Part shown: in pieces, positions 1-64,000 of the stretch | How positions within the stretch are numbered: position 1 is the stretch's first letter | How the letters are laid out: every line of letters begins with the position of its first letter | Origin: Candidatus Eremiobacter antarcticus | GTDB taxonomy: Bacteria; Vulcanimicrobiota; Vulcanimicrobiia; Eremiobacterales; Eremiobacteraceae | NCBI GenBank assembly: GCA_003244105.1 | Contig: QHBK01000003.1 | Span: 354,004 to 418,003, forward strand | Direction: 5' to 3' | DNA: 64,000 nucleotides | Program-made: the position numbers and the translations under genes | The notes under the pieces: generated by a model | The model's input: only the letters and a program-made list of their open reading frames with translations | Databases searched by the model: none | Told to the model about the DNA's origin: nothing

Positions 1-522
1 CCCCTCGTCGGCGTGCCGGGCACGGTTGGCGGCGCGATCCGCATGAACGCGGGGACGAACGTGGAGATCGGCGATCTCGTCCGCCGGGTAGAAGTGGTGA
101 GCGCAGGCAAGGACGTCCGCGCAGTGACCCTGCCCGAGTTCTCATACCGCTCGTCTACCCTCGCGCGCGATGCGGTCGTGTGCGCCGCGGATCTCGAACT
201 GCAACGGGGAGACCCGGTCGAAGTGCGCCGCGAGCTGCGGCGCCGCATCCAAGAGCGCAACGCTTCTCAGCCGCTCGAGCTCCCGAACTCAGGCAGCATC
301 TTCCGCAACCCTGCTGGCGATCACGCGGCGCGGCTCATCGAGAGTGCGGGCTGCAAAGGCTGGCATTGCGGAGGCGCCGAGGTCTCGCCCAAACACGCGA
401 ACTTCATCGTGAACCGCGGCGGCGCGACGTGCGCCGATGTGCTCGAGCTGATCGAACGCGTGCGCGCGGCGGTCAAACGCGACAGCGGCATCGAGCTCGA
501 GACGGAAGTCCATGTGCTGTGA
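1..522 (+). CDS. murB: UDP-N-acetylenolpyruvoylglucosamine reductase, C-terminal part (truncated by window edge)
   Basis: MurB reduces UDP-GlcNAc-enolpyruvate to UDP-MurNAc with NADPH and FAD, in the cytoplasmic stage of peptidoglycan synthesis. The reading frame is open from base 1, so the start lies outside the window; 173 residues remain. Visible are the end of the FAD domain (PGTVGGAIRMNAG) and the MurB C-terminal domain: the GSIFRNP segment with the catalytic serine, AGCKGWHCGGAEVSPKHANF, and a final LETEV whose glutamate is the second catalytic residue in the family. The stop overlaps the ddl GTG start, indicating translational coupling in a dcw-type cluster. The call is secure. Confidence 0.95.
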   Translation, partial: PLVGVPGTVGGAIRMNAGTNVEIGDLVRRVEVVSAGKDVRAVTLPEFSYRSSTLARDAVVCAADLELQRGDPVEVRRELRRRIQERNASQPLELPNSGSIFRNPAGDHAARLIESAGCKGWHCGGAEVSPKHANFIVNRGGATCADVLELIERVRAAVKRDSGIELETEVHVL

Positions 523-1430
523 CGTTGGATATCGTCGTGCTGATGGGAGGCAGCTCGCCGGAAAGGGAGATCAGCCTGCAGACGGGCGCCGGCGTCATGC
601 AAGCGCTGAAAGCGTTGCACCATCGCGCTACAGCGCTGGATTTTGACGACCGCGTCGTCGCTGAGATCAGACGCCTGCGGCCCGCGGCAGTCTTCAACGC
701 ACTGCATGGCGGGGCAGGCGAGAACGGAACAGCCGCCGCCCTGCTGGATTGGATGGGCGTTGCATATCAAGGCTCGGGCGTACGCGCGTCCGCGATCGCG
801 ATGGACAAGTGGCTCAGTAAAGCGGCCTTCCGCGCAGAGGGCATTCCCGTGCCGCCCGGCAGGCGGCTCCCCGCGCGCGCTCTCTCCGCGTCTGCTTCCG
901 CACCCGACGTTGCGTTGCCATGCGTCGTCAAGCCGATCGCGGAAGGGTCCGCGGTGGGTGTCAGCATCGTCCGATCGAGCTCCGACTTGCCCGCCGCCGC
1001 GCAGGCAGCCGCACCGGATGGCGGCGACGTCTTGATTGAAGATTACATCGCCGGCCGGGAGTTCACCGTGGCCGTTTTGGGGGAGGAGGCGCTGCCGGTG
1101 GTCGAGATCACGCCGCACGAACAGTTCTACAGCTATCGCGCGAAGTACACGGCGGGCGGCAGCACCCACACGGTGCCTGCGGACCTCGAGCCGGCAGCCG
1201 CTGAGGAGATGCAGCGGCTTGGCCTGGCGGTGCATCGCGCGTTGGGCTGCCGCGATTATTCCCGAACTGATCTGCTCATGGATGACGGCGGCCGCGTCGC
1301 CGTTCTCGAGTGCAACACCCTCCCGGGGCTGACGCCGCTCAGCCTATTCCCGGACGCCGCACGCGCCGCCGGCATCGCCTACGAGGCTCTTGTAGAACGG
1401 TTACTGGGATTTGCGCTGGCCCGCTCATAA
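519..1430 (+). CDS. ddl: D-alanine--D-alanine ligase
   Basis: ATP-grasp ligase joining two D-alanines for the peptidoglycan stem peptide. I start it at GTG 519, which overlaps the murB stop (GTGA) and yields the normal family N-terminus with LMGGSSPEREISL; the same frame is open far upstream only as a murB shadow. It has 303 residues, the usual Ddl length. Landmarks are the N-terminal HGGAGENG loop, the ATP-grasp lysine region CVVKPIAEGSAVGVSIV, the substrate loop around EQFYSYRAKYT, and the metal- and substrate-binding ECNTLPGLTPLSLFP near the end. ftsQ often follows in dcw clusters but does not here. Confidence 0.95.
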   Translation: MTLDIVVLMGGSSPEREISLQTGAGVMQALKALHHRATALDFDDRVVAEIRRLRPAAVFNALHGGAGENGTAAALLDWMGVAYQGSGVRASAIAMDKWLSKAAFRAEGIPVPPGRRLPARALSASASAPDVALPCVVKPIAEGSAVGVSIVRSSSDLPAAAQAAAPDGGDVLIEDYIAGREFTVAVLGEEALPVVEITPHEQFYSYRAKYTAGGSTHTVPADLEPAAAEEMQRLGLAVHRALGCRDYSRTDLLMDDGGRVAVLECNTLPGLTPLSLFPDAARAAGIAYEALVERLLGFALARS

Positions 1431-1500
1431 CGCAGGCGTCAGCGGCGCCGCGAGGAGCGGAAAAATGCTCGCGCCGGCCGGTTTTGCCGAAGTCTAGTCT

Positions 1501-2244
1501 ATGGGTCAATTCTGGGCGCTCCTCTTGGGCGGCGCGGTCGCTTTACTCTCAGCGCTGCTGCGCGGCCGCAGATCGGGATCCATCATCGCGGGCACTGACT
1601 TCGAGCCTGCAGGCGGCCTTGCCATGTCGATAGGGAACGCTCAAACGGCTCCGCCGCTGCCGCCCATGTGGGTACAAGCTAAAGCGCAGATCGAATCGCT
1701 GCGCAAAGGCGACCCGAACTTCTCCGAGAGCGCTTTTCTGACGCAAGCCGCCCGCTCGTATGCAGCCGCCCTCGCCGCCGAAGGAGCGATGAACGCAGAT
1801 GGGCTCGCCTCGCTTGCGACGCCAGACTTTCTCAGGCGCTTTCAAACGCGCCTCAGCGGATGGAGAGGTGCCGGATTCACGCGCGTGGTCAGCGATGTGA
1901 AACTTGACGCGCCGACCACCTTGAAGGTGGCCAGCGGCGGGCAATTCCAGTCGATCACCGTGCGGTTCACCGGGACCGCCCGGCGTTTCACGCGCGAAGA
2001 CATGACCAACATCGTCGTCGACGGCGCTGCAGAGCCGGAATCGTTCAGCGAGTTCGCGACGTTCGTCCGAGCAGCGGGTTCCAGCACGCCCCTGACGCCG
2101 GCCGGCGGCGGGAATGTGCATTGCCCGTCGTGCGGCGCTCCGTTAGAAGAGGGAGCCGCGCACTGCGCCTTTTGCGGAGCGACGGCATCGGGAACGGGCG
2201 GGACCTGGCTGCTCGATCGTATCAGCGCCTCAGCGTACACGTAG
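1501..2244 (+). CDS. Tim44-like domain protein with C-terminal zinc ribbon
   Basis: This 247-residue protein has a short hydrophobic N-terminus (WALLLGGAVALLSALL) that may anchor it in the membrane. The middle portion (about 55-200) resembles Tim44-like domains: a helical start (FTRVVSDVKLDAPTTL), a strand-rich region and a closing PESFSEFATFVRAAG. Residues about 205-225 form a zinc ribbon, CPSCGAP...CAFCG, with two CxxC pairs. Tim44-like bacterial proteins of this architecture are usually of unknown role at the membrane. It stands alone, 70 bases after ddl. The family call is by pattern recognition and is moderately sure; the zinc ribbon is seen directly. Confidence 0.6.
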   Translation: MGQFWALLLGGAVALLSALLRGRRSGSIIAGTDFEPAGGLAMSIGNAQTAPPLPPMWVQAKAQIESLRKGDPNFSESAFLTQAARSYAAALAAEGAMNADGLASLATPDFLRRFQTRLSGWRGAGFTRVVSDVKLDAPTTLKVASGGQFQSITVRFTGTARRFTREDMTNIVVDGAAEPESFSEFATFVRAAGSSTPLTPAGGGNVHCPSCGAPLEEGAAHCAFCGATASGTGGTWLLDRISASAYT

Positions 2245-2312
2245 GGCCGCTGTGCGGCGGACTAGATTGAGCCGAGGTTTTTCAGCCGCCCCTAAGTAAG
2301 AGCGAATGCCGC

Positions 2313-3437
2313 ATGCGCATCGGCAAGATCTTCGGCATCGACGTCGTCATCAACCTCAGCTGGCTTTTCATCTTCGCGTTTGTCGCGTGGTCGCTCGCCC
2401 AGGTCGGGCCGTTTCGCCTCATCGATCTCACGCCGTTTCAGCGCGTGGCGCTGGGAGTCGTCACGGCGCTCCTCTTCTTCGCCAGCGTTTTGGCCCACGA
2501 GCTGGCGCACTCGCTGGTGGCGCGCGCGCGCGGCATCCCCATCGCCCGAATCACGCTCTTCATCTTCGGCGGCGTCTCCAGCTTAGAGGGAGAGCCGACC
2601 ACAGCGCCCATCGAGGCGTGGATCGCGTTCGTGGGGCCGCTCACGAGTGTCGTGCTGGGAGCTTTGTTCTTCGCGCTGTCCGCGCTGTTCGGAGCGCACA
2701 CAGCTGCCGGAACCGCCGCCGGCTATCTGGGCGGCGTCAACATCCTGCTCGGCATCTTCAATCTGGTGCCGGCCTATCCGCTCGACGGCGGTCGAGTGCT
2801 CCATGCGCTCATCTGGCGCTGGACGAACAACCGTTTTCGAGCGACGCAGATCGCGGCGACCGCCGGCCGGGTGATGGCGATTATGCTGGTCACCTATGGC
2901 GCGTTCCAGACGCTGTACAAGGGGGTCGGAACCGGCAGCGGCCTGTGGTTCGTCTTCATCGGCTGGTTCTTGCTCCAGGCGGGCGGCGCGGAGCGCATGC
3001 AGGCCGAACTTGCGCACTCGCTCGTCGGATTGAGCGCACGCGACATCGCGACTGCGGCGCCCGAAGCACTGCCGGCAGACACCACTGGAGACGTCGCGCT
3101 GCAGCGGATGATGAAGAGCGGCAACCGGGCGTTGCCGATCATGCTCGGCGATCAGCTCTTGGGAATTCTGACGATGTCCGACTTCGCGAAGCTGGGCGAT
3201 CGGTCGCCCAACGAGGCATACGTGACCTCATTGATGACCCGCATGGAGGATGTCCGCTCGGCGCTGCCATCGGCGGATGCGCTCGATGTCGTGCGCATGC
3301 TCTCTCAAGCTGGCGTCGCTCAAATACCCGTGGTCGACGAACAGGGGATGCTGGTCGGTTTTGTCACGCGTGAAAGCATCCTGCGGCGATTGCCGCTGCA
3401 CAAAGACAACCGCGGCGAGGTCTCGCGAGCCGCGTAG
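2313..3437 (+). CDS. Site-2 protease family (M50B) metalloprotease with CBS domains
   Basis: A membrane-embedded zinc metalloprotease, 374 residues. The N-terminal two thirds is hydrophobic with the zinc motif HELAHS (about residue 63) and the third ligand in NLVPAYPLDGGR (about residue 152), the S2P signature. The last third holds two CBS motifs, visible as ALPIMLGDQLLGILTMSDF and QIPVVDEQGMLVGFVTRES, which in relatives bind adenosine nucleotides and regulate the protease. Such proteins cut transmembrane substrates such as anti-sigma factors or stalled signal peptides; no substrate is apparent in the neighbourhood. ATG 2313 gives the standard MRIGKIFGIDV start. It converges on the next gene, 12 bases away. 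Confidence 0.9.
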   Translation: MRIGKIFGIDVVINLSWLFIFAFVAWSLAQVGPFRLIDLTPFQRVALGVVTALLFFASVLAHELAHSLVARARGIPIARITLFIFGGVSSLEGEPTTAPIEAWIAFVGPLTSVVLGALFFALSALFGAHTAAGTAAGYLGGVNILLGIFNLVPAYPLDGGRVLHALIWRWTNNRFRATQIAATAGRVMAIMLVTYGAFQTLYKGVGTGSGLWFVFIGWFLLQAGGAERMQAELAHSLVGLSARDIATAAPEALPADTTGDVALQRMMKSGNRALPIMLGDQLLGILTMSDFAKLGDRSPNEAYVTSLMTRMEDVRSALPSADALDVVRMLSQAGVAQIPVVDEQGMLVGFVTRESILRRLPLHKDNRGEVSRAA

Positions 3438-3449
3438 ACGCTCAGGCCG

Positions 3450-5288
3450 CTACTTGGTTCGTGGCTGCGCTGCCGGCGCCGGCTTCGGCGGGGGCATCGC
3501 TTTTAAATGCGTCGCCGAAGGAGCGCTCGCGGGCTGAGCGATCCACCATGACGGCCCGCGCGATTGAGGAATCACAAACGGCGCTGAAGGCGGCTGCGGC
3601 CGGCCCGCGGGCGGGATCAGAACCGGTCCAGGGCGCCTGGGCGCAACGCTCGGAATGGCGAAGCGCATCACGGGCGCCGATCGCGCGGCGGGATGCGCTG
3701 CAGGCGCAATCGCTGCGGGAACAGCGTGCCGACTGATCGCGGGGGCCACGGAGCGAATCGCGGGAGCAGAGACCGCGGGCAGGGCGGGAGCGACGATGCG
3801 CGGCGCATCCGGTCTGCGTTGCAGACTGGGAGCGGTGCGCAGGATGATCGAGTTCGTGCGCGCTCCTGAAACCGCCGCAGGCCGGACTGCCCGCACCGGC
3901 GCGGCTCGGTCTACGAAGGCGGGCGCTCCCACGCGCTGGAAGACGACGAGCCGGTGCGGTGACGTCGGCTGGGTGAGAAGCTTCGGCAAGACCGCATAGC
4001 GCAGGTCGCGTGGCAGCGATTTTCTCGTGCCGTCGATCGTCAGGGGAGCCGTCGAGTGGACGACGATGCGCCGTCCGGACGGAGTGGTGAAGTTCGCCGC
4101 GATCACCGCGTGTCGAGACGACGCGCCGAACGGCACAGTGGTGGTGCCCCAGAAAAACCCGGGATTACCTGGCCACGGCGAGAGCGGGAAGCTTCCTGGG
4201 AAGCCGCTGATGGTGAAGAACGCTTGCCCGAATGGGAAGAACCTTGTGACCAACACGACTTCGATGAGATTGCCGGAGACGAAGAACAGCGGGCCCGGCG
4301 TGAATACAGAAAATCCAGGCGGGAAGAATCCGAACTGCGGGAACAAGGGGTTGAACGCGCCGTTCCACAGATTGCCGTTGAACGGACCCCCGTTGAACGT
4401 GCCGCCGTTGAAGAACTGATTGCCCGCGCCCGCGCCTGCAAAGCCGGACGGCATGTACAGTGAACTCGAGCCGGCATCAACGCGGAATCTCCACGTGTCG
4501 GCGAAGCGAGTGCCGTCGTCAGAAGCGCCCTCGACGCTGACCGAGTGGCTGCCTGTCTGAAGCGCGTCCTCCGGCGTGTATGAGACATAAGCCGACGACA
4601 CCGCAGAAGCACCGGTGACGTCGACGCCGTCCACGGAGATCCTCACGGTGGCGGGATTGACGGGCGACGAACCGCCCGCAAAGCGGGCATAGATCTGCGG
4701 ATATTGCGACCCGATGAGCTCACCCGAACTCGGCCGTTCATCTTCCACGCTCGGACCGATCTTCGGCCCCCCGCTTCCCGTCAAAGCAAAAGCCGTGTCA
4801 GACAGCGCGCTGGCCGCGAAGTTCCCGGCTTTGCGTCCGCTCACGATGAGGACGGTGTTGCTGGCACCGTCGAACGCGACCGAGACACCCAAAGTTTCGG
4901 CGACGAAGCGCAACGGGATCATGGTGCGGCCGGCGATCTCGCGCGCTCCGCCGTCGAGCCGGCGGTGCTCGCCGTTCACCCAGGCCTCAGGAGAACGCAG
5001 CGATACTTTGACGGTGGTGCCGTCCAAAACGGCGCTTGCGATTTGAGCGCCTGCGTCGTAAGAAACGGTGGCGCCGAGCCGCTCGAGCACGCCTCGCAGA
5101 GGCACGAGCACTCGGTCGCCGACGGATAGGGCTGGCACATCCGATGGCAGGCTTTGCCCATCGATCAGAATTGCCGGCGCCCGCGAATCGCCTGCACGAG
5201 CGGGAGAACCATGGGCAAGCAGGAGAGCCGCGCACGCGACGGCCGCGAGCCCGGCGAGAGGCGAAGGGTGGCAACCTCTGGGAGTCAT
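3450..5288 (-). CDS. Secreted copper-amine-oxidase N-terminal (stalk) domain protein with FNGG repeats
   Basis: I start at ATG 5288 because it gives a signal peptide (LAGLAAVACAALLLAHGSPARA); the frame continues upstream without a plausible start. The 612-residue product has a CuAO-N1-type domain at about 38-145, shown by ILIDGQ, VLVPLRGVLERLGATVSYD and MIPLRFVAETLGVSVAFD. An Ig-like stretch follows (about 170-280), then a low-complexity zone with QFFNGGTFNGGPFNGN repeats and a phenylalanine/proline/glycine-rich segment, and an alanine/proline-rich tail with basic residues. CuAO-N domains in bacteria are cell-envelope modules without amine oxidase chemistry. The exact role is unknown; envelope or surface structure is an inference. 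Confidence 0.65.
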   Translation of the reverse strand: MTPRGCHPSPLAGLAAVACAALLLAHGSPARAGDSRAPAILIDGQSLPSDVPALSVGDRVLVPLRGVLERLGATVSYDAGAQIASAVLDGTTVKVSLRSPEAWVNGEHRRLDGGAREIAGRTMIPLRFVAETLGVSVAFDGASNTVLIVSGRKAGNFAASALSDTAFALTGSGGPKIGPSVEDERPSSGELIGSQYPQIYARFAGGSSPVNPATVRISVDGVDVTGASAVSSAYVSYTPEDALQTGSHSVSVEGASDDGTRFADTWRFRVDAGSSSLYMPSGFAGAGAGNQFFNGGTFNGGPFNGNLWNGAFNPLFPQFGFFPPGFSVFTPGPLFFVSGNLIEVVLVTRFFPFGQAFFTISGFPGSFPLSPWPGNPGFFWGTTTVPFGASSRHAVIAANFTTPSGRRIVVHSTAPLTIDGTRKSLPRDLRYAVLPKLLTQPTSPHRLVVFQRVGAPAFVDRAAPVRAVRPAAVSGARTNSIILRTAPSLQRRPDAPRIVAPALPAVSAPAIRSVAPAISRHAVPAAIAPAAHPAARSAPVMRFAIPSVAPRRPGPVLIPPAGRPQPPSAPFVIPQSRGPSWWIAQPASAPSATHLKAMPPPKPAPAAQPRTK

Positions 5289-5451
5289 GAGTGACCTTGA
5301 CTGGCCGCAAGACGGCCGAAAAATCGTACGAGTTCGCCCGGCCGCCCTATCTTCGGTTCCAAAGCCGGCGGTTCCGTCACAAGCGAGCAAGCAGCGATCG
5401 TGGCGGTGAGGGCATGGTAGCAGCCCGCTCCTTTTTCGCTCCGCGAGTGTC

Positions 5452-5480
5452 TTGTAAAGGACCTTGTACCCGGTTATAAT
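5452..5480 (+). promoter_or_regulatory. groESL promoter (sigma-70 type)
   Basis: TTGTAA (5452-5457) and a perfect TATAAT (5475-5480) are separated by 17 bases, the optimal housekeeping spacing. The predicted start of transcription is near 5487, inside the CIRCE operator. The rest of the 349-base gap (5289-5637) between the stalk-domain gene and groES holds the CIRCE site and the groES leader; I see no other gene in it. Confidence 0.85.
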
Positions 5481-5484
5481 GGGG

Positions 5485-5511
5485 TTAGCACTCAAGGCTT
5501 GAGACTGCTAA
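5485..5511 (+). promoter_or_regulatory. CIRCE operator (HrcA binding site)
   Basis: TTAGCACTC, nine bases, then GACTGCTAA. This matches the CIRCE consensus TTAGCACTC-N9-GAGTGCTAA with one mismatch in the right arm. It overlaps the expected transcription start of groESL, so heat-shock repressor HrcA should control this operon. hrcA is not in the window. Confidence 0.93.
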
Positions 5512-5637
5512 TCACTACGGCCCTTGTGTGTCTTTCCTGACCACCGCAGTACGCCGCCGTATCCGCTTCAGGGTACGCCGCGCGCTAGCGTCGGTCTCGA
5601 CCCGTGAAGCGTCAAGGCGAATAAGGAGGAGAAATCC

Positions 5638-5949
5638 GTGCCCGCAACCGCGACAAAAGTTGATATCAAACCCTTGGGTGACCGAGTCGTCATCGAATCG
5701 ATCGAGCAGGCCCCCACATCAGCAGGCGGCGTCATCCTTCCCGACACCGCAAAGGAAAAGCCGCAAGAAGGCGTCATCCTTGCCGTCGGGCCGGGCCGCA
5801 AGACCGACAAGGGCGAGCTGATTCCAATCGAGCTCAAAGTCGGCGACAAAGTCATCTATTCGAAATATTCTGGTTCCGAGATCAAACTCGACGGCACCGA
5901 ATACCTCATCATCAGCGAGAAGGACGTTCTCGCTGTCGTGAAACGCTAA
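5638..5949 (+). CDS. groES: Co-chaperonin GroES
   Basis: The lid of the GroEL folding chamber, 103 residues. The start is GTG 5638 behind a strong AAGGAGG ribosome binding site. The family signature is clear: [11 protein letters not shown], the mobile-loop region [18 protein letters not shown], then [26 protein letters not shown] and a final DVLAVV. It is the first gene of the CIRCE-controlled operon, 18 bases before groEL, and should be heat-inducible. Confidence 0.97.
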
Positions 5950-7614
<1,665 letters not shown>

Positions 7615-7637
7615 CCCCCAAGGGCTGCAAGACAAAG

Positions 7638-7669
7638 AAGAGTCCGGCGCGCGCGCCGGACTCTTTTTT
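7638..7669 (+). terminator. Intrinsic terminator of groESL
   Basis: A perfect 28-base palindrome (AAGAGTCCGGCGC with its complement, 7638-7665) runs into a T tract ending at 7669. It lies 24 bases after the groEL stop. The convergent aldo/keto reductase gene ends at 7678, so the same hairpin may also stop transcription from the other side, although its U tract in that direction is weaker. Confidence 0.9.
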
Positions 7670-7677
7670 GAGGGAAG

Positions 7678-8529
7678 CTAGAGGACCGGCAGCGAGGTGG
7701 TGTGACGCAGGGGGAACGCCGCTTCGATCTCTTTGATATCTGACGGAGTCAGCTCAAGGTCGCCGGCTGCGGCGTTCTCCCGCAGGTGTTGCTCGTCGCT
7801 CGCCTTTGGAACGGTGAACGTGCCTTGCTCGCGTGTGAGAAAGGCGAGCGCCACTTGACGCGGGGTCGCATCGTGACGCTGTGCGATGTTCGAAAGCGCT
7901 GCGCCCTGCCCCGAGCGCGGCGACGGGAAGTCGCCCTGCCCGAACGGACTGTAGCCGACGAGCGCGATCCCATGCCGCTGACAGTATGGCAACACGAGCG
8001 CTTCCGCGGCGCGCTCCCGCACGTGATACAAGACCTGATTGCAGGCGAGTGGATGGCGTTGCAGCGCTGCCCGGGCGGCCTCCAAATCGGCGACGTCGAA
8101 ATTGCTGACGCCCAACGCTGCGATCTTGCCCTCGTCCATGAGCTGCTCCATCGCCCCCATCGTCTCGCTGATGGGATGTCGCGACTGCCAGTGCAAGAGA
8201 AACACATCCAAATAATCGAGGCGCAGCCGCCGCAGCGAGGCCTCGCAGGCGCGGATGGTGCCGCGGAAACTTGCATGCTGCGGCAGCACTTTGGACACGA
8301 TGAAGAGCCGGTCGCGCGCAACGCCGGCGATCGCGTCGGCGACAAGCTCTTCAGCTCGGCCGTCGCCATACATCTCGGCTGTGTCGATGTGGCACAGGTT
8401 CAACTGGATCCCTAGCCGCAGCGCAGTCACGCTCCGTTCTGCAGCCGCCCCGCGATCGGGCAGCTGCCACGTCCCCTGCCCGATGACCGGAACGTGGCGC
8501 CGCATGGGTCCAAATGTTCGCGTACGCAT
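7678..8529 (-). CDS. Aldo/keto reductase
   Basis: NADPH-dependent oxidoreductase of the aldo/keto reductase superfamily, 283 residues. The (beta/alpha)8 barrel family tetrad is visible: Asp and Tyr in HIDTAEMYGDG, Lys in VSKVLP and His in FLLHW. GVSNFDVADLEAA and the C-terminal IPKA-like FTVPKASDEQHLREN, which binds the cofactor phosphate, also fit. I prefer ATG 8529 (MRTRTFG) to the ATG seven codons upstream since it begins the family's first strand. The substrate cannot be told from sequence. It stands alone, convergent with groESL. Confidence 0.9.
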   Translation of the reverse strand: MRTRTFGPMRRHVPVIGQGTWQLPDRGAAAERSVTALRLGIQLNLCHIDTAEMYGDGRAEELVADAIAGVARDRLFIVSKVLPQHASFRGTIRACEASLRRLRLDYLDVFLLHWQSRHPISETMGAMEQLMDEGKIAALGVSNFDVADLEAARAALQRHPLACNQVLYHVRERAAEALVLPYCQRHGIALVGYSPFGQGDFPSPRSGQGAALSNIAQRHDATPRQVALAFLTREQGTFTVPKASDEQHLRENAAAGDLELTPSDIKEIEAAFPLRHTTSLPVL

Positions 8530-8634
8530 GCAATCCGCGGCTTCGCGCACGCGCTGGGCCCCGCCTGGCCGTCGTCATGAGCTCGCAATCTAGGGAACCC
8601 GGCGGTAACACCGAAAAGCGCGCGGCGTTGACCT

Positions 8635-9195
8635 ATGCACTATGAGGTTTGGCAGACAGCCGCAGCGGTCGGAACGTTCTTCGTGATCACCGCGACCGCG
8701 ATCGCTGCGACCATCGAGCTTCGCAGCATGCAAGCGCGCAATCAACTGCACGCCATCCTGGCAGTCGAACGCGATTTCCGCGAGCCGGCATTGCAAGAAT
8801 CGCTGCGCTACGTCCAATACTATCTCGATCAAAGGATGAGCGATCCCCAGTATCGTGCCGATCTCGCGTCGCTCGGTTTTATCGACGCTCGCGAACATCC
8901 CGAGATGAGTGTGTGCAACTGGTTCAACCAGATGGGCACGCTGGTGAAAAACGGCATCGTGAGCCCGGACGCATTTTTGGACCAGTTCAGCCGGTTGGTG
9001 GACCAGTATTGGAAAATACTGGCGCCGGTGGTCTCGATCTTGCGGCGCCGGCGCGGCGACGAGCAGTACCAGAACTTCGAGTACCTCGCCTCGCTTTCAA
9101 AACTCTGGCACGAGCAGCATCCGCACGGCGTCTTCCCGAAAGCAGTGCCGCGCATGCCCATGCATGATGTTTGGCTTGCCGAGGACCAAGCATGA
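8635..9195 (+). CDS. DUF4760-like membrane-anchored protein, copy 1
   Basis: This 186-residue protein has one N-terminal transmembrane segment (AAAVGTFFVITATAIAATIEL) followed by a helical cytoplasmic part. It resembles DUF4760-type proteins in layout; I make that family call with modest confidence. It is clearly paralogous to the next gene: they share FIDxRxH, CNWFNxMGTL, FSRLVxxYW, ILRRRRG, QYxNFEY and PHGxFP at equivalent positions. The stop overlaps the ATG of the second copy (ATGA), so the two are translated together. Function unknown. Confidence 0.6.
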   Translation: MHYEVWQTAAAVGTFFVITATAIAATIELRSMQARNQLHAILAVERDFREPALQESLRYVQYYLDQRMSDPQYRADLASLGFIDAREHPEMSVCNWFNQMGTLVKNGIVSPDAFLDQFSRLVDQYWKILAPVVSILRRRRGDEQYQNFEYLASLSKLWHEQHPHGVFPKAVPRMPMHDVWLAEDQA

Positions 9196-9812
9196 CCTTC
9201 GATTTCATCTCGTACGAGGCGATCAACTCGATCGTCGGCCTTGTCACGCTGGTCATCCTGGTCGCGAGCGTCATCGCGGCGGCGATATCGCTGCATCACT
9301 CGCAAGCCTTCAATCAGATCAGCGCGGTGCTCTCGATGGAGCGCGACATGCGCACGCCCGATATGCAAGAAGCCTTTCGCTTCGTGCAGAGCGAGCTGCC
9401 TTACAAGCTGTACCAGGAAGAATTCCGCGCGGAGCTCGACGCGATCGGATTCATCGACTCCCGCAGCCATTTAGAGATCCAGGCTTGCAATTGGTTCAAC
9501 GCGATGGGGACGCTCCTCAAGCACAATCTCGTGGAAGAGGGCGCCTGGATGGACCTGTTCAGCCGGCTCGTCGTGAACTATTGGGACCGGTTGAGCCCCG
9601 TGATCGCCATCTTGCGCCGCCGCCGCGGCAACTCACAGTATGCAAACTTCGAGTACGTCGCCATCCGCGCGCGCGAGTGGCTGGAAAAGAATCCGCATGG
9701 CACGTTTCCGCCCAAAATGGCGCGAGCGAAAGTGGTCGATCGCTGGTTGGAGCAAGATTCCGCGCTTGTGGCTGAGCGAAGGCTGACCGATCAGCCGCAG
9801 CCTCACGTTTAG
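9192..9812 (+). CDS. DUF4760-like membrane-anchored protein, copy 2
   Basis: Tandem paralogue of the preceding gene, 206 residues, started at ATG 9192 where it overlaps the upstream stop by four bases. It has the same design: a hydrophobic N-terminal helix (IVGLVTLVILVASVIAAAISL), then the shared motif set CNWFNAMGTL, LFSRLVVNYW, ILRRRRGNSQY and NPHGTFPPK. The conserved C-N-W-F-N and arginine-rich RRRRG blocks are what the pair retains. The tail is about 15 residues longer than in copy 1. A heteromeric pair in the membrane is a reasonable inference. Function unknown. Confidence 0.6.
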   Translation: MTFDFISYEAINSIVGLVTLVILVASVIAAAISLHHSQAFNQISAVLSMERDMRTPDMQEAFRFVQSELPYKLYQEEFRAELDAIGFIDSRSHLEIQACNWFNAMGTLLKHNLVEEGAWMDLFSRLVVNYWDRLSPVIAILRRRRGNSQYANFEYVAIRAREWLEKNPHGTFPPKMARAKVVDRWLEQDSALVAERRLTDQPQPHV

Positions 9813-9816
9813 CAGC

Positions 9817-11214
9817 TCAGCGCGAAAAGGGAGGCAGCGACACCGTTTCAACGACCCGTTCGCCCAAACGTCCGGTCGACGTCAGCTGGACCACGACACC
9901 GCCGCGATACAGCGCCGGCAAATTCAGACGGGCGCTGTGTTGGGCTCCCGGAACCGTCAGGGAGGTCAAGCCCGCTCCGCGGGAGTCGATCAGCACTAGG
10001 TGCGCCGACGCCTGCCCCCCTGCGCTCCAGTCGATTCGAACGGATCTTCCCGCCGGCGAATAGCGTGCTTCTAGACCTTCGACGCTGACCACGGGCGCTG
10101 CAACCGGCGAGATCCTGGGCTGTTTCGCCTTGAGCTCGGCCCGAGCGATCGACTGACGCTGCGCCGGGGACAGCGCGGTCGGGTCTGCCGGAGGCGCCGT
10201 CAGGCTGCCACCGGATGCGTGTTCTTCGTTCGTGATCGGAATCGAAAGCGCGACGCTGTTCGCGTGAGTTCTTGGCGCTGCAAGCTGGTGCGTTCGTTTC
10301 GACTTCCCTTGAATGGTACTCTGTTTAGACAGCGCTTGGGGCGGCGAGGATAAAACCGGCGCGGGCAGGCTCGCTGCTTTCGCTATGCCAGCCAATCGTG
10401 TGCGCGGATGTAAGGCGCCAGTATGGATCGCGGCCGCTCGATGTGTGGGCCTTGCGACCCGGTGCGCCGCCACGTGTGCAAGGGCGCGGCCGATGGTCGC
10501 GCGTGCAAGTGATGGCAACGCATGCAAGCTGACCGGTTTCAGCAAGATCGCGGCCAGCACGATGCCGACGAGCGCGAGGGCGACCACGAGCACTTCTCCA
10601 AGACGCCCGGTTCTTTGCCGGCGGGGCTGGGGTGTATAGACAGAGCGGTAAGTCCGCGCCACCGTGGCGGGCGTTTTGGGGGGAGTCGCCGCTTGGGCGC
10701 TAGGCGTGCCAACCGGGAAGGTCAGCGCGAGCTGCGTCTGCTCTGTGAGCATCCCCACGACGGCGGCGTCGCCCTCACCGGCTGGGTTTTTGCGCGCGCC
10801 GTCCGCCGCGGCGCGCGTTGCGAGCGGCGCAGCTTGGCCGGTAAACAACGGAAGGTCGCTGCCCGCACCAGCCTGCCGGATCGGCTCATCCTCCGGTGTC
10901 AGCGCAACCGACTGCTCGAATGTCGCTTGCAGCGCGTCAGCTCCGTCGCGCACCGTCATCACGACGCGTCCGCTCCCTCCAGGCAGGGCATCCGCGGCGA
11001 AGATGACTGTGACGGTCCTGACTTCGTGACTGCGCAGGGAGAGCGACCGCGGCTCCACGCTGACGCCGGACGCCGGCGGTTCCAACGCGAGCGAGCAGTC
11101 GGATGCGCTCTTGGAATCGTTGCTGATCTGCAGGTCATAGATGGATTTCATTCCCGGTGTCAGGTACCACGTACCGGAACGATCCAACCGCTTGATGCTG
11201 AATGTGTGAGCCAC
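9817..11214 (-). CDS. Hypothetical single-pass membrane protein with N-terminal Ig-like domain
   Basis: Not recognised as a named family. Of 465 residues, the first 105 or so look like a beta-sandwich of the kind found in molecular-scaffold proteins (LTPGMKSIYDLQISNDS, VSVEPRSLSLRSHEVRTVTVIF). A linker rich in alanine and proline follows, with a basic patch (QPRRQRTGR) immediately before one transmembrane helix near residue 210 (LVVALALVGIVLAAILL). Beyond it lies a histidine- and arginine-rich region, then a final small beta domain (about 375-465). The basic patch suggests the N-terminal sandwich is cytoplasmic. It is divergent from hsp20. Confidence 0.55.
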   Translation of the reverse strand: MAHTFSIKRLDRSGTWYLTPGMKSIYDLQISNDSKSASDCSLALEPPASGVSVEPRSLSLRSHEVRTVTVIFAADALPGGSGRVVMTVRDGADALQATFEQSVALTPEDEPIRQAGAGSDLPLFTGQAAPLATRAAADGARKNPAGEGDAAVVGMLTEQTQLALTFPVGTPSAQAATPPKTPATVARTYRSVYTPQPRRQRTGRLGEVLVVALALVGIVLAAILLKPVSLHALPSLARATIGRALAHVAAHRVARPTHRAAAIHTGALHPRTRLAGIAKAASLPAPVLSSPPQALSKQSTIQGKSKRTHQLAAPRTHANSVALSIPITNEEHASGGSLTAPPADPTALSPAQRQSIARAELKAKQPRISPVAAPVVSVEGLEARYSPAGRSVRIDWSAGGQASAHLVLIDSRGAGLTSLTVPGAQHSARLNLPALYRGGVVVQLTSTGRLGERVVETVSLPPFSR

Positions 11215-11397
11215 CGAAACGCCTCCGCAGAATTGGAATATCGGCCTCTAAAGTAAGGCGCTCGTCTCATGCGTGCGATTATGATGCGCGCGTCACAACA
11301 ACGCGCTCGACGAGAACGTGCCAGCGACCACTTCGGGGGGTAGTTTCAGCCTCCGAGACGAAGAAGCATATTCACCACTTCCGGAGCCAAAAGCCAC

Positions 11398-11838
11398 ATG
11401 TACTCGGACGAGTTGTTCCGCGAGTTCGACAGGATGTTCGCCGAACTCAGCCTGCCCATCACGAGCCATGCGCGCCGCGGTTCGTTCAATCCGAATGCCG
11501 ATGTATACGTCACGAGCGGCGGCTCGCTCATGATCGTCCGCGTCGAACTGGCCGGCGTCACGCGCGAGAACATCAAGCTGGTCGTCGAAGGTCCGACGCT
11601 CTACCTCGCGGGCGCGCGAGAGAGCGACGCTCAAGGCTGCGCCGAAGTGACGCAAAAAGAGATCGAATATGGATATTTCTTCAAGAAGATCCCATTGCCC
11701 GACACCGTCGACGTGCAGTCGGCACGTGCGGAGTATCATGGAGGAATGCTGACCATCAAGCTGCCGGTGGCGACGCGCAGCCGCATGACGCCGGCCAATC
11801 GCGTCGAGATCCGTATGGTCGTGCGAGGACGCTCGTAG
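11398..11838 (+). CDS. Hsp20/alpha-crystallin small heat-shock protein
   Basis: ATP-independent holdase, 146 residues. The alpha-crystallin domain runs from about residue 32 to 125: NADVYVTSGGSLMIVRVELAGV at the start, the strand IKLVVEGPTLYLAGARE, and the closing AEYHGGMLTIKLPV, which holds the A-x-x-x-G-x-L-type signature. A short N-terminal arm and a weakly hydrophobic tail flank it. The stop (TAG) is directly followed by the ATG of lon, so holdase and protease are made from one message. No CIRCE element is visible upstream. Confidence 0.9.
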   Translation: MYSDELFREFDRMFAELSLPITSHARRGSFNPNADVYVTSGGSLMIVRVELAGVTRENIKLVVEGPTLYLAGARESDAQGCAEVTQKEIEYGYFFKKIPLPDTVDVQSARAEYHGGMLTIKLPVATRSRMTPANRVEIRMVVRGRS

Positions 11839-14283
11839 ATGGCTGACAAAGCCGCGACGACCGCGCAAACCGGCAGTGCCACCATTCCGGCGGAGCTCGC
11901 CATCCTGCCGTTGCAGGAAGCAGTGCTGTTTCCCAACACCGTGATGCCGCTCGCAGTCACAAAACCTCACGGCATCAAACTCGTGGAAGACGTTCTGCGC
12001 TCCGGCGCTCCGGCGGGCGTGGTCGCCCTCAAGGACCGCGACGCATCGCCGCCCACGCCCGATGACGTGTACTCGGTCGGCACGCTTGCGATCATCCAGA
12101 AGATGATCAAAGTTCCAGACGGTACCTTGCGCTGCATCATCTCCGGCACCGTGCCGTTTCGGATCACCGAGTTCACGCAAGCCGAGCCGTATTTGGCAGG
12201 CAAGGTCGAGCAGCTCGAGGAGGTGACGGTCGAAAGCGACGAGCTCACCGCCATATCGCGCAATCTCGCCTCCATGTACACGCGGCTGCTCTCGTACTTG
12301 CCGTCGGCTCCCAAAGAGCTCGAGCTGGAAGTCAACAACATCAGCGATCCGAACCTGCTGTCGTACTTCGTCGCGTCGACCATGCGCCTGGACACGTCCG
12401 ATAAACAGGCGGTGTTGGAAGAGCGCGACACGCACACGCGCTTGCGCATGCTGACGGCCTTCATGGCGCGCGAGCTCGAAGTGGTCGAACTGGGCCACAA
12501 GATCCAGAACGACATCCAAAAAGAGATGGACAAGGGCCAGCGCGAGTACTACCTGCGCCAGCAGCTCAAAGCCATCCAAGACGAGCTCGGTGAGACGGAT
12601 CCGACGCAGGCCGACGTCAACGAGCTGCGTCAGAAGATCGAAGTGGCCGGCATGCCCGAGGACGCCAACAAAGCCGCCGTGCGCGAGCTCGACCGGCTCG
12701 CGAAGATCCCGTCCGCAAGCCCTGAGTATTCGGTGATTCGGACCTATTTGGACTGGCTCGTGACGCTGCCGTGGTCGAAGACCACTGAAGACTCTTTGGA
12801 CATCGAGAAGGCGCGCAAGATCCTTGACGAGGACCATTACGATCTGGAAAAAGTGAAGGACCGCATCTTGGAGTATCTGGCGGTCCGCAAGCTGCGCAAC
12901 ACGCTCAGCGGCCCGATTTTGTGCTTCGTGGGACCGCCCGGTGTGGGCAAGACCTCGCTCGGGAAATCGATCGCGCGCGCGATGGGCCGCAAATTCATCA
13001 GGTTGTCGGTGGGCGGCGTGCGCGACGAATCGGAGATCCGTGGGCATCGCCGCACGTATATCGGCGCGATGCCCGGCACGTTCATCCGCGCCATCCGCGA
13101 CGCAGGCTCCTCCAATCCGCTCATCATGATCGACGAGATCGACAAGGTGGGAGCGGATTTCCGCGGCGATCCTTCATCGGCGCTCTTGGAAGTCTTGGAT
13201 CCCGAACAGAACAACTCGTTCCGCGATCACTACCTGGACTTGCCGTACGATCTGAGCAAAGTGCTGTTCATAGCGACGGCCAATCAGCTGGACACGGTCT
13301 CACCGCCGCTGCGCGACCGCATGGAGATCATCACGCTGGCCGGGTACACGCAGGCTGAAAAAGTCGGCATAGCGCGCAAGTACTTGGTTCCCAAGCAGTT
13401 GGCGGCCAACGGTCTGACCGCACGGCAGTGCGCGATCGGGAAGCCGGCCATCGAGATGATCGCCGCGAACTACACGCGCGAGGCCGGCGTGCGGAACCTG
13501 GAACGCGAGATCGCCACCATTTGCCGCAAAGTGGCGCGCAAGGTGGCCGAGAACCCGTCCCACCGGGCCCGGGTCACCGCCGCGTCGGTGGCCGACTATC
13601 TCGGCAAGCAGCGATTCTTCGCGGAGATCGCCAAGCGCACCGCGACCGAAGGCGTCGCCACCGGTTTGGTGTGGACGCCCGTCGGCGGCGACATCGTGTT
13701 CATAGAGTCCAAGGTCATGCCCGGCACAGGCAAACTGACGTTGACCGGTCAGCTCGGTGATGTCATGAAAGAGTCCGCGCAGGCGGCGCTCGCGTTCGTG
13801 CGCAGCCGCTCGAGCGAGCTGCACTTGAGCGATCGTTTCTTCAACAAACACGACATCCACGTGCACGTGCCTGCGGGAGCCGTGCCCAAGGACGGCCCGT
13901 CCGCCGGCGTCGCTATCACCACGTCGCTGGTATCCGCCTTGAGCGGCAGGAAGGTCCACTCATCGGTGGCGATGACTGGCGAGATAACGCTGACCGGCCA
14001 AGTGCTGCCGGTGGGGGGGATCAAAGAAAAGGTCTTGGGCGCGCGCCGCGCGGGCATTCGCAAAATCATTCTGCCGTCGCGAAACCAGCCCGACGTCGCC
14101 GAGGACGTACCGGCCGAGATACGCAAGAGCATGAAGTTCGTGTACGCAGATGAGCTTTCTCAGGTGCTCAACGAGGCGCTGGGCTCCCCTATGATCACGC
14201 CGGTGCTCACCACCAACGGCCGCCGCAACGGCCGGCTGCCCGCCGCGGCGCGGTTGGGCGCATGGCTCCACGGCCAGCCGTAG
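11839..14283 (+). CDS. lon: ATP-dependent protease Lon
   Basis: Cytoplasmic AAA+ serine protease that degrades damaged and regulatory proteins, 814 residues. The N-terminal substrate-binding domain opens with LAILPLQEAVLFPNTVMPL. The AAA+ module has Walker A GPPGVGKTSLGKS (about residue 364) and Walker B LIMIDEIDK. The protease domain carries the catalytic serine in KDGPSAGVAI (about residue 687) and the lysine in IKEKVLGARRAGI (about residue 730), giving the Lon Ser-Lys dyad. It begins on the base after the hsp20 stop. The last 30 or so residues are a non-conserved basic tail. Confidence 0.97.
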   Translation: MADKAATTAQTGSATIPAELAILPLQEAVLFPNTVMPLAVTKPHGIKLVEDVLRSGAPAGVVALKDRDASPPTPDDVYSVGTLAIIQKMIKVPDGTLRCIISGTVPFRITEFTQAEPYLAGKVEQLEEVTVESDELTAISRNLASMYTRLLSYLPSAPKELELEVNNISDPNLLSYFVASTMRLDTSDKQAVLEERDTHTRLRMLTAFMARELEVVELGHKIQNDIQKEMDKGQREYYLRQQLKAIQDELGETDPTQADVNELRQKIEVAGMPEDANKAAVRELDRLAKIPSASPEYSVIRTYLDWLVTLPWSKTTEDSLDIEKARKILDEDHYDLEKVKDRILEYLAVRKLRNTLSGPILCFVGPPGVGKTSLGKSIARAMGRKFIRLSVGGVRDESEIRGHRRTYIGAMPGTFIRAIRDAGSSNPLIMIDEIDKVGADFRGDPSSALLEVLDPEQNNSFRDHYLDLPYDLSKVLFIATANQLDTVSPPLRDRMEIITLAGYTQAEKVGIARKYLVPKQLAANGLTARQCAIGKPAIEMIAANYTREAGVRNLEREIATICRKVARKVAENPSHRARVTAASVADYLGKQRFFAEIAKRTATEGVATGLVWTPVGGDIVFIESKVMPGTGKLTLTGQLGDVMKESAQAALAFVRSRSSELHLSDRFFNKHDIHVHVPAGAVPKDGPSAGVAITTSLVSALSGRKVHSSVAMTGEITLTGQVLPVGGIKEKVLGARRAGIRKIILPSRNQPDVAEDVPAEIRKSMKFVYADELSQVLNEALGSPMITPVLTTNGRRNGRLPAAARLGAWLHGQP

Positions 14284-14335
14284 GCCCCGCCAAGCGGCGC
14301 ACACACATTGACGTGTTGAGGAGCCGGCCACCGCT

Positions 14336-15097
14336 ATGGTGATGGAAGATCCGCGCCAACGCCCTGGGTTGCCGAGGCTTTTGGTCGTGGACACGCTCGA
14401 GCATCTGGCAAGTCAGGCGGCGTTGGAGGTGCAGGTCCGCTCAAAAGCTGCCATCGAGCAATCCGGTCGCTTCACGCTCGTGCTGTCGGGAGGTTCCACC
14501 CCGGTCGCGATGATGCGATTGCTGGCCACGCCGGAATATTCGCAACGCATCGATTGGAGCCGGACGCACATCTTCTGGAGCGACGAGCGGTGCGTTCCTC
14601 CGCAGGACGCGGACAGCAACTTCCATGCCGCACATACGGCGCTGTTGAGCCACGTCGCCGTTCCCCGTGAGCAGACCCATCGCATGCAAGGAGAGCTCGA
14701 GCCGCCGGAAGCGGCGAGTGACTACGACCGTCTTCTGCAGCGGTTCTTCGACGGCCCCACGCGTTTCGATCTGACGTTTCTCGGACTGGGGCCCGACGGA
14801 CATACGGCGTCGTTGTTTCCGGGAACCAAGGCGCTCGCCGTCAGCGACGCCGACTGCGTGGCCAACCAAGTGGAAAAAGTCGTCTCGCCCTGGCGCCTGA
14901 CGCTCACCTACCGGGCGCTCAACGCCTCGAGCGCCGTGATCTTCTTGGTGCAAGGCAGCGAGAAGGCGGACATCGTTGCCCGCGTGCTCGAGAGCCCGCT
15001 CAATGCCGAGCTGCCGGCGCAAGCAATCGCCCCGCAGGGCTCCCTCACATGGCTGCTCGACGCGGCGGCCGCCGCCAAATTGGAGCGCAGGAACTAG
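14336..15097 (+). CDS. pgl: 6-phosphogluconolactonase
   Basis: Hydrolyses 6-phosphogluconolactone to 6-phosphogluconate, the second step of the oxidative pentose phosphate pathway. It has 253 residues of the NagB/Pgl type: LVLSGGSTPVAMMRLL, IFWSDERCVPPQDADSNF and the catalytic FLGLGPDGHTASLFPG with its histidine. It lies on the plus strand, converging with opcA at the end of the reverse-strand pentose phosphate run, so it is physically linked but separately transcribed. ATG 14336 and ATG 14342 are both possible starts. Confidence 0.95.
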   Translation: MVMEDPRQRPGLPRLLVVDTLEHLASQAALEVQVRSKAAIEQSGRFTLVLSGGSTPVAMMRLLATPEYSQRIDWSRTHIFWSDERCVPPQDADSNFHAAHTALLSHVAVPREQTHRMQGELEPPEAASDYDRLLQRFFDGPTRFDLTFLGLGPDGHTASLFPGTKALAVSDADCVANQVEKVVSPWRLTLTYRALNASSAVIFLVQGSEKADIVARVLESPLNAELPAQAIAPQGSLTWLLDAAAAAKLERRN

Positions 15098-15145
15098 CGC
15101 GCAACACTCCTGCGCGGACGCGAAGGGGCCTAGGATCAAGGCCGC

Positions 15146-16216
15146 TCAGGTAACCGCCGCCTCGAATAGCCTGTCGCGGCCGAGCGTGTCCATGCAGCGA
15201 TCGAGCAAGCTCGCCTCGGGCACCGTCGCTGCCTGGAAGAGCCAACTGCGAAAACGCGTTCCATCAGTATCGTGCGCCTCCGCCTTGATGGCGGTGGGCG
15301 CGGATTGCCTCACCAGCACGAGCGATGCTTTGCTGCTGCTGGACGTGAGGGAAATGGCGACGACGCGCCCCGGCTCGATGTCGGGCCAATGCTTTCCAGG
15401 TGCGACCGTGCATGTGCCGCGCAGCGCGCCCAGCCGGGTCGTCAACCAACCCGCCATGAGCAACGAGCGGGCCGAGGGTACTTCTGCGCCGGCCGCCGCC
15501 GCGAACGTCACCGAGCAGCGGTCGAACACCGGCAGGAGCTGCAGCAACAGCGGGTCATCGAAACACACGCCGATGGCATTGCGCCAGGGCTCGGTCCGCT
15601 GCCAGTTCAGATCGCGCACCGTCAGACGGGCTTCGAAACGTTTGACGATCTCACGCATGGAAGCCACGGCCTGCGCGCCGTCGCCGAAGCGGAGAGAATC
15701 GACGATGATGCGGCTGCACAAAGGTTCCAGCCGCTCGAAAACCACGTTGCCCAGCGGCGAACAACTGCGCCACCACAAGAAGACCGGCAGATCCGGCACC
15801 AAAAGCGACTGCACCGCCGAGAGGACGCGCTCCGGTTCGGCCGCGTTCGCCTCCAAGACGATCTCCTCGCTGCAGATCGAGTGAGAACCGTCGCTCCCGC
15901 TGCAGCCTGCGCCGATCCACGCCTCGACCGAACCTTTGGGGGTTGCAGCGGCCGCGTGCAAAGCGATCGCGCGCATGGGGTGCTTGCCGGCAAGCGCCTC
16001 GACCGCGTCGATCACCTTCTGATGGTCTTGCTCTTCCTCGACGCACGCGATCAGCGTGAGAGCCGAGGAGTGCAAGCGCGGACGCCCGGCCTCCGCTGCC
16101 GCCGCTTTCCAACGCCGCGCGAGTTCGGTTTCGATGTCGCCCACCGCCACCGGCGTGAGATCAGCCGCGGAAGGGCCGGCTGCCGCTGCACCATCGCTCG
16201 TCGAAGAGGGCGTCAT
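15146..16216 (-). CDS. opcA: Glucose-6-phosphate dehydrogenase assembly protein OpcA
   Basis: OpcA, known from cyanobacteria and actinobacteria, is needed for full assembly and activity of glucose-6-phosphate dehydrogenase. The 356-residue product has the OpcA layout: an N-terminal domain with TLIACVEEEQDHQKVIDAVEALAGKHP, then the conserved LLVPDLPVFLWWRS and IIVDSLRFGD, and a C-terminal domain. The position clinches the call: its ATG overlaps the zwf stop by four bases, so partner proteins are co-translated. It is the last gene of the reverse-strand pentose phosphate unit. Confidence 0.9.
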   Translation of the reverse strand: MTPSSTSDGAAAAGPSAADLTPVAVGDIETELARRWKAAAAEAGRPRLHSSALTLIACVEEEQDHQKVIDAVEALAGKHPMRAIALHAAAATPKGSVEAWIGAGCSGSDGSHSICSEEIVLEANAAEPERVLSAVQSLLVPDLPVFLWWRSCSPLGNVVFERLEPLCSRIIVDSLRFGDGAQAVASMREIVKRFEARLTVRDLNWQRTEPWRNAIGVCFDDPLLLQLLPVFDRCSVTFAAAAGAEVPSARSLLMAGWLTTRLGALRGTCTVAPGKHWPDIEPGRVVAISLTSSSSKASLVLVRQSAPTAIKAEAHDTDGTRFRSWLFQAATVPEASLLDRCMDTLGRDRLFEAAVT

Positions 16217-17784
16217 AACAAGCGCCAGCTCTTCCCGTCGCGAGCCAGGAGTTCATCGGCCTCAGCCGGTCCCCACGTGCCCGCGGCATAGTTGGAAAAC
16301 TTCACCGTCGGGTGCTCTTGCCACACTTGAAGGATGGGATCGATCAGGGACCAAGCAGCTTCCACCCCGTCATCGCGATCGAACAGCGTCTGATCACCTT
16401 TCATACAGTCCAGGATCAGCCGCTCGTACGGGGACGCATCTTCGGTGCCGAAGGTGGCGCCATAGTCGAAATCCATCGCCACCGACCGAATGCGCATCAC
16501 GGGTCCCGGGACCTTCGCGCCGAACTTGAGCGTGATGCCTTCGTCGGGCTGGATGCGCAGGGACAGGACGTTTCCGGCGATCATCTCCACTTGGCTCTTG
16601 CGAAACGGCAGATGGGGCACTTCCTTGAACTGCATCGCGATCTCGGTGACGCGCTTGGGCATGCGCTTGCCCGAGCGGACGTAGAACGGCACGCCGGCCC
16701 AACGCCAGTTGTCAACGGTGAATTTGAATGCCGCGTAGGTCGGCACAATGGAATCCGGCGCGACGTTGCGCTCCTGACGATACCCGGGCACGTTGACCCC
16801 CGCGACAAATCCGGGGCCGTACTGACCGCGCACCGCGGCGTTGGGAACGTCTTCTTTGCAGATCGGGTGCACTGCTTCGACGACCCGGATCTTCTCGTCG
16901 CGGAAATCGCGGGCGTCGAACGTCAGGGGCGGTTCCATGGCGACGAGCGACAGCAGCTGCAGCGCGTGATTTTGGATGACGTCTCGCACCACGCCCGTCT
17001 CTTCGTAGAACTTGCCGCGGTCCTCGATGCCGAGGCTCTCCGCGACCGTGATCTGCACCGAGTCGACGTAGCGCCGGTTCCAGATCGGCTCGAAGATGCC
17101 GTTGGCGAAGCGCAGGACCAAGATGTTCTGCACCGTCTCTTTGCCGAGGTAGTGATCGATGCGATAGATCTGGCCCTCTTGGAAGAATTTCTCGAGTTCG
17201 GCGTTCAGCATCTTCGCGCTCGCAAGATCATGGCCGAACGGCTTTTCGACGATGATGCGCACGAAGTGACCCAGGCCCGGCTCCGGCACCGTCAGGGCTG
17301 ATTCATGCAGCTTCTCGGCGATGGGCGGATACAGACTGGCGGGGGTGGCCGTGTAGAAGATGCGGTTGCCGCTCGTGCCGTAGCGCTGGTCGAGCACCCC
17401 GAGCTGAGCCTTCAACGCGCCGAACGCGGCGGGGTCGCCGAAGTCGCCGCTGATGTAGTAGCACCGCTGTTGCAAATAGGCGAGAACGGCCGGATCGCGG
17501 ACCCGCACCTCGCTCGAGTTGGCAACCGCGTCGCGCAGCACGTCGCGGAACTGAGCGTCGTCCATCTGCGTGCTGGCAAACCCGATCATGGCGAACGACG
17601 GCGGCAAGAGCGACGCTTGCGCGAGATTGTAGATGGCGGGCAGCAGCTTTCGCTTCGTGAGATCGCCCGACGCTCCAAAGATCACAAGCAAGCATGGCGT
17701 GGTGGCCCCTTCGAGGCGCAGACCTTCTCGGAACGGGTTGATGATCTCCGCGGGTGCGGCGCTGGGAGCCGCGATCGTAGCCAT
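16213..17784 (-). CDS. zwf: Glucose-6-phosphate 1-dehydrogenase
   Basis: Oxidises glucose-6-phosphate to the lactone with NADP. ATG 17784 gives a 523-residue enzyme of standard length; the frame is open further upstream but overlaps gnd there. The Rossmann start is VIFGASGDLTKRKLLPAIYNL, and the active-site segment is YRIDHYLGKETVQN with the conserved His and Lys. KPFGHDL and SGKRMPKRVTEI also match. It starts four bases after the gnd stop and overlaps opcA, so gnd-zwf-opcA is one coupled unit. Confidence 0.97.
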   Translation of the reverse strand: MATIAAPSAAPAEIINPFREGLRLEGATTPCLLVIFGASGDLTKRKLLPAIYNLAQASLLPPSFAMIGFASTQMDDAQFRDVLRDAVANSSEVRVRDPAVLAYLQQRCYYISGDFGDPAAFGALKAQLGVLDQRYGTSGNRIFYTATPASLYPPIAEKLHESALTVPEPGLGHFVRIIVEKPFGHDLASAKMLNAELEKFFQEGQIYRIDHYLGKETVQNILVLRFANGIFEPIWNRRYVDSVQITVAESLGIEDRGKFYEETGVVRDVIQNHALQLLSLVAMEPPLTFDARDFRDEKIRVVEAVHPICKEDVPNAAVRGQYGPGFVAGVNVPGYRQERNVAPDSIVPTYAAFKFTVDNWRWAGVPFYVRSGKRMPKRVTEIAMQFKEVPHLPFRKSQVEMIAGNVLSLRIQPDEGITLKFGAKVPGPVMRIRSVAMDFDYGATFGTEDASPYERLILDCMKGDQTLFDRDDGVEAAWSLIDPILQVWQEHPTVKFSNYAAGTWGPAEADELLARDGKSWRLL

Positions 17785-17788
17785 AGAG

Positions 17789-18745
17789 TTACCCTGCGGT
17801 TTTAGAGGCTGCCGATGTGGCGGCGCCGTCGTGAGGCGCCTGCGCTTCCGCGCGCACCGCATGGCCGCCGAACTCGTTGCGCAGCGCCGCGATGACCTTT
17901 GCCGAGAACGAGTCTTGCTGCCTCGAGCGGAAGCGCATGAACAAGGAAAGCGCGAGCGTGGGAACGGGCACCGACAGATCAATCGCGTCTGTGACGGTCC
18001 AGCGCCCCTCTCCCGTGTCGTCGACGTAGCCGGCGATCTTCGAGAGCTTAGGATCGGCCGCGAAGGCAAGCTCGGCGAGCTCGAGAAGCCACGAGCGGAT
18101 GACGCTGCCCTGATTCCACAAATGGCTGATCTTCTGCAGATCCAGTCCGGCGCCGAACTCAGACGCCTCCAGCACCTCGAAGCCTTCTCCGTACGCCTGC
18201 AGCATGACGTACTCGATTCCGTTGTGCACCATCTTCACGAAGTGGCCGGCGCCGACGGGGCCGACCCGCAGGTAGCCGTCCTTCGGTGCCAGCGTCAGGA
18301 AGATCGGCTCCAGGCGCTTGCACACCGCGGCGTCGCCGCCCACCATGAGGCAGTAGCCGACTTTCAGACCCCAGATGCCTCCCGAGACGCCGGCGTCGAT
18401 GAAATCGATGCCCTTGCGCGCGAGCTGTGCGGATTGCGACTGTCCGTCTTTCCAATACGAGTTGCCGCCGTCGATGACGACGTCGCCGCGCTCGAGCAGG
18501 CCCTCGAGGGCGTTGATGCTGTCGGTCGTGGGCGTTCCCGACGGCACCATCAGCCAGACGGCGCGAGGCGGTTTGAGCGCTTTCACGAGAGACTCGAGCG
18601 AGTTTGCGCCGATCGCGCCCTTGGCGGCCGATGCTTTGACCGCATCCGGACTGCGGTCGAACGCCGCGACCGTGTGTCCGCCGCCCATCAGGCGCTCGAC
18701 CATGTTCGCGCCCATGCGACCCAGCCCGACCATGCCGATTTCCAT
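17789..18745 (-). CDS. gnd: 6-phosphogluconate dehydrogenase (decarboxylating), short form
   Basis: Converts 6-phosphogluconate to ribulose-5-phosphate and CO2. With 318 residues it belongs to the short GntZ/YqeC-like class rather than the 470-residue Gnd. The N-terminal dinucleotide fold is MVGLGRMGANMVERLM; FIDAGVSGGIWGLKVGYCLMVGG, HFVKMVHNGIEYVMLQAYGEG (catalytic Lys and substrate-binding His-Asn) and GRWTVTDAIDLSVPVP are diagnostic. The short class is often NAD-linked; the cofactor here is not settled by what I can see. It lies between tal-pgi (3-base gap) and zwf (4-base gap). Confidence 0.93.
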   Translation of the reverse strand: MEIGMVGLGRMGANMVERLMGGGHTVAAFDRSPDAVKASAAKGAIGANSLESLVKALKPPRAVWLMVPSGTPTTDSINALEGLLERGDVVIDGGNSYWKDGQSQSAQLARKGIDFIDAGVSGGIWGLKVGYCLMVGGDAAVCKRLEPIFLTLAPKDGYLRVGPVGAGHFVKMVHNGIEYVMLQAYGEGFEVLEASEFGAGLDLQKISHLWNQGSVIRSWLLELAELAFAADPKLSKIAGYVDDTGEGRWTVTDAIDLSVPVPTLALSLFMRFRSRQQDSFSAKVIAALRNEFGGHAVRAEAQAPHDGAATSAASKTAG

Positions 18746-18748
18746 TCG

Positions 18749-21583
18749 TTATCCCTTCGTTGCCGCGGTGACCGGCAGATGCGTCGCGATGGCGTTGACC
18801 GTTCGCTTCAACGTGAGCAGCCCGGCGTCGACGTCGGGCCCCAGATCGATGCGGATGACGCGGCGGCCGTGATTCTGGAGCGACTGAAGATCGCCCAATG
18901 CCTGAGCGTTCTTGAGGGTCGCAAAGTCGAAGCGTTTCCCCGGGATGTCGATGCGCTTGTCATCGCCGCCCACCAGCTGCAAGAACACGCCGGTGTTGGG
19001 CCCGCCCTTATGCATCTGACCGGTGGAGTGCAAAAAACGCGGCCCGTATCCGAGCGTGGTCGCCGCTTTGGTCGCGTCTCGCAGCGTCGCGCGGATGCGC
19101 TGCAGCACGTCGGTGCGTGCGGGGGTCTGACCGATGAACGCGACGATCGCGATGTAATCGTGCGGCCGCACTGCTTGCAACGCGGCTGCGATAGCCGATT
19201 CGTCCGACGGCGGGACCGCTTTCGCCGCACCGACGGCGCCGTCGCGCAGTTCGCCGTTGGCGCTGCCGGATAAGATGCGATTCGTGTTGTCTTTGCTCTC
19301 CTGCACGTTGGGCTCGTCGAAGGGATCGATGCCCAACAGCGACCCGAGCGCGGCCGTCGCGAACTCCCAAGCAAAGAACTCCTCCCCCAGATCGAGCTCG
19401 TCGCGCAGGAAGACCTGCACCAGCGGATGACCCGCCTGGCGCAACGCCTCACGGCGACCGTCAAGCGAGTCGTCATCTCCCAAGCGCAGATGCACGAAGA
19501 TGCGGTCGTCGCCGTAGGCGCCGGGATCGCCCAGCGGCTCGTCGGCAACCGGTATCAACACCTTGCCGTCTTTGCCGGTGCTCTCGGCGATCAACTGCTC
19601 GAGCCACAACCCCAAGCTTGCGATGCCGCCGGAGCTGAGAATGGTCAGCTTGTCGCGTCCTTTGCCGACCGCTTGCGCGAGCGCGACTGCCAGCGAGACG
19701 GCGGGATGCTGCGCTGCGCTGACGCCCGACGCGCACGCCGTTACCATGAGTTGCGCGCGATCCAAAAGACCGGCGATGTCATAGCCCGCGATTGCCGCAG
19801 GCACCAGGCCGAAATATGAGAGCGCCGAGTAGCGGCCGCCGATATCGGGAGCATTGGCGAAGACGCGGCGCACGCCGCGCTCCGTCCCCAGTTTCTCCAG
19901 CGGCGTGCCCGGATCGGTGATGTACACGAATTGCTTGGCAGCCGCGGCCGCATCGCCGCGCGCCGCCTTCACCTTCTCGAAGAAGTACTCGCCGAAGGAG
20001 CGGCTCTCGAGCGTCGTGCCCGACTTGCTGGCCTCGATGAACAGCGTCTTTTCGATGTCGAGCTGCGCTTCCAAATCAGCGATCGCTTGCGGAACGGTGC
20101 TGTCCAAGACCAAGAGCTTCGGGAAACCCGGCCGTACTCCGAACGTGTCGCGCAGAACGATGGGCGCGAGACTGCTTCCGCCCATGCCCATCAAGACGAC
20201 GTGCTTGAAACCCTCGTGTCGCGCGTCGTCCGCGAACTGCGAGAGCTCCTCGATGCGTCCTTCCATGGTCTCGACGATCGTGAGCCAGCCCAGCCGGTTT
20301 TTCACAACGGCGGCCGTTGCCGGGTCGCCGGCCTTCCACAGGGTCGGGTCGCGTTGCCAGACGCGGGCGACGAAACGATCGCGCTCCAAGCGTTCGAGCT
20401 CGGCAAAGTGCTGCGCCTGGTCAAAGCCGCTGAGCACATGGCGGTCGGCGCCGTTCGAGCGCAGCTTCTCCGCTTTCTCGCGGATGACGTCGAGCAGCTG
20501 ATCGAACGAATTCTCGAAGACGACGAGGCCGTCCGCGAGCAGCTTGTCGGTGATCTCCTTGAGCGAGATGCCGAGTGCGGTGAGCTCATCGATGGTGGCA
20601 TCCGCCTGTTCCATATTCGCGTCGAGCGTCCGCGCGAGCTTTCCGTGCTCCCGAAACGCAGCGATCGTCGCGGGTGGCATGGTGTCAACAGTGTCCGGCC
20701 CGATCAGCGCTTCGACATAGTACGTGTCGGGGTATTTCGGGTTCTTGGTCGATGTGCTGGCCCAGAGCGGACGCTGGCGCCGTGCGCCTGCTGCGGCGAG
20801 CTTTTTGAAGCGTTCCGTCTCAAGCGATTTGAGATAGACGCGATACAATCGCTTCGAATTGGCGATCGCCGTCCGGCCGAGCAATTGCTGCAAGCGCGCT
20901 TTCTTCGCATCGTCAGCGTTCGGGAGCGCTGCCTCGATGCGTTTATCCGCCTCGGTGTCGACGCGGCTGACGAAACATGACGCGACCGACGCGATGCGGT
21001 CGATGGGCAGATGGTCGCGCAGGCGGTCTTCCAGCCCCGTGAAGTACGCGTCGATGACGCGTTCGTAGTACTGCTCGCCGAACATCAGCGTGATGTTCAC
21101 GTTCACGCCTTCGCTGATGAGCCGGCGGATGACAGGAATGCCTTCGTCGGTGGCGGGCACCTTCACCATCACGTTCGGTCGGTCGATGAGCTTCCACAAG
21201 CGCCGGCCCTCGGCGATGGAACCGTCGGTGTTCTTGGCGAGATCCGGCGGAAGCTCGATGGAAACGTAGCCGTCGCCGCCGTCGCTCGCGTCGTACAGCT
21301 CGCGAAAGACATCGCACGCCTCGCGGATGTCGTTGCTCGTGATCTCGTCAAAGATCTTGCGCGGCTCTCGTTGACCACGCTGCACGAGATCGCTCAACGC
21401 GTCATCGTAGTCTTTGCTCTCGGCAATGGCTTTCTCGAAGATCGTCGGGTTTGACGTGACGCCGCGCAGGCCGTCGTCGTCGATCAGGCGCTTGAGCTCT
21501 CCAGATCGCGTGAAGCCCCGGCGGATGTTGTCCAGCCAGAAGCTCTGACCGAACTCGATGAGACGGGCGAGGGGGTTGGCCAT
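18749..21583 (-). CDS. Bifunctional transaldolase / glucose-6-phosphate isomerase
   Basis: One 944-residue polypeptide fuses two enzymes. Residues 1 to about 370 are transaldolase: GVTSNPTIFEKAIAES, then VMVKVPATDEGIPVIRRL with the Schiff-base lysine, and GVNVNITLMF. From about 385 on it is a phosphoglucose isomerase-like sugar isomerase: MGGSSLAPIVL, the SIS-domain ASKSGTTLE, FVYITDPGTPL and a C-terminal active-site region around RFLHSTGQMHKGGPNTGVF. Such tal-pgi fusions are known in scattered bacteria. It would connect non-oxidative pentose phosphate products directly to glucose-6-phosphate for another oxidative turn. tkt lies 45 bases upstream and gnd three bases downstream. Confidence 0.95.
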   Translation of the reverse strand: MANPLARLIEFGQSFWLDNIRRGFTRSGELKRLIDDDGLRGVTSNPTIFEKAIAESKDYDDALSDLVQRGQREPRKIFDEITSNDIREACDVFRELYDASDGGDGYVSIELPPDLAKNTDGSIAEGRRLWKLIDRPNVMVKVPATDEGIPVIRRLISEGVNVNITLMFGEQYYERVIDAYFTGLEDRLRDHLPIDRIASVASCFVSRVDTEADKRIEAALPNADDAKKARLQQLLGRTAIANSKRLYRVYLKSLETERFKKLAAAGARRQRPLWASTSTKNPKYPDTYYVEALIGPDTVDTMPPATIAAFREHGKLARTLDANMEQADATIDELTALGISLKEITDKLLADGLVVFENSFDQLLDVIREKAEKLRSNGADRHVLSGFDQAQHFAELERLERDRFVARVWQRDPTLWKAGDPATAAVVKNRLGWLTIVETMEGRIEELSQFADDARHEGFKHVVLMGMGGSSLAPIVLRDTFGVRPGFPKLLVLDSTVPQAIADLEAQLDIEKTLFIEASKSGTTLESRSFGEYFFEKVKAARGDAAAAAKQFVYITDPGTPLEKLGTERGVRRVFANAPDIGGRYSALSYFGLVPAAIAGYDIAGLLDRAQLMVTACASGVSAAQHPAVSLAVALAQAVGKGRDKLTILSSGGIASLGLWLEQLIAESTGKDGKVLIPVADEPLGDPGAYGDDRIFVHLRLGDDDSLDGRREALRQAGHPLVQVFLRDELDLGEEFFAWEFATAALGSLLGIDPFDEPNVQESKDNTNRILSGSANGELRDGAVGAAKAVPPSDESAIAAALQAVRPHDYIAIVAFIGQTPARTDVLQRIRATLRDATKAATTLGYGPRFLHSTGQMHKGGPNTGVFLQLVGGDDKRIDIPGKRFDFATLKNAQALGDLQSLQNHGRRVIRIDLGPDVDAGLLTLKRTVNAIATHLPVTAATKG

Positions 21584-21628
21584 TTCAGTTCTTCCTTTGG
21601 TCTATGCCGCGGTGCAGCAGATTGGCGC

Positions 21629-23713
21629 TCAAGCCGACGCCAGCGCTTTGGCGCGCTCGGCGACTCGGGCCGGGGTGAAGCCGAATTCTTTGAAGAGGTC
21701 CTCGGCGGGCGCGGAAGCGCCGAAGTGCGTCAAACCGATGACGGCGCCTCGCTCCCCCACATAGCGCTCCCAGCCGAATGGCGACGCGGCCTCGACGGCA
21801 AGCCGAGCGGTCACGCGCGGCGGGAGCACCTCGTCGCGGTATTCGCGAGGCTGGCGATCGAAGACAGACCAGCACGGCAAGCTGACGACGCGAGCGGCGA
21901 TGCCTTCTTCCCGCAGCAGCTTGGCTGCATCCAGGCACAAGCACACCTCTGAACCCGTGGCGATGAGGATAACGGCGGGGAGCCCGTTGCGCCCGCTTGC
22001 TTTGCCATCTCCGTTTGCGGAGGGGGCGCCGATCTTCTGTTCGTCGCTCGCTTGGCTCTCGTGAAGCAGCACGTAACCGCCGCGGCTTGCCATCTGCGTC
22101 GACGCGGCGTCCAGCACAGGCAGCTTCTGGCGGCTCAGCGCTAACCCGACCGGGCCGTCCTCGTGCTCCATGGCAAGGCGCCAGCAGATGGCGGTCTCGT
22201 TGGCATCGGCAGGACGCATGATCGTCATGTTGGGCATCGCCCGCAGCGAGGCCAGCTGCTCGATCGGCTGGTGCGTAGGGCCGTCTTCTCCAAGACCGAT
22301 GCTGTCGTGAGTCCACACGTAGATGGGGTTGATCTTCATCAGCGCCGCCAAGCGCACCGGCGGCCGCATGTAATCGGAGAAGATGAAGAACGTTGCACCG
22401 AACGGTTTCAAGCCGCGGTGCAGCACCATGCCGTTGAGGGCGGCCCCCATCGCGTGTTCGCGGATGCCGAAATGAAAATTGCGCCCCGCGTAGTGGCCGC
22501 CCTCGAAGTCGCCCATGTCCTTGAGATTGGTGCTCGTGGATGGTGCCAGGTCGGCGGAGCCTCCAAGGAAAGCCGGCACGGCCTTGGCGATCGCATTCAT
22601 GACCTTGCCCGAGGCTGCCCGGGTCGCAAGCGGCCCATCACTGACGGCGAAGCTGGGAATGCCGTTGAACCAACCCTCCGGGAGCACGCCCTTTTGCTCG
22701 CTCTCGAACTGCTGCGCGAGCTTTGGGTCCGCGGCCGCGTAGACATCGAAGCGCTCTCGCCATTCGGATTCATATCGCTGTCCGCGCTCGATGGCCTCGC
22801 GGCAGTGCTCGAGCGCCGGCTCGGGCACCAAGAAGTGCTCGTCCTCGGGCCAGCCGTAAACTTTCTTGGTCTTGCGGATCTCTTCTTCGCCGAGCGGCGC
22901 ACCATGCGCCTCAGCCGTGTCTTGCGCATCAGGAGCGCCGAAGGCGATGTGCGTTCGAATGCGGATGAACGACGGGCGCTCGTCGGCTTTGGCTGCCACA
23001 ATCGCGCGGTCGAGCGCTTCCACATCATTGCCGTCGTCCACGAATTGCGTATGCCAGCCATAGCTTGCGAATCGCGCGCACACGTCTTCAGTGTCGAACG
23101 ATAGCGCTGTGTCACCCTCGATCGTGATGTGGTTGTCATCGTAGAAATAGATCATCTTGCTTAAGGCCAGGTGGCCCGCAAGCGAGGCTGCTTCGGCGCT
23201 GACGCCCTCCATCAGGTCGCCGTCGCTGCAGATCGCGTAGGTGTAGTGGTTGACGATCTCGTGGCCCGGCTTGTTGAAGCGGGCAGCCAAGAATCGTTCG
23301 GCGATGGCGAAGCCGACGCCGTTGGCGAAGCCTTGCCCGAGAGGTCCCGTCGTGACTTCCACGCCCGCTAAGAGCTCGAGTTCGGGGTGGCCTGCGGTTT
23401 TTGAGCCCCATTGACGGAAGTTTTTGATATCGTCGAGCGTCAGGTCGTAGCCGGTCAGGAACATGAGCGCGTACTGAAGCATGCATGCGTGTCCGGCCGA
23501 CAGGATAAAACGGTCGCGGTCAGGCCACTGCGGATTTTTGGGGTTGAAGCGCAGATGGCGCGTCCACAGCACGTAGCCGAGCGGAGCCAGCGCCATCGGT
23601 GTGCCCGGATGGCCCGAGTTGGCTTTTTGCACCGCGTCCATGGCCAGCGTGCGAATCGTGTTGATGCACAGTTCGTCGACGGCGGCGCGGTCCAAAGCGG
23701 CAGATGCTTTCAA
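21629..23713 (-). CDS. tkt: Transketolase
   Basis: Thiamine-diphosphate enzyme moving two-carbon units between sugar phosphates, 694 residues, standard length. Motifs are [21 protein letters not shown] at the N-terminus, the ThDP motif [19 protein letters not shown], the middle PYR domain [17 protein letters not shown], and [20 protein letters not shown] with the catalytic histidine. It is the first gene of the reverse-strand pentose phosphate run (tkt, tal-pgi, gnd, zwf, opcA). About 200 bases separate it from selD; a promoter is expected there but I could not assign one firmly. Confidence 0.97.
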
Positions 23714-23919
23714 GGTGAGGCCTCCGCGGGAAGGTCAAAGAGCGCGAGCGGACCGCGCCCGGCGCGGATGAAGAACAGACATGCGACTCGCGTGGCTGTT
23801 GGGGCGACGAATCCGGCGGCAGGTATACTTGCAGCTTCGGGTCCGAACTTTCCTCGCAGCGCTGCTTTTCAGCCGAGCGTGCCCAGTGCGACCTCGGTGA
23901 TACGAGAGCGACACTCCCC

Positions 23920-25005
23920 CTAGATCACAGCGAATCCTAAGGCCGGCGTCGCTTTGCCGACGATCGCCGCGCTGACACCGCAGCTGCGCAGCGCAGCGAC
24001 CAGGTCCACGCAGCGTGACTCTGCGACGGCCACGAGCAATCCGCCGGATGTCTGTGCATCGCACAGCGCCCATTGCAGCGCCTGTGAGATACCGGAAGAA
24101 AACTTGACGCCCGCATCGACGGCGGCACGGTGGTTGGCGCGCGAGCCGGCGGGAACGCAACCCGCAATGGCAAGCTCCAGGACGCGCTCGAAGAGCGGCA
24201 CTCGGCGGGCCTCGAGCTCGATGCCGACTCCGCTGCCTCGCGCCAACTCTTGCAGATGGCCGACCAATCCGAAGCCGGTGACGTCTGTGGCTGCATGCAC
24301 TGGACTCGAATCGCCGGCCCGAGGTGCAGTCGTCCCTTCGTCATTGAGCCCGATCATCGCTTGAGAAGCCGCACGATTGAGCGCCTCCATCGATGCGATG
24401 GCCGGCTGAAGGTCCGCGGTCGAGATCAGGTCGCGACCGAATGCGGTCGTCAAAATGCCGGTGCCCAGCGGCTTGGTCAACACGAGCATGTCGCCGGGCC
24501 GTGCCGTCGAGTTGCGGATCACGCGATCCGGATGAACGATTCCCGTGACCGCCAGTCCGTATTTTGGTTCCGCATCTTTGACGGTGTGGCCGCCGATGAC
24601 GTTGATCCCGGCCTCCCGCGCTTTCTCATCGCCTCCGGCTAGGATCTCGGCAAGCATCGCGATGTCGCACCCGGATTCCGGAAAGGCGGCGATTGCGAGC
24701 GCGCTCAAAGGGCGCGCGCCCATCGCGTAAATGTCGGACAACGCATTGGCCGCGGCGATCCGCCCGAATGTCCGCGGGTCATCGACGATCGGCGTGAAGA
24801 AATCCACGCTGTGCACCAAGGCGACCTCGGGCGACAAGCGATAGACGCCGGCGTCGTCTGCGGTCGAGGTGCCGACGATGACGTTGGGGTCATCGAGCGG
24901 CGGCAAGCCGCTGAGCAATTGCGCGAGCACGCTCGCGTCAGCCTTGGAAGCTCAGCCGGCGCAACTCGACAGATTGGTGAGCCGGAAAATATCGCTGCGC
25001 GTCAT
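23920..25005 (-). CDS. selD: Selenide, water dikinase SelD with in-frame UGA (selenocysteine) at the catalytic position
   Basis: SelD makes selenophosphate from selenide and ATP for selenocysteine and selenouridine synthesis. A naive ORF starts only at GTG 24930 and lacks the essential N-terminus. Reading on upstream in the same frame gives ATG 25005, then FRLTNLSSCAG, UGA (24954-24952), ASKADAS. This aligns with E. coli SelD LTQYSHGAGCGCK, with UGA exactly at catalytic Cys17 and the following Lys at Lys20. A hairpin (24937-24922) lies 14 bases after the UGA, as a bacterial SECIS should. The rest is normal SelD: GTSTADDAGVY, DFFTPIVDDP, FGRIAAANALSDIYAMG, GGHTVKDAEPKYGLAVTG, TDVTGFGLVGHL and CDAQTSGGLL. 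Full length is 361 residues including Sec. Confidence 0.93.
24922..24937 (-). promoter_or_regulatory. Predicted bacterial SECIS hairpin in selD mRNA
   Basis: On the minus strand CGCGAG-CGTG-CTCGCG forms a six-pair perfect stem with a four-base loop that has G at its second position. It starts 14 bases after the UGA codon. Bacterial SECIS elements read by SelB lie just downstream of the UGA, inside the coding region, and carry a G among the first loop bases, so position and shape fit. Confidence 0.7.
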
Positions 25006-25205
25006 GATCCGGCTCTAGCTTGCATGGTGCTGCAAGGCGGCCCTGTGCTGGCAGTAGCGCGATTGGTGTCCCCAAAGACGGACTATTATCGTTTGGGTCA
25101 GCGCCGATATAGTACTCAAAAGGGACCGCTGATCGTGGTCCTCACGACCTGCGTGCGCCCCGATTTGGCCACGCGCTCTCGACCACATGCGAGGAGTTCA
25201 ACTCG

Positions 25206-26567
25206 GTGAAACGACTATTCCGCTCCGCAGCCGCCTGGCGCCTGACAGCCCTCACAGTCGTCGTGGCGCTCTCGGCGCTTGCGTCCAAGCCTCCGGCGGC
25301 CCTGGGCGTTGCGACGCAGCCAACGGTTGCGGTCATCCAGTTCGTCAACGGCGCGAAAGCCCCGCAAACCGCGGTGAGCGCGCTGAGCAACGCGCTCTAT
25401 CAAGCGGTTCAGTCGTCTGGGCGCTTCACAGCTGTCGGCGGTGGACCGCTGAAGGTGAACGCGGCCATCAATGGTGACGACATGACCGCCGGCTTGGAGG
25501 CCGGCGCCAAGGCGGGAGCCTCGGAGATCCTCTTGGGCGAGGTCCTGCAGATCAACCGCAGCACCGTCACCTACCGGCTGAGCGCGTATCGTGTTGATCC
25601 TTTGGCGTTCATCCGCTCGCAGGTCTTCTCTCAACCGAACTCTTCCACGGCCGGCCTCGTCTCCGGCTTTGTCACGAACTTGTCCACGCTGCATGCGCCG
25701 CGCACGGCGGTCGGAATGATCTATTCCGTGACCGACGGAGTGCATGCCGACCTCGGAACGTCCACCGGATTCTCACTGGGCCAGCGCTTCAACGTGATGC
25801 GCAACGGCACGAAAGTCGCCGAGGCGCAGATCGCGACCATCCAACTGAACGACGCAAGCATGACGGTGAGCAATACGACCAGCGGCTATTCGCCAGCGAT
25901 CGGCGACCAACTCGTGGGAACGGAACCGCTGCCCGCCATCGCACCCGCGCCATCCAACCGCGTCAACACGTTCAACCCGCTCGCGCTCTTAGTGGTGGCA
26001 GGCGCCGCTTTGCTCGCGATTGGACATCACGGCCAGCCGGCCAACGTCGTTCCTGCGCCGTCTCCCACCTTCACGGTGGCGCCCTCGTTCTCGGTCACAG
26101 GGATCTCGACTGGCGCGCCTCCGAACCCGACGTTTGTTTTCACATTCAGTCAGCCGGTTGACACCACGACTGTAGACTTCGCGACGACGACCTTCGCGAG
26201 CTACCAGATAATGCACGGGGGAATCCAGCCGAATCCTCCTGCCCCGTTGACCAACCTTGGCGGTGCGCCTCCGACGTTCGACGGCACGCACACGGTTTTG
26301 ACCGTCAGCTCCAGCGGGACCATCGTTTTCGGGGACCAGGTGACGTTCACGTTCACATCCGCGATTCACGACATCTTCGGCGACGCTTTGATTCCACATA
26401 GCCAGCCTTTTGGGCCCTTCTCAACCGCGCGGCATCCGGCTGCAGGGTCGCAGAAACCCGGACCTGCACCCGGAGCGCCCAAGCCTCAGTCGGTCACTCC
26501 GCAGGCGCCGCGGGCTCCCAAGCCCCAAGCGCCCAAGGACCCGCATGGTCCGCACGTGCCCAGGTGA
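25206..26567 (+). CDS. Secreted/envelope protein with N-terminal TolB/LpoB-like domain and C-terminal Ig-like domain
   Basis: Not assigned to a named gene. Start GTG 25206 follows GAGGAG and opens a signal peptide (LTALTVVVALSALASKPPAALG). Residues about 35-150 resemble the family of TolB-N/CsgG/LpoB-like domains: VAVIQFVNGAK, ALSNALYQAVQSSGRF, GASEILLGEVLQI. A second small beta domain follows (about 160-240), then an internal hydrophobic helix (LALLVVAGAALLAIG, about 260-275) and an SbsA-type Ig domain (FVFTFSQPVDTTTVDF ... VTFTFTSAIHDIFGDAL). The end is a proline/lysine-rich tail. It may be a scaffold across the inner membrane; that is inference. Function unknown. Confidence 0.55.
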   Translation: MKRLFRSAAAWRLTALTVVVALSALASKPPAALGVATQPTVAVIQFVNGAKAPQTAVSALSNALYQAVQSSGRFTAVGGGPLKVNAAINGDDMTAGLEAGAKAGASEILLGEVLQINRSTVTYRLSAYRVDPLAFIRSQVFSQPNSSTAGLVSGFVTNLSTLHAPRTAVGMIYSVTDGVHADLGTSTGFSLGQRFNVMRNGTKVAEAQIATIQLNDASMTVSNTTSGYSPAIGDQLVGTEPLPAIAPAPSNRVNTFNPLALLVVAGAALLAIGHHGQPANVVPAPSPTFTVAPSFSVTGISTGAPPNPTFVFTFSQPVDTTTVDFATTTFASYQIMHGGIQPNPPAPLTNLGGAPPTFDGTHTVLTVSSSGTIVFGDQVTFTFTSAIHDIFGDALIPHSQPFGPFSTARHPAAGSQKPGPAPGAPKPQSVTPQAPRAPKPQAPKDPHGPHVPR

Positions 26568-26600
26568 ACGTTTCAGCCTAGCCTCCTAGCAATCTCTCTC

Positions 26601-27134
26601 TCACAAGCGATGGCGCTTCAGTATGAGACGGCCGAACGGCCGCACACCATGCGGAAGCGCCTCGCCGATCATCGCGTATGCCGGACCATTCAGCGTCTCG
26701 ATCGCCTCCACGGTGGGCGAGCTTCTCAGAACCGAACGCACGTCAGGCGCGATCGGAAAGAACAGCGCCACGAAGATCACGAGCCACAGCAGCAGCACAG
26801 CCTTCGCGCACGCCACTGCACCGCCGCTTATGCCGCTTGCGATGCGCAGGCCTGGTAGCGACGCAAACCGTTCAGAGACCCATCCGGCAGCGCGCACCGC
26901 CGCGAAGATCAGCAGAAACAGCAGCCAAAAAGCCAGGAGATGACTGCTTCCGGTGCCCAGAGCGTACGTCGACTGCAACGTCGCTGCAAGGCTGCCCGCG
27001 AATAGCCCGGCGGCAAGCCACGAGACGATCACCGCGGCGATGCCCACGATTTCGCGGATCAGGCCGCTGCGATACCCGCCCCAAAACGCGACGCCCAGCG
27101 TCAGCGCGACCAACCCGTCGGCCCACGTCAGCAT
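26601..27134 (-). CDS. CvpA family membrane protein
   Basis: A 177-residue integral membrane protein with four hydrophobic segments, opening MLTWADGLVALTLGVAFWGGYRSGLIREIVGI, which matches the CvpA family start (D-x-x-x ... G-x-x-x-G-x-x-R-E). A later FPIAPDVRSVLRSSP fits the family's C-terminal part. CvpA proteins are linked to colicin V export and envelope stress tolerance. I chose ATG 27134 because the longer open frame would run into pheT, whose stop is at 27151. It lies 16 bases downstream of pheT and is probably co-transcribed. Confidence 0.8.
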   Translation of the reverse strand: MLTWADGLVALTLGVAFWGGYRSGLIREIVGIAAVIVSWLAAGLFAGSLAATLQSTYALGTGSSHLLAFWLLFLLIFAAVRAAGWVSERFASLPGLRIASGISGGAVACAKAVLLLWLVIFVALFFPIAPDVRSVLRSSPTVEAIETLNGPAYAMIGEALPHGVRPFGRLILKRHRL

Positions 27135-27150
27135 GCTGACGGGAGCGCCT

Positions 27151-29634
27151 TCATCCGCGCAGTGTCGCGCCGAACGCCTGCGCCAGCGTCGCCACCACGG
27201 CGCCTTGCAAACTGTTTGCTTCTTCGTCCGTGATGGTTCCATCAGCTTTGCGGAAGGTCAGCGTGAGCGCGACGCTCTTCTTGCCTTCCCCGATCTGCCG
27301 TCCGCTATATTCGTCGAACGCCGTCACATGTTCCAGGTGGCCCGCACCGCTGGCGGCCGCCGCCTCGACAACATCCCCGGCCGGCACGGCCTCGTCGATC
27401 ACGACCGCGATATCGCGCTTGACAGCGGGGAACTTCGGCAGCGGCCGGTACTGTTCGACCGGCTTGCGGCGCGGGATGTTCTCCAGATACAACGCAAACG
27501 CATAGGTCGCGAGCGGCAGTTCGTATGCAGACGCAAGGCGCGGATCTAAACGGCCGAATTTTGCGACGGTCATCCCATCGCTTGTGATTATGCCCGCCGC
27601 TCCGGGATGAAAGTACATGCGGGCGCGCGCCGCAGACCGCAGCGGACCGGCGATGAAGGTGCGCAAGATCGATTCCAGCTCGCCCTTCACGGTCAGCAGG
27701 CGCTTGTCCAGGCTCTGGCGGCCGGCTGATTCCGGCGCATCGGAAAATGCTGCGAGCCCGCACGCGGATCGCCACTCGAGGACATCACTATCGACGTACG
27801 CACCGTCGCGGGCCTGCGAGGGCTTTCCGTTTGCCGGCAACGGCCGGAAGACGTGCCCGATCTCGAAGAGCCGCAGCTCCCCATCGCACTGTGGCCACCA
27901 TTGCGCGGCCGACATCAGAACGCCCGGAAGCAGGCTTGGCCGCAGGAACCGGTGGTCTTCGGAAAGAGGATTTACGACGGCAACCACGTCCTCCCAATAC
28001 TTCAAGCCCGAGCGCTCCCACGCGCTGATCACGCGCGACCCCTGCAGCGCGACGCTGACGATCTCGTGATAACCGAGTGCCGCAAACGTGTCGGCGAGTT
28101 TCGTCTCTTGGTCGAAGGCGCTTTCGTCTATGGCTTGCGGCGCAGCGACGGTCCGCTCGGCGGCGATCGCTTCGTAGCCGATGCCTCGCGCGATCTCCTC
28201 GATGATGTCGACCTCTTCACGGACGTCAGTTCGCCAGTAGGGGATCGTGACCGACAGCTCGCCGTTCTCGTGAGAGTCGATGCCTATGGGGTCGAGCGCC
28301 GCGCGCATCTGGCCGCTGGAAAACGACGACCCCAAGACCGCGTTCACGCGCGCTGGGCGGACGCGAACGGAGTGTGGTGCTTGGGGGGCTTCGCCGCACG
28401 CCTCCACCCGTGAAGCCGCCCCGCCGTCGCCGGATAAGAACGCGGCAGCAAGCCTTCGCCCCTGCTCGGGCAGCTCGAGCGGCAAGTCTTTTTCGTGACG
28501 CAAAGCGCCTTCAGTGCGCAAGCGCAGCGCGAGCGAGGCACGGCGGACCGCGGAACCGACGAAGTTGGCCGACTCGACGAAGACGTTTTTGGTGGCGGCC
28601 GTGACGGCGCTCGCCGCTCCTCCCATGATGCCGGCGATCCCGATCGCTCCTTGCGCATCTGCGATCACCGGCGTCCCCGGGGCCAACGTACGCGCAACGC
28701 CGTCCAACGTCGTGACCGCTTCGCCATCGAAGGCGGCGCGCGCGATGATGCGTCCGCCGCGTATCGCATCCGCGTCGTAGAAATGCAGAGGCTGACCCGT
28801 CTCCAGGAGGGCGTAGTTGGAGATGTCGACGATCGAGTTGATGCTGCGCACTCCGGCTGCTTGCAATCGGAGAACCATCCAGATCGGCGATCGGCCGGTC
28901 TTGACGCCGCGGAAGAACTGCCCGAGCAATCGCCGGCAAACGGCGGGATCGCCGATCTCAACCGTGATCGGCGAGTCATAAGAACCGGCCTGGTCCTCGG
29001 GCGCCGCGGCGCGGAACGTCGCCCCGACAGCTGCCGCAGCTTCACGCGCGAGTCCCGCGATCGATAGGCAGTCCGGCCGGTTGGAGGGCACTTCGACGTC
29101 CAACACCGCCTCCGGAAGCCGGGCGGCTTTCCAGAAGTCCTCGCCGACCGGTGCGTCGTCTTCCAAGATCACGATGCCGTCTTCATACTCGCCCGGAAGC
29201 GCCAGCTCGTCCGGTGAGCACATCATGCCCACCGATTCCACACCTCGCAGCACGCTTCGCTCGATGCGCTTTGTGCCGCGCCCTCCATTTCCGGCCGAGT
29301 TTGCAGAAGCGCTTTTGACCACCTCATCGCTCGTCCGCTCGAAGACGACCGCTCCGGGTAGCGCGACTGGGATCTTATCGCCGGCCCGAACGTTTTGGGC
29401 GCCCGTGACGATCTGCAAGCGCTCGCGGCCGACATCAACGCTGCTCAAGAACAGCCGATCAGCGTTTGGATGGCGTTGCAACGCCTCGATACGGCCGACG
29501 ACGATGTGGTCTGGCCTTGGCTGTTCGATGACGCTTTCGACGGTGAGGCCGCGCGCAGTCAGGCCTGCCGCGAGCGCGTGCGCGGACGCGTCGCTTTGCA
29601 TGAAATCGCGCAGCCACGAAAGCGGAACACGCAC
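27151..29634 (-). CDS. pheT: Phenylalanine--tRNA ligase beta subunit
   Basis: Large subunit of the (alpha-beta)2 phenylalanyl-tRNA synthetase, 827 residues. Domains in order: a tRNA-binding EMAP-type domain (about 40-160; IVVGRIEALQRHPNADRL and IVTGAQNVRAGDKIPVALPGA), the B3/B4 editing region (VEVPSNRPDCLSIAGLAREA), B5 (RVRPARVNAVLGS), the core catalytic-like domain, and a C-terminal anticodon-binding FDX-ACB domain (KFPAVKRDIAVVIDEAVPAGDV). The start is directly adjacent to the pheS stop, with no gap, as in most pheST operons. Confidence 0.97.
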   Translation of the reverse strand: MRVPLSWLRDFMQSDASAHALAAGLTARGLTVESVIEQPRPDHIVVGRIEALQRHPNADRLFLSSVDVGRERLQIVTGAQNVRAGDKIPVALPGAVVFERTSDEVVKSASANSAGNGGRGTKRIERSVLRGVESVGMMCSPDELALPGEYEDGIVILEDDAPVGEDFWKAARLPEAVLDVEVPSNRPDCLSIAGLAREAAAAVGATFRAAAPEDQAGSYDSPITVEIGDPAVCRRLLGQFFRGVKTGRSPIWMVLRLQAAGVRSINSIVDISNYALLETGQPLHFYDADAIRGGRIIARAAFDGEAVTTLDGVARTLAPGTPVIADAQGAIGIAGIMGGAASAVTAATKNVFVESANFVGSAVRRASLALRLRTEGALRHEKDLPLELPEQGRRLAAAFLSGDGGAASRVEACGEAPQAPHSVRVRPARVNAVLGSSFSSGQMRAALDPIGIDSHENGELSVTIPYWRTDVREEVDIIEEIARGIGYEAIAAERTVAAPQAIDESAFDQETKLADTFAALGYHEIVSVALQGSRVISAWERSGLKYWEDVVAVVNPLSEDHRFLRPSLLPGVLMSAAQWWPQCDGELRLFEIGHVFRPLPANGKPSQARDGAYVDSDVLEWRSACGLAAFSDAPESAGRQSLDKRLLTVKGELESILRTFIAGPLRSAARARMYFHPGAAGIITSDGMTVAKFGRLDPRLASAYELPLATYAFALYLENIPRRKPVEQYRPLPKFPAVKRDIAVVIDEAVPAGDVVEAAAASGAGHLEHVTAFDEYSGRQIGEGKKSVALTLTFRKADGTITDEEANSLQGAVVATLAQAFGATLRG

Positions 29635-30657
29635 CTACTGGAACTGCTCCACGAAGGCGGGCTGGTTTTCCGTGAGCAGGCGGATATCGTCGATGTTGTG
29701 CCGCACGAGCGCGATGCGCTCGATGCCCAAACCGAACGCCCAACCGGTGTACAGCTCCGGGTCATAGCCTGCGCTGCGCAGCACATGAGGATGCACCATG
29801 CCGCTGCCGCCCATCTCGAGCCAGCCGGCGCCGCCACACGACCGGCATCCGCTGCCCGCGCAGACACCGCAGGAGACGTCGACTTCGGCCGACGGTTCGG
29901 TGAATTGAAAATAAGAAGGCCGGAACCGCGTCCGCCGCTCGGGCCCATACAGATGCCGGCAAAGATCGCCGACGAACCCCTTGAGATGCGCGAACGTGAC
30001 CCCGCGACCGACTTGCAGCCCTTCGAACTGATGGAACATGAATGCATGGCGCGCATCGAGCGCATCCCGACGGTAGACCTTGCCGGGTACGAGGATCGCG
30101 ATGGGTGGTGGGTGCTGGAGCATCGCGCGCACCTGCATGGGCGAGGTGTGGGTCCGCAAGAGCGCCCCCGAGGGGAGGTAGAATGTGTCCATCGCCTCGC
30201 GCGACGGATGGTCGGCGGGAATGTTCATGGCTTCGAAGTTGTAATATTCGCTTTCGACTTCGGGCCCCAGAACAACCGCGAAGCCGCGGCTGCGAAAAAA
30301 GCTCACGACGTCGTTGAGGGTCCGCCGCAGTATGTGGATGGAACCACGCTTGGGCGCAGTCGCGGGAAACGTGACGTCGTAGGTCTTGGCAAGCTCCGAG
30401 CGCAGTCCGGCGTCGCGCAGCCGAAGCGCTGCGCTCGCGAACGAAGATTCAATCCGCAGCTTGCTTTCGTTTGCGCGCTGCCCGAATTCCGCGCGCTCTT
30501 CTTTGGGAAGCTTGCCGACGCCGGCCATGATCTGCGAAAGCCGGCCGCCCTTGCGTCCTAAGACGCTCGTGTACAAGGCGTCGAGCTCTGCTTGCGTGTT
30601 AAGGGCCGCCGTGCGCGCGGCGACCTCGTCTTCCAGGTCCTTGAGCTGATCGGTCAA
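29635..30657 (-). CDS. pheS: Phenylalanine--tRNA ligase alpha subunit
   Basis: Catalytic subunit, 340 residues. An N-terminal coiled-coil arm (about 1-85) precedes the class II core. Motif 2 region: RTHTSPMQVRAML, KVYRRDALDARHAFMFHQFEGL. Motif 3 region: GWAFGLGIERIALVRHNIDDIR. FQFTEPSAEVDVSC with the nearby CRSCGGAGWLEMGGSGMVHP also fits PheS. The upstream leader contains a terminator-like hairpin 41 bases before the start, so expression probably depends on readthrough. Confidence 0.97.
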   Translation of the reverse strand: MTDQLKDLEDEVAARTAALNTQAELDALYTSVLGRKGGRLSQIMAGVGKLPKEERAEFGQRANESKLRIESSFASAALRLRDAGLRSELAKTYDVTFPATAPKRGSIHILRRTLNDVVSFFRSRGFAVVLGPEVESEYYNFEAMNIPADHPSREAMDTFYLPSGALLRTHTSPMQVRAMLQHPPPIAILVPGKVYRRDALDARHAFMFHQFEGLQVGRGVTFAHLKGFVGDLCRHLYGPERRTRFRPSYFQFTEPSAEVDVSCGVCAGSGCRSCGGAGWLEMGGSGMVHPHVLRSAGYDPELYTGWAFGLGIERIALVRHNIDDIRLLTENQPAFVEQFQ

Positions 30658-30689
30658 TGTTTCGGGCGCCTACGCGAGCTTTGGTGCAC

Positions 30690-30722
30690 GAAAAGAACGT
30701 GGCCGCTCGAGGTGCGGCCACG
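30690..30722 (-). terminator. Leader terminator/attenuator upstream of pheS
   Basis: Perfect nine-pair stem CGTGGCCGC (30722-30714) with GCGGCCACG (30706-30698), a seven-base loop, then a T-rich run TTCTTTT on the minus strand. Only about 40 bases then remain before pheS, with no obvious promoter, so pheST would need readthrough. That fits attenuation control of the synthetase operon. Confidence 0.7.
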
Positions 30723-30774
30723 GATGATACCACGTAGTATTGCTGCGCCTTACAGCGCGGGCACCCACGATATC

Positions 30775-30876
30775 CTAACGGGAATCTTGAGGGGCCATCC
30801 GCTTGTAAAGCAAGTATGCTTTGACCGAACCGGTGGTGAGAAACAGCTTCCAGAACAGCTCCGGAGATAGTAACAG
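30775..30876 (-). CDS. YqzL-like small protein
   Basis: A mini-gene of about 33 residues between trmH and pheS. The product includes LSPELFWKLFLTTGSVKAYLLYKRM, which closely fits the YqzL family pattern (W-x-x-F-x-x-T-G-x-x-x-x-Y-L-L-x-K). A strong ribosome binding site, AAGGAGG, sits nine bases before a CTG codon (30876-30874); no ATG, GTG or TTG is available at the right distance, so I propose a CTG start. A sigma-70-type promoter lies upstream. Function of YqzL is unknown. The alternative is a leader peptide for pheST; it contains three Phe codons. Confidence 0.55.
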   Translation of the reverse strand: MLLSPELFWKLFLTTGSVKAYLLYKRMAPQDSR

Positions 30877-30934
30877 AGTAACCGACCTCCTTGCGTTCTC
30901 AAACCGAGCTTGTTTCCGGGTTCTACCGGGCCCC

Positions 30935-30964
30935 AGTATAGCATAGGAGCGTCGCCAAAAACAA
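30935..30964 (-). promoter_or_regulatory. Promoter for the yqzL-like/pheST unit
   Basis: On the minus strand TTGTTT (30964-30959) and TATACT (30940-30935) are 18 bases apart. It lies directly after the trmH stop (30986) and gives a leader of about 270 bases before pheS, which contains the mini-gene and the hairpin. Confidence 0.55.
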
Positions 30965-30985
30965 GGCTGCACGGCCTCTTGACTT

Positions 30986-31795
30986 TCACGTCGTATTCGT
31001 TCCACGCGCGCGGGCGAACTCGTACATCAAGATCGAGCCGGCCACAGCGGCGTTCAGCGAATCCACACCGCTGCGCTGCGGAATGGCAACCGAGGCATCG
31101 ATGTCCGCGCGAGGTATGTCTTCGAGGCCGCTCCGCTCCTGGCCGATCAAAAGCGCGGCTCGCTCGGGCGGTTCGAAAAGACGGACGTCTTGACCCGAGG
31201 CCTCCGCCGCGATGACGAACAGGCGCGCCTCCCGGACGGCGCTGACGAGCTGCTGCCATTTTGCATATTGGAAGATCGGCACTCGGAAAAGCGCGCCCAT
31301 GGAGGCGCGCACGACCTTGTCGTTATAGGGCTCGACCGCCGTGGGTCCAAAGCACACGGCCCGCGCGCCGAATGCATCGGCGCTGCGGATCAGGGTTCCA
31401 GCGTTGCCGGGGTCGGCGATGTCGGGAAGCGTGACGACGAGCACGGCGCCGCTGCTGGGCAATCGCGAGGGCAAGCGCTCGACGGGCTCGTGGACGAAAC
31501 GCACGACCCCCACGATGCTCTGGGGAGTTTTGGTCTGTGCGAGCGATTCGAGCGTGCGCTGGTCTACCGACCATACTTCACAGGCGCCGGCCAGACGCGA
31601 TTGCAGTTCCTCGCTTGCCGCTGCGCCTTGCGACATGAAGACTTGCTCGACGACGGCACCGCCGTCAACGGCCGCCGCCAGCACGAGCGGCCCCTCCACG
31701 AGGAAACACCGCCTTTGCAGACGGTGTTTTTTCTGCTGCAGGAGACGCGCGCTGCGGACCGCGGCGTGATGGAAGCCCGCGGAACCGGCGCTCAC
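30986..31795 (-). CDS. TrmH/SpoU-family RNA 2'-O-methyltransferase
   Basis: SAM-dependent RNA ribose methyltransferase of the SPOUT class, 269 residues. The N-terminal substrate-binding part has RRCFLVEGPLVLAAAV. The catalytic knotted domain shows motif 1 DIADPGNAGTLIRSADAFGA (Asn and Arg), motif 2 ALLIGQERSGLED, and motif 3 SGVDSLNAAVAGSILMYE. The target (rRNA or tRNA) cannot be decided from sequence. It begins with GTG nine bases after the rplT stop, as part of the infC-rpmI-rplT operon; the RNA methyltransferase is a frequent neighbour of rplT. Confidence 0.9.
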   Translation of the reverse strand: MSAGSAGFHHAAVRSARLLQQKKHRLQRRCFLVEGPLVLAAAVDGGAVVEQVFMSQGAAASEELQSRLAGACEVWSVDQRTLESLAQTKTPQSIVGVVRFVHEPVERLPSRLPSSGAVLVVTLPDIADPGNAGTLIRSADAFGARAVCFGPTAVEPYNDKVVRASMGALFRVPIFQYAKWQQLVSAVREARLFVIAAEASGQDVRLFEPPERAALLIGQERSGLEDIPRADIDASVAIPQRSGVDSLNAAVAGSILMYEFARARGTNTT

Positions 31796-31804
31796 CTGGA
31801 TGCT

Positions 31805-32179
31805 TTAGGGCCGCTGGGTGCCGGCAGGCAGATGTTTCTTGGCGATTTCGAGCAGGTGCGAAAAAGCCGACTGGTCGTTGACGGCGAGCTCGGCTAAGAT
31901 CTTGCGGTTCACGTTCAGGCCCTCTTTCTTGAGGCCACTCATTAGCCTGCTGTAGGTCAGACCCTCGCTGCGCGCAGCCGCGTTGATGCGGGTTATCCAC
32001 AACGATCGAAAATCACGCTTGCGCCGCCGCCGGTCTCGAAAGGCGTAGACCATTGAATGCAGCAGCGCCTCGTTGGCCGCCTTGTACGTGCGTCCTCTGG
32101 CTCCGCGAAACCCTTTGGCCGCCTTGAGGACCTTGCGCCGCTTCTTGAGCGACATGATCCCGCGCTTGATCCGTGCCAT
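31805..32179 (-). CDS. rplT: 50S ribosomal protein L20
   Basis: A 124-residue L20, needed early in 50S assembly. The opening MARIKRG, the basic helix [21 protein letters not shown], the [24 protein letters not shown] segment and [14 protein letters not shown] are family-diagnostic. In other bacteria L20 also represses this operon by binding leader mRNA. It lies third in infC-rpmI-rplT-trmH. Confidence 0.97.
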
Positions 32180-32248
32180 GGTGCAATGCTCCCGTGTTGC
32201 GTCCCTGAAGACATGGCGCTTCGCTGCGCCGTTTCCGGCTCGCTTCGA

Positions 32249-32452
32249 TCAGGTATAAGGCAGTTGGCGCTTCAGGCGGGGCGAGTCGGTCTTGTCAACG
32301 ACGACTTGCTTGCGAAAGCCGCGGATGCGCTTGGGCGACTTCTTCGTCAGGATGTGGCTGCAGCCCGAAAACTGCCGCTCGCGCATGAACTTGCCCGTGC
32401 CCGTCTGTTTCACGCGCTTCGCGGCGCCCCGATGCGTCTTCAATTTCGGCAT
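32249..32452 (-). CDS. rpmI: 50S ribosomal protein L35
   Basis: A 67-residue L35 with the family start [20 protein letters not shown] and a highly basic remainder ([16 protein letters not shown]). It sits between infC and rplT in the usual order and is co-transcribed with them. Confidence 0.96.
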
Positions 32453-32469
32453 GTCTCTCTCGATTCTCT

Positions 32470-33099
32470 TTAGCTCGGCGGCGCGTCGGCGACGGTCGCC
32501 ACCGCGGGCGTCTTCGCGCTGACCGCACTTGCGATGGCTTCGCTGCGCGGGGACAAGATCATGAACATATTGCGCCCTTCCAGCCGCGGTTCGCGCTCGA
32601 CGGTCGCGAACTTCGCCGTGTCTGCAGCGACGCGTTCAAGTATTCTGCGACCCTGCTGCGCGTAGGCGATCTCTCTGCCGCGGAACATGATCGTGACCTT
32701 GACCTTGTCGCCGTCGAATAGCAACCGCTCCGCCGTGCGAAATTTCACCTGGTAATCATGCTCCTCGATCTTCGGCCGCAGCTTCACTTCACGCAGCTCC
32801 ATGTTATGCGCTCTCTTGCGCGCCTCTTTGTCCTTTTTGTTCTGCTCATAACGCAGGCGGCCGTAATCATCAAGGCGGCACACGGGCGGTACCGCGTTGG
32901 GAGAGACCTCGATGAGGTCCACGCTGCGCTCGCGAGCCAGGGAAAGGGCATCGTACGTCGACATGATGCCCAGCTGCGCCCCGTCATCCGAGATCACCCG
33001 GACTTGGGGCACTCTAATTTGTTCGTTGACGCGAAGCTGTTTGCTAATGAGCGGGAACTTCTTGAAGCAGCGCGATTGTTCGGATAGTGCGGTCCTCAT
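32470..33099 (-). CDS. infC: Translation initiation factor IF-3
   Basis: IF-3 keeps ribosomal subunits apart and proofreads initiation codons. N-domain: [16 protein letters not shown] and [21 protein letters not shown]-domain: [20 protein letters not shown] and [19 protein letters not shown]. From ATG 33099 the product is 209 residues. An ATT codon at 33048-33046 begins [10 protein letters not shown], which aligns with the AUU starts of infC in Bacillus and would give 192 residues; a rare start is the classical autoregulation device of infC. Neither has a strong ribosome binding site, so the start is open. A leader terminator lies just upstream. Confidence 0.95.
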
Positions 33100-33120
33100 C
33101 GGTCAGCGCAGTGAGTGAAA

Positions 33121-33144
33121 TAAAAAAACCTGCGGTTGCAGGCT
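33121..33144 (-). terminator. Leader terminator/attenuator of the infC operon
   Basis: On the minus strand AGCCTGC-AACC-GCAGGTT forms a seven-pair stem (one G-U), followed by TTTTTTA. It lies 22 bases before the ATG of infC and about 100 bases after the promoter. A factor-independent terminator in this leader is the known arrangement for L20 control of infC operons in Firmicutes. Confidence 0.75.
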
Positions 33145-33248
33145 ACCCGGTGACGGCCGGTGACAAACGTTTCCGCTGCCTTCGTCTTTCGAACCCAGCC
33201 GGCTGCTTGGAGGCGCCGCGGGGTGCGAAGGGTAGTCGATGCTTTCCG

Positions 33249-33278
33249 ATTATAGCAAGGCCGTGCGGCGGGGGTCAA
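33249..33278 (-). promoter_or_regulatory. Promoter of infC-rpmI-rplT-trmH
   Basis: On the minus strand TTGACC (33278-33273), 18 bases, then TATAAT (33254-33249). Both boxes are close to consensus, as expected for a ribosomal-protein operon. It implies a leader of about 140 bases containing the attenuator. Confidence 0.8.
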
Positions 33279-33362
33279 GCCGGCTGTGGCGGCCGCCCAA
33301 AGCGGCAATGGGACATGATGGCATGACGCGGCAGCGAAGGCCGCATTTGGCAGCTGCGCGAA

Positions 33363-33950
33363 TTGCGCGGCGTGGTCAAAGAAGATTATAAAACGGCGCA
33401 TCCGTGGCAAAAAAAGCGTTCCGACGAACGCAAACTGGGTCTTGTGATGGTGAACACGGGACCTGGCAAGGGCAAGACGACGGCCGCCCTTGGGCTTGCC
33501 CTGCGAGCCATCGGCCATCACCATCGCGTCAAGATCATCCAGTTCATGAAGGGCGATCCGTTTTACGGCGAGATTCTCATCCGGCAGCGGCTGCCCGAGC
33601 TTGAGATAGAGCAGTTCGGGCTGGATCGCTTCGTCGACCCCAAGAACCCCGAACCGGAACACGTGCAGCGCGCCCAAGAGGGATTCGACGCGGCTGCTCA
33701 AGCCATCACGAGCGGCGAATACCATGTCGTCGTCTTGGACGAGATCAACGTCGCGCTCGCCTTCGGACTTGTGTCTACGGATGCGGTCGTGGCCCTGCTG
33801 CGAGAGAGGCCGGCGCACGTGGAAGTGATCCTGACCGGCCGGGACGCCCCCCAGGCCATCATCGATGCAGCCGATTACGTCAATGAGATAACGGACATCA
33901 AGCATCCCTATCAGAGGAACGTTCCCGCCCGCGTCGGGATCGAGTTCTAA
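33363..33950 (+). CDS. cobO: Cob(I)yrinic acid a,c-diamide / cobalamin adenosyltransferase (CobA/CobO type)
   Basis: Transfers the adenosyl group of ATP to reduced corrinoid, making adenosylcobalamin. The 195-residue product has the modified P-loop [19 protein letters not shown], then VKIIQFMKG, the [11 protein letters not shown] Walker-B-like segment and [20 protein letters not shown], all typical of the CobA/BtuR/CobO class. It directly precedes an adenosylcobalamin-dependent mutase, which argues for cofactor supply. The start is a TTG (33363); GTG 33372 is an alternative. A strong ribosome binding site is not seen. Confidence 0.92.
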
Positions 33951-33990
33951 GCGCGGCCGCGCTGCACTGCGTCTAAGGGAAGTCTCATCT

Positions 33991-35684
<1,694 letters not shown>

Positions 35685-35685
<1 letters not shown>

Positions 35686-36092
35686 TGGCGCGTCCGATCC
35701 GGATCCTCGTCGCAAAAGCCGGTCTTGACGGGCACGACAGAGGGGCCAAGGTGATCGCGCGCGCCCTGCGCGACGCCGGATTCGAAGTCATCTACACCGG
35801 CCTGCACCAGACGCCCGAGCAGGTCGTCGAAGCCGCCATCCAAGAGGACGTCGACGGCATCGGCCTTTCGGTTCTGTCCGGCGCGCACATGACGCTCTTT
35901 CCGCGCATCAAAGAACTCTTGGACAAGGACGGAGCGAGCGACGTCGTTCTGTTCGGCGGCGGCACCATACCAAATGAAGACATCGAGGCGCTGCGCGAGG
36001 CGGGGGTTGCGGCCGTTTTCACTCCGGGCGCTCCGATCGCCGGCATCGTCGATTTCGTGCGCCGCGAATGCGGCAAACGGGTAGAGGTCTGA
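35685..36092 (+). CDS. icmB: Acyl-CoA mutase small subunit, B12-binding domain
   Basis: A 135-residue stand-alone cobalamin-binding domain that completes the mutase. [22 protein letters not shown] contains DGHDRG, whose histidine is the lower axial ligand of cobalt in this superfamily; [10 protein letters not shown] and [12 protein letters not shown] are the other base-binding stretches. Size and separation match IcmB of split isobutyryl-CoA mutases and the small subunits of split methylmalonyl-CoA mutases. The stop of the large subunit and this ATG overlap (TGATG), so both subunits are translationally coupled. Confidence 0.93.
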
Positions 36093-36105
36093 CCTCGGAG
36101 ATTTG

Positions 36106-37659
36106 ATGCCAATTCGGGTGCGTTTTGCCCCCAGTCCGACGGGCTATTTGCATGTGGGCGGCGCTCGCACCGCGCTGTTCAACTGGCTGTTCGCCAAGCA
36201 TCATGGCGGCAGGTTCGTTTTGCGCTTGGAAGACACCGATAGAGCGCGCAATCGCCCGGAATACGCGCAGGCCGTGTACGACGGGCTGCGCTGGCTGCAG
36301 ATCAACTGGGACGAAGGCCCGGATACCGGCGGCCCATACGCGCCGTATGCGCAAAGCGAGCGAACGGCCCTGCATCTGGCCGCAGCTCACGCAATGCTGC
36401 GCTCGGGTGCGGCCTACGAGTGCTGGTGTCCGCCTGCGGCAGGCGCCGACACCGAAGCGCTCGAGGACGCGAGCGATGCGGACGCGCCGGCGTCGGTGAA
36501 CGGTGGGGGAATCGAAAGAACAGCACTGCGATCGCAGACGCGCTGCCTCTGCGGTCTGTCGCCGCGCACTGACAAGCCGGATTCCGCAGCTGATGGCACG
36601 CAGCCGGCCATCCGCTTGCGCGTTCCGGCCGAGCGGGCTCTTGTCGTCGACGACGCCGTCCGTGGGCGCGTCACGTTTCCCGCCGGCACCGTTCCCGATT
36701 TCATTCTGACGGCCAGCGATGGGAGAGCCCTCTACAACCTGGCAGCGTCTGTGGACGATCACGAGATGCGAATCACACATGTCATCCGGGGAGAAGAACA
36801 TCTCGCCAACGCCCCCAAGCAGTTGTTGATCTATGAAGCCATGGGATGGGAGCCGCCGGTGTTCGCTCATCTTCCGATCTTGTTGAACGCGCAGCGCCGC
36901 AAGCTGAGCAAGCGCGACGGCGCCACGTCGCTGCACGACTACGAAGGCATGGGCTACCTGCCTGAGGCGGTGGTCAACTTCTTAGCGCTGCTGGGCTGGT
37001 CGCCCGGCGACAACAAAGAACTGCTGACGCGCGATGAGATCGTGAGACTCTTCGATCTCGAGGGCGTCGTGAAACATCCCGCGATCTTCGAAACGGCGAA
37101 ACTGGGTTGGATGAACAAGGAGTACATCAAGGCGCTGCCGGCCGCAGCGCTGGCCACCAGGCTTGCCGATTTCATGCGCCGGCACTCGGAGCATGGGGCC
37201 GCGCTGCCAGACTTTCCATATCTCGAGAGAGTCGCCGAATTGTTCCGGGAACGCGCCAAGACGTTGGCCGACATCGTGCGGCTCGGATCGTACTTCTTCA
37301 CGCGCGATCCCATCGAGCCGAGCGAGGAGGCCCTCGCGAAATATTGTTCCCCACCAGGTCCGGCGGGAGACAGCCTGCGCGCCGTGAGAAGCGCGCTTGC
37401 AGCCGCACCGCGCTTCGACGTCGGCACTGTTGAGAAGTCGATCCGCGAGCTGGCGGAGGAAACGAAGACCAAGGCGTCTGCCTATATCCATCCTCTGCGA
37501 GCCGCGGTCAGCGGGCAAGCGGTCAGCCCCGGCATCTTCGAAGTATGTTCGATCCTTGGACGAGAGACAGTTCTGGCGCGCGTCGACGCGCTGGTGAGCT
37601 TCTTGGATTCCGCGGCTTCGGAGAAGACCACAGCCGCGCACGCGAAACCCGCGCGATGA
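36106..37659 (+). CDS. gltX: Glutamate--tRNA ligase
   Basis: Charges tRNA-Glu (and perhaps tRNA-Gln if Gln is made by amidation). It has 517 residues. The class I HIGH region is RFAPSPTGYLHVGGARTALFNWL, and the KMSKS-type loop is RKLSKRDGATSLHDY. A probable zinc site is C106-x-C108 ... C147-x-C149, with an expanded alanine/aspartate-rich loop between the pairs (38 residues rather than about 24). The C-terminal half is the helical anticodon-binding domain. ATG 36106 begins MPIRVRFAPSPTG. The glmU start overlaps its stop by four bases. Confidence 0.95.
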   Translation: MPIRVRFAPSPTGYLHVGGARTALFNWLFAKHHGGRFVLRLEDTDRARNRPEYAQAVYDGLRWLQINWDEGPDTGGPYAPYAQSERTALHLAAAHAMLRSGAAYECWCPPAAGADTEALEDASDADAPASVNGGGIERTALRSQTRCLCGLSPRTDKPDSAADGTQPAIRLRVPAERALVVDDAVRGRVTFPAGTVPDFILTASDGRALYNLAASVDDHEMRITHVIRGEEHLANAPKQLLIYEAMGWEPPVFAHLPILLNAQRRKLSKRDGATSLHDYEGMGYLPEAVVNFLALLGWSPGDNKELLTRDEIVRLFDLEGVVKHPAIFETAKLGWMNKEYIKALPAAALATRLADFMRRHSEHGAALPDFPYLERVAELFRERAKTLADIVRLGSYFFTRDPIEPSEEALAKYCSPPGPAGDSLRAVRSALAAAPRFDVGTVEKSIRELAEETKTKASAYIHPLRAAVSGQAVSPGIFEVCSILGRETVLARVDALVSFLDSAASEKTTAAHAKPAR

Positions 37660-39047
37660 GCAGCCGGAGCGAACCTCCAGGCGCGTCCGTCGACGCCATC
37701 GTGCTTGCGGCCGGCAAGGGCACGCGCATGAAGAGCCGCCGCCCCAAGGTGCTGCACGAATTGTGCGGGCGCAGCATGCTCGGCCACATCCTGCACACGC
37801 TGCGCGCGAGCGGGATCGATGGCATCAGCGTCGTCGTGAGCCCAGAGATGTACGCGCAGGTTTCGAAGGACGACGGTTTTGAGGCGGTGATCCAAGATCC
37901 GCAGCTGGGCACAGGGCACGCCGTGCAGATGGCTCTGGCTCACTTGGACGCGATCGCGCCCTCAGCGCTCGACCGTGGGGTTCTCGTGCTCGGCGCCGAC
38001 ATGCCGCTCATTCCGGCGAGCCTGATCGAGCGTGTGATCTCGACAACGCGCTCCCGCCCTGGCACGACGGCGCTCGTGACCGCTCGCGTAGCGCTGCCCT
38101 CGTTTTTCGGTCGAATCATCCGCGAGCGCGGCGCTTTGGTGCGGATCGTGGAACAGCGCGACGCCACGCCGCCGCAGCTGCAGATCGATGAAGTCAACGC
38201 GGGGATCTATTGCTTCGACGGTCCCGGCCTGCGTCACGCGATCGGCAAGCTGCGCGCCGACAACGCGCAGCGAGAGCTATACCTCACCGACTGCATCGCC
38301 GCCATTGTCGCGGCCGGCGGCAGGGTGGAAACCGTCGAGGCCGAGGCGGCTGCCGACGTTGCCGGCATCAACAACCAGGTGGAACTCGCGGCGGCGAGGG
38401 CTCTCCTGCAAGAACGAGTCCTGCGCGAGCACATGCTGGCCGGCGTCACGATCGTGGATCCTCGCAGCACGTACGTCGATTCCGGCGTGGCCATCGGCCA
38501 AGACACGACCATCCATCCGCAGACGCATCTGCTGGGCGATACGGTGATCGGTCAGGGTTGCGAAATCGGGCCGAACACGGTCATCGCGAACAGCCGGGTG
38601 GCGGACAGCGCGCAGATCCAGCAGTCGACGATCAAAGATTCGGCTGTGGGCGAGGGCGTCACGATCGGACCATTCGCACACCTGCGCAGCAACACGACGG
38701 TGGAGAGCGGCGCCCACATCGGCAATTTCGTCGAGATGAAAAAGAGCCGGATGGGCCGCGGCGCTAAAGCGGGCCACCTGACGTACCTGGGCGATGCAGA
38801 CGTCGGCGAAAACGCCAACATCGGCGCAGGCACCATCACGTGCAATTACGACGGAACGCACAAGCACAAGACCAAAGTGGGCAAATCCGCTTTCATCGGC
38901 TCGAACTCGTCGTTGGTCGCACCGCTCGACGTCGGTGAGGGCGCCCTCACGGGCGCAGGCTCCGTCGTGATCCGCGACGTGCCCCCAGGGGAACGCGTGG
39001 TCGGCAACCCGGCCAGAGCGCTGCCGAAGAAAAACGCCAAGCCATGA
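37656..39047 (+). CDS. glmU: Bifunctional UDP-N-acetylglucosamine diphosphorylase / glucosamine-1-phosphate acetyltransferase
   Basis: Makes UDP-GlcNAc, the precursor of peptidoglycan and lipopolysaccharide, in two steps; 463 residues. The N-terminal uridyltransferase has AIVLAAGKGTRMKSRRPKVLHEL and DPQLGTGHAVQMAL. The C-terminal half is a left-handed beta-helix of hexapeptide repeats (IGQGCEIGPNTVIANS, IGPFAHLRSNTTVESGAHIGNFVEMKKS) followed by the acetyltransferase site LTYLGDADVGENANIGAGTITCNYDG. It starts at ATG 37656 overlapping gltX, and its end overlaps the next gene by four bases. Confidence 0.97.
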   Translation: MSSRSEPPGASVDAIVLAAGKGTRMKSRRPKVLHELCGRSMLGHILHTLRASGIDGISVVVSPEMYAQVSKDDGFEAVIQDPQLGTGHAVQMALAHLDAIAPSALDRGVLVLGADMPLIPASLIERVISTTRSRPGTTALVTARVALPSFFGRIIRERGALVRIVEQRDATPPQLQIDEVNAGIYCFDGPGLRHAIGKLRADNAQRELYLTDCIAAIVAAGGRVETVEAEAAADVAGINNQVELAAARALLQERVLREHMLAGVTIVDPRSTYVDSGVAIGQDTTIHPQTHLLGDTVIGQGCEIGPNTVIANSRVADSAQIQQSTIKDSAVGEGVTIGPFAHLRSNTTVESGAHIGNFVEMKKSRMGRGAKAGHLTYLGDADVGENANIGAGTITCNYDGTHKHKTKVGKSAFIGSNSSLVAPLDVGEGALTGAGSVVIRDVPPGERVVGNPARALPKKNAKP

Positions 39048-40321
39048 GCGCGCACATCTGGGAATCGATCGCGATCGCCGCCGCGATCATCGCAGCGTTT
39101 GGGTTGGGAGCATGGATACGCCGTCGCTTCTCTGCGGTGCGAGCGCGCGCGACCGAGGCGGAACGCAAGGTGGCGCTGCTGACGCAGATCGCGCCTTCCA
39201 TGACCGAAGCGTCGATGGATTCCGTGGCTGCCACGTGCGGCCGCGTGGTCGAACGTTTTGAAACGCTCGTGGGAGCCGACGTGATCCTGTGCTTCGTCGA
39301 CGTCGACGGACGTCCGGTGTTGGGCGCCAAGTCCGACGTCGGCTATGCGGGGTTTCTCCGAGTGGGCGAAGGCTACGAAGGTGACAGTATCTTGACGTGG
39401 ACGCAGAACCGGTCGACGGCCGCCCTCACGGGGCCCTGCGAGGCCGACGTGCCGCCCGACGTCGCGATCGCCGACCTCTCTAAAGAAGCCGACGGTGCGA
39501 GGCTCGGGGGCCCGCTTGCGGGCAGCCGCGACCGGGTCTGGGCTCTGTGCATGCCGATGACGCTTTACCGCGGCTACGGTCTGCGGCCCGCGTGTGTCGG
39601 CGCGATCTATGCGGAACGCAAGCGAGAGATCCCGTTCACGCACGGCGACTTGCGTACGGCGGGGCTGATATCGCGGCTGGCGGGCGACGCGCTGGCGCGT
39701 GCACGGTTCGCAGATGCGGTCCGCAAGGAATCGGAGATCGATCCGCTCACGCAACTGCTGACCGCCGGCGCGTTCCGCAAACGCCTGCGCGAAGAAATCG
39801 AAAAGCGCCGCTATGACGCGGGGCCGGCGTCCAAGGACATTGCGCTTTTCTTCATCGATACGGATCAGTTCAAGTCGTGGAACGACACGTTTGGTCACAC
39901 GGTTGGCGACATGCTGCTCAAGCGCTTGGCGGAGACCTTCCAGGAAGTCGCAAGCTCTGGTGGATTCGCCGGACGCAACGGCGGAGATGAGTTTTGCATC
40001 GCTCTGTTCGATCGCACCAAGGATGATGCCGTTGAGACGGCCGAGCGGCTGCGCGCGAAGGTGGAGAAGAGCGACCTGATGGGTGCATCGCAGGTATCGC
40101 CCGCGCGTCGCATCCCCGTGACCATCAGCATCGGTGTGGCGCACTTTCCCGTCGACGTACCGCCCAACTCGGCGGCGCCGGCGGACAGATTGCTGGAAGC
40201 GGCCGACGCCTGCATGTACGAGTCCAAACGTTGCGGACGCAACCGCGTGGAGTTCTCTCGCGTTCGGGCGCTGCCGCGCGAGGTACGGTACCCTGGCGAG
40301 GGCCCGATACCACGCCGCTGA
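39044..40321 (+). CDS. Membrane-anchored diguanylate cyclase (GAF-like plus GGDEF)
   Basis: Synthesises the second messenger cyclic di-GMP. The 425-residue protein has an N-terminal transmembrane helix (IAIAAAIIAAFGLGAWI), a GAF-like sensor region (about 45-215; GRVVERFETLVGADVILCFVDVDGRPVLGAKS) and a GGDEF domain from about 235: IDPLTQLLTAGAFRKRL, then the active site RNGGDEF (GGDEF at 313-317) and the final ACMYESKRCGRNRV. No RxxD inhibitory site is visible just upstream of GGDEF, so product inhibition at that site is unlikely. The start overlaps glmU by ATGA. Confidence 0.93.
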   Translation: MSAHIWESIAIAAAIIAAFGLGAWIRRRFSAVRARATEAERKVALLTQIAPSMTEASMDSVAATCGRVVERFETLVGADVILCFVDVDGRPVLGAKSDVGYAGFLRVGEGYEGDSILTWTQNRSTAALTGPCEADVPPDVAIADLSKEADGARLGGPLAGSRDRVWALCMPMTLYRGYGLRPACVGAIYAERKREIPFTHGDLRTAGLISRLAGDALARARFADAVRKESEIDPLTQLLTAGAFRKRLREEIEKRRYDAGPASKDIALFFIDTDQFKSWNDTFGHTVGDMLLKRLAETFQEVASSGGFAGRNGGDEFCIALFDRTKDDAVETAERLRAKVEKSDLMGASQVSPARRIPVTISIGVAHFPVDVPPNSAAPADRLLEAADACMYESKRCGRNRVEFSRVRALPREVRYPGEGPIPRR

Positions 40322-40343
40322 ACTCCAGCTTGGCGCTCCTTTC

Positions 40344-40874
40344 ATGAATACCGGCCTCATCGGGCGTCGTTCTCCTGAGCGGCCGAAGAGGCGGCGGCGA
40401 CGGTTGATCTGGCTGCTTGCCGCCGGCTTTTGCATCCTGGGAGTGTTCGTAGCCGGCACTCACGACTTCGAAAGACAAGGCGGCCGGCAAATCCAAAAAG
40501 CGGCCCCGGCTGTGCGGCGGATTTTGCCGGCGCCGGTCAAGCGGATCTTGGCAGGCATCCGCGACCGGCTCCCCATCTATGGAAAAACGCCGGTGTGGCT
40601 CGTCCGAAAAGTCGGGAGCGTCTTCTATTTCGGAATCGTCGGCCTGTTCGCGGTCGCTCTGCGGCGCCGAGTGACGCAGACGACGCTTGGCGTCTTCACC
40701 GTGACCATACTCGCGGCCGTCGCGATGTCGGCGATCATCGAAGCATTTGAGTTCCCCGAAGAGATCGATGACGTCATCTTAGACCTCGCGTGCGGAGCGG
40801 TAGGAGGGGTTATGGCGGGGTTGTTGGCCGTATGGTGGCTGCGCCGCTCCGGCGGGATCGCGCCGAATCCATAG
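40344..40874 (+). CDS. VanZ-like membrane protein
   Basis: A small integral membrane protein of 176 residues started at ATG 40344. It has an arginine-rich N-terminus (PKRRRRRLIWLLAAGFCILGVF), about four hydrophobic segments, and in the last third IIEAFEFPEEIDDVILDLACGAVGGVMAG, which matches the acidic E-x-x-Q/F ... D-D-x-x-x-N/D-x-x-G pattern of VanZ-like proteins. VanZ itself gives low-level teicoplanin resistance, but most relatives have no known role. It follows the cyclase with a 22-base gap. Confidence 0.6.
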   Translation: MNTGLIGRRSPERPKRRRRRLIWLLAAGFCILGVFVAGTHDFERQGGRQIQKAAPAVRRILPAPVKRILAGIRDRLPIYGKTPVWLVRKVGSVFYFGIVGLFAVALRRRVTQTTLGVFTVTILAAVAMSAIIEAFEFPEEIDDVILDLACGAVGGVMAGLLAVWWLRRSGGIAPNP

Positions 40875-40908
40875 GCTGACGCTCGCAACTCGACGAACCG
40901 CCACGGCC

Positions 40909-41712
40909 ATGACAGCATTGTACAAGTACGGTGAGATGACGTGGCAGCAGATCAAAGACGCCGCCGCAGCTGGCCGCGTTGCCGTCGTCCCGGTCGCGAC
41001 GATCGAGGATCACGGTCTCCACTTGCCCGTGGATACCGACGTCTTGCTCTGCACGACTGCCTGCGAGCGAGCGGTGGCCCAAGCGCCCGACCGTGCAGTG
41101 CTGGTGCCGCCCATCAACCATGGCTACAGCCCTCATCATATGGATTTCCCGGGGCCCATCACGATCGGCGCGGACACCTTCATCAAGTACGGCGTCGATG
41201 TGTGCAAGAGCTTGGTCGCCCACGGATTCCGCCGCGTGCTGATCGTCAACGGACACGGGAGCAACACCCCGTTCGTGGACATCATCGCTCGCCTCACAGT
41301 CGTCGAGACGGGCGCGCTCGCCGCGGCCGTCAACTATTGGGCCGCCCCCGGAGTGCGGCAGGTAGCTGAAGCACTGCGCGATTCAGAGACCGGCGGCATG
41401 AACCACGCCTGCGAGTTTGAGACATCCATCTATCTCGCTCTTCGGCCGGACCTCGTCGACATGTCCAAGGCCGAGCGCGATTTCACGTATAACCCGTCAA
41501 AGAACTATTGGATGGATCTGGTGGGCGGCGAGGGTCCGCTTGTCATGATGGAATACTGGAGCGCCCTCTCCCGCAGCGGCGTGATGGGCGACCCGACGAA
41601 AGCAACCGCCGAAAAAGGCGAACGGCTGCTCGCGGCTGCGGCCCACGGCATCGTCGAGCTGATCGACGAGATGCGCAGCCGCCGGCCGGCCCATCGCGTC
41701 GATCATCACTGA
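40909..41712 (+). CDS. Creatininase family protein (metal-dependent amidohydrolase)
   Basis: A 267-residue member of the creatinine amidohydrolase family. Metal-binding and catalytic stretches are VATIEDHGLHLPVDTDVLL (family: E-x-H-G-x-H-L-P-x-x-T-D), NHGYSPHHMDFPG, LIVNGHGSNTPFVD and NHACEFETSIYLALRPDLV. Family members include creatininase, formamide hydrolases of riboflavin/F420 routes and the mycofactocin peptidase; nothing in the neighbourhood selects one. Its last seven bases overlap the convergent yjbQ-like gene. Confidence 0.85.
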   Translation: MTALYKYGEMTWQQIKDAAAAGRVAVVPVATIEDHGLHLPVDTDVLLCTTACERAVAQAPDRAVLVPPINHGYSPHHMDFPGPITIGADTFIKYGVDVCKSLVAHGFRRVLIVNGHGSNTPFVDIIARLTVVETGALAAAVNYWAAPGVRQVAEALRDSETGGMNHACEFETSIYLALRPDLVDMSKAERDFTYNPSKNYWMDLVGGEGPLVMMEYWSALSRSGVMGDPTKATAEKGERLLAAAAHGIVELIDEMRSRRPAHRVDHH

Positions 41713-42122
41713 GCCCCTAACGCCTTCAGCAAGATCCGCTTGGGGCGGCGCCCGTCGAATTCGCCGTAGTGGATGCGTTCCCACGGACCGAGATCCAGCG
41801 CTCCACCGGTCACCGGAACGATGACCTGATGCCCGAGCAGCATTCGCTTCAGGTGCGCGTCGGCGTTGTCTTCGCCGGTGCGATGATGCTCGTATTCAGG
41901 CTTCGCTGGAGCCAGATCTTCGAGCCAGCGCATGATGTCGGCCCACAACCCTGACTCGTGGTCGTTCACGAAGATGCTCGAGGTGATGTGCATCGTGCTG
42001 ACCAGCAGCAAGCCATCGCGCAATGTGGCGCGCTGGCGCACGCCTTCCACCTGCTCGGTGATATCCAAAATTTCGTATCGCTTCTTCGTATTCATCGTGA
42101 GGTACTCGGTATGTGCGATCAA
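41706..42122 (-). CDS. YjbQ/UPF0047 family protein
   Basis: A 138-residue protein of the YjbQ family, in which some members have weak thiamine-phosphate synthase activity. The signatures are GLLLVSTMHITSSIFVNDHESGLW, TGEDNADAHLKRMLLGHQVIVPV and LGPWERIHYGEFDGRRPKR, with the three metal-binding His/Asp/Glu sets. I keep the TTG start at 42122 since homology with relatives extends upstream of the first ATG (42095). It converges on the creatininase gene with a seven-base overlap. Confidence 0.92.
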   Translation of the reverse strand: MIAHTEYLTMNTKKRYEILDITEQVEGVRQRATLRDGLLLVSTMHITSSIFVNDHESGLWADIMRWLEDLAPAKPEYEHHRTGEDNADAHLKRMLLGHQVIVPVTGGALDLGPWERIHYGEFDGRRPKRILLKALGAQ

Positions 42123-42137
42123 CGCTGACCCTCCTGG

Positions 42138-42167
42138 CTCAAAGCGAAGGACTGATTATCCTTTGAG
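42138..42167 (+). promoter_or_regulatory. Inverted repeat upstream of the TonB receptor
   Basis: CTCAAAG (42138-42144) and CTTTGAG (42161-42167) form a perfect seven-base inverted repeat separated by 16 bases, 62 bases before the receptor ATG. It could be a regulator binding site or an RNA hairpin; I cannot tell which. Confidence 0.35.
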
Positions 42168-42228
42168 GGAACTCATCCGACCAAACTTTTGGCGCCGCAT
42201 CGTGGCAAAAGCAAACCGGGAGGTCGTC

Positions 42229-45200
42229 ATGCATCACGCTCGCCGCTTCATCATAGCGCTGGGGCTGGCTTTCTTCGTGGGCGCTTGCGCAGGGAGCGTC
42301 GCCATGGCCGGCACGACCGGAGGCATCAGCGGCCGTGTGCTTGACAGCGCCACGCGTGCGCCGGTCGCGGGCGTCAAGGTCACAGCGGTTGCACCTTCGG
42401 AGAGCGCAACTTCGCTGACCGACGCAAGCGGTTCGTACAGCTTCGTCTCGCTCGGTCCGGACACATACACCCTGACGGCCTCCAAAGACGGTTACGATGT
42501 GACGGTGCAGCACGGGGTCACGGTGCTGGCCGACCAAACACAGACCGTCACGATCAGCGTCACCAAAAGCCCGACGGTCATCGGACGGATAAACGTCGTC
42601 GGCACGACCGGTCTGCTCAAGCCGGGAACTACAAGCGATATCTACTCCGTCAACCCGGCCGGTCAAGCGGCCGCAGTCGCCCTTGCCGGCTCTGGCAACC
42701 TCAACCAGGCGTATAGCGCCATGGCATCCGTGCCGGGCGTCTCCTCCGTGCAGGGCCAGCAGGGTTGGTACCAGCCAGTGTACATCCGTGGCGGCGATCT
42801 CGACCAAGTCGGCTGGGAGTTCGACGGCATCCCCGTCAATCGCACGTACGACAACGCGCCGCAGACGTTCTTGTCGAACCTGGGCCAGCAGGAGCTTCAG
42901 GTGTACACGGGCGGCACGTCAGCCAACGCTGACGCATCGGGCATCGCGGGCTACGTAAACCAGGTGATCAAGAGAGGCACGCGGCCGGGCTTCGGCAACC
43001 TCGATGTCGGCATCGGGGCGCCCGTGTTCTACAACAAGGCCAGCATCGAGGCGGGCGGCGCCACCCCGGATCAGAAATTCTCGTACTACGCGGGCCTGGC
43101 CAAAGCCGATCAATCCTTTCGCTACCTCGACCAATCCAATGGCGCCGGCCATATCAACCAGGGGTTTTTCTATCCGATCAGCCCGGGGGCGGGCACCGGT
43201 CCTGAGTTCGGCCCAGGCTATATGTATGGCATCGCAGACACGCGTGACGGCGAGAACGTCGCGAACTTCCATCTGCGCGTCGGTCAGTCCGACGACTTGC
43301 AGCTTCTCTACCTGACAAGCTATTTGTGGTTCGACATCCCAAGCTCGCTCAACGATCTCTACGGTGCGAATACCCCTTACAGCACCATCAATGCCAACCA
43401 AGGCTTCGCCGTGACGTATGCCGACGGAGCGGTGTATCAAGGCGCGCTGATGCAACCGCCCGTGCAGCCGGCGAATCCATGCCACGATCCCTCCGGCAAC
43501 ATCGGCGATTCGCCGTACGGCGTCTGCTATCTATACCCGAGCACTCCGCATTTCTACGGTGCCCCCATCGATCGCAACTTGCGTGACACCAACGTCAACA
43601 CCGTTTCCATCACCAAACTGCAATATCAGAAAAATTTCTCGAGCAGGTCATATCTGCGCCTATTCGGGTACGGGATGTACTCGGAGTGGTTCATCCACGG
43701 TCCGCTCGCTCCGGTGCTGCTGTTCGACGCTTCTCTCGGAGATTACGAACTGCCCTCGCACACGTACGGCGTGGTGGCCGATTACTCGAATCAGCTCAAC
43801 GACAAACACCTCGTGACGCTTTCCGGATACTATTCCACCACGCGCATCCAGCGCTATACGACGACGGGCGGCTTTCCCGGCAATTCCGCCTTCGTGGCGG
43901 TGACGAGCGACGTAAGCTCAGGCGGAAACTGCTTCGACCCGGTCAACGGCGTCCAAGTGTTCTGCGTCGCGCCAAGTCCGCCGCACTATCGCGGCCCGTA
44001 CACCGACGCGTTCGGCAATCAAGTGCAAGGGACGCTGCAGGATCCATTCGCCGGCGTGGCCGTGCCGGCCGTGGGCCAATGGCTCGTCACCGAGACGGGC
44101 TATCGGGCGAACTTCAACAAGCTCAATCCCGTGTTCTCAGCCTTGTCCATCAACGACAATTGGAAACCGACCGACCGGCTCACGTTCAACATCGGTGCGC
44201 GCATCGAGAACTACCGCAACAACTTGACCGACAACACCGTGAACGGCTTTCCTGCTCGCGCGTTTTGGTTCAACGCGTACAACAACGAGTTCTGTTACGC
44301 TCCGGGCTATTTCCAGCCGCTGCAGAAGATCAATTCACCAACGGACAGCTGCGCAGCCGACTGGCCGCTGACCACGCCGATCCATATGGTCAACGAGAAT
44401 CCCGGCTCGTTCTCGCACACGGAATTCCAGCCGCGCTTCGGCACGACGTACAGCGCGAGCTCGGACGACATCTTCCGGTTCTCCGCCGGCCTCTACTCGC
44501 GGCCGGCGAGCACGCGCGAGGCTTCCTGGAACGTGACGGAGCAGAACCTGGCGGCGTTCCTCGGCGTCAACTTCGCGGCCTACGGTCAATTCACACCCAA
44601 CCACGACGTGCGCCCCGACCGTTCGTCGAATTTCGACATCTCGTGGGAGCACCACTTCGCGGGCTCCGACACGAGCTTCAAGGTGACCCCCTTCTATCGC
44701 AGCACGCAGGACCAGGTCCAGCAGATCATCATCAACGCTCTGAGCGGCCTGTTCGGTTCGTTCAACACCGGCAGACAAACCGTGTCCGGAGTCGAGTTCG
44801 CGCTTCAAAAAGGGAGTTTCGCAAACAACGGGTGGGCGTACAACCTTGCCTTCACGCATACGAACAGTCACATTCGGTACAATAGTTTTTCCAACGGCCG
44901 CAACGTCATCGACAACATGAACGCCTACATCCAGCTCTACAACTCGTACACCTCGGCCTGCGCCGGGGCAGTTGCTTCGAGCGATGCCACCTCGCGCTGC
45001 GGCGTGTTCGGCGGCGCCGAGGCGTTTGCCACCGAGCCGAACGCAGCTGCGAATCCGTACTTTCTCAACGCGCCGCAGCCGCTGCTCGACCGCAACGCCG
45101 AGTACGCCCCGTACGACCTCGTGCCGGTGCCGTTCGCCGCTGCCAATGGCTACGAGGTTCCCAACGTCGCCTCGCTGATCGTCAACTACAAGAGCGGCCC

Positions 45201-45678
45201 GCTTTCGCTCACGCCCAGTCTGACGTACAGCTCGGGTTCGGTGTACGGCTCGCCGTTGTCGTGGCCCGGCCCGCAGCCATTCGCGCCGGGAGACGGCTAC
45301 GGGGTACCGCTCATGATCCCAGACCCGTACACCGGCAAGTTCGACAACTTCGGCGACTTCCGTCAGCCAACTCGGCTCACGCTCAACATGGGGATCGGTT
45401 ACGATGTTTCCAAGAACGTGCACGCGGCTCTGACGCTCACGAACATCGTCGACCAGTGCAACCAGCGCGGCTACGCTTGGGATTACGCGGGCGTCTGCAC
45501 GTACTCATCGCTGCCGTCGTCGTTCCTGTCACCCACAGGCGGCATGCTTGGGGATGCTGCGGCCGGCCCGGTGCAATTGAAGTTCCCCTACGCCATGTGG
45601 CTCAACAACAACAACACCGGGTTCGTCGGGGTGAAGATCCCGATGCAAGCGTCTCTGAACGTTCGGTTCAAGATCTAG
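42229..45678 (+). CDS. TonB-dependent receptor with N-terminal carboxypeptidase-regulatory-like domain
   Basis: Outer-membrane gated channel for energised uptake, 1149 residues. ATG 42229 follows GGGAGG and gives a signal peptide (FIIALGLAFFVGACAGSVAMA). A carboxypeptidase-regulatory-like domain follows (about 28-115; GGISGRVLDSATRAPVAGVKVTAV ... YSFVSLGPDTYTLTASKDGY). The plug domain (about 130-250) includes SVPGVSSVQGQQGWYQPVYIRGGDLDQVGWEFDGIPVNR, then a long beta-barrel with many aromatic and asparagine-rich strands. The last residues are LNVRFKI rather than the usual terminal Phe. The ligand is unknown; no TonB/ExbBD or transporter sits nearby. It shows the cell has an outer membrane. Confidence 0.93.
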   Translation: MHHARRFIIALGLAFFVGACAGSVAMAGTTGGISGRVLDSATRAPVAGVKVTAVAPSESATSLTDASGSYSFVSLGPDTYTLTASKDGYDVTVQHGVTVLADQTQTVTISVTKSPTVIGRINVVGTTGLLKPGTTSDIYSVNPAGQAAAVALAGSGNLNQAYSAMASVPGVSSVQGQQGWYQPVYIRGGDLDQVGWEFDGIPVNRTYDNAPQTFLSNLGQQELQVYTGGTSANADASGIAGYVNQVIKRGTRPGFGNLDVGIGAPVFYNKASIEAGGATPDQKFSYYAGLAKADQSFRYLDQSNGAGHINQGFFYPISPGAGTGPEFGPGYMYGIADTRDGENVANFHLRVGQSDDLQLLYLTSYLWFDIPSSLNDLYGANTPYSTINANQGFAVTYADGAVYQGALMQPPVQPANPCHDPSGNIGDSPYGVCYLYPSTPHFYGAPIDRNLRDTNVNTVSITKLQYQKNFSSRSYLRLFGYGMYSEWFIHGPLAPVLLFDASLGDYELPSHTYGVVADYSNQLNDKHLVTLSGYYSTTRIQRYTTTGGFPGNSAFVAVTSDVSSGGNCFDPVNGVQVFCVAPSPPHYRGPYTDAFGNQVQGTLQDPFAGVAVPAVGQWLVTETGYRANFNKLNPVFSALSINDNWKPTDRLTFNIGARIENYRNNLTDNTVNGFPARAFWFNAYNNEFCYAPGYFQPLQKINSPTDSCAADWPLTTPIHMVNENPGSFSHTEFQPRFGTTYSASSDDIFRFSAGLYSRPASTREASWNVTEQNLAAFLGVNFAAYGQFTPNHDVRPDRSSNFDISWEHHFAGSDTSFKVTPFYRSTQDQVQQIIINALSGLFGSFNTGRQTVSGVEFALQKGSFANNGWAYNLAFTHTNSHIRYNSFSNGRNVIDNMNAYIQLYNSYTSACAGAVASSDATSRCGVFGGAEAFATEPNAAANPYFLNAPQPLLDRNAEYAPYDLVPVPFAAANGYEVPNVASLIVNYKSGPLSLTPSLTYSSGSVYGSPLSWPGPQPFAPGDGYGVPLMIPDPYTGKFDNFGDFRQPTRLTLNMGIGYDVSKNVHAALTLTNIVDQCNQRGYAWDYAGVCTYSSLPSSFLSPTGGMLGDAAAGPVQLKFPYAMWLNNNNTGFVGVKIPMQASLNVRFKI

Positions 45679-45733
45679 TTAAGGCGAAATATATTCGCGG
45701 CGAGCTCCTCGATCGCTCGCATGCCGCGAGCGG

Positions 45734-46948
45734 ATGATACGCTTTCCGCCGGACCTCGAGCGGTTGGTCGACGGGCTCTATCCGCCGCAACGGCAGACGC
45801 TCGCGGTCGACCTCGCGCACGTCCATTACCTCACCTACTTCGCCGTCGTCGCCCTCGAGCTTGGCCTGCTCAGCGCGTTCTACTTCAGCGGCTTGGCGAC
45901 GCGGCTGCGCCGTGTCGTTGAAGCGGCGATCGGAGCGGCATGGCTGCGCGCCGCGGTCTACATCGTCCTGTTGATGGTCGGGCTTGCCGTCGCGGAAGTG
46001 CCCTTGAGCTTTTTTGCCGGATTCACAACGCCGCATCGCTTCGGACTGAGCGACGAGAGCGCGGCTCGCTGGTTTCGCGATTGGACGATCGGCGTGGGCG
46101 TGAGCGCCGTCGTGTCGGGCTTCGTCGGCGCGTCTTTGCTGCGCGCGATGGCGCGTTTGCGCTCGTGGCCCGCGATTGCCGCGCTCGCCGCCGGACCGCT
46201 GCTCTTTTTCGGCAGCGCGATCTATCCGCTGTACGTGGCGCCGCTTTTCAATCGCTACACGCCGATGCCGCCGACGCCTCTGAGCCGCGAGATCCTCGCG
46301 TTTGCAAAGGAGCAAGGGCTGGACGCGTCCGTCCTCTACGAATACGACATGAGCGCCCAGACGCGCGAAGCCAACGCCTACGTGGCGGGTCTCGGCAAGA
46401 CCGAACGCATCGCGGTGGCCGACACGCTGCTGCGGGCGCTGCCGCGCCCGGAGGTGATGTATGTCGTCGCGCATGAGATCGGCCATTACAAGCTGGGCCA
46501 TCTTTGGATCGGCACCTTCGAAGGCTGGTTCGGGGCGGCGGCCGCCGTTTTTTGGGTGTGGTTGGCGGCGTCGTGGCTGCGACGAGACACGCGGCGATGC
46601 GGCAGCATAGCCGATCCGGCCGCGGTTCCGATCATCCTCGCGATGCTGGTGCTGTTCCAGCTCCTCACCGCTCCGCTGAGCAATGCGCTGTCGCGCAACA
46701 TCGAGCAGGCCGCCGACGCCTTCGCAGCCGAGCACACGCGCCTCGGCGCGGCCGGGGTGCGCGCGTTCGCGCGGCTTGCATCGCAAGATCTTCAGGTGCT
46801 GCACCCCTCGCGTTTGGCCGTGTGGTACTTCTACAGCCACCCGCCGACCGACCAGCGCATCGCCTTTGCGGCGAGCCGGACCCGTTCGGTGGTTCGCCCC
46901 GGCGCTTCAGGCACAATCGGGACCAGCGCCCCAAGTCCCGAACCTTGA
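45734..46948 (+). CDS. Ste24-like M48 family zinc metallopeptidase
   Basis: Membrane zinc protease of 404 residues. Several N-terminal transmembrane helices (for example FAVVALELGLLSAFYFSGL and VYIVLLMVGLAVAEVPLSFF) precede the catalytic motif HEIGHYKLGHLW (HExxH) at about residue 250. A downstream glutamate region, NIEQAADAFAAEHT, supplies the third zinc ligand, and FYSHPPTDQRIAFA closes the domain as in Ste24/HtpX relatives. Likely role is membrane protein quality control. It begins 55 bases after the receptor gene. Confidence 0.92.
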   Translation: MIRFPPDLERLVDGLYPPQRQTLAVDLAHVHYLTYFAVVALELGLLSAFYFSGLATRLRRVVEAAIGAAWLRAAVYIVLLMVGLAVAEVPLSFFAGFTTPHRFGLSDESAARWFRDWTIGVGVSAVVSGFVGASLLRAMARLRSWPAIAALAAGPLLFFGSAIYPLYVAPLFNRYTPMPPTPLSREILAFAKEQGLDASVLYEYDMSAQTREANAYVAGLGKTERIAVADTLLRALPRPEVMYVVAHEIGHYKLGHLWIGTFEGWFGAAAAVFWVWLAASWLRRDTRRCGSIADPAAVPIILAMLVLFQLLTAPLSNALSRNIEQAADAFAAEHTRLGAAGVRAFARLASQDLQVLHPSRLAVWYFYSHPPTDQRIAFAASRTRSVVRPGASGTIGTSAPSPEP

Positions 46949-47008
46949 CAGCGTTTTAGCCTTGGTGCTACGATTTTTCCTCATCAGACTTGCGAAGGCA
47001 GAGTCATC

Positions 47009-47830
47009 ATGACGGGTCCCACCGATGACGCGGCGGCCGATCGAGAACGTCCGGAGCGAAGCGGAGTCCAATCCGTCGAGCGAACGCTGGACATACTCGA
47101 AGCCCTCGTCGAATTGGGCTCCGAGGTCGGCCTGGTCGAGATCAGTCAAGCCGTTTCTCTGCCGCTCGCAACCGTGCACCGCCTGCTGGGAACGCTGATC
47201 GCCCGCGGTTACGTCAAGCAAAACCGCCAAAACCGCAAGTACGCGCTGGGCTTTCGAGCGCTGCAAATGGGCAGCGACATGCGCCAGCGTTTCAGCCTCA
47301 GGCTGGAAGCGCGGCCCTTTTTACAGCGGCTGATGCAGCGCAGCGGCGAGAGCGCCAACCTTGCAGTGCTCGACGACAGCGACGTCGTCTATATCGATCA
47401 AGCGCAATCCTCACGCATCTTGCGGATGTTCACGCAAGTCGGACATCGCCTGCCGGCGCACTCGACCGGCAGCGGAAAAGTCATGCTGGCGTTCGCGCCG
47501 CCCGAGATGATGGAAGGAATCTTGCGGCGCTGCGGTCTGCCGGCGCGCACGGCCCACACCATCGTCGACATCGACGCCTTTCGCGCGGAGCTGGAGCGCA
47601 TCCGGGCCGCCGGTTATGCGATCGACGACGAGGAGCAGGAAGAAGGCGTGCGCTGTGTCGCGGTGCCGGTCCGCGACGAGTCGAGTCAGGTCGTGGCCAG
47701 CCTCAGCGTTTCCGGGCCGGTGACGCGATTGAACGATCGTCACATGGAAGCGGTGATCGCCGAAGTCCTCGAATGCGGCCGAGCGCTGTCCGCGAAGCTG
47801 GGCTATCTGCCGGTCCCGGCGACCGTGTGA
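47009..47830 (+). CDS. IclR family transcriptional regulator
   Basis: A 273-residue DNA-binding regulator. The N-terminal winged helix-turn-helix reads VQSVERTLDILEALVELGSEVGLVEISQAVSLPLATVHRLLGTLIARGYV (about 17-70). The C-terminal effector domain (about 95-265) has LPAHSTGSGKVMLAF and GYAIDDEEQEEGVRCVAVPV, both family hallmarks. IclR proteins usually control catabolic genes nearby; the closest are the protease, an acetyltransferase and a permease, so its target is not obvious. Confidence 0.93.
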   Translation: MTGPTDDAAADRERPERSGVQSVERTLDILEALVELGSEVGLVEISQAVSLPLATVHRLLGTLIARGYVKQNRQNRKYALGFRALQMGSDMRQRFSLRLEARPFLQRLMQRSGESANLAVLDDSDVVYIDQAQSSRILRMFTQVGHRLPAHSTGSGKVMLAFAPPEMMEGILRRCGLPARTAHTIVDIDAFRAELERIRAAGYAIDDEEQEEGVRCVAVPVRDESSQVVASLSVSGPVTRLNDRHMEAVIAEVLECGRALSAKLGYLPVPATV

Positions 47831-47885
47831 GGCCGTACGCCGCCCCACGCACCTGCCGAACACTGCTGTAGATGCCAATGCCAGG

Positions 47886-48371
47886 ATGACGAGCCAAAGC
47901 GGCGCGGGCAGTATTCGTGTCCGGGAGGCGCGCGGTGATGACCGCGGCTTCATCGACCAGTTAGGCGCGCAAACGGCTTTGGCGACGACCTCACCGGTCC
48001 GGCCCGTTTCCAATGAGGGAGCCATGCGGGCGTATCGCCGCATGGCGGAGTTCTGCCGCCGGCGGGAGGGCACCGTCACCTTGGTCGCCGAGCGAGACTC
48101 GCAGCGGGCGGGCTTTCTCATGCTGATCACGGATGTTCCGGATGACGTGACCCAGCTGGAGCAAGGCTTCGTCGCCTACGTGGCGGTCGCCGAGGACCAG
48201 CGCGGGCAGGGCGTCGGCCGCGCGCTCATACAGGCCGCCGTCAGCGAGTGCAAGCGGCGCGACATCCCCCATGTCAGCTTGATGGTGAGCAGCAACAACG
48301 CTTCGGCACGATCCTTGTACGCGGATGAAGCGTTCGTCGAGGAGCGTATCTTGATGACGAAAGCGCTGTAG
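47886..48371 (+). CDS. GNAT family N-acetyltransferase
   Basis: A 161-residue acetyl-CoA-dependent acetyltransferase. The acetyl-CoA binding motif A is AYVAVAEDQRGQGVGRALIQAAV, and the last part SLMVSSNNASARSLYADEAFVEERILMTKAL is the usual GNAT strand-helix ending. The acceptor is unknown. Its stop is immediately followed by the ATG of the permease gene, so the two form one unit. Confidence 0.9.
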   Translation: MTSQSGAGSIRVREARGDDRGFIDQLGAQTALATTSPVRPVSNEGAMRAYRRMAEFCRRREGTVTLVAERDSQRAGFLMLITDVPDDVTQLEQGFVAYVAVAEDQRGQGVGRALIQAAVSECKRRDIPHVSLMVSSNNASARSLYADEAFVEERILMTKAL

Positions 48372-49505
48372 ATGGTCTTGGCCCAACCTGGAGCTGTGAT
48401 GTGGCGCAACGTGCTGCGCACGGCGCTGATCATCGCGGCGATCGCCGTCTTCATCTGGCTGCTCGCCCACATACCCAAGACGGTGGAAGTCTTCATCATC
48501 GCGACGCTCATCGCGTACGGCATCAATCCGCTCATCCGAAGGCTGTCTGTGAAGGTCCCGCGTCTCGCGGCGATCGTCATCATCTACGCGCTCTTCTTGC
48601 TGCTGCTGTTCGTGGGAGCGGTCATCATCGTGCCGACGATCGTCGAGCAGCTGCAAAACGTTTTTTCGCACAGCGGGGCCTACCTCGCCTCAGCGCAGAC
48701 CTTCATCGATGGCGTGCAGACATGGATCAACAAAAAGCTCGGCGGTCACGCCTTGCCGCCCCAGCTCGGGAACATCGAAGGTCAGGCGATCGCGCGGCTG
48801 TCCGACATCTTCCAAGCAGCGTTGGCGGGCGTCGGCGTCCTGCTGGTGCTGGTGGTCAACTACCTGCTGATCGGCATCACGGCCGTGATCCTGTCATACT
48901 ATCTGCTCGTGAATTCCAACGCGGTTCGCAACTCTTTTCTCAGCCTTTTCCCCGAGCGCTCGCAGGAGCGCGCCCGCCACTTCGTGCGTGAGGTCGCGCG
49001 CGTTTTCGGCGGCTTCATCGGCGGACAGATCGTCTTGTGCGCGTTCAGCGGCGTCTTCACGTTTGGAGCTTTGGAATTCGTCGTGCCACAATACGCGCTG
49101 TTGCTGGGCGTGCTGACGGGCGTGTTGTACGCGATCCCCTACTTGGGCGTGTTCGGTGCGCTCGTCATCGGCGTGCTGTTGGGGCTGTTGAAATCGTGGG
49201 CGGCAGCGGCGTGGACGGCGGCCATCATTTTCGCCATCACGAAGATCGCGGACACGGTGCTCGTCCCCAAGGTGATGGGTGAAAGCGTCGGGGTGTCGCC
49301 TATGGCGATCATCTTCGCGGTGTTCGCCGGCGGCGAGCTCTTCGGCGTCTGGGGGCTCATCCTCGCGATTCCAGCGGCCGCGCTGTTCAAAGTCGTGTGG
49401 GTCGTCTGGCTCCTCCCTTGGATCACAGGCAAGCCGTCGACGCTCGAGGCGGTGACGCAATCAACTCCGGTCCCCATAGATTCAACGTCGCTGGCCGGCC
49501 GCTGA
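48372..49505 (+). CDS. AI-2E family transporter (PerM-like)
   Basis: A 377-residue polytopic membrane protein with about seven or eight helices. The N-terminal pair is VLRTALIIAAIAVFIWLLAHI and IATLIAYGINPLIRRLSVKVPRLAAIVIIYALFLLLL, a typical AI-2E/PerM family pattern. The C-terminal part has GGFIGGQIVLCAFSGV, YAIPYLGVFGALVIGVLLGLL and KIADTVLVPKVMGESVGVSPMAIIFAVFAGGELFGVWGLILAIP, also diagnostic. Members export autoinducer-2 or act as Na+(Li+)/H+ antiporters; the substrate is not predictable. ATG 48402 is an alternative start. Confidence 0.92.
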   Translation: MVLAQPGAVMWRNVLRTALIIAAIAVFIWLLAHIPKTVEVFIIATLIAYGINPLIRRLSVKVPRLAAIVIIYALFLLLLFVGAVIIVPTIVEQLQNVFSHSGAYLASAQTFIDGVQTWINKKLGGHALPPQLGNIEGQAIARLSDIFQAALAGVGVLLVLVVNYLLIGITAVILSYYLLVNSNAVRNSFLSLFPERSQERARHFVREVARVFGGFIGGQIVLCAFSGVFTFGALEFVVPQYALLLGVLTGVLYAIPYLGVFGALVIGVLLGLLKSWAAAAWTAAIIFAITKIADTVLVPKVMGESVGVSPMAIIFAVFAGGELFGVWGLILAIPAAALFKVVWVVWLLPWITGKPSTLEAVTQSTPVPIDSTSLAGR

Positions 49506-49523
49506 CGGGGCTGCCGTCAACCG

Positions 49524-51218
49524 TCACATCTTCTCGGGTGCGGATACACCGATCAGCCGAAGCGCGGACGCCAGCACGGTTTTGGCCGCGAGGCACAGCG
49601 ACAAACGGGCGCTTGTGAGCGCATCATTGTCGCTCAAGACGAGACAGTCCGTGTAGAAGCCATGGAAATCCGTCGCAACCGCATGCGCATACTCCGCGAG
49701 ACGATGCGGCGCTCGCGCTCTGGCAGCAGCGGCGACCGTGCGCCTGAAATCGGCGATGCGGCGGATCAAGGCGATTTCGGCCTTGTGCTCGAGCCGGTCG
49801 AGATCCGCTCCCGCACGCCCGCGTTCCAAGAGGGGCGACTTGCCGTCACCCTCCGCCCGTCTCAGGATCGAGGCGATGCGCGCGTGACCGTACTGAACGT
49901 AGTAGACCGGGTTTTTCGCGGATTGCTCGATGGCCAGCTCCATGTCGAACACGAGATGCGATTCGGGCGCTCGGTCGATGAAAAAATAGCGCGCGGCATC
50001 CACGCCGACCTGATCCATGACCTCGCGCAAGGTGACGAGATCACCGGCTCGTTTGCTCATCGAGACGGTCTCTCCAGCGCGCTTGAAGGTCACATGCTGA
50101 GCCAGCAGCACTTCCAGGCTGCCAGGATGGCCCATTGCGGCGACAAGAGCCTTCAGCCGCAGGATGTAGCCGTGGTGATCGGGTCCCAGGATATTCAGCA
50201 AGTAGCGGTGCCCGCGCCGCAATTTGTCGGCGTGATAGGCGGCGTCGGCGGCGAGGTACGTCGGCCGCCCGTCGCTGCGGAGGAGCACTCGGTCTTTATC
50301 GTCTCCGAAGTCCGTCGCACGCAGCCAGAGCGCCCCATCCCGCTCGAAGGTGTGCCCGGATGCCCGCAGCTCGTCCATCGCAAGCGCGATCGCCCCTGAA
50401 TCGTGCAGGGCCGCTTCCGAAGTCCAGCGATCGAAGTGGACGCGGAAGCGGTCGAGATCTTCGCGCTGTTCGTCGACGATCAGGTCGCGCGCGAAACGGC
50501 CGATCGCCGAGTGGCGCTCTTCGAAAGGAGCATCAAGCCAACGTGGGCCGTCGCGCTCGATCAGCTTGCGCGCGATGTCGACGATATACGATCCCGGATA
50601 GCCGTTGTCGGGCAGTGCGGTTTCCCTGCCTAAGAGCGTAGCATACCGAGCGTAGACCGAACCGGCCAGCGCTTCAAGCTGTGCGCCCGCGTCATTCACG
50701 TAGGTCTCTGCCGTGACGGCGCAACCGGCGAACCGCATCATCTCGCTGAGCGTGGCGCCAAGGGCGCTGGAACGGCCTTGCACGACGACCAGCGGGCCCG
50801 TCGGGTTCGCCGACACGAACTCGATGACGAGCGGCCCGGCGTCTTGCAATTCCGTCGATCTGCCATAGTCCGGGCCCATGCGCAGCACGTCGCGGACGAC
50901 CTCTGCCCAAAAAGGGACTCCCATGGTGAGGTTGACGTATCCAGGTCTCACTGCATCGACATGAGCGACGGCCGGCATCCCATCGCTGCCTTGAGCGGCC
51001 ACGCCTTGCGCGATCTCGTACGGGTCGCCTTTCCACATCTTGGCGGCTGCCAGGGCGACCGGCGTGGCGAAGTCGCCGTGCGACGCGTCGCGCGTCGGAT
51101 TGAGGTTGATGGCAGGCGCTGCCTGCGCCGCACCGTCCAAAGCGGGGGCCAGACGCGCCACGCGCTGGGAGAGTTCGCGCGCGATTTCCCCTAAAGCGCG
51201 GTCGTATGCGTAGTTCAT
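49524..51218 (-). CDS. argS: Arginine--tRNA ligase (atypical HIGH motif)
   Basis: Class I synthetase for arginine, 564 residues. The N-terminal tRNA-recognition domain (about 1-110) contains NLNPTRDASHGDFATPVALAAAK. The catalytic core has VSANPTGPL directly before the place of the HIGH motif, later KMSKS-like VSMSKRAGDLVTLREVMDQVG, and a C-terminal DALR anticodon-binding domain ending LCLAAKTVLASALRLIGVSAPEKM. The HIGH site itself, normally HVGHGR, reads VVVQGR here (residues 144-149), so both histidines are absent. The enzyme is otherwise complete and is the only arginyl-tRNA synthetase in the window. Confidence 0.93.
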   Translation of the reverse strand: MNYAYDRALGEIARELSQRVARLAPALDGAAQAAPAINLNPTRDASHGDFATPVALAAAKMWKGDPYEIAQGVAAQGSDGMPAVAHVDAVRPGYVNLTMGVPFWAEVVRDVLRMGPDYGRSTELQDAGPLVIEFVSANPTGPLVVVQGRSSALGATLSEMMRFAGCAVTAETYVNDAGAQLEALAGSVYARYATLLGRETALPDNGYPGSYIVDIARKLIERDGPRWLDAPFEERHSAIGRFARDLIVDEQREDLDRFRVHFDRWTSEAALHDSGAIALAMDELRASGHTFERDGALWLRATDFGDDKDRVLLRSDGRPTYLAADAAYHADKLRRGHRYLLNILGPDHHGYILRLKALVAAMGHPGSLEVLLAQHVTFKRAGETVSMSKRAGDLVTLREVMDQVGVDAARYFFIDRAPESHLVFDMELAIEQSAKNPVYYVQYGHARIASILRRAEGDGKSPLLERGRAGADLDRLEHKAEIALIRRIADFRRTVAAAARARAPHRLAEYAHAVATDFHGFYTDCLVLSDNDALTSARLSLCLAAKTVLASALRLIGVSAPEKM

Positions 51219-51286
51219 CGATAACGGTGTTGGCGCGGGTCGCGGCCGGACCTTTGCCCGGGGGCGGAACCCCTAGGCCGGCGGCG

Positions 51287-51736
51287 CTATCGGTGGTAGG
51301 GCTCTCCGCGGTTGATCTTGACCGCGCGATACAGCTGCTCCAACACGATCAGCCGGGCCATTTCATGCAAGAAGGTCAGAGGCGACAGCGACCAGATGAA
51401 GTCCGCCCGTCGTCGCACTGCGGCGCCCAGGCCGGTTGCGCCGCCGATGGCGAGGGTGAGGTCACGCGCGCCGGTTCGTCCGAGTGCCGCGAGCATGCGC
51501 GCGAACGCCGGGGAGTTCACGAGCGTTCCGCGTTCGTCCAACGCCCAAACAGCAGCATCGCCGACGTGGCGCAACATCCTCTGGGCCTCATCGTCGGCCG
51601 CATGCGCGCCGACGCCACGCCGTATCTCGCGAACGGTTACGGGCATGATCGGCGACAGCCGTTCGAGATACAGCCGGCATCCGTCGCGAACGTACGGCTC
51701 GCGCAGCTTGTCGACCGCGATCAACGTGCAGTTCAT
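51287..51736 (-). CDS. rlmH: 23S rRNA pseudouridine(1915)-N3-methyltransferase RlmH
   Basis: SPOUT methyltransferase acting on pseudouridine 1915 in helix 69 of 23S rRNA. ATG 51736 gives 149 residues, the normal length; GTG 51751 is a possible earlier start. Motifs: AVDKLREPYVRDGCRLYLERL, WALDERGTLVNSPAFARML, LAIGGATGLG (SAM knot), and the end SLSPLTFLHEMARLIVLEQLYRAVKINRGEPYHR, which is near-identical in all RlmH. It lies between argS and dprA on the same strand. Confidence 0.95.
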   Translation of the reverse strand: MNCTLIAVDKLREPYVRDGCRLYLERLSPIMPVTVREIRRGVGAHAADDEAQRMLRHVGDAAVWALDERGTLVNSPAFARMLAALGRTGARDLTLAIGGATGLGAAVRRRADFIWSLSPLTFLHEMARLIVLEQLYRAVKINRGEPYHR

Positions 51737-51757
51737 GACACCCGTTTGCACCGGCTT

Positions 51758-52909
51758 TCATCGTTTCACTGCCGAGAAGCGGCCGCCGGGGTGGCGCTCT
51801 ACCAAGCCTTGAATCTCGAGCACGGTAAGGCGTGCCGCTATCGTCGCAGCGTCCAAACCGGTCAGCGCGCTGAGCTCCTCCACGTCGCTGCCGCCGCTTG
51901 TGAGAGCAGACAGAAGAGCGTCGCTTCCCCTTCGGTCTGAAAGCGCAACAGACTCTTGCGCTCCGGCGCTCCGCTGGGGAGAACGGGTGCTTGGGTCCGT
52001 CATTGGAATGGCCGGCCAGTTGAGCAGGCCGTGGACGTCGAGAGCGCCGGTGGTCAGCGTCACTCCGTCCTTGATCAAGCCGTTGGTGCCTTCGCTCGTC
52101 GGCCTCCCGACATCTCCGGGCAACGCGAACACCGGCCTCCCGAGTTCGGCTGCCAGCCTCGCGGTGATGAGCGCGCCGCTCTTGCAGCCGGCTTCCACCA
52201 CCACCGTGGCGTCGGCCAACGCGGCGACGAGCCGATTGCGCATGGGAAATTGGTGAGGGCGAGCAGCGACGCGCGGCGGAAATTCTGAAACAACCGCGCC
52301 TCCCCGAGCGACCATTTCGTCTGCCAGTAACGCGTGATACGGAGGATAGAGCGCTTGGAGACCGGAGCCGATGACGGCGACTGTCCGACCGCCTCCCGCA
52401 AGCGCGCCGCGGTGGGCGGCGGCATCGATGCCGCGAGCGAGACCGGAGATGACGGTCACGCGGAATGCAGCGAAATCGGAGCCCAGTACGGACGCCATCG
52501 ACGTGCCGTAGTGCGTCGCTGCGCGGCTGCCGACAATCGCGACCGTTGGGTTCTCCAAGGCCTGCAAGGAGCCGCGATGATAGAGCACAGGCGGCGCGTC
52601 GCACAGATGCAACAATCGCTTCGGGTAGCCGGCGCACGAGCGCGTGACGAAGGAGCCGTCCGCTTCATGAGCTTCCCGCAGCGCGTCGAGCGCCGCTCGA
52701 TCGTCCACTCGAGCGATGCGCGCGAGGACATCGTCGCCCAACCGCAGGCCGACGGTGCGATCTGCGGATTTACGATAGGGATCCCTCGCATGTTCGACGA
52801 GTTTCCGTGCGCTGCCAAGCGCGTCCAGCATCGCCACGAGCGGCGCGGGCGTCCAGACGGCGGCGGCGCAGACGGCTAACAGATACCCCGCTTCAAGGTC
52901 CGATCGCAC
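51758..52909 (-). CDS. dprA: DNA-processing protein DprA
   Basis: Loads RecA on incoming single-stranded DNA in natural transformation. The 383-residue product has an N-terminal helical region (about 1-75), then the Rossmann-type DprA domain: VAIVGSRAATHYG, VISGLARGIDAAAHRGAL, TVAVIGSGLQALYPPYHALLADEM, VVSEFPPRVAARPHQFPMRNRLVAAL and VFALPGDVGRPTSEGTNGLIKDG. A winged-helix-like C-terminus follows (EELSALTGLDAATIAARLTVLEIQGLVER). It starts with GTG. With comM in the window it hints that the organism may take up DNA. Confidence 0.95.
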   Translation of the reverse strand: MRSDLEAGYLLAVCAAAVWTPAPLVAMLDALGSARKLVEHARDPYRKSADRTVGLRLGDDVLARIARVDDRAALDALREAHEADGSFVTRSCAGYPKRLLHLCDAPPVLYHRGSLQALENPTVAIVGSRAATHYGTSMASVLGSDFAAFRVTVISGLARGIDAAAHRGALAGGGRTVAVIGSGLQALYPPYHALLADEMVARGGAVVSEFPPRVAARPHQFPMRNRLVAALADATVVVEAGCKSGALITARLAAELGRPVFALPGDVGRPTSEGTNGLIKDGVTLTTGALDVHGLLNWPAIPMTDPSTRSPQRSAGAQESVALSDRRGSDALLSALTSGGSDVEELSALTGLDAATIAARLTVLEIQGLVERHPGGRFSAVKR

Positions 52910-52983
52910 TGCGGGCTTATCACTCGCGTCAAACGGTCGAACAACCGCAGGCGCCGCCGGTTCCGCGTGGAGCGAGTCCCTAG

Positions 52984-53688
52984 CTAGACGTGCTCGAAAA
53001 GACCTTCCAATGAAGAGATGCGAGGGACGCGGCTGAAGCCTTCGTACCGGCCGGTGCGGTCCAGCAGCAGAGCGCCAAGCTCGCAGCCCAGCGCTCCGTC
53101 GACGTCATGCTCGGGTGAATCACCGACGTGCAGGGCCGAGTCGCATGCGACGCCAGCGCGCTTGAGAGCCTCACGAAATATTTCGCCGTGAGGTTTTTCG
53201 TGTCCCAGCCGTGCGGAATCGAGAATGAAGTCGAATTCCTGGTGCAAGCCGACGCTGCGCAACACGTCTTCGAGATCGCCCGTCCAGTTCGAGATGACGC
53301 CCAGCCGCATGCCGCGCTCGCGCAAGCGCGAGAGCACCGGCCGCACTTCATGATAGATGCGCCACCCCATGGCCGCGGTGAAGCACTGGTAGAGGGGACC
53401 GGCCTTGGCCGCGTCTTCCGGGTGTCGCGCGCACGCTGACAGCAGCGTGCGGTTGTAGCTCGTCCAGAACCGGTCGACCGCTTCCTGTGAATACGGCGTG
53501 GGGACGGCGCCCGGCTTGCGCGGCGCGAGCAACGCGTTCGCCCGGGCTGCGGCTTCGTCGAATTTCTCCGCGACGATCTCGATCTCGAGCTGTGCGCATG
53601 CGCGCAAGAACAGCGTGCGCTGGTCCGGATCCATGCACAGGAGCGTGTAACCGGCGTCGAAGAAGACCGCTTGGATGTCGCGCTTCAT
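52984..53688 (-). CDS. HAD-superfamily hydrolase
   Basis: A phosphatase-like haloacid dehalogenase superfamily enzyme, 234 residues. Motif I is VFFDAGYTLL with the nucleophilic aspartate, motif II is GVISNWTG, and motifs III/IV are KPHGEIFREAL and HVGDSPEHDVDGALG. A helical cap lies between motifs I and II (about 20-115). The closest pattern is the REG-2/HDHD3-type subfamily. Substrate unknown. I start at ATG 53688, 60 bases from the divergent nrdR; the longer open frame would run through nrdR. Confidence 0.9.
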   Translation of the reverse strand: MKRDIQAVFFDAGYTLLCMDPDQRTLFLRACAQLEIEIVAEKFDEAAARANALLAPRKPGAVPTPYSQEAVDRFWTSYNRTLLSACARHPEDAAKAGPLYQCFTAAMGWRIYHEVRPVLSRLRERGMRLGVISNWTGDLEDVLRSVGLHQEFDFILDSARLGHEKPHGEIFREALKRAGVACDSALHVGDSPEHDVDGALGCELGALLLDRTGRYEGFSRVPRISSLEGLFEHV

Positions 53689-53748
53689 GGTGACCGGTTT
53701 GCGCTTCGCAACCAAGCAGGGCCCTCCTGCGCTGGCGGAGCGCTGAAG

Positions 53749-54201
53749 GTGCTCTGTCCGGTCTGCCGCACCGGCGAGACGCGCGTGGTCGACAGCCGTG
53801 ATGATGAAAACGCCGTGCGCAGACGCCGCGAGTGTCAATCATGCAAGCACCGTTTCACCACCTACGAACGGCCCGAAGCGCCGCGGCTCTTCGTCGTGAA
53901 GAAGGATGGCCGGCGCGAGCCGTACACGCGCGATAAGGTCCTCGCCGGTCTGCGCAGGGCCTCCGAGAAGCGGCCCATCTCCGAGAGCTCTATGCAAGAG
54001 ATCGCCGATGGTTTGGAAAGGGATCTCAACGCTCGCGGCGAGCAAGAAGTGCACTCGAGCGTGATCGGCGAGCTGCTCATGTCAGCCCTGCGCAACCTCG
54101 ACAAGATCGCATACATACGCTTCGCATCGGTCTATCGTTCGTTTGCGGATCTGAGTTCGTTCCAAGAAGAGCTGGCGCAGCTGCTTGCCAAGACCGAATG
54201 A
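53749..54201 (+). CDS. nrdR: Transcriptional repressor NrdR
   Basis: Represses ribonucleotide reductase genes according to dATP/ATP levels. GTG 53749, preceded by GGAG, gives the standard 150-residue protein. The zinc finger is [17 protein letters not shown] ... [13 protein letters not shown], followed by the ATP-cone domain (about 48-140; [24 protein letters not shown]). The dUTPase gene overlaps its stop (ATGA), joining two dNTP-pool functions. Confidence 0.96.
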
Positions 54202-54665
54202 GCGAGGTGCATCGGCTCACGGTCGAAATTCAGCCCCTGCCGGAAGGCGACGGGTTGGCGTTGCCCTCGTATATGACCGATGGCGCGGCCGGCTGCGACC
54301 TGAGAGCGGCCGTGAGCGAAAGCGACCCCTTGACGTTGCAGCCTGGACAGCGGGCGCTCGTTCCTGCCGGGTTCTGCATGGCGCTCCCGCAAGGCTTCGA
54401 AGCGCAGATCCGCCCGCGCAGTGGCTTGGCCGTGGAGCACGGCATCGGGTGCCTTAATGCGCCCGGCACGATTGACTCTGACTACCGCGGCCCCGTATGC
54501 GTGCTCTTGATAAACCTCGGGCGAGAACCATTCGTCATACGCCGAGGCGATCGGATCGCGCAGATGATCATCTCACGGGTCGAACGTGTGGAGTTCCGGC
54601 GCACGCAGACGCTCGATGCGACCGCGCGCGGCGGTGGTGGCTTCGGCTCGACCGGAAAGCTCTGA
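54198..54665 (+). CDS. dut: Deoxyuridine 5'-triphosphate nucleotidohydrolase (dUTPase)
   Basis: Hydrolyses dUTP to dUMP, preventing uracil in DNA and feeding thymidylate synthesis. The 155-residue trimeric-type enzyme shows all five motifs: GAAGCDLRA-type GAAGCDL..., [11 protein letters not shown], the catalytic [21 protein letters not shown] and the C-terminal [11 protein letters not shown] that closes over the active site. It overlaps nrdR by four bases. A reductase gene follows five bases after its stop. Confidence 0.96.
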
Positions 54666-54670
54666 ATCGC

Positions 54671-55684
54671 GTGCGCACCTTGATCGTCGGCGGCGGCGCG
54701 ATCGGCCAGTTCTTCGCCGCGCGACTCGCACAGGCGGCGCAGGACGTGGTAGTCTTGGCTCGCCCGCGCGAAGCCGAAGCGCTGAACGCGCAAGGCGTCA
54801 GCCTCATTTGCGGCGGCCGCGAGCTCACGTTCAGGGTGTCCGCCGCTGCGTCAAACAGCGATCCGCTTCTCGACGGCTCCTTCGAACTCGTGGTCGTCGC
54901 GGTCAAGGCGTACTCCACGGGCGAAGCAGGCGCGCTGATCGCAGGCTTGGAGAGCTGCCGCGCCGCCTCCGTTTTGACCGTGCAAAACGGCGTCGGAAAC
55001 GAGGAAGAACTTTCGAAGGCGCTTGGCGCAGACCGCATAGTGGCGGGAGCCTTGACGGTTGCGGTCGACCGTGTCGACACCACGGTCGTCGCAGCGACGG
55101 CGCGGGGCGGACTGTGCCTGGCGCCCATGGGCGGCGGCTCCCATAACTGGCTGATCGCCGCATTGTCGGCCGGCGGTCTGGTGGTGCAGGCGTCGTCTGG
55201 CTGGCGGTCCCTGAAGTGGTCGAAGCTGTGCATCAACATCCTGGGCAATGCCGTGTGCGCGGCGCTGGATTGGATGCCATCTCAGGTGTACGCGGACCCC
55301 GCCGCGTTCGCGTTCGAACGCGCGTGTCTGCTCGAGACCTTAGCGGTCATGACGACACTTGGCATCCGTCCCATGAATCTGATCGACTATCCCGCGGCCG
55401 TCTTGGCGCGCGCGGTGAAGGTGCTGCCGCCGCCGGTCTTGCGCATGACGCTGTCCGGACGCGTGAGCAGAGCGCGCGGAGACAAGTTGCCGTCGCTCTT
55501 GGCCGATTTGCGGGCCCGCAGGCCGCGTTCGGAAGTGACAGCATTGAATGGCGCCGTAGCGTCGCACGCCCTGAGCGCCGGTGCGACAGCGCCCAGCAAT
55601 GAACGCATCAGCTCCGTGGTTGCGGGCATTGCTTCCGGCCGGCTGCGCTGGGATGATTACCGGGGCAAACCGCAGGCGCTCTGA
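54671..55684 (+). CDS. panE: 2-dehydropantoate 2-reductase (ketopantoate reductase) family
   Basis: NADPH-dependent reductase of pantothenate/CoA synthesis, ApbA/PanE type, 337 residues. The start is GTG 54671: LIVGGGAIGQFFAARLAQA is the nucleotide-binding fold. LVVVAVKAYSTGEA, VLTVQNGVGNEEEL and WSKLCINILGNAVCAALDW contain the conserved Lys and Asn residues; RPRSEVTALNGAV includes the E-x-x-x-L-N-G signature near the end. It follows dut by five bases. Its last 28 bases overlap the convergent glycosylase gene. A paralogue of different specificity is possible. Confidence 0.87.
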   Translation: MRTLIVGGGAIGQFFAARLAQAAQDVVVLARPREAEALNAQGVSLICGGRELTFRVSAAASNSDPLLDGSFELVVVAVKAYSTGEAGALIAGLESCRAASVLTVQNGVGNEEELSKALGADRIVAGALTVAVDRVDTTVVAATARGGLCLAPMGGGSHNWLIAALSAGGLVVQASSGWRSLKWSKLCINILGNAVCAALDWMPSQVYADPAAFAFERACLLETLAVMTTLGIRPMNLIDYPAAVLARAVKVLPPPVLRMTLSGRVSRARGDKLPSLLADLRARRPRSEVTALNGAVASHALSAGATAPSNERISSVVAGIASGRLRWDDYRGKPQAL

Positions 55685-56526
55685 GCGGTCTGCAGGGACT
55701 CGCTCGGACGGCGGGCGTTTGTCTCAGGAGCTTTTTGGGGCTCTTGAGCGAGCCCGGTGGGGCAGCGTTCGAGCAGGGCGCAGCGCTCGCAGTGAGGTTC
55801 TTTGCGGCAAGGACCGTCGGCCGCGAAGTCGGCCAACGAGGCCTCTACTGAGTAGGGATCCCTCCCGGCCTTTTGCGCGAGCGATGCGATCAGGCGCTGC
55901 ACGTGCGCGTCCGGAGCGGCGGCATCAACGCAATGAAGCCGTGTCAGCAGGCGCCGCGCCCCCGGATGGCTCCCGGCCATGAAGAATCCCCAACGTTTGA
56001 GCGTCAGGCGCGCCGTCATGGCTCCCAAGCGGCTGAAATCCGCGCGCAGCATCGCGCTCAATCGGGGCCAACCCTCCGAGGGATCATCATCGGCCGCCGC
56101 CGCGGCCACGCGCGCCAGGTACGAACCACCGCCGGTAGTGAGCGCGTGCCAGCGCCGGCCGTTGTCAATGCAGGCGTCGATCTTTGCGCGATTGCGGATG
56201 ATGGGCATCGCCAGCATGGCTGTGGCCCGAGCCTCATCCAGTTCAGCTACTCGCGAGGGTTCGAACCCGCAAAACGCCGCTTCCAAAGCTTCCCGACACC
56301 GCGCCACCGGTCCGAAGCCTAAACCAGCAGCGAAGATCACGCAGCACAGGCGCGCGAACGCGTCACGGTCATCCCGCGGGGCGTCGTGTTCAGCCACGTA
56401 GCGGCGGACGCGAGCCGCCGTTTCATCGCTCCCCGAGCGCGACTCGTTGGAACGCTCGACCATCCGCACGATAGCAGTCAATGCTCGCATGTGAGCATTG
56501 GATGATGGCTGGGATCCTTTCGACAT
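55657..56526 (-). CDS. HhH-GPD superfamily DNA glycosylase with probable iron-sulfur cluster
   Basis: A base-excision repair glycosylase by pattern. From ATG 56526 it has 289 residues; the frame stays open to GTG 56874 (405 residues; see the separate entry). The core FARLCCVIFAAGLGFGPVA ... AAFCGFEPSRVAEL ... PIIRNRAKIDACIDNGR resembles 3-methyladenine glycosylase-type sequences. APDAHVQRLIASL fits the endonuclease III-type VDTHVxR catalytic aspartate. Near the C-terminus, C-x5-C-x2-C-x5-C (CRKEPHCERC ... C) fits a [4Fe-4S] site like that of endonuclease III (C-x6-C-x2-C-x5-C). Substrate unknown. It converges on panE with a 28-base overlap. Confidence 0.6.
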   Translation of the reverse strand: MSKGSQPSSNAHMRALTAIVRMVERSNESRSGSDETAARVRRYVAEHDAPRDDRDAFARLCCVIFAAGLGFGPVARCREALEAAFCGFEPSRVAELDEARATAMLAMPIIRNRAKIDACIDNGRRWHALTTGGGSYLARVAAAAADDDPSEGWPRLSAMLRADFSRLGAMTARLTLKRWGFFMAGSHPGARRLLTRLHCVDAAAPDAHVQRLIASLAQKAGRDPYSVEASLADFAADGPCRKEPHCERCALLERCPTGLAQEPQKAPETNARRPSESLQTAQSACGLPR

Positions 56527-56874
56527 GGACGCATCTCCGGACCGGCCGCACCGGCGCATGAAATCGCGATACGCGCCGAGCTGATGAGGGAGTATGCGGT
56601 GGACGTGGGCGCTTGCGCGCCACCTCGCTTCAACAACTGTGTTCGTGCTCGAAAAGCACGCTACAAAGCGCTTGAGCAGCGAGCGCAGCTCCATTCGGCT
56701 GCGCGCCGATACGAGCGCGCGAATCCCCATCGGCAAGAGTCGGGCATCCAGCACCAATACGCCGCTCGATGAGCTCGCGCGCCTCAGCGCGTCGAGAGCC
56801 AACCGCTTGAGTCGGCCCCGAAGAACGGCTCTGCGCCGAACGACGTCCAGCGCGATAAACCACGTCGCTCGCAC
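56527..56874 (-). other. N-terminal in-frame extension resembling a degenerate REP-associated (Y1-type) transposase domain
   Basis: In frame with the glycosylase and starting at GTG 56874, these 116 residues follow the layout of REP-associated tyrosine transposases: WFIALDVVRRRAVL (like HITFRTKDRRPVF), RLKRLALDAL, then LLPMGIRALVS at the position of MPNHVHLLV, MELRSLLKRFVACF (like LSRLMQRLKSRYA). The two histidines of the HUH motif are missing, so it cannot be an active nuclease. An in-frame TAA (56901-56903 region) bounds it upstream. The resemblance is from memory and tentative. It may be a fused DNA-binding domain or an eroded gene. Confidence 0.35.
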
Positions 56875-57021
56875 CGTTGAACCGCTATCACGCCCTTATG
56901 CTCGTGGGGCAAGTTCACGGACGCCGGGCGAAAGATAACCGGACGTGCGGGGCAAAGTTAGCGGGCCATGCACGACACTCCGGCAGCCGCTCGAGAATCA
57001 AAATCCGAAGAAGAGCATGAG

Positions 57022-57168
57022 ATGTGCTATCATCCCGGCTGTCTGCGCCCGGCCACCCGGGAGGTTTGGACGTTGCAAGGCAACGGCAGCGCGCTGCTGC
57101 CGTTTTGCGATCATCACGCCCGCCGCCGCGAACGTGCCGGCGGCCGTACGTGGTCCAATCGCGCCTGA
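57022..57168 (+). CDS. Small zinc-finger-like protein
   Basis: A 48-residue protein from ATG 57022 (GAAGAAGAG upstream). An in-frame ATG at 56968 would add 18 charged residues. It reads CYHPGC near the start and FCDHHARRRE later: a C-x4-C ... C-x2-H pattern found in many tiny bacterial zinc-binding proteins. It ends 18 bases before the metallothionein gene and is probably co-transcribed with it. A metal-related role is an inference from that position. Confidence 0.6.
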   Translation: MCYHPGCLRPATREVWTLQGNGSALLPFCDHHARRRERAGGRTWSNRA

Positions 57169-57186
57169 CACAATCGGGAGGTTGGT

Positions 57187-57354
57187 GTGGCCGAATCGAA
57201 ATGCGATCACGCGACCTGTAACTGCACCGTGACCGAGCATACGACGAGTTCCAGTTACTGCAGCGATTATTGCCGGCACCGCGGCGGCGCCTCCGTGAAG
57301 TGCGAGTGCGGCCATGCCGAATGCGCCGGCGGTCCCAAAGAAGTTGTGAAATAA
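57187..57354 (+). CDS. Bacterial metallothionein (SmtA/BmtA family)
   Basis: A 55-residue cysteine-rich metal-binding protein with GTG start 57187 behind GGGAGG. Cysteines are at 6, 11, 13, 25, 29, 39, 41 and 46; histidines at 8, 18, 31 and 43. The pattern matches cyanobacterial SmtA: KCDHATCNCTV aligns with KCACEPCLCNV (one Cys is His here), SYCSDYC with YYCSEAC, and CECGHAEC with the CGHTGC end. SmtA-type proteins hold zinc or cadmium in a Cys/His cluster. No SmtB-type repressor gene is next to it. Confidence 0.9.
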   Translation: MAESKCDHATCNCTVTEHTTSSSYCSDYCRHRGGASVKCECGHAECAGGPKEVVK

Positions 57355-57388
57355 AAGCCCTCGAGGAAGAGCGCCACACCCAACGTTT

Positions 57389-58930
57389 CTAGGCGACGCT
57401 TGAGAGCAGCGAGCGATCGAGACTGCGGTATGAGATCGCCTCAGCCACGTGAGCGCTCTCGATTGAATCTCTTTCCGCAAGGTCAGCGACGGTGCGCGCG
57501 ACCCGCAGAATCCTGTCGTGCGCCCGCGCCGAGAGGTGCAGCTTGCCGACCGCCGTCGCAAGCAAACCCCGAGCGGAATCATCGAGCCGGCAAAAGTCGC
57601 GAAGCAGCTTCTGTGGCATTGACGCGTTGCTGCCCCGGTCACCCAGCCTCGCTCGCTGACGGATGCGCGCCGTCTCGACGCGCGACCGTACGCGGTCGGA
57701 CGACTCCGCGACGGACGAACGTGCAAGATCCGCATATGGCACCCGTGGCACTTCCACATGGATGTCTATCCGGTCCAGCAGCGGCCCCGAAAGCTTGGAC
57801 ACGTAGCGGCCGATGACGTGCGGGGAACACGTGCAACCGCGCAAGCGGTCGCCTCGATAGCCGCAAGGGCATGGGTTGAGGCTGGCGACGAGCATGAAAT
57901 CCGCTGGATAGGTGACGGTGCCAGACGCGCGGCTCACCGTCACGAAGTGGTCCTCCAAGGGCTGCCGCAGCACCTCAAGCACGTGCCTCGGAAACTCTGG
58001 GAGCTCATCCAGGAACAGCACGCCAAGATGCGCCAGCGAGATCTCACCTGGCCGCGGCACTGATCCGCCGCCGACAAGGGCCGCGGCGCTCAGGGTGTGA
58101 TGCGGCGCCCGAAAGGGTCGCGCGCTGACGAGCCGGGATTTGTGTTTGAGCAGGCCGCTGACGCTATACAGCTTCGTCACTTCCAATGCTTCCGTTTGGG
58201 TCATCGAGGGCAGGATGGACGGCAGTCGCCGCGCCAGCATCGTCTTTCCGCTCCCTGGTGCGCCAACCATCAACATATTGTGGCCGCCTGCGGCCGCCAC
58301 TTCCATCGCGCGCCGGGCGCAGTCTTGTCCCCGCACGTCTTCGAGGTCTTCGGCGTAAGAGGCCCGCCCAGCGTCGGCCTGCGGCGGCGGCCCGCCGCTC
58401 GCAACGGCCACCTCGTTCAAGCCTAAGACCACCTGCACTGCTTGCTGCAGCGTGCGAATGGGGTACAGCTGCAAGCCATCCACCAGAACTGCCTCCGGCA
58501 GATTGTCGGCCGGCAGCAAGAGCTTTTTGAACCCGGCCTGTTTCGCGCCGATCGCGGCAGGCAAAATGCCGCCGACGGGTTTCACCGCACCGTCGAGCGC
58601 GAGTTCCCCCAAACAGACGATGTCTTTCAAGCGGCCACCGTCGAGTTGCTGATCCATCGCCAGAATCGTGAGCGCGAGCGCAACGTCGAACGCCGCTCCC
58701 TCTTTGCGTATGTCCGCGGGGGCGAGATTGACCACGACCTTGTACGTCGGAAAAAGGAAGCCGCACGAGCGCACTGCCGCGTTGACCCGCTCCTTGGATT
58801 CTTGGATCGAGCGATCGGCAAGACCGACGATGTGGATGGTCGGATCCGCTGTCGGCACACCTACAACCTCAACGCCGACGATATAGGCGTCGATGCCGCG
58901 CACGGCGGCCGAATAACCGATGGCGAGCAC
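57389..58930 (-). CDS. comM: ComM/YifB family Mg chelatase-like ATPase
   Basis: AAA+ hexameric helicase that drives branch migration during natural transformation. GTG 58930 (VLAIGYSAAVRGID) gives 513 residues, normal for ComM. The N-terminal domain is Lon-protease-like in fold (HIVGLADRSIQESKERVNAA, VNLAPADIRKEGAAFD). The ATPase has Walker A MVGAPGSGKTMLARRL and Walker B GVLFLDELPEFPRHVLEVLRQPLE, then SLNPCPCGYRGD with its cysteines and the C-terminal domain with the sensor-2 region HLSARAHDRILRVARTVADL. With dprA it suggests competence. Confidence 0.94.
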   Translation of the reverse strand: MLAIGYSAAVRGIDAYIVGVEVVGVPTADPTIHIVGLADRSIQESKERVNAAVRSCGFLFPTYKVVVNLAPADIRKEGAAFDVALALTILAMDQQLDGGRLKDIVCLGELALDGAVKPVGGILPAAIGAKQAGFKKLLLPADNLPEAVLVDGLQLYPIRTLQQAVQVVLGLNEVAVASGGPPPQADAGRASYAEDLEDVRGQDCARRAMEVAAAGGHNMLMVGAPGSGKTMLARRLPSILPSMTQTEALEVTKLYSVSGLLKHKSRLVSARPFRAPHHTLSAAALVGGGSVPRPGEISLAHLGVLFLDELPEFPRHVLEVLRQPLEDHFVTVSRASGTVTYPADFMLVASLNPCPCGYRGDRLRGCTCSPHVIGRYVSKLSGPLLDRIDIHVEVPRVPYADLARSSVAESSDRVRSRVETARIRQRARLGDRGSNASMPQKLLRDFCRLDDSARGLLATAVGKLHLSARAHDRILRVARTVADLAERDSIESAHVAEAISYRSLDRSLLSSVA

Positions 58931-58997
58931 GCAGCGCTTTTCACGTCGTACGGTCCGCCGGTCTATCGGCCTCGGGCGGCAACGGGGCCGGATCGGA

Positions 58998-59708
58998 TCA
59001 GCCCGCGCTTGCGCCTCGGAGGGGCACCAGCTCCAAAGACGTGTATAATCGAAAGCCCGGCACAAATGACGGCACCTTGCGCCGCCTCACAACGGTGAAG
59101 CGCCGCTGCAGTTCGGGCAGAATTCGCTCGCGCCGGTTTTTGAAATCGTCGCTGGCGTCTTGTCCGGTCGCAAGCAAGAGAGCGAGATCCAGCAGCTTTG
59201 AGATCGCGGGCGTCACGACGATACACGAACCGCCGGGCTCTAAGACCCGCGCTATCTCATCGCACGCGCGCGGCAGGTCGTCGATGAATTCCAACGCGCT
59301 GACGCACACGACGCAGTCGAAAGAGCAAGCCGGAAACGGAAGGTCGGTCGCGCTGCCCGTCATCAACGTCGCCTGCACGCTGAAGTCGTGGAGAATGGAA
59401 GCGACGCGTTCGTTTTCCGAATGTATGTCGAGACCGTAGAGTTCGTCGCAATGACGCGCCAGTTCCGGCAAGAAGATCCCCGAACCGTATCCGATCTCCA
59501 GCAGCCGCGTCATCCGCCTGCTGCCAAGCAGCGCGACGACCGCTTTAAATCTCAACCTCGAAAGCGTCCCGATGAGCGGCCGGAAATTCCAGTCGGCGTG
59601 GTCGACGGGCCCCGTGGTGACCAATGAGCCCGCCGGCAGCAGCCGTAGGGGCGGGTTTTTGCTGGCGTCTGGCAGAGGCAGGGTCCTGCGCGGCGTGTCG
59701 GCTCCCAT
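58998..59708 (-). CDS. Class I SAM-dependent methyltransferase
   Basis: A 236-residue methyltransferase. Motif I is LLEIGYGSGIFLPELA, the acidic residue after strand 2 is in LYGLDIHSEN, and FDCVVCVSALEFIDDLPRACDEIARVLEPGGSCIVVTP is motifs II-III of the UbiE/Methyltransf_11 type. The substrate is not evident. It is transcribed towards comM, with a 67-base gap. Its upstream gap contains the DnaA-box-like cluster. Confidence 0.85.
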   Translation of the reverse strand: MGADTPRRTLPLPDASKNPPLRLLPAGSLVTTGPVDHADWNFRPLIGTLSRLRFKAVVALLGSRRMTRLLEIGYGSGIFLPELARHCDELYGLDIHSENERVASILHDFSVQATLMTGSATDLPFPACSFDCVVCVSALEFIDDLPRACDEIARVLEPGGSCIVVTPAISKLLDLALLLATGQDASDDFKNRRERILPELQRRFTVVRRRKVPSFVPGFRLYTSLELVPLRGASAG

Positions 59709-59783
59709 CTCATGAGTATCGGAACAGGGAATAGGCTGCAGGACCGCGAGAAGATTAACCTTCCGCGCTGGAATCGGTGCGGA

Positions 59784-59826
59784 CTATCCACATATCCACA
59801 CCGCCGCAGCCCACGCGTGTGGATAG
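59784..59826. repeat. Cluster of three DnaA-box-like sites / inverted repeat
   Basis: CTATCCACA (59784-59792), ATATCCACA (59792-59800) and, inverted, TGTGGATAG (59818-59826). Each matches the DnaA box TTATCCACA at eight of nine positions, and the first and third are exact inverted repeats. They lie in the 212-base gap between divergently transcribed genes (methyltransferase and ABC importer). No dnaA or dnaN is near, so this is not the usual origin context. Confidence 0.5.
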
Positions 59827-59920
59827 CATGGAAATGTGAGAAACAACGGCCGTCACTATCTCTTAGGAAAGGCAGAGCGAGCTCGTGAAGTGTTCACAAA
59901 CGCGAACGACGGGAGATACG

Positions 59921-60922
59921 GTGAGGATGCGCAGACCAAGCGTTCACGCTGTCAGATCCGCGTGGCTGGCGAGCATCGCATGTGCGGTGGTGTTGGCGGG
60001 GGGATTGACCGCCTGCAGCAAGAGCCAGAACACTTCGGAGACGTCGTCCAACGTCTCCAACACCCAGAGCGGCGCGCCCGCCGCCTCATCGGCACCGAAG
60101 ACCATCGGCGTGTCGCTCCTCGATTTGGAGGCGCAATTCTACCAAACGATGGAACAGGGCATGAAGGACCAAGCCGCGACCTACGGTTACACGATCGCCT
60201 TTCAAGACGCCAACCACGATCAAGCGAAGCAGACGTCGCAGGTGGAGGACTTCATAAGCCGGCGAGTGGACGCGATCATCCTCTCGCCCGCAGACTCCAA
60301 GGCGGTCGGTCCGGCCATCGTCGAGGCGAACAACGCGCACATACCCGTGTTCACGGCTGACATCGCGAGCACCGCATCGGTCGGCAGCGTGGTCTCACAC
60401 GTCGCCTCGGACAACGTCCAAGGCGGAAAAGTCGCCGCTGACCTCTTGGGCAACGCCTTGCACGGTCAGGGCACCATCGCGATCATCGACGAGCCGGAAG
60501 TGACCTCCGTGCAAGACCGCGTGCGGGGCTTCAAACAAGAGCTGGGTGCCAAATTTCCGAGCATCGCCATCGTCACCGATCAGCCGGCTGGAGGCAGCCG
60601 CAAGAAAGCCTCCGACGTGATGGACAACCTGATGCAGCAATTTCCCAATCTGTCGGGCGTGTTCGGCATCAACGACGATTCAGCGCTCGGCGCGCTTGCG
60701 GCGATCCGTTCGGCCGGCAAAGTCGGGAAGATAAAAATTGTCGGGTACGACGCAACCCCTGAAGCTAAGAAGGCGATCGATTCCGGAGCCATGGTCGGCG
60801 ACCCCGAGCAGCACCCGGACCAGATCGGGAAACTGACCATCGACCAGATCCACGTCTACTTCAGCGGCGGTTCGCCGCCTCCGAAGCTTCCCGTGACCGT
60901 CGGATCGTACAGCGGAAAGTAG
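59921..60922 (+). CDS. Ribose-type ABC transporter, substrate-binding lipoprotein
   Basis: Periplasmic sugar-binding protein of the RbsB type, 333 residues from GTG 59921 (GGGAG upstream; GTG 59885 is a weaker alternative). The lipoprotein signal peptide ends VVLAGGLTAC with Cys as lipid anchor. The mature protein opens IGVSLLDLEAQFYQTMEQGMKDQAATYGY, then RRVDAIILSPADSKAVGPAIVEANNAHIPVFTAD, and in the second lobe GVFGINDDSALGALAAIRSAGK and IVGYDATPEAKKAI, a periplasmic-binding-protein family 4 pattern. First gene of a three-gene importer operon. Confidence 0.93.
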   Translation: MRMRRPSVHAVRSAWLASIACAVVLAGGLTACSKSQNTSETSSNVSNTQSGAPAASSAPKTIGVSLLDLEAQFYQTMEQGMKDQAATYGYTIAFQDANHDQAKQTSQVEDFISRRVDAIILSPADSKAVGPAIVEANNAHIPVFTADIASTASVGSVVSHVASDNVQGGKVAADLLGNALHGQGTIAIIDEPEVTSVQDRVRGFKQELGAKFPSIAIVTDQPAGGSRKKASDVMDNLMQQFPNLSGVFGINDDSALGALAAIRSAGKVGKIKIVGYDATPEAKKAIDSGAMVGDPEQHPDQIGKLTIDQIHVYFSGGSPPPKLPVTVGSYSGK

Positions 60923-60951
60923 ACGTCCGATACCGATCACAGCCTGACCGC

Positions 60952-62493
60952 ATGCAGTTCCCCGGGGCGGAATCACCGCCCGTCACAAGCGCCGCGGACG
61001 TTCCGTACCTCGCGATGCGCCATATCAGCAAATCGTATCCCGGCGTACAGGCTCTCGATGATGTGAGCTTCGACGTGCGGCGCGGCGAGGTGCATGCGCT
61101 GGTCGGCGAAAACGGCGCCGGCAAGTCCACGCTCGTGAAGGTCCTCGCCGGAGCGGTGACCGCGGACAAGGGAGACGTGCTCGTCGGCGGCCGTCCGGCC
61201 GCCATCCATTCGCCAAAGCGGGCAGAGCAGCTGGGCATCGCGCTCATCTATCAGGAGTTCAATCTCATTCCCGGCCTCAGCGTCGCGGAGAACGTGATGT
61301 TGGGGCGAGAGCCGACCCGCGGTTTTTCGATCGATTGGCACCAACTGCGGGAACGAGCGGCTCGCGCGTTGGCACGCCTGCACGTGGAGCTGCCCTTGAA
61401 CGTCGAGGTCCGCACGCTATCCATCGCACAGCAGCAGATGGTTGAGATCGCCAAGGCGCTGTCAACCGATGCGCGCATCATCGTCATGGATGAGCCGTCG
61501 GCCGCGCTCACGACGCAAGAAGTCCGCAAGCTCTTCGACATCATCGCTGCGCTCAAGCGCGACGGCGTCGGCATCGTGTACATCTCCCACCGCCTGGAGG
61601 AGATCTTCGCGATCGCCGACCGGGTGACGATTTTCCGCGACGGAAAACACGTGAAAACCGACGCGCTGAGCTCCTTCACGCAAGACGACATGATCCGGTT
61701 CATGGTCGGACGCAACCTCGCGGCGCATTTCCCCACACTGCCGCCCGAACCGGCTCGCGCACAGCCGCTGCTGTCGGTCCAGGGGCTGACCATGCCGGGC
61801 CGCGTCAACGACATCTCGTTGGACCTGTACGCGGGCGAGATCGTCGGATTTGCCGGCTTGATCGGCTCAGGGCGGACGTCGTTGCTGCGGGGCATCTGCG
61901 GGGCGGACCCGGTCGCCGCCGGGACCATGCTGTTGGAAGGGAAACCATTTCAACCGCGCGGGCCACACGATGCCATCGAAGCGGGCTTGGCGCTCGTCAC
62001 CGAAGATCGCAAAAGCCAAGGGCTGATCCTCGGGATGAGCGTGCGCGAGAACGTGACGTTACCGCATCTCGCGGATTTCGTCCATCGCGGACGGATCGAC
62101 CGCCGCGAAGAGGCGGCCGCCGTCGCAAAGCTGGCCGCCGACCTTCACATCAGGACCCCCACGCTCGAGCAGCTCGTACGCAATCTGTCAGGCGGCAACC
62201 AGCAGAAAGTTGTGCTGGCCAAGTGGCTCTTGCAGAAAGCGAAGATCATCTGTTTCGATGAGCCGACGCGTGGCATCGATATCGGTGCCAAAGCGGAGAT
62301 CTACGAGCTGATGTCCGCTTTGGCGGCGTCGGGCACGGCCATCTTGATGGCCTCATCCGAATTGCCGGAAGTGCTCGGCATGTCCATGCGCATCGCGGTC
62401 ATGCACGAGGGGCGCATCGCGCGCATCTTCGCCCGCGGAGAAGGATCGCAAGAGGAGATCATGCGGTACGCTGTGGGGACGGTGGCGGCCTGA
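60952..62493 (+). CDS. Ribose-type ABC transporter, ATP-binding protein (double ATPase)
   Basis: Two fused ATPase domains, 513 residues, as in RbsA/XylG/MglA. The first (about 20-250) has Walker A VGENGAGKSTLVKVL and Walker B IIVMDEPSAALTTQE. The second (about 275-505) has a degenerate P-loop GLIGSGRTSLLRGI, signature LSGGNQQKVVLAKWL and Walker B IICFDEPTRGIDIGAKAEI. Degeneration of one P-loop is usual in this family. It begins 29 bases after the binding protein and its stop overlaps the permease ATG (TGATG). Confidence 0.95.
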   Translation: MQFPGAESPPVTSAADVPYLAMRHISKSYPGVQALDDVSFDVRRGEVHALVGENGAGKSTLVKVLAGAVTADKGDVLVGGRPAAIHSPKRAEQLGIALIYQEFNLIPGLSVAENVMLGREPTRGFSIDWHQLRERAARALARLHVELPLNVEVRTLSIAQQQMVEIAKALSTDARIIVMDEPSAALTTQEVRKLFDIIAALKRDGVGIVYISHRLEEIFAIADRVTIFRDGKHVKTDALSSFTQDDMIRFMVGRNLAAHFPTLPPEPARAQPLLSVQGLTMPGRVNDISLDLYAGEIVGFAGLIGSGRTSLLRGICGADPVAAGTMLLEGKPFQPRGPHDAIEAGLALVTEDRKSQGLILGMSVRENVTLPHLADFVHRGRIDRREEAAAVAKLAADLHIRTPTLEQLVRNLSGGNQQKVVLAKWLLQKAKIICFDEPTRGIDIGAKAEIYELMSALAASGTAILMASSELPEVLGMSMRIAVMHEGRIARIFARGEGSQEEIMRYAVGTVAA

Positions 62494-63542
62494 TGACGGC
62501 CGGCGAGTCGGTGGCCGCTCAAGCGGTCGAGACACAGACGCAAAAGGCCGCTGCGAAAAAGCAGCGCGCCGCGCTGCTGCGGACGGTCGGCCTGTTCATC
62601 TTTCTCGTCATCGTGCTGGCGGTGCTCAATCGCGCGACACACGGCAATTTCTTGGCCCCGGGCAATGTCCTCAACGTCTTGCGCCAGATCGCCGTCAATG
62701 CGATCATCGCAGTCGGTCAGACGCTCGTCATCATCACCGCTGGGATCGATTTGTCGGTGGGCTCGCTCATCGCACTGACCGGCGTGCTGATGGCAGGCAC
62801 CCTTGCGTCGCATCCCTCGGTGGCCGTGGGCTTGCTCTTGGCCGTGCTCGTCGGACTTTCGGCGGGAGGCTTCGCCGGATTCATCAACGGCCTGCCTGTG
62901 GTCCGTTTCGGCCTGCCGCCGTTCATCACCACGCTCGCGATGATGCTGATGGCCCGCGGGCTTGCTTTCATGTACACGAACGGCCAGCCCATCGAGATCG
63001 ACAACCACGCCTTCAATTCGATCGGCAATGGCTTCATGTTCCCCTCGCTCGGCCATCTGATCGGGATCCCGGGCATTCCGACGCAGATCCTCGTGATGCT
63101 GGCGGTCGTGCTCGTGGGCGGTTATGTCCTCACGCAGACGCGTTTCGGGCGCTACGTCTACGCAATAGGCGGCAACGAGGAAGCTGCCCGCCTGTCGGGG
63201 ATCAATGTCTTCGGAGTCAAACTCAGCGTTTACATCATCGCGGGCGCGTTGGCGGGTCTGTCCAGCTTGTTGCTGGCCGGTCATCTCAACTCGGGGAGCC
63301 CGCAGTCGGGCGTGGGCTACGAGCTGCAGAGCATCGCTGCCGTCGTGGTGGGTGGTACGTCGCTGATGGGCGGCCGTGGCTCCATCAGCGGTACATTCAT
63401 AGGAGCGCTGCTCATCGGGATGTTGTATAATTTGATGAATCTCCTGAGCATACAATCATACGCCCAGGAAGTCGTGTTGGGGGCGGTGATTCTTATCGCG
63501 GTGCTGCTCGACCAGCTTCGCCGGCAGTATTTGACGACGTAG
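62493..63542 (+). CDS. Ribose-type ABC transporter, permease
   Basis: Inner-membrane permease of the RbsC type, 349 residues with eight to ten hydrophobic helices. GQTLVIITAGIDLSVGSLIALTGVLMA is the family's conserved early block; FITTLAMMLMARGLAFMYTNG and FGRYVYAIGGNEEAARLSGINV (the EAA-like loop that contacts the ATPase) follow, and SLMGGRGSISGTFIGALLIGMLYN near the end. It completes a sugar or autoinducer-type importer whose substrate cannot be inferred; no sugar kinase or isomerase lies in the operon. Confidence 0.95.
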   Translation: MTAGESVAAQAVETQTQKAAAKKQRAALLRTVGLFIFLVIVLAVLNRATHGNFLAPGNVLNVLRQIAVNAIIAVGQTLVIITAGIDLSVGSLIALTGVLMAGTLASHPSVAVGLLLAVLVGLSAGGFAGFINGLPVVRFGLPPFITTLAMMLMARGLAFMYTNGQPIEIDNHAFNSIGNGFMFPSLGHLIGIPGIPTQILVMLAVVLVGGYVLTQTRFGRYVYAIGGNEEAARLSGINVFGVKLSVYIIAGALAGLSSLLLAGHLNSGSPQSGVGYELQSIAAVVVGGTSLMGGRGSISGTFIGALLIGMLYNLMNLLSIQSYAQEVVLGAVILIAVLLDQLRRQYLTT

Positions 63543-63552
63543 CGGAAATTTC

Positions 63553-63891
63553 ATGAGGGAGCAAGCTTGGGAACGGGTCGATCCACTGGTCGCGCGGTGG
63601 AAGAAATTCACCATGTCCGACGACGCAGACCGCGTTGCCGCGGTCGAGCACTCGCCAACGCCTGAACTGCAGCGCTATATCAAGGAAGTGGACGAGGTTC
63701 GCGCCGACATCGACAGCCTCGTGGAGGCGCTCGAGAAAAAGTACGGCGTCTTCGAAACCGGCGATATCGGCGCGGATGCGCCTCCCGACGAAGGGGACGC
63801 CCACCGGCACCGAGCGCTGATCGCGCTGCGCCAAGCGTACGACGAGACGAACGCGGAGATAGAGGACCGGCAACTGGCGGGCGAAGTCTAG
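63553..63891 (+). CDS. Hypothetical small acidic helical protein
   Basis: A 112-residue acidic protein following the permease by ten bases. From ELQRYIKEVDEVRADIDSLVEALEKKYGVFETGD it is predicted helical, possibly coiled coil; there is no signal peptide or membrane segment. A second possible start is ATG 63613. I do not recognise a family. Between its stop and the window end there are two GC-rich inverted repeats (63892-63936) without a clear T run, and no gene. Confidence 0.5.
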   Translation: MREQAWERVDPLVARWKKFTMSDDADRVAAVEHSPTPELQRYIKEVDEVRADIDSLVEALEKKYGVFETGDIGADAPPDEGDAHRHRALIALRQAYDETNAEIEDRQLAGEV

Positions 63892-64000
63892 GGCGGCTGA
63901 CCGGCCGGCCGCCCCCGCGCGGGGGGTTAGCTCCCTGTGACGGGCGCCACAAGTCTTTGGGTATATACCAAGTGAGTCGAAGAAAGCGGCGAGATGATTA

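Follow-up and report, generated by a model that had tools for sequence, protein, structure and literature searches.

The head of the pheST unit in Candidatus Eremiobacter antarcticus is read here, with fair confidence, as a single promoter followed by a CTG-started yqzL gene and an intrinsic terminator that transcription would have to read through to reach pheST. This arrangement resembles the pheST operon of Bacillota without its T-box, and any control of it would most likely be exerted at initiation via a GTCAAG element. The reading draws on sequence and comparison, from which come the gene itself and the selection acting on it, the gene order, the terminator, the lack of both a T-box and, in the gap before pheS, anything resembling a promoter, and the conservation and uniqueness of the GTCAAG element. 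All coordinates refer to the window, i.e., the whole 64,000-nucleotide stretch of DNA that was analysed, and all features described below lie on its minus strand.

Organization of the yqzL-pheST locus

Sequence, open reading frames, and Pfam matches give the minus-strand gene order infC, rpmI, rplT, trmH, yqzL, pheS, and pheT. The trmH/SpoU-family rRNA methyltransferase gene (30986..31795; assigned by Pfam) lies upstream of yqzL and ends the infC-rpmI-rplT-trmH run, and the only GTCAAG copy in the window (30978..30983) stands 2 nt past its stop codon. The yqzL-pheST promoter (30935..30964) consists of TTGTTT (30964-30959), an 18-nt spacer, and TATACT (30940-30935), with an extended TATGC ahead of the -10. 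It is followed by a Shine-Dalgarno sequence, AAGGAGG (30886..30892), located 9 nt upstream of the CTG, and by yqzL itself (30775..30876; Pfam PF14006), which comprises 33 codons from the inferred CTG start (30876-30874) onward, the TAG stop (30777-30775) being included in its coordinates. An intrinsic terminator (30689..30722), formed by a nine-pair hairpin (30722-30698) and the T-rich tail TTCTTTTCGT, separates yqzL from pheS (PheRS alpha; 29635..30657, TTG start), which begins 40 nt beyond the end of the hairpin and is followed by pheT (PheRS beta; 27151..29634), both being assigned by Pfam. The source genome contains a single copy of pheS. In a plasmid collection, infC and pheS gave just weak matches and the leader gave none.

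The first-pass annotation had described a promoter, an AAGGAGG site, a 33-codon frame, a hairpin with a T tail, and pheS, and each of these parts was recovered where it had been placed. The span assigned to them (30690-30964) is correct as well, and the GTCAAG element immediately before it (30983-30978) is best grouped with it. That annotation included neither this element nor the parallel with the trmH-yqzL-T-box-pheST arrangement of Bacillota. A strict promoter scan of the window left the yqzL-pheST promoter unscored; the promoter is supported because its -10 is kept across related loci, at least five of the six positions matching in 87 of the 94 loci with enough upstream sequence for this count, compared with 24.5 expected from shuffles. 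An AAGGAG-type site also precedes yqzL in relatives.

YqzL as a conserved small protein

The frame, previously proposed to be a YqzL-like mini-gene, scores 30.3 bits against the Pfam family PF14006 (YqzL), which exceeds the curated gathering cut-off of 27. Its likeness to the family extends to the core residues, the invariant W, F, G, Y, and Y being found in an alignment of 35, and to a two-helix hairpin predicted by AlphaFold2 with a mean pLDDT of 82. An NCBIfam search with the frame returned no match, no solved structures were found for YqzL, and a genome-wide search revealed no other YqzL in the source genome. Within the phylum Candidatus Eremiobacterota, YqzL was detected at E <= 0.001 in 115 of 149 genomes and in 76 of the 85 good-quality ones, a distribution that, together with the Pfam score, bears out the mini-gene. 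The trmH-yqzL-pheS order is near-universal in the class to which the window belongs, wherever both neighbours are visible. The 19 class genomes that gave no Pfam YqzL match were all searched for pheS: the three with an assembled trmH-pheS junction do contain yqzL (L120, L121, and L123), L122 and L124 carry a partial yqzL at a contig break, and in the remaining ones the start of pheS is missing or there is no match at all.

Comparison of related loci indicates that yqzL is under purifying selection at the protein level. Over 763 pairs of such loci, pN/pS is 0.19, rather than near one, and the changes counted at the first, second, and third codon positions (2446, 1645, and 7122, respectively) are dominated by the third. 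In distant families of the phylum, YqzL is also encoded away from pheS, beside other genes, and in two Bacillota loci its neighbours are era/recO-like (identified by eye). Since YqzL is found in surroundings other than pheS, it is best regarded as a protein in its own right, which would act in trans and be more than a mere leader peptide. The frames that adjoin yqzL in place of pheS look, by eye, LptA-type or endonuclease III-type in L078, L118, L119, L083, and L116. Two tandem, differing yqzL copies are located ahead of pheS in L002, L004, and L033, which represent three distant families of the phylum.

The Bacillus subtilis member of PF14006 presumably lies between era and recO, and the window yqzL differs from it in its position before pheST and its inferred CTG start. 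Literature searches on YqzL described no role for it among the matches listed, the name match being an unrelated silage study, and the matches listed for PF14006 were Plasmodium gene names.

The probable CTG start codon of yqzL

By reading, the window contains no in-frame ATG, GTG, or TTG from the inferred transcript start to the YqzL core; the in-frame start that the list of open reading frames gives for yqzL is a GTG at 31005, which lies ahead of the promoter. In relatives, the usual start is an ATG located seven or eight codons ahead of the invariant W. The start classes obtained for 102 loci were ATG in 94, CTG in two, GTG in one, and no recognised Shine-Dalgarno in five, the GTG class being L112, where the script picked the nearer GTG though a CTG is present. 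The window, L027, and L112/L113, which represent three genera of one family, have a CTG at codon -8 and no ATG; L131 and L132 are named records for L027 and L112. This CTG lies 9 nt past AGGAGG and takes a position one codon upstream of the ATG used in sister genera (L021 and L011). The codons that flank it vary among the three genera (GTT/AGC/GTC, ACT/ACA/AAA, and TTA/CTA/CAA), whereas the CTG is constant. L112 contains, in addition, a GTG at codon -3 and a TTG at codon -2 relative to the conserved W, and its upstream start is favoured because the codons before GTG/TTG differ mainly by synonymous changes. With the same codon kept in three genera and no better start available, the CTG put forward in the first-pass annotation is probably the only plausible start of yqzL in the window, and initiation at CTG would apply to three genomes.

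An alternative is that yqzL is untranslated here and, lacking an ATG, is a decaying pseudogene that survives solely as leader sequence, which we consider very unlikely. The window and L027 do lack an ATG, GTG, or TTG start, but selection on the peptide persists in the CTG lineage, where synonymous and nonsynonymous changes in the three pairs stand at 6:3, 11:2, and 11:4 (11:2 for the window and L112); moreover, the strong Shine-Dalgarno is held at 9 nt, and the frame is intact in all three CTG genomes.

CTG initiates poorly in E. coli. According to a 2024 cryo-EM study, wild-type and M1 initiator tRNA both pair inefficiently with CUG (PMC11497404), so that expression of YqzL initiated in this way may be low. 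As in other CUG-initiated bacterial genes, the codon occupies the start position after a strong Shine-Dalgarno; the present case differs in that the CTG is conserved over three genera and precedes the sister-genus ATG by one codon.

A conserved terminator and proposed readthrough into pheST

In a set of 99 loci found via YqzL, in which loci without YqzL cannot show up and from which the duplicates L032 and L102 were removed, as was the upstream member of each tandem pair, a hairpin with a T tail lies between the yqzL stop and pheS in 84, compared with a mean of 1.4 in shuffles of the same stretches. The scan recognised no terminator in the other 15 loci, several of which have, by eye, a hairpin with a loop above the limit of 11; L071 has no hairpin, and L009 and L010 have a weak T-tail. 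The median gap between the hairpin and pheS, computed for 78 of the 84 loci after six without a clear pheS start or with a negative gap were dropped, is 27 nt, and 43 loci have a gap shorter than 35 nt. Only three of these 78 gaps contain a -10-like site with at least five of six matches, and TANNNT at leaderless spacing before pheS likewise occurs in three, compared with 8.5 expected.

Because the gap carries no promoter-like site, pheST would require either readthrough of the terminator or a promoter of some other kind. The earlier proposal that yqzL and pheST share a message and that pheST needs readthrough agrees with the conserved terminator, the near absence of a separate -10-like site between the hairpin and pheS, and the single copy of pheS, a combination suggesting partial termination followed by readthrough into pheST. 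It is also conceivable, though unlikely, that the terminator just closes the infC-rpmI-rplT-trmH-yqzL run, at the end of which it does stand, and that pheST has a promoter of its own, missed by the consensus or overlapping the hairpin. Promoters of a non-standard kind would evade the scan, but the scarcity of both -10-like and leaderless TANNNT sites and the shortness of the gap argue against this view and in favour of readthrough.

A Shine-Dalgarno-like site precedes pheS in only 16 of the 78 loci, though the gene often starts right after the terminator, and this scarcity implies that translation of pheS could involve the hairpin region.

Parallel with the T-box pheST operon of Bacillota

A scan of named genomes yielded 69 yqzL loci, 22 of which have Bacillota-type titles, with L185 among these being probably mislabelled; trmH lies upstream and pheS downstream of yqzL in 17 of the 22. 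An Rfam scan of 14 of these 17 loci located a T-box immediately after yqzL in 12 (L136, L141-L144, L150, L161, L167, L169, L173, L189, and L198) versus none of six Eremiobacterota loci, and the T-box starts 3 to 72 nt past the yqzL stop in the 11 of the 12 for which this distance was computed. The Bacillota promoters upstream of yqzL range from TTGTTTTTT to TATGCTATAAT, and the window promoter has the same form. Since yqzL stands between promoter and T-box in Bacillota, it would be outside T-box control there.

The T-box pheST operon of Bacillota (Dethiobacter, Halanaerobium, and others) and the present locus therefore have in common the order of trmH, a TTGTTT-TATGCTATAAT-type promoter, yqzL, a conditional or partial stop, and pheST. 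They differ in the stop, which is a T-box of ~220 nt in Bacillota and a bare terminator in its Eremiobacterial counterpart, and in the GTCAAG element, which is present in the Eremiobacterial class versus none of the 21 Bacillota-labelled loci examined. On this comparison, the Eremiobacterial layout looks like the trmH-yqzL-T-box-pheST arrangement of Bacillota minus the T-box, a correspondence that is new here; among the matches listed in a literature search on the T-box with pheS, nothing concerned YqzL.

The leader might still contain a T-box or some other riboswitch that senses tRNA, in degenerate form or as a new class, given that the Bacillota T-box occupies exactly the yqzL-pheS interval, but we regard this as highly improbable. 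The Rfam search at gathering cut-offs gave no match in the window, where no T-box appeared up to an E value of 5, and no T-box (RF00230) was found before pheS across 149 genomes of the phylum. Sub-cut-off T-box matches were obtained in three of these 149 genomes, all from the distant family f16, and none reached the cut-off. A T-box would also be too long for the leader, as the interval between the yqzL stop and the hairpin is usually 23-60 nt compared with 219 model positions. T-box-like pairing, raised as a possibility in the first-pass annotation, thus found no counterpart in the window or before pheS in the phylum.

The three sub-cut-off matches (L200, L201, and L202) are the only T-box-like matches of the phylum; the frame behind them, which gave no pheS match, is presumably TrpB-like. 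Two further Rfam matches were taken as chance, namely BjrC1505 (20.2 bits, gathering 50), for which the matched stretch contains the terminator, and snoTBR17 (12.3 bits, gathering 40).

Tests of leader-peptide attenuation

Classical ribosome-mediated attenuation would have the FFWKLF-like block of a yqzL leader peptide sense charged tRNA-Phe, with a stalled ribosome allowing an antiterminator to form. Phe and Trp codons near the yqzL start and a terminator downstream are compatible with such a device, and control of this kind is known for gamma-proteobacterial pheST (PMC1262725). We nevertheless consider it quite unlikely here, as three RNA tests found no switch. In 81 of the 84 leaders (the three without a recognised -10 being omitted), the mean pairing probability of the terminator was 0.94 in free RNA, 0.95 with a ribosome at W, and 0.97 with a ribosome at the stop, and a ribosome at W brought it under 0.5 in just one leader. 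In the same 81 leaders, the 5' arm of the terminator had no consistent partner, the partner lying in the 5'UTR in 44, in the intergenic part in 22, and in the ORF in 15. The RNAalifold consensus of the class leaders, built from 61 of 69 after removal of near-identical ones and leaving out f1, f2, and distant leaders, contains the terminator alone, with no conserved alternative helix. None of the three approaches, all of which describe equilibrium thermodynamics and do not reach kinetic or protein-mediated mechanisms, found a mutually exclusive antiterminator tied to ribosome position. In addition, the Phe-rich motif is characteristic of the family and occurs too where YqzL is not beside pheS.

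The likeness to gamma-proteobacterial pheST attenuation is that a short frame with Phe codons, a terminator, and pheST follow one another; the difference is that the frame here belongs to a conserved protein family and that no competing antiterminator was found. Accordingly modified, the earlier view of the pheST leader as a regulated attenuator retains the conserved terminator and the need for readthrough, and loses T-box and leader-peptide control; the terminator itself may be regulated or a fixed leaky one. In terms of sequence, the attenuation claim appears to come down to a conserved terminator without control visible in the RNA.

The GTCAAG element upstream of the promoter

GTCAAG precedes the promoter, downstream of the trmH stop, in 90 of the same 94 loci (those of the class and related ones, with sufficient upstream sequence), compared with 2.7 expected from shuffles. 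Two copies are present in 47 loci and three in 12, and the reverse complement occurs in none of the 94. Its spacing is 27 in most loci, 26 in one genus, and 9, 10, 12, or 21 in others, and the consensus of the element is aaaaGTCAAGACT. Relatives such as L041, L072, and L073 provide examples of GTCAAG repeats whose orientation and spacing upstream of the promoter are fixed.

Genome-wide searches were made with several forms of the element. The 11-mer AAGTCAAGACT occurs exactly once in each of 14 genomes out of 16, its coordinates placing it at the yqzL-pheST promoter every time, and the 15-mer TGTCAAGACTTGGCG once each in five of nine genomes. A 16-mer with two mismatches allowed was found at the promoter in all eight genomes, with three other matches compared with five in the control, and the tandem form at the yqzL-pheST promoter in all 20, with 26 matches elsewhere compared with 25 for the reversed control. 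The pattern GTCAAG-N23 to 27-TATACT was present in seven of ten other genomes, each time at the yqzL promoter by coordinates, with two further matches elsewhere. It has no match in the window's own genome, because the single GTCAAG copy stands further upstream there, at a greater distance from the -10 than most relatives show.

Among the genomes tested, the GTCAAG element is thus essentially limited to a single location in each genome of the Eremiobacterial class, which makes it a candidate dedicated operator for the yqzL-pheST promoter. A more speculative and rather unlikely extension is that this one-locus operator serves a dedicated regulator that replaces the T-box as the sensor of Phe charging; in its boldest form, the regulator would be PheRS itself, with YqzL as a small partner. 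The beta subunit of Thermus PheRS reportedly binds and loops DNA (Lechler and Kreutzer 1998; Dou et al. 2001), and PheRS is a candidate GTCAAG binder solely because DNA binding is on record and no other gene in these genomes seems to carry the site. A literature search combining PheRS DNA binding with autoregulation found nothing.

Proposed model and implications

In the model favoured here, one promoter (30964-30935) would produce a message with YqzL first and pheST after it. YqzL, a 33-residue predicted helical hairpin, would be initiated at CTG behind the strong Shine-Dalgarno. Part of the transcripts would end at the intrinsic terminator, and pheST would be expressed only from polymerases that read through, the bare terminator setting the ratio of YqzL to PheRS. 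Control of the amount, if any, would most likely take place at initiation via the GTCAAG element or elements just upstream of the promoter.

That YqzL leads pheST in two phyla, before a T-box or a bare terminator, may link this small protein to the supply of phenylalanine-tRNA and opens its role to testing. The locus would also represent a naturally occurring aaRS operon that has no tRNA sensor yet keeps the stop signal, and it offers, in addition, a promoter element limited to a single site in each genome and a conserved, putative CTG start.
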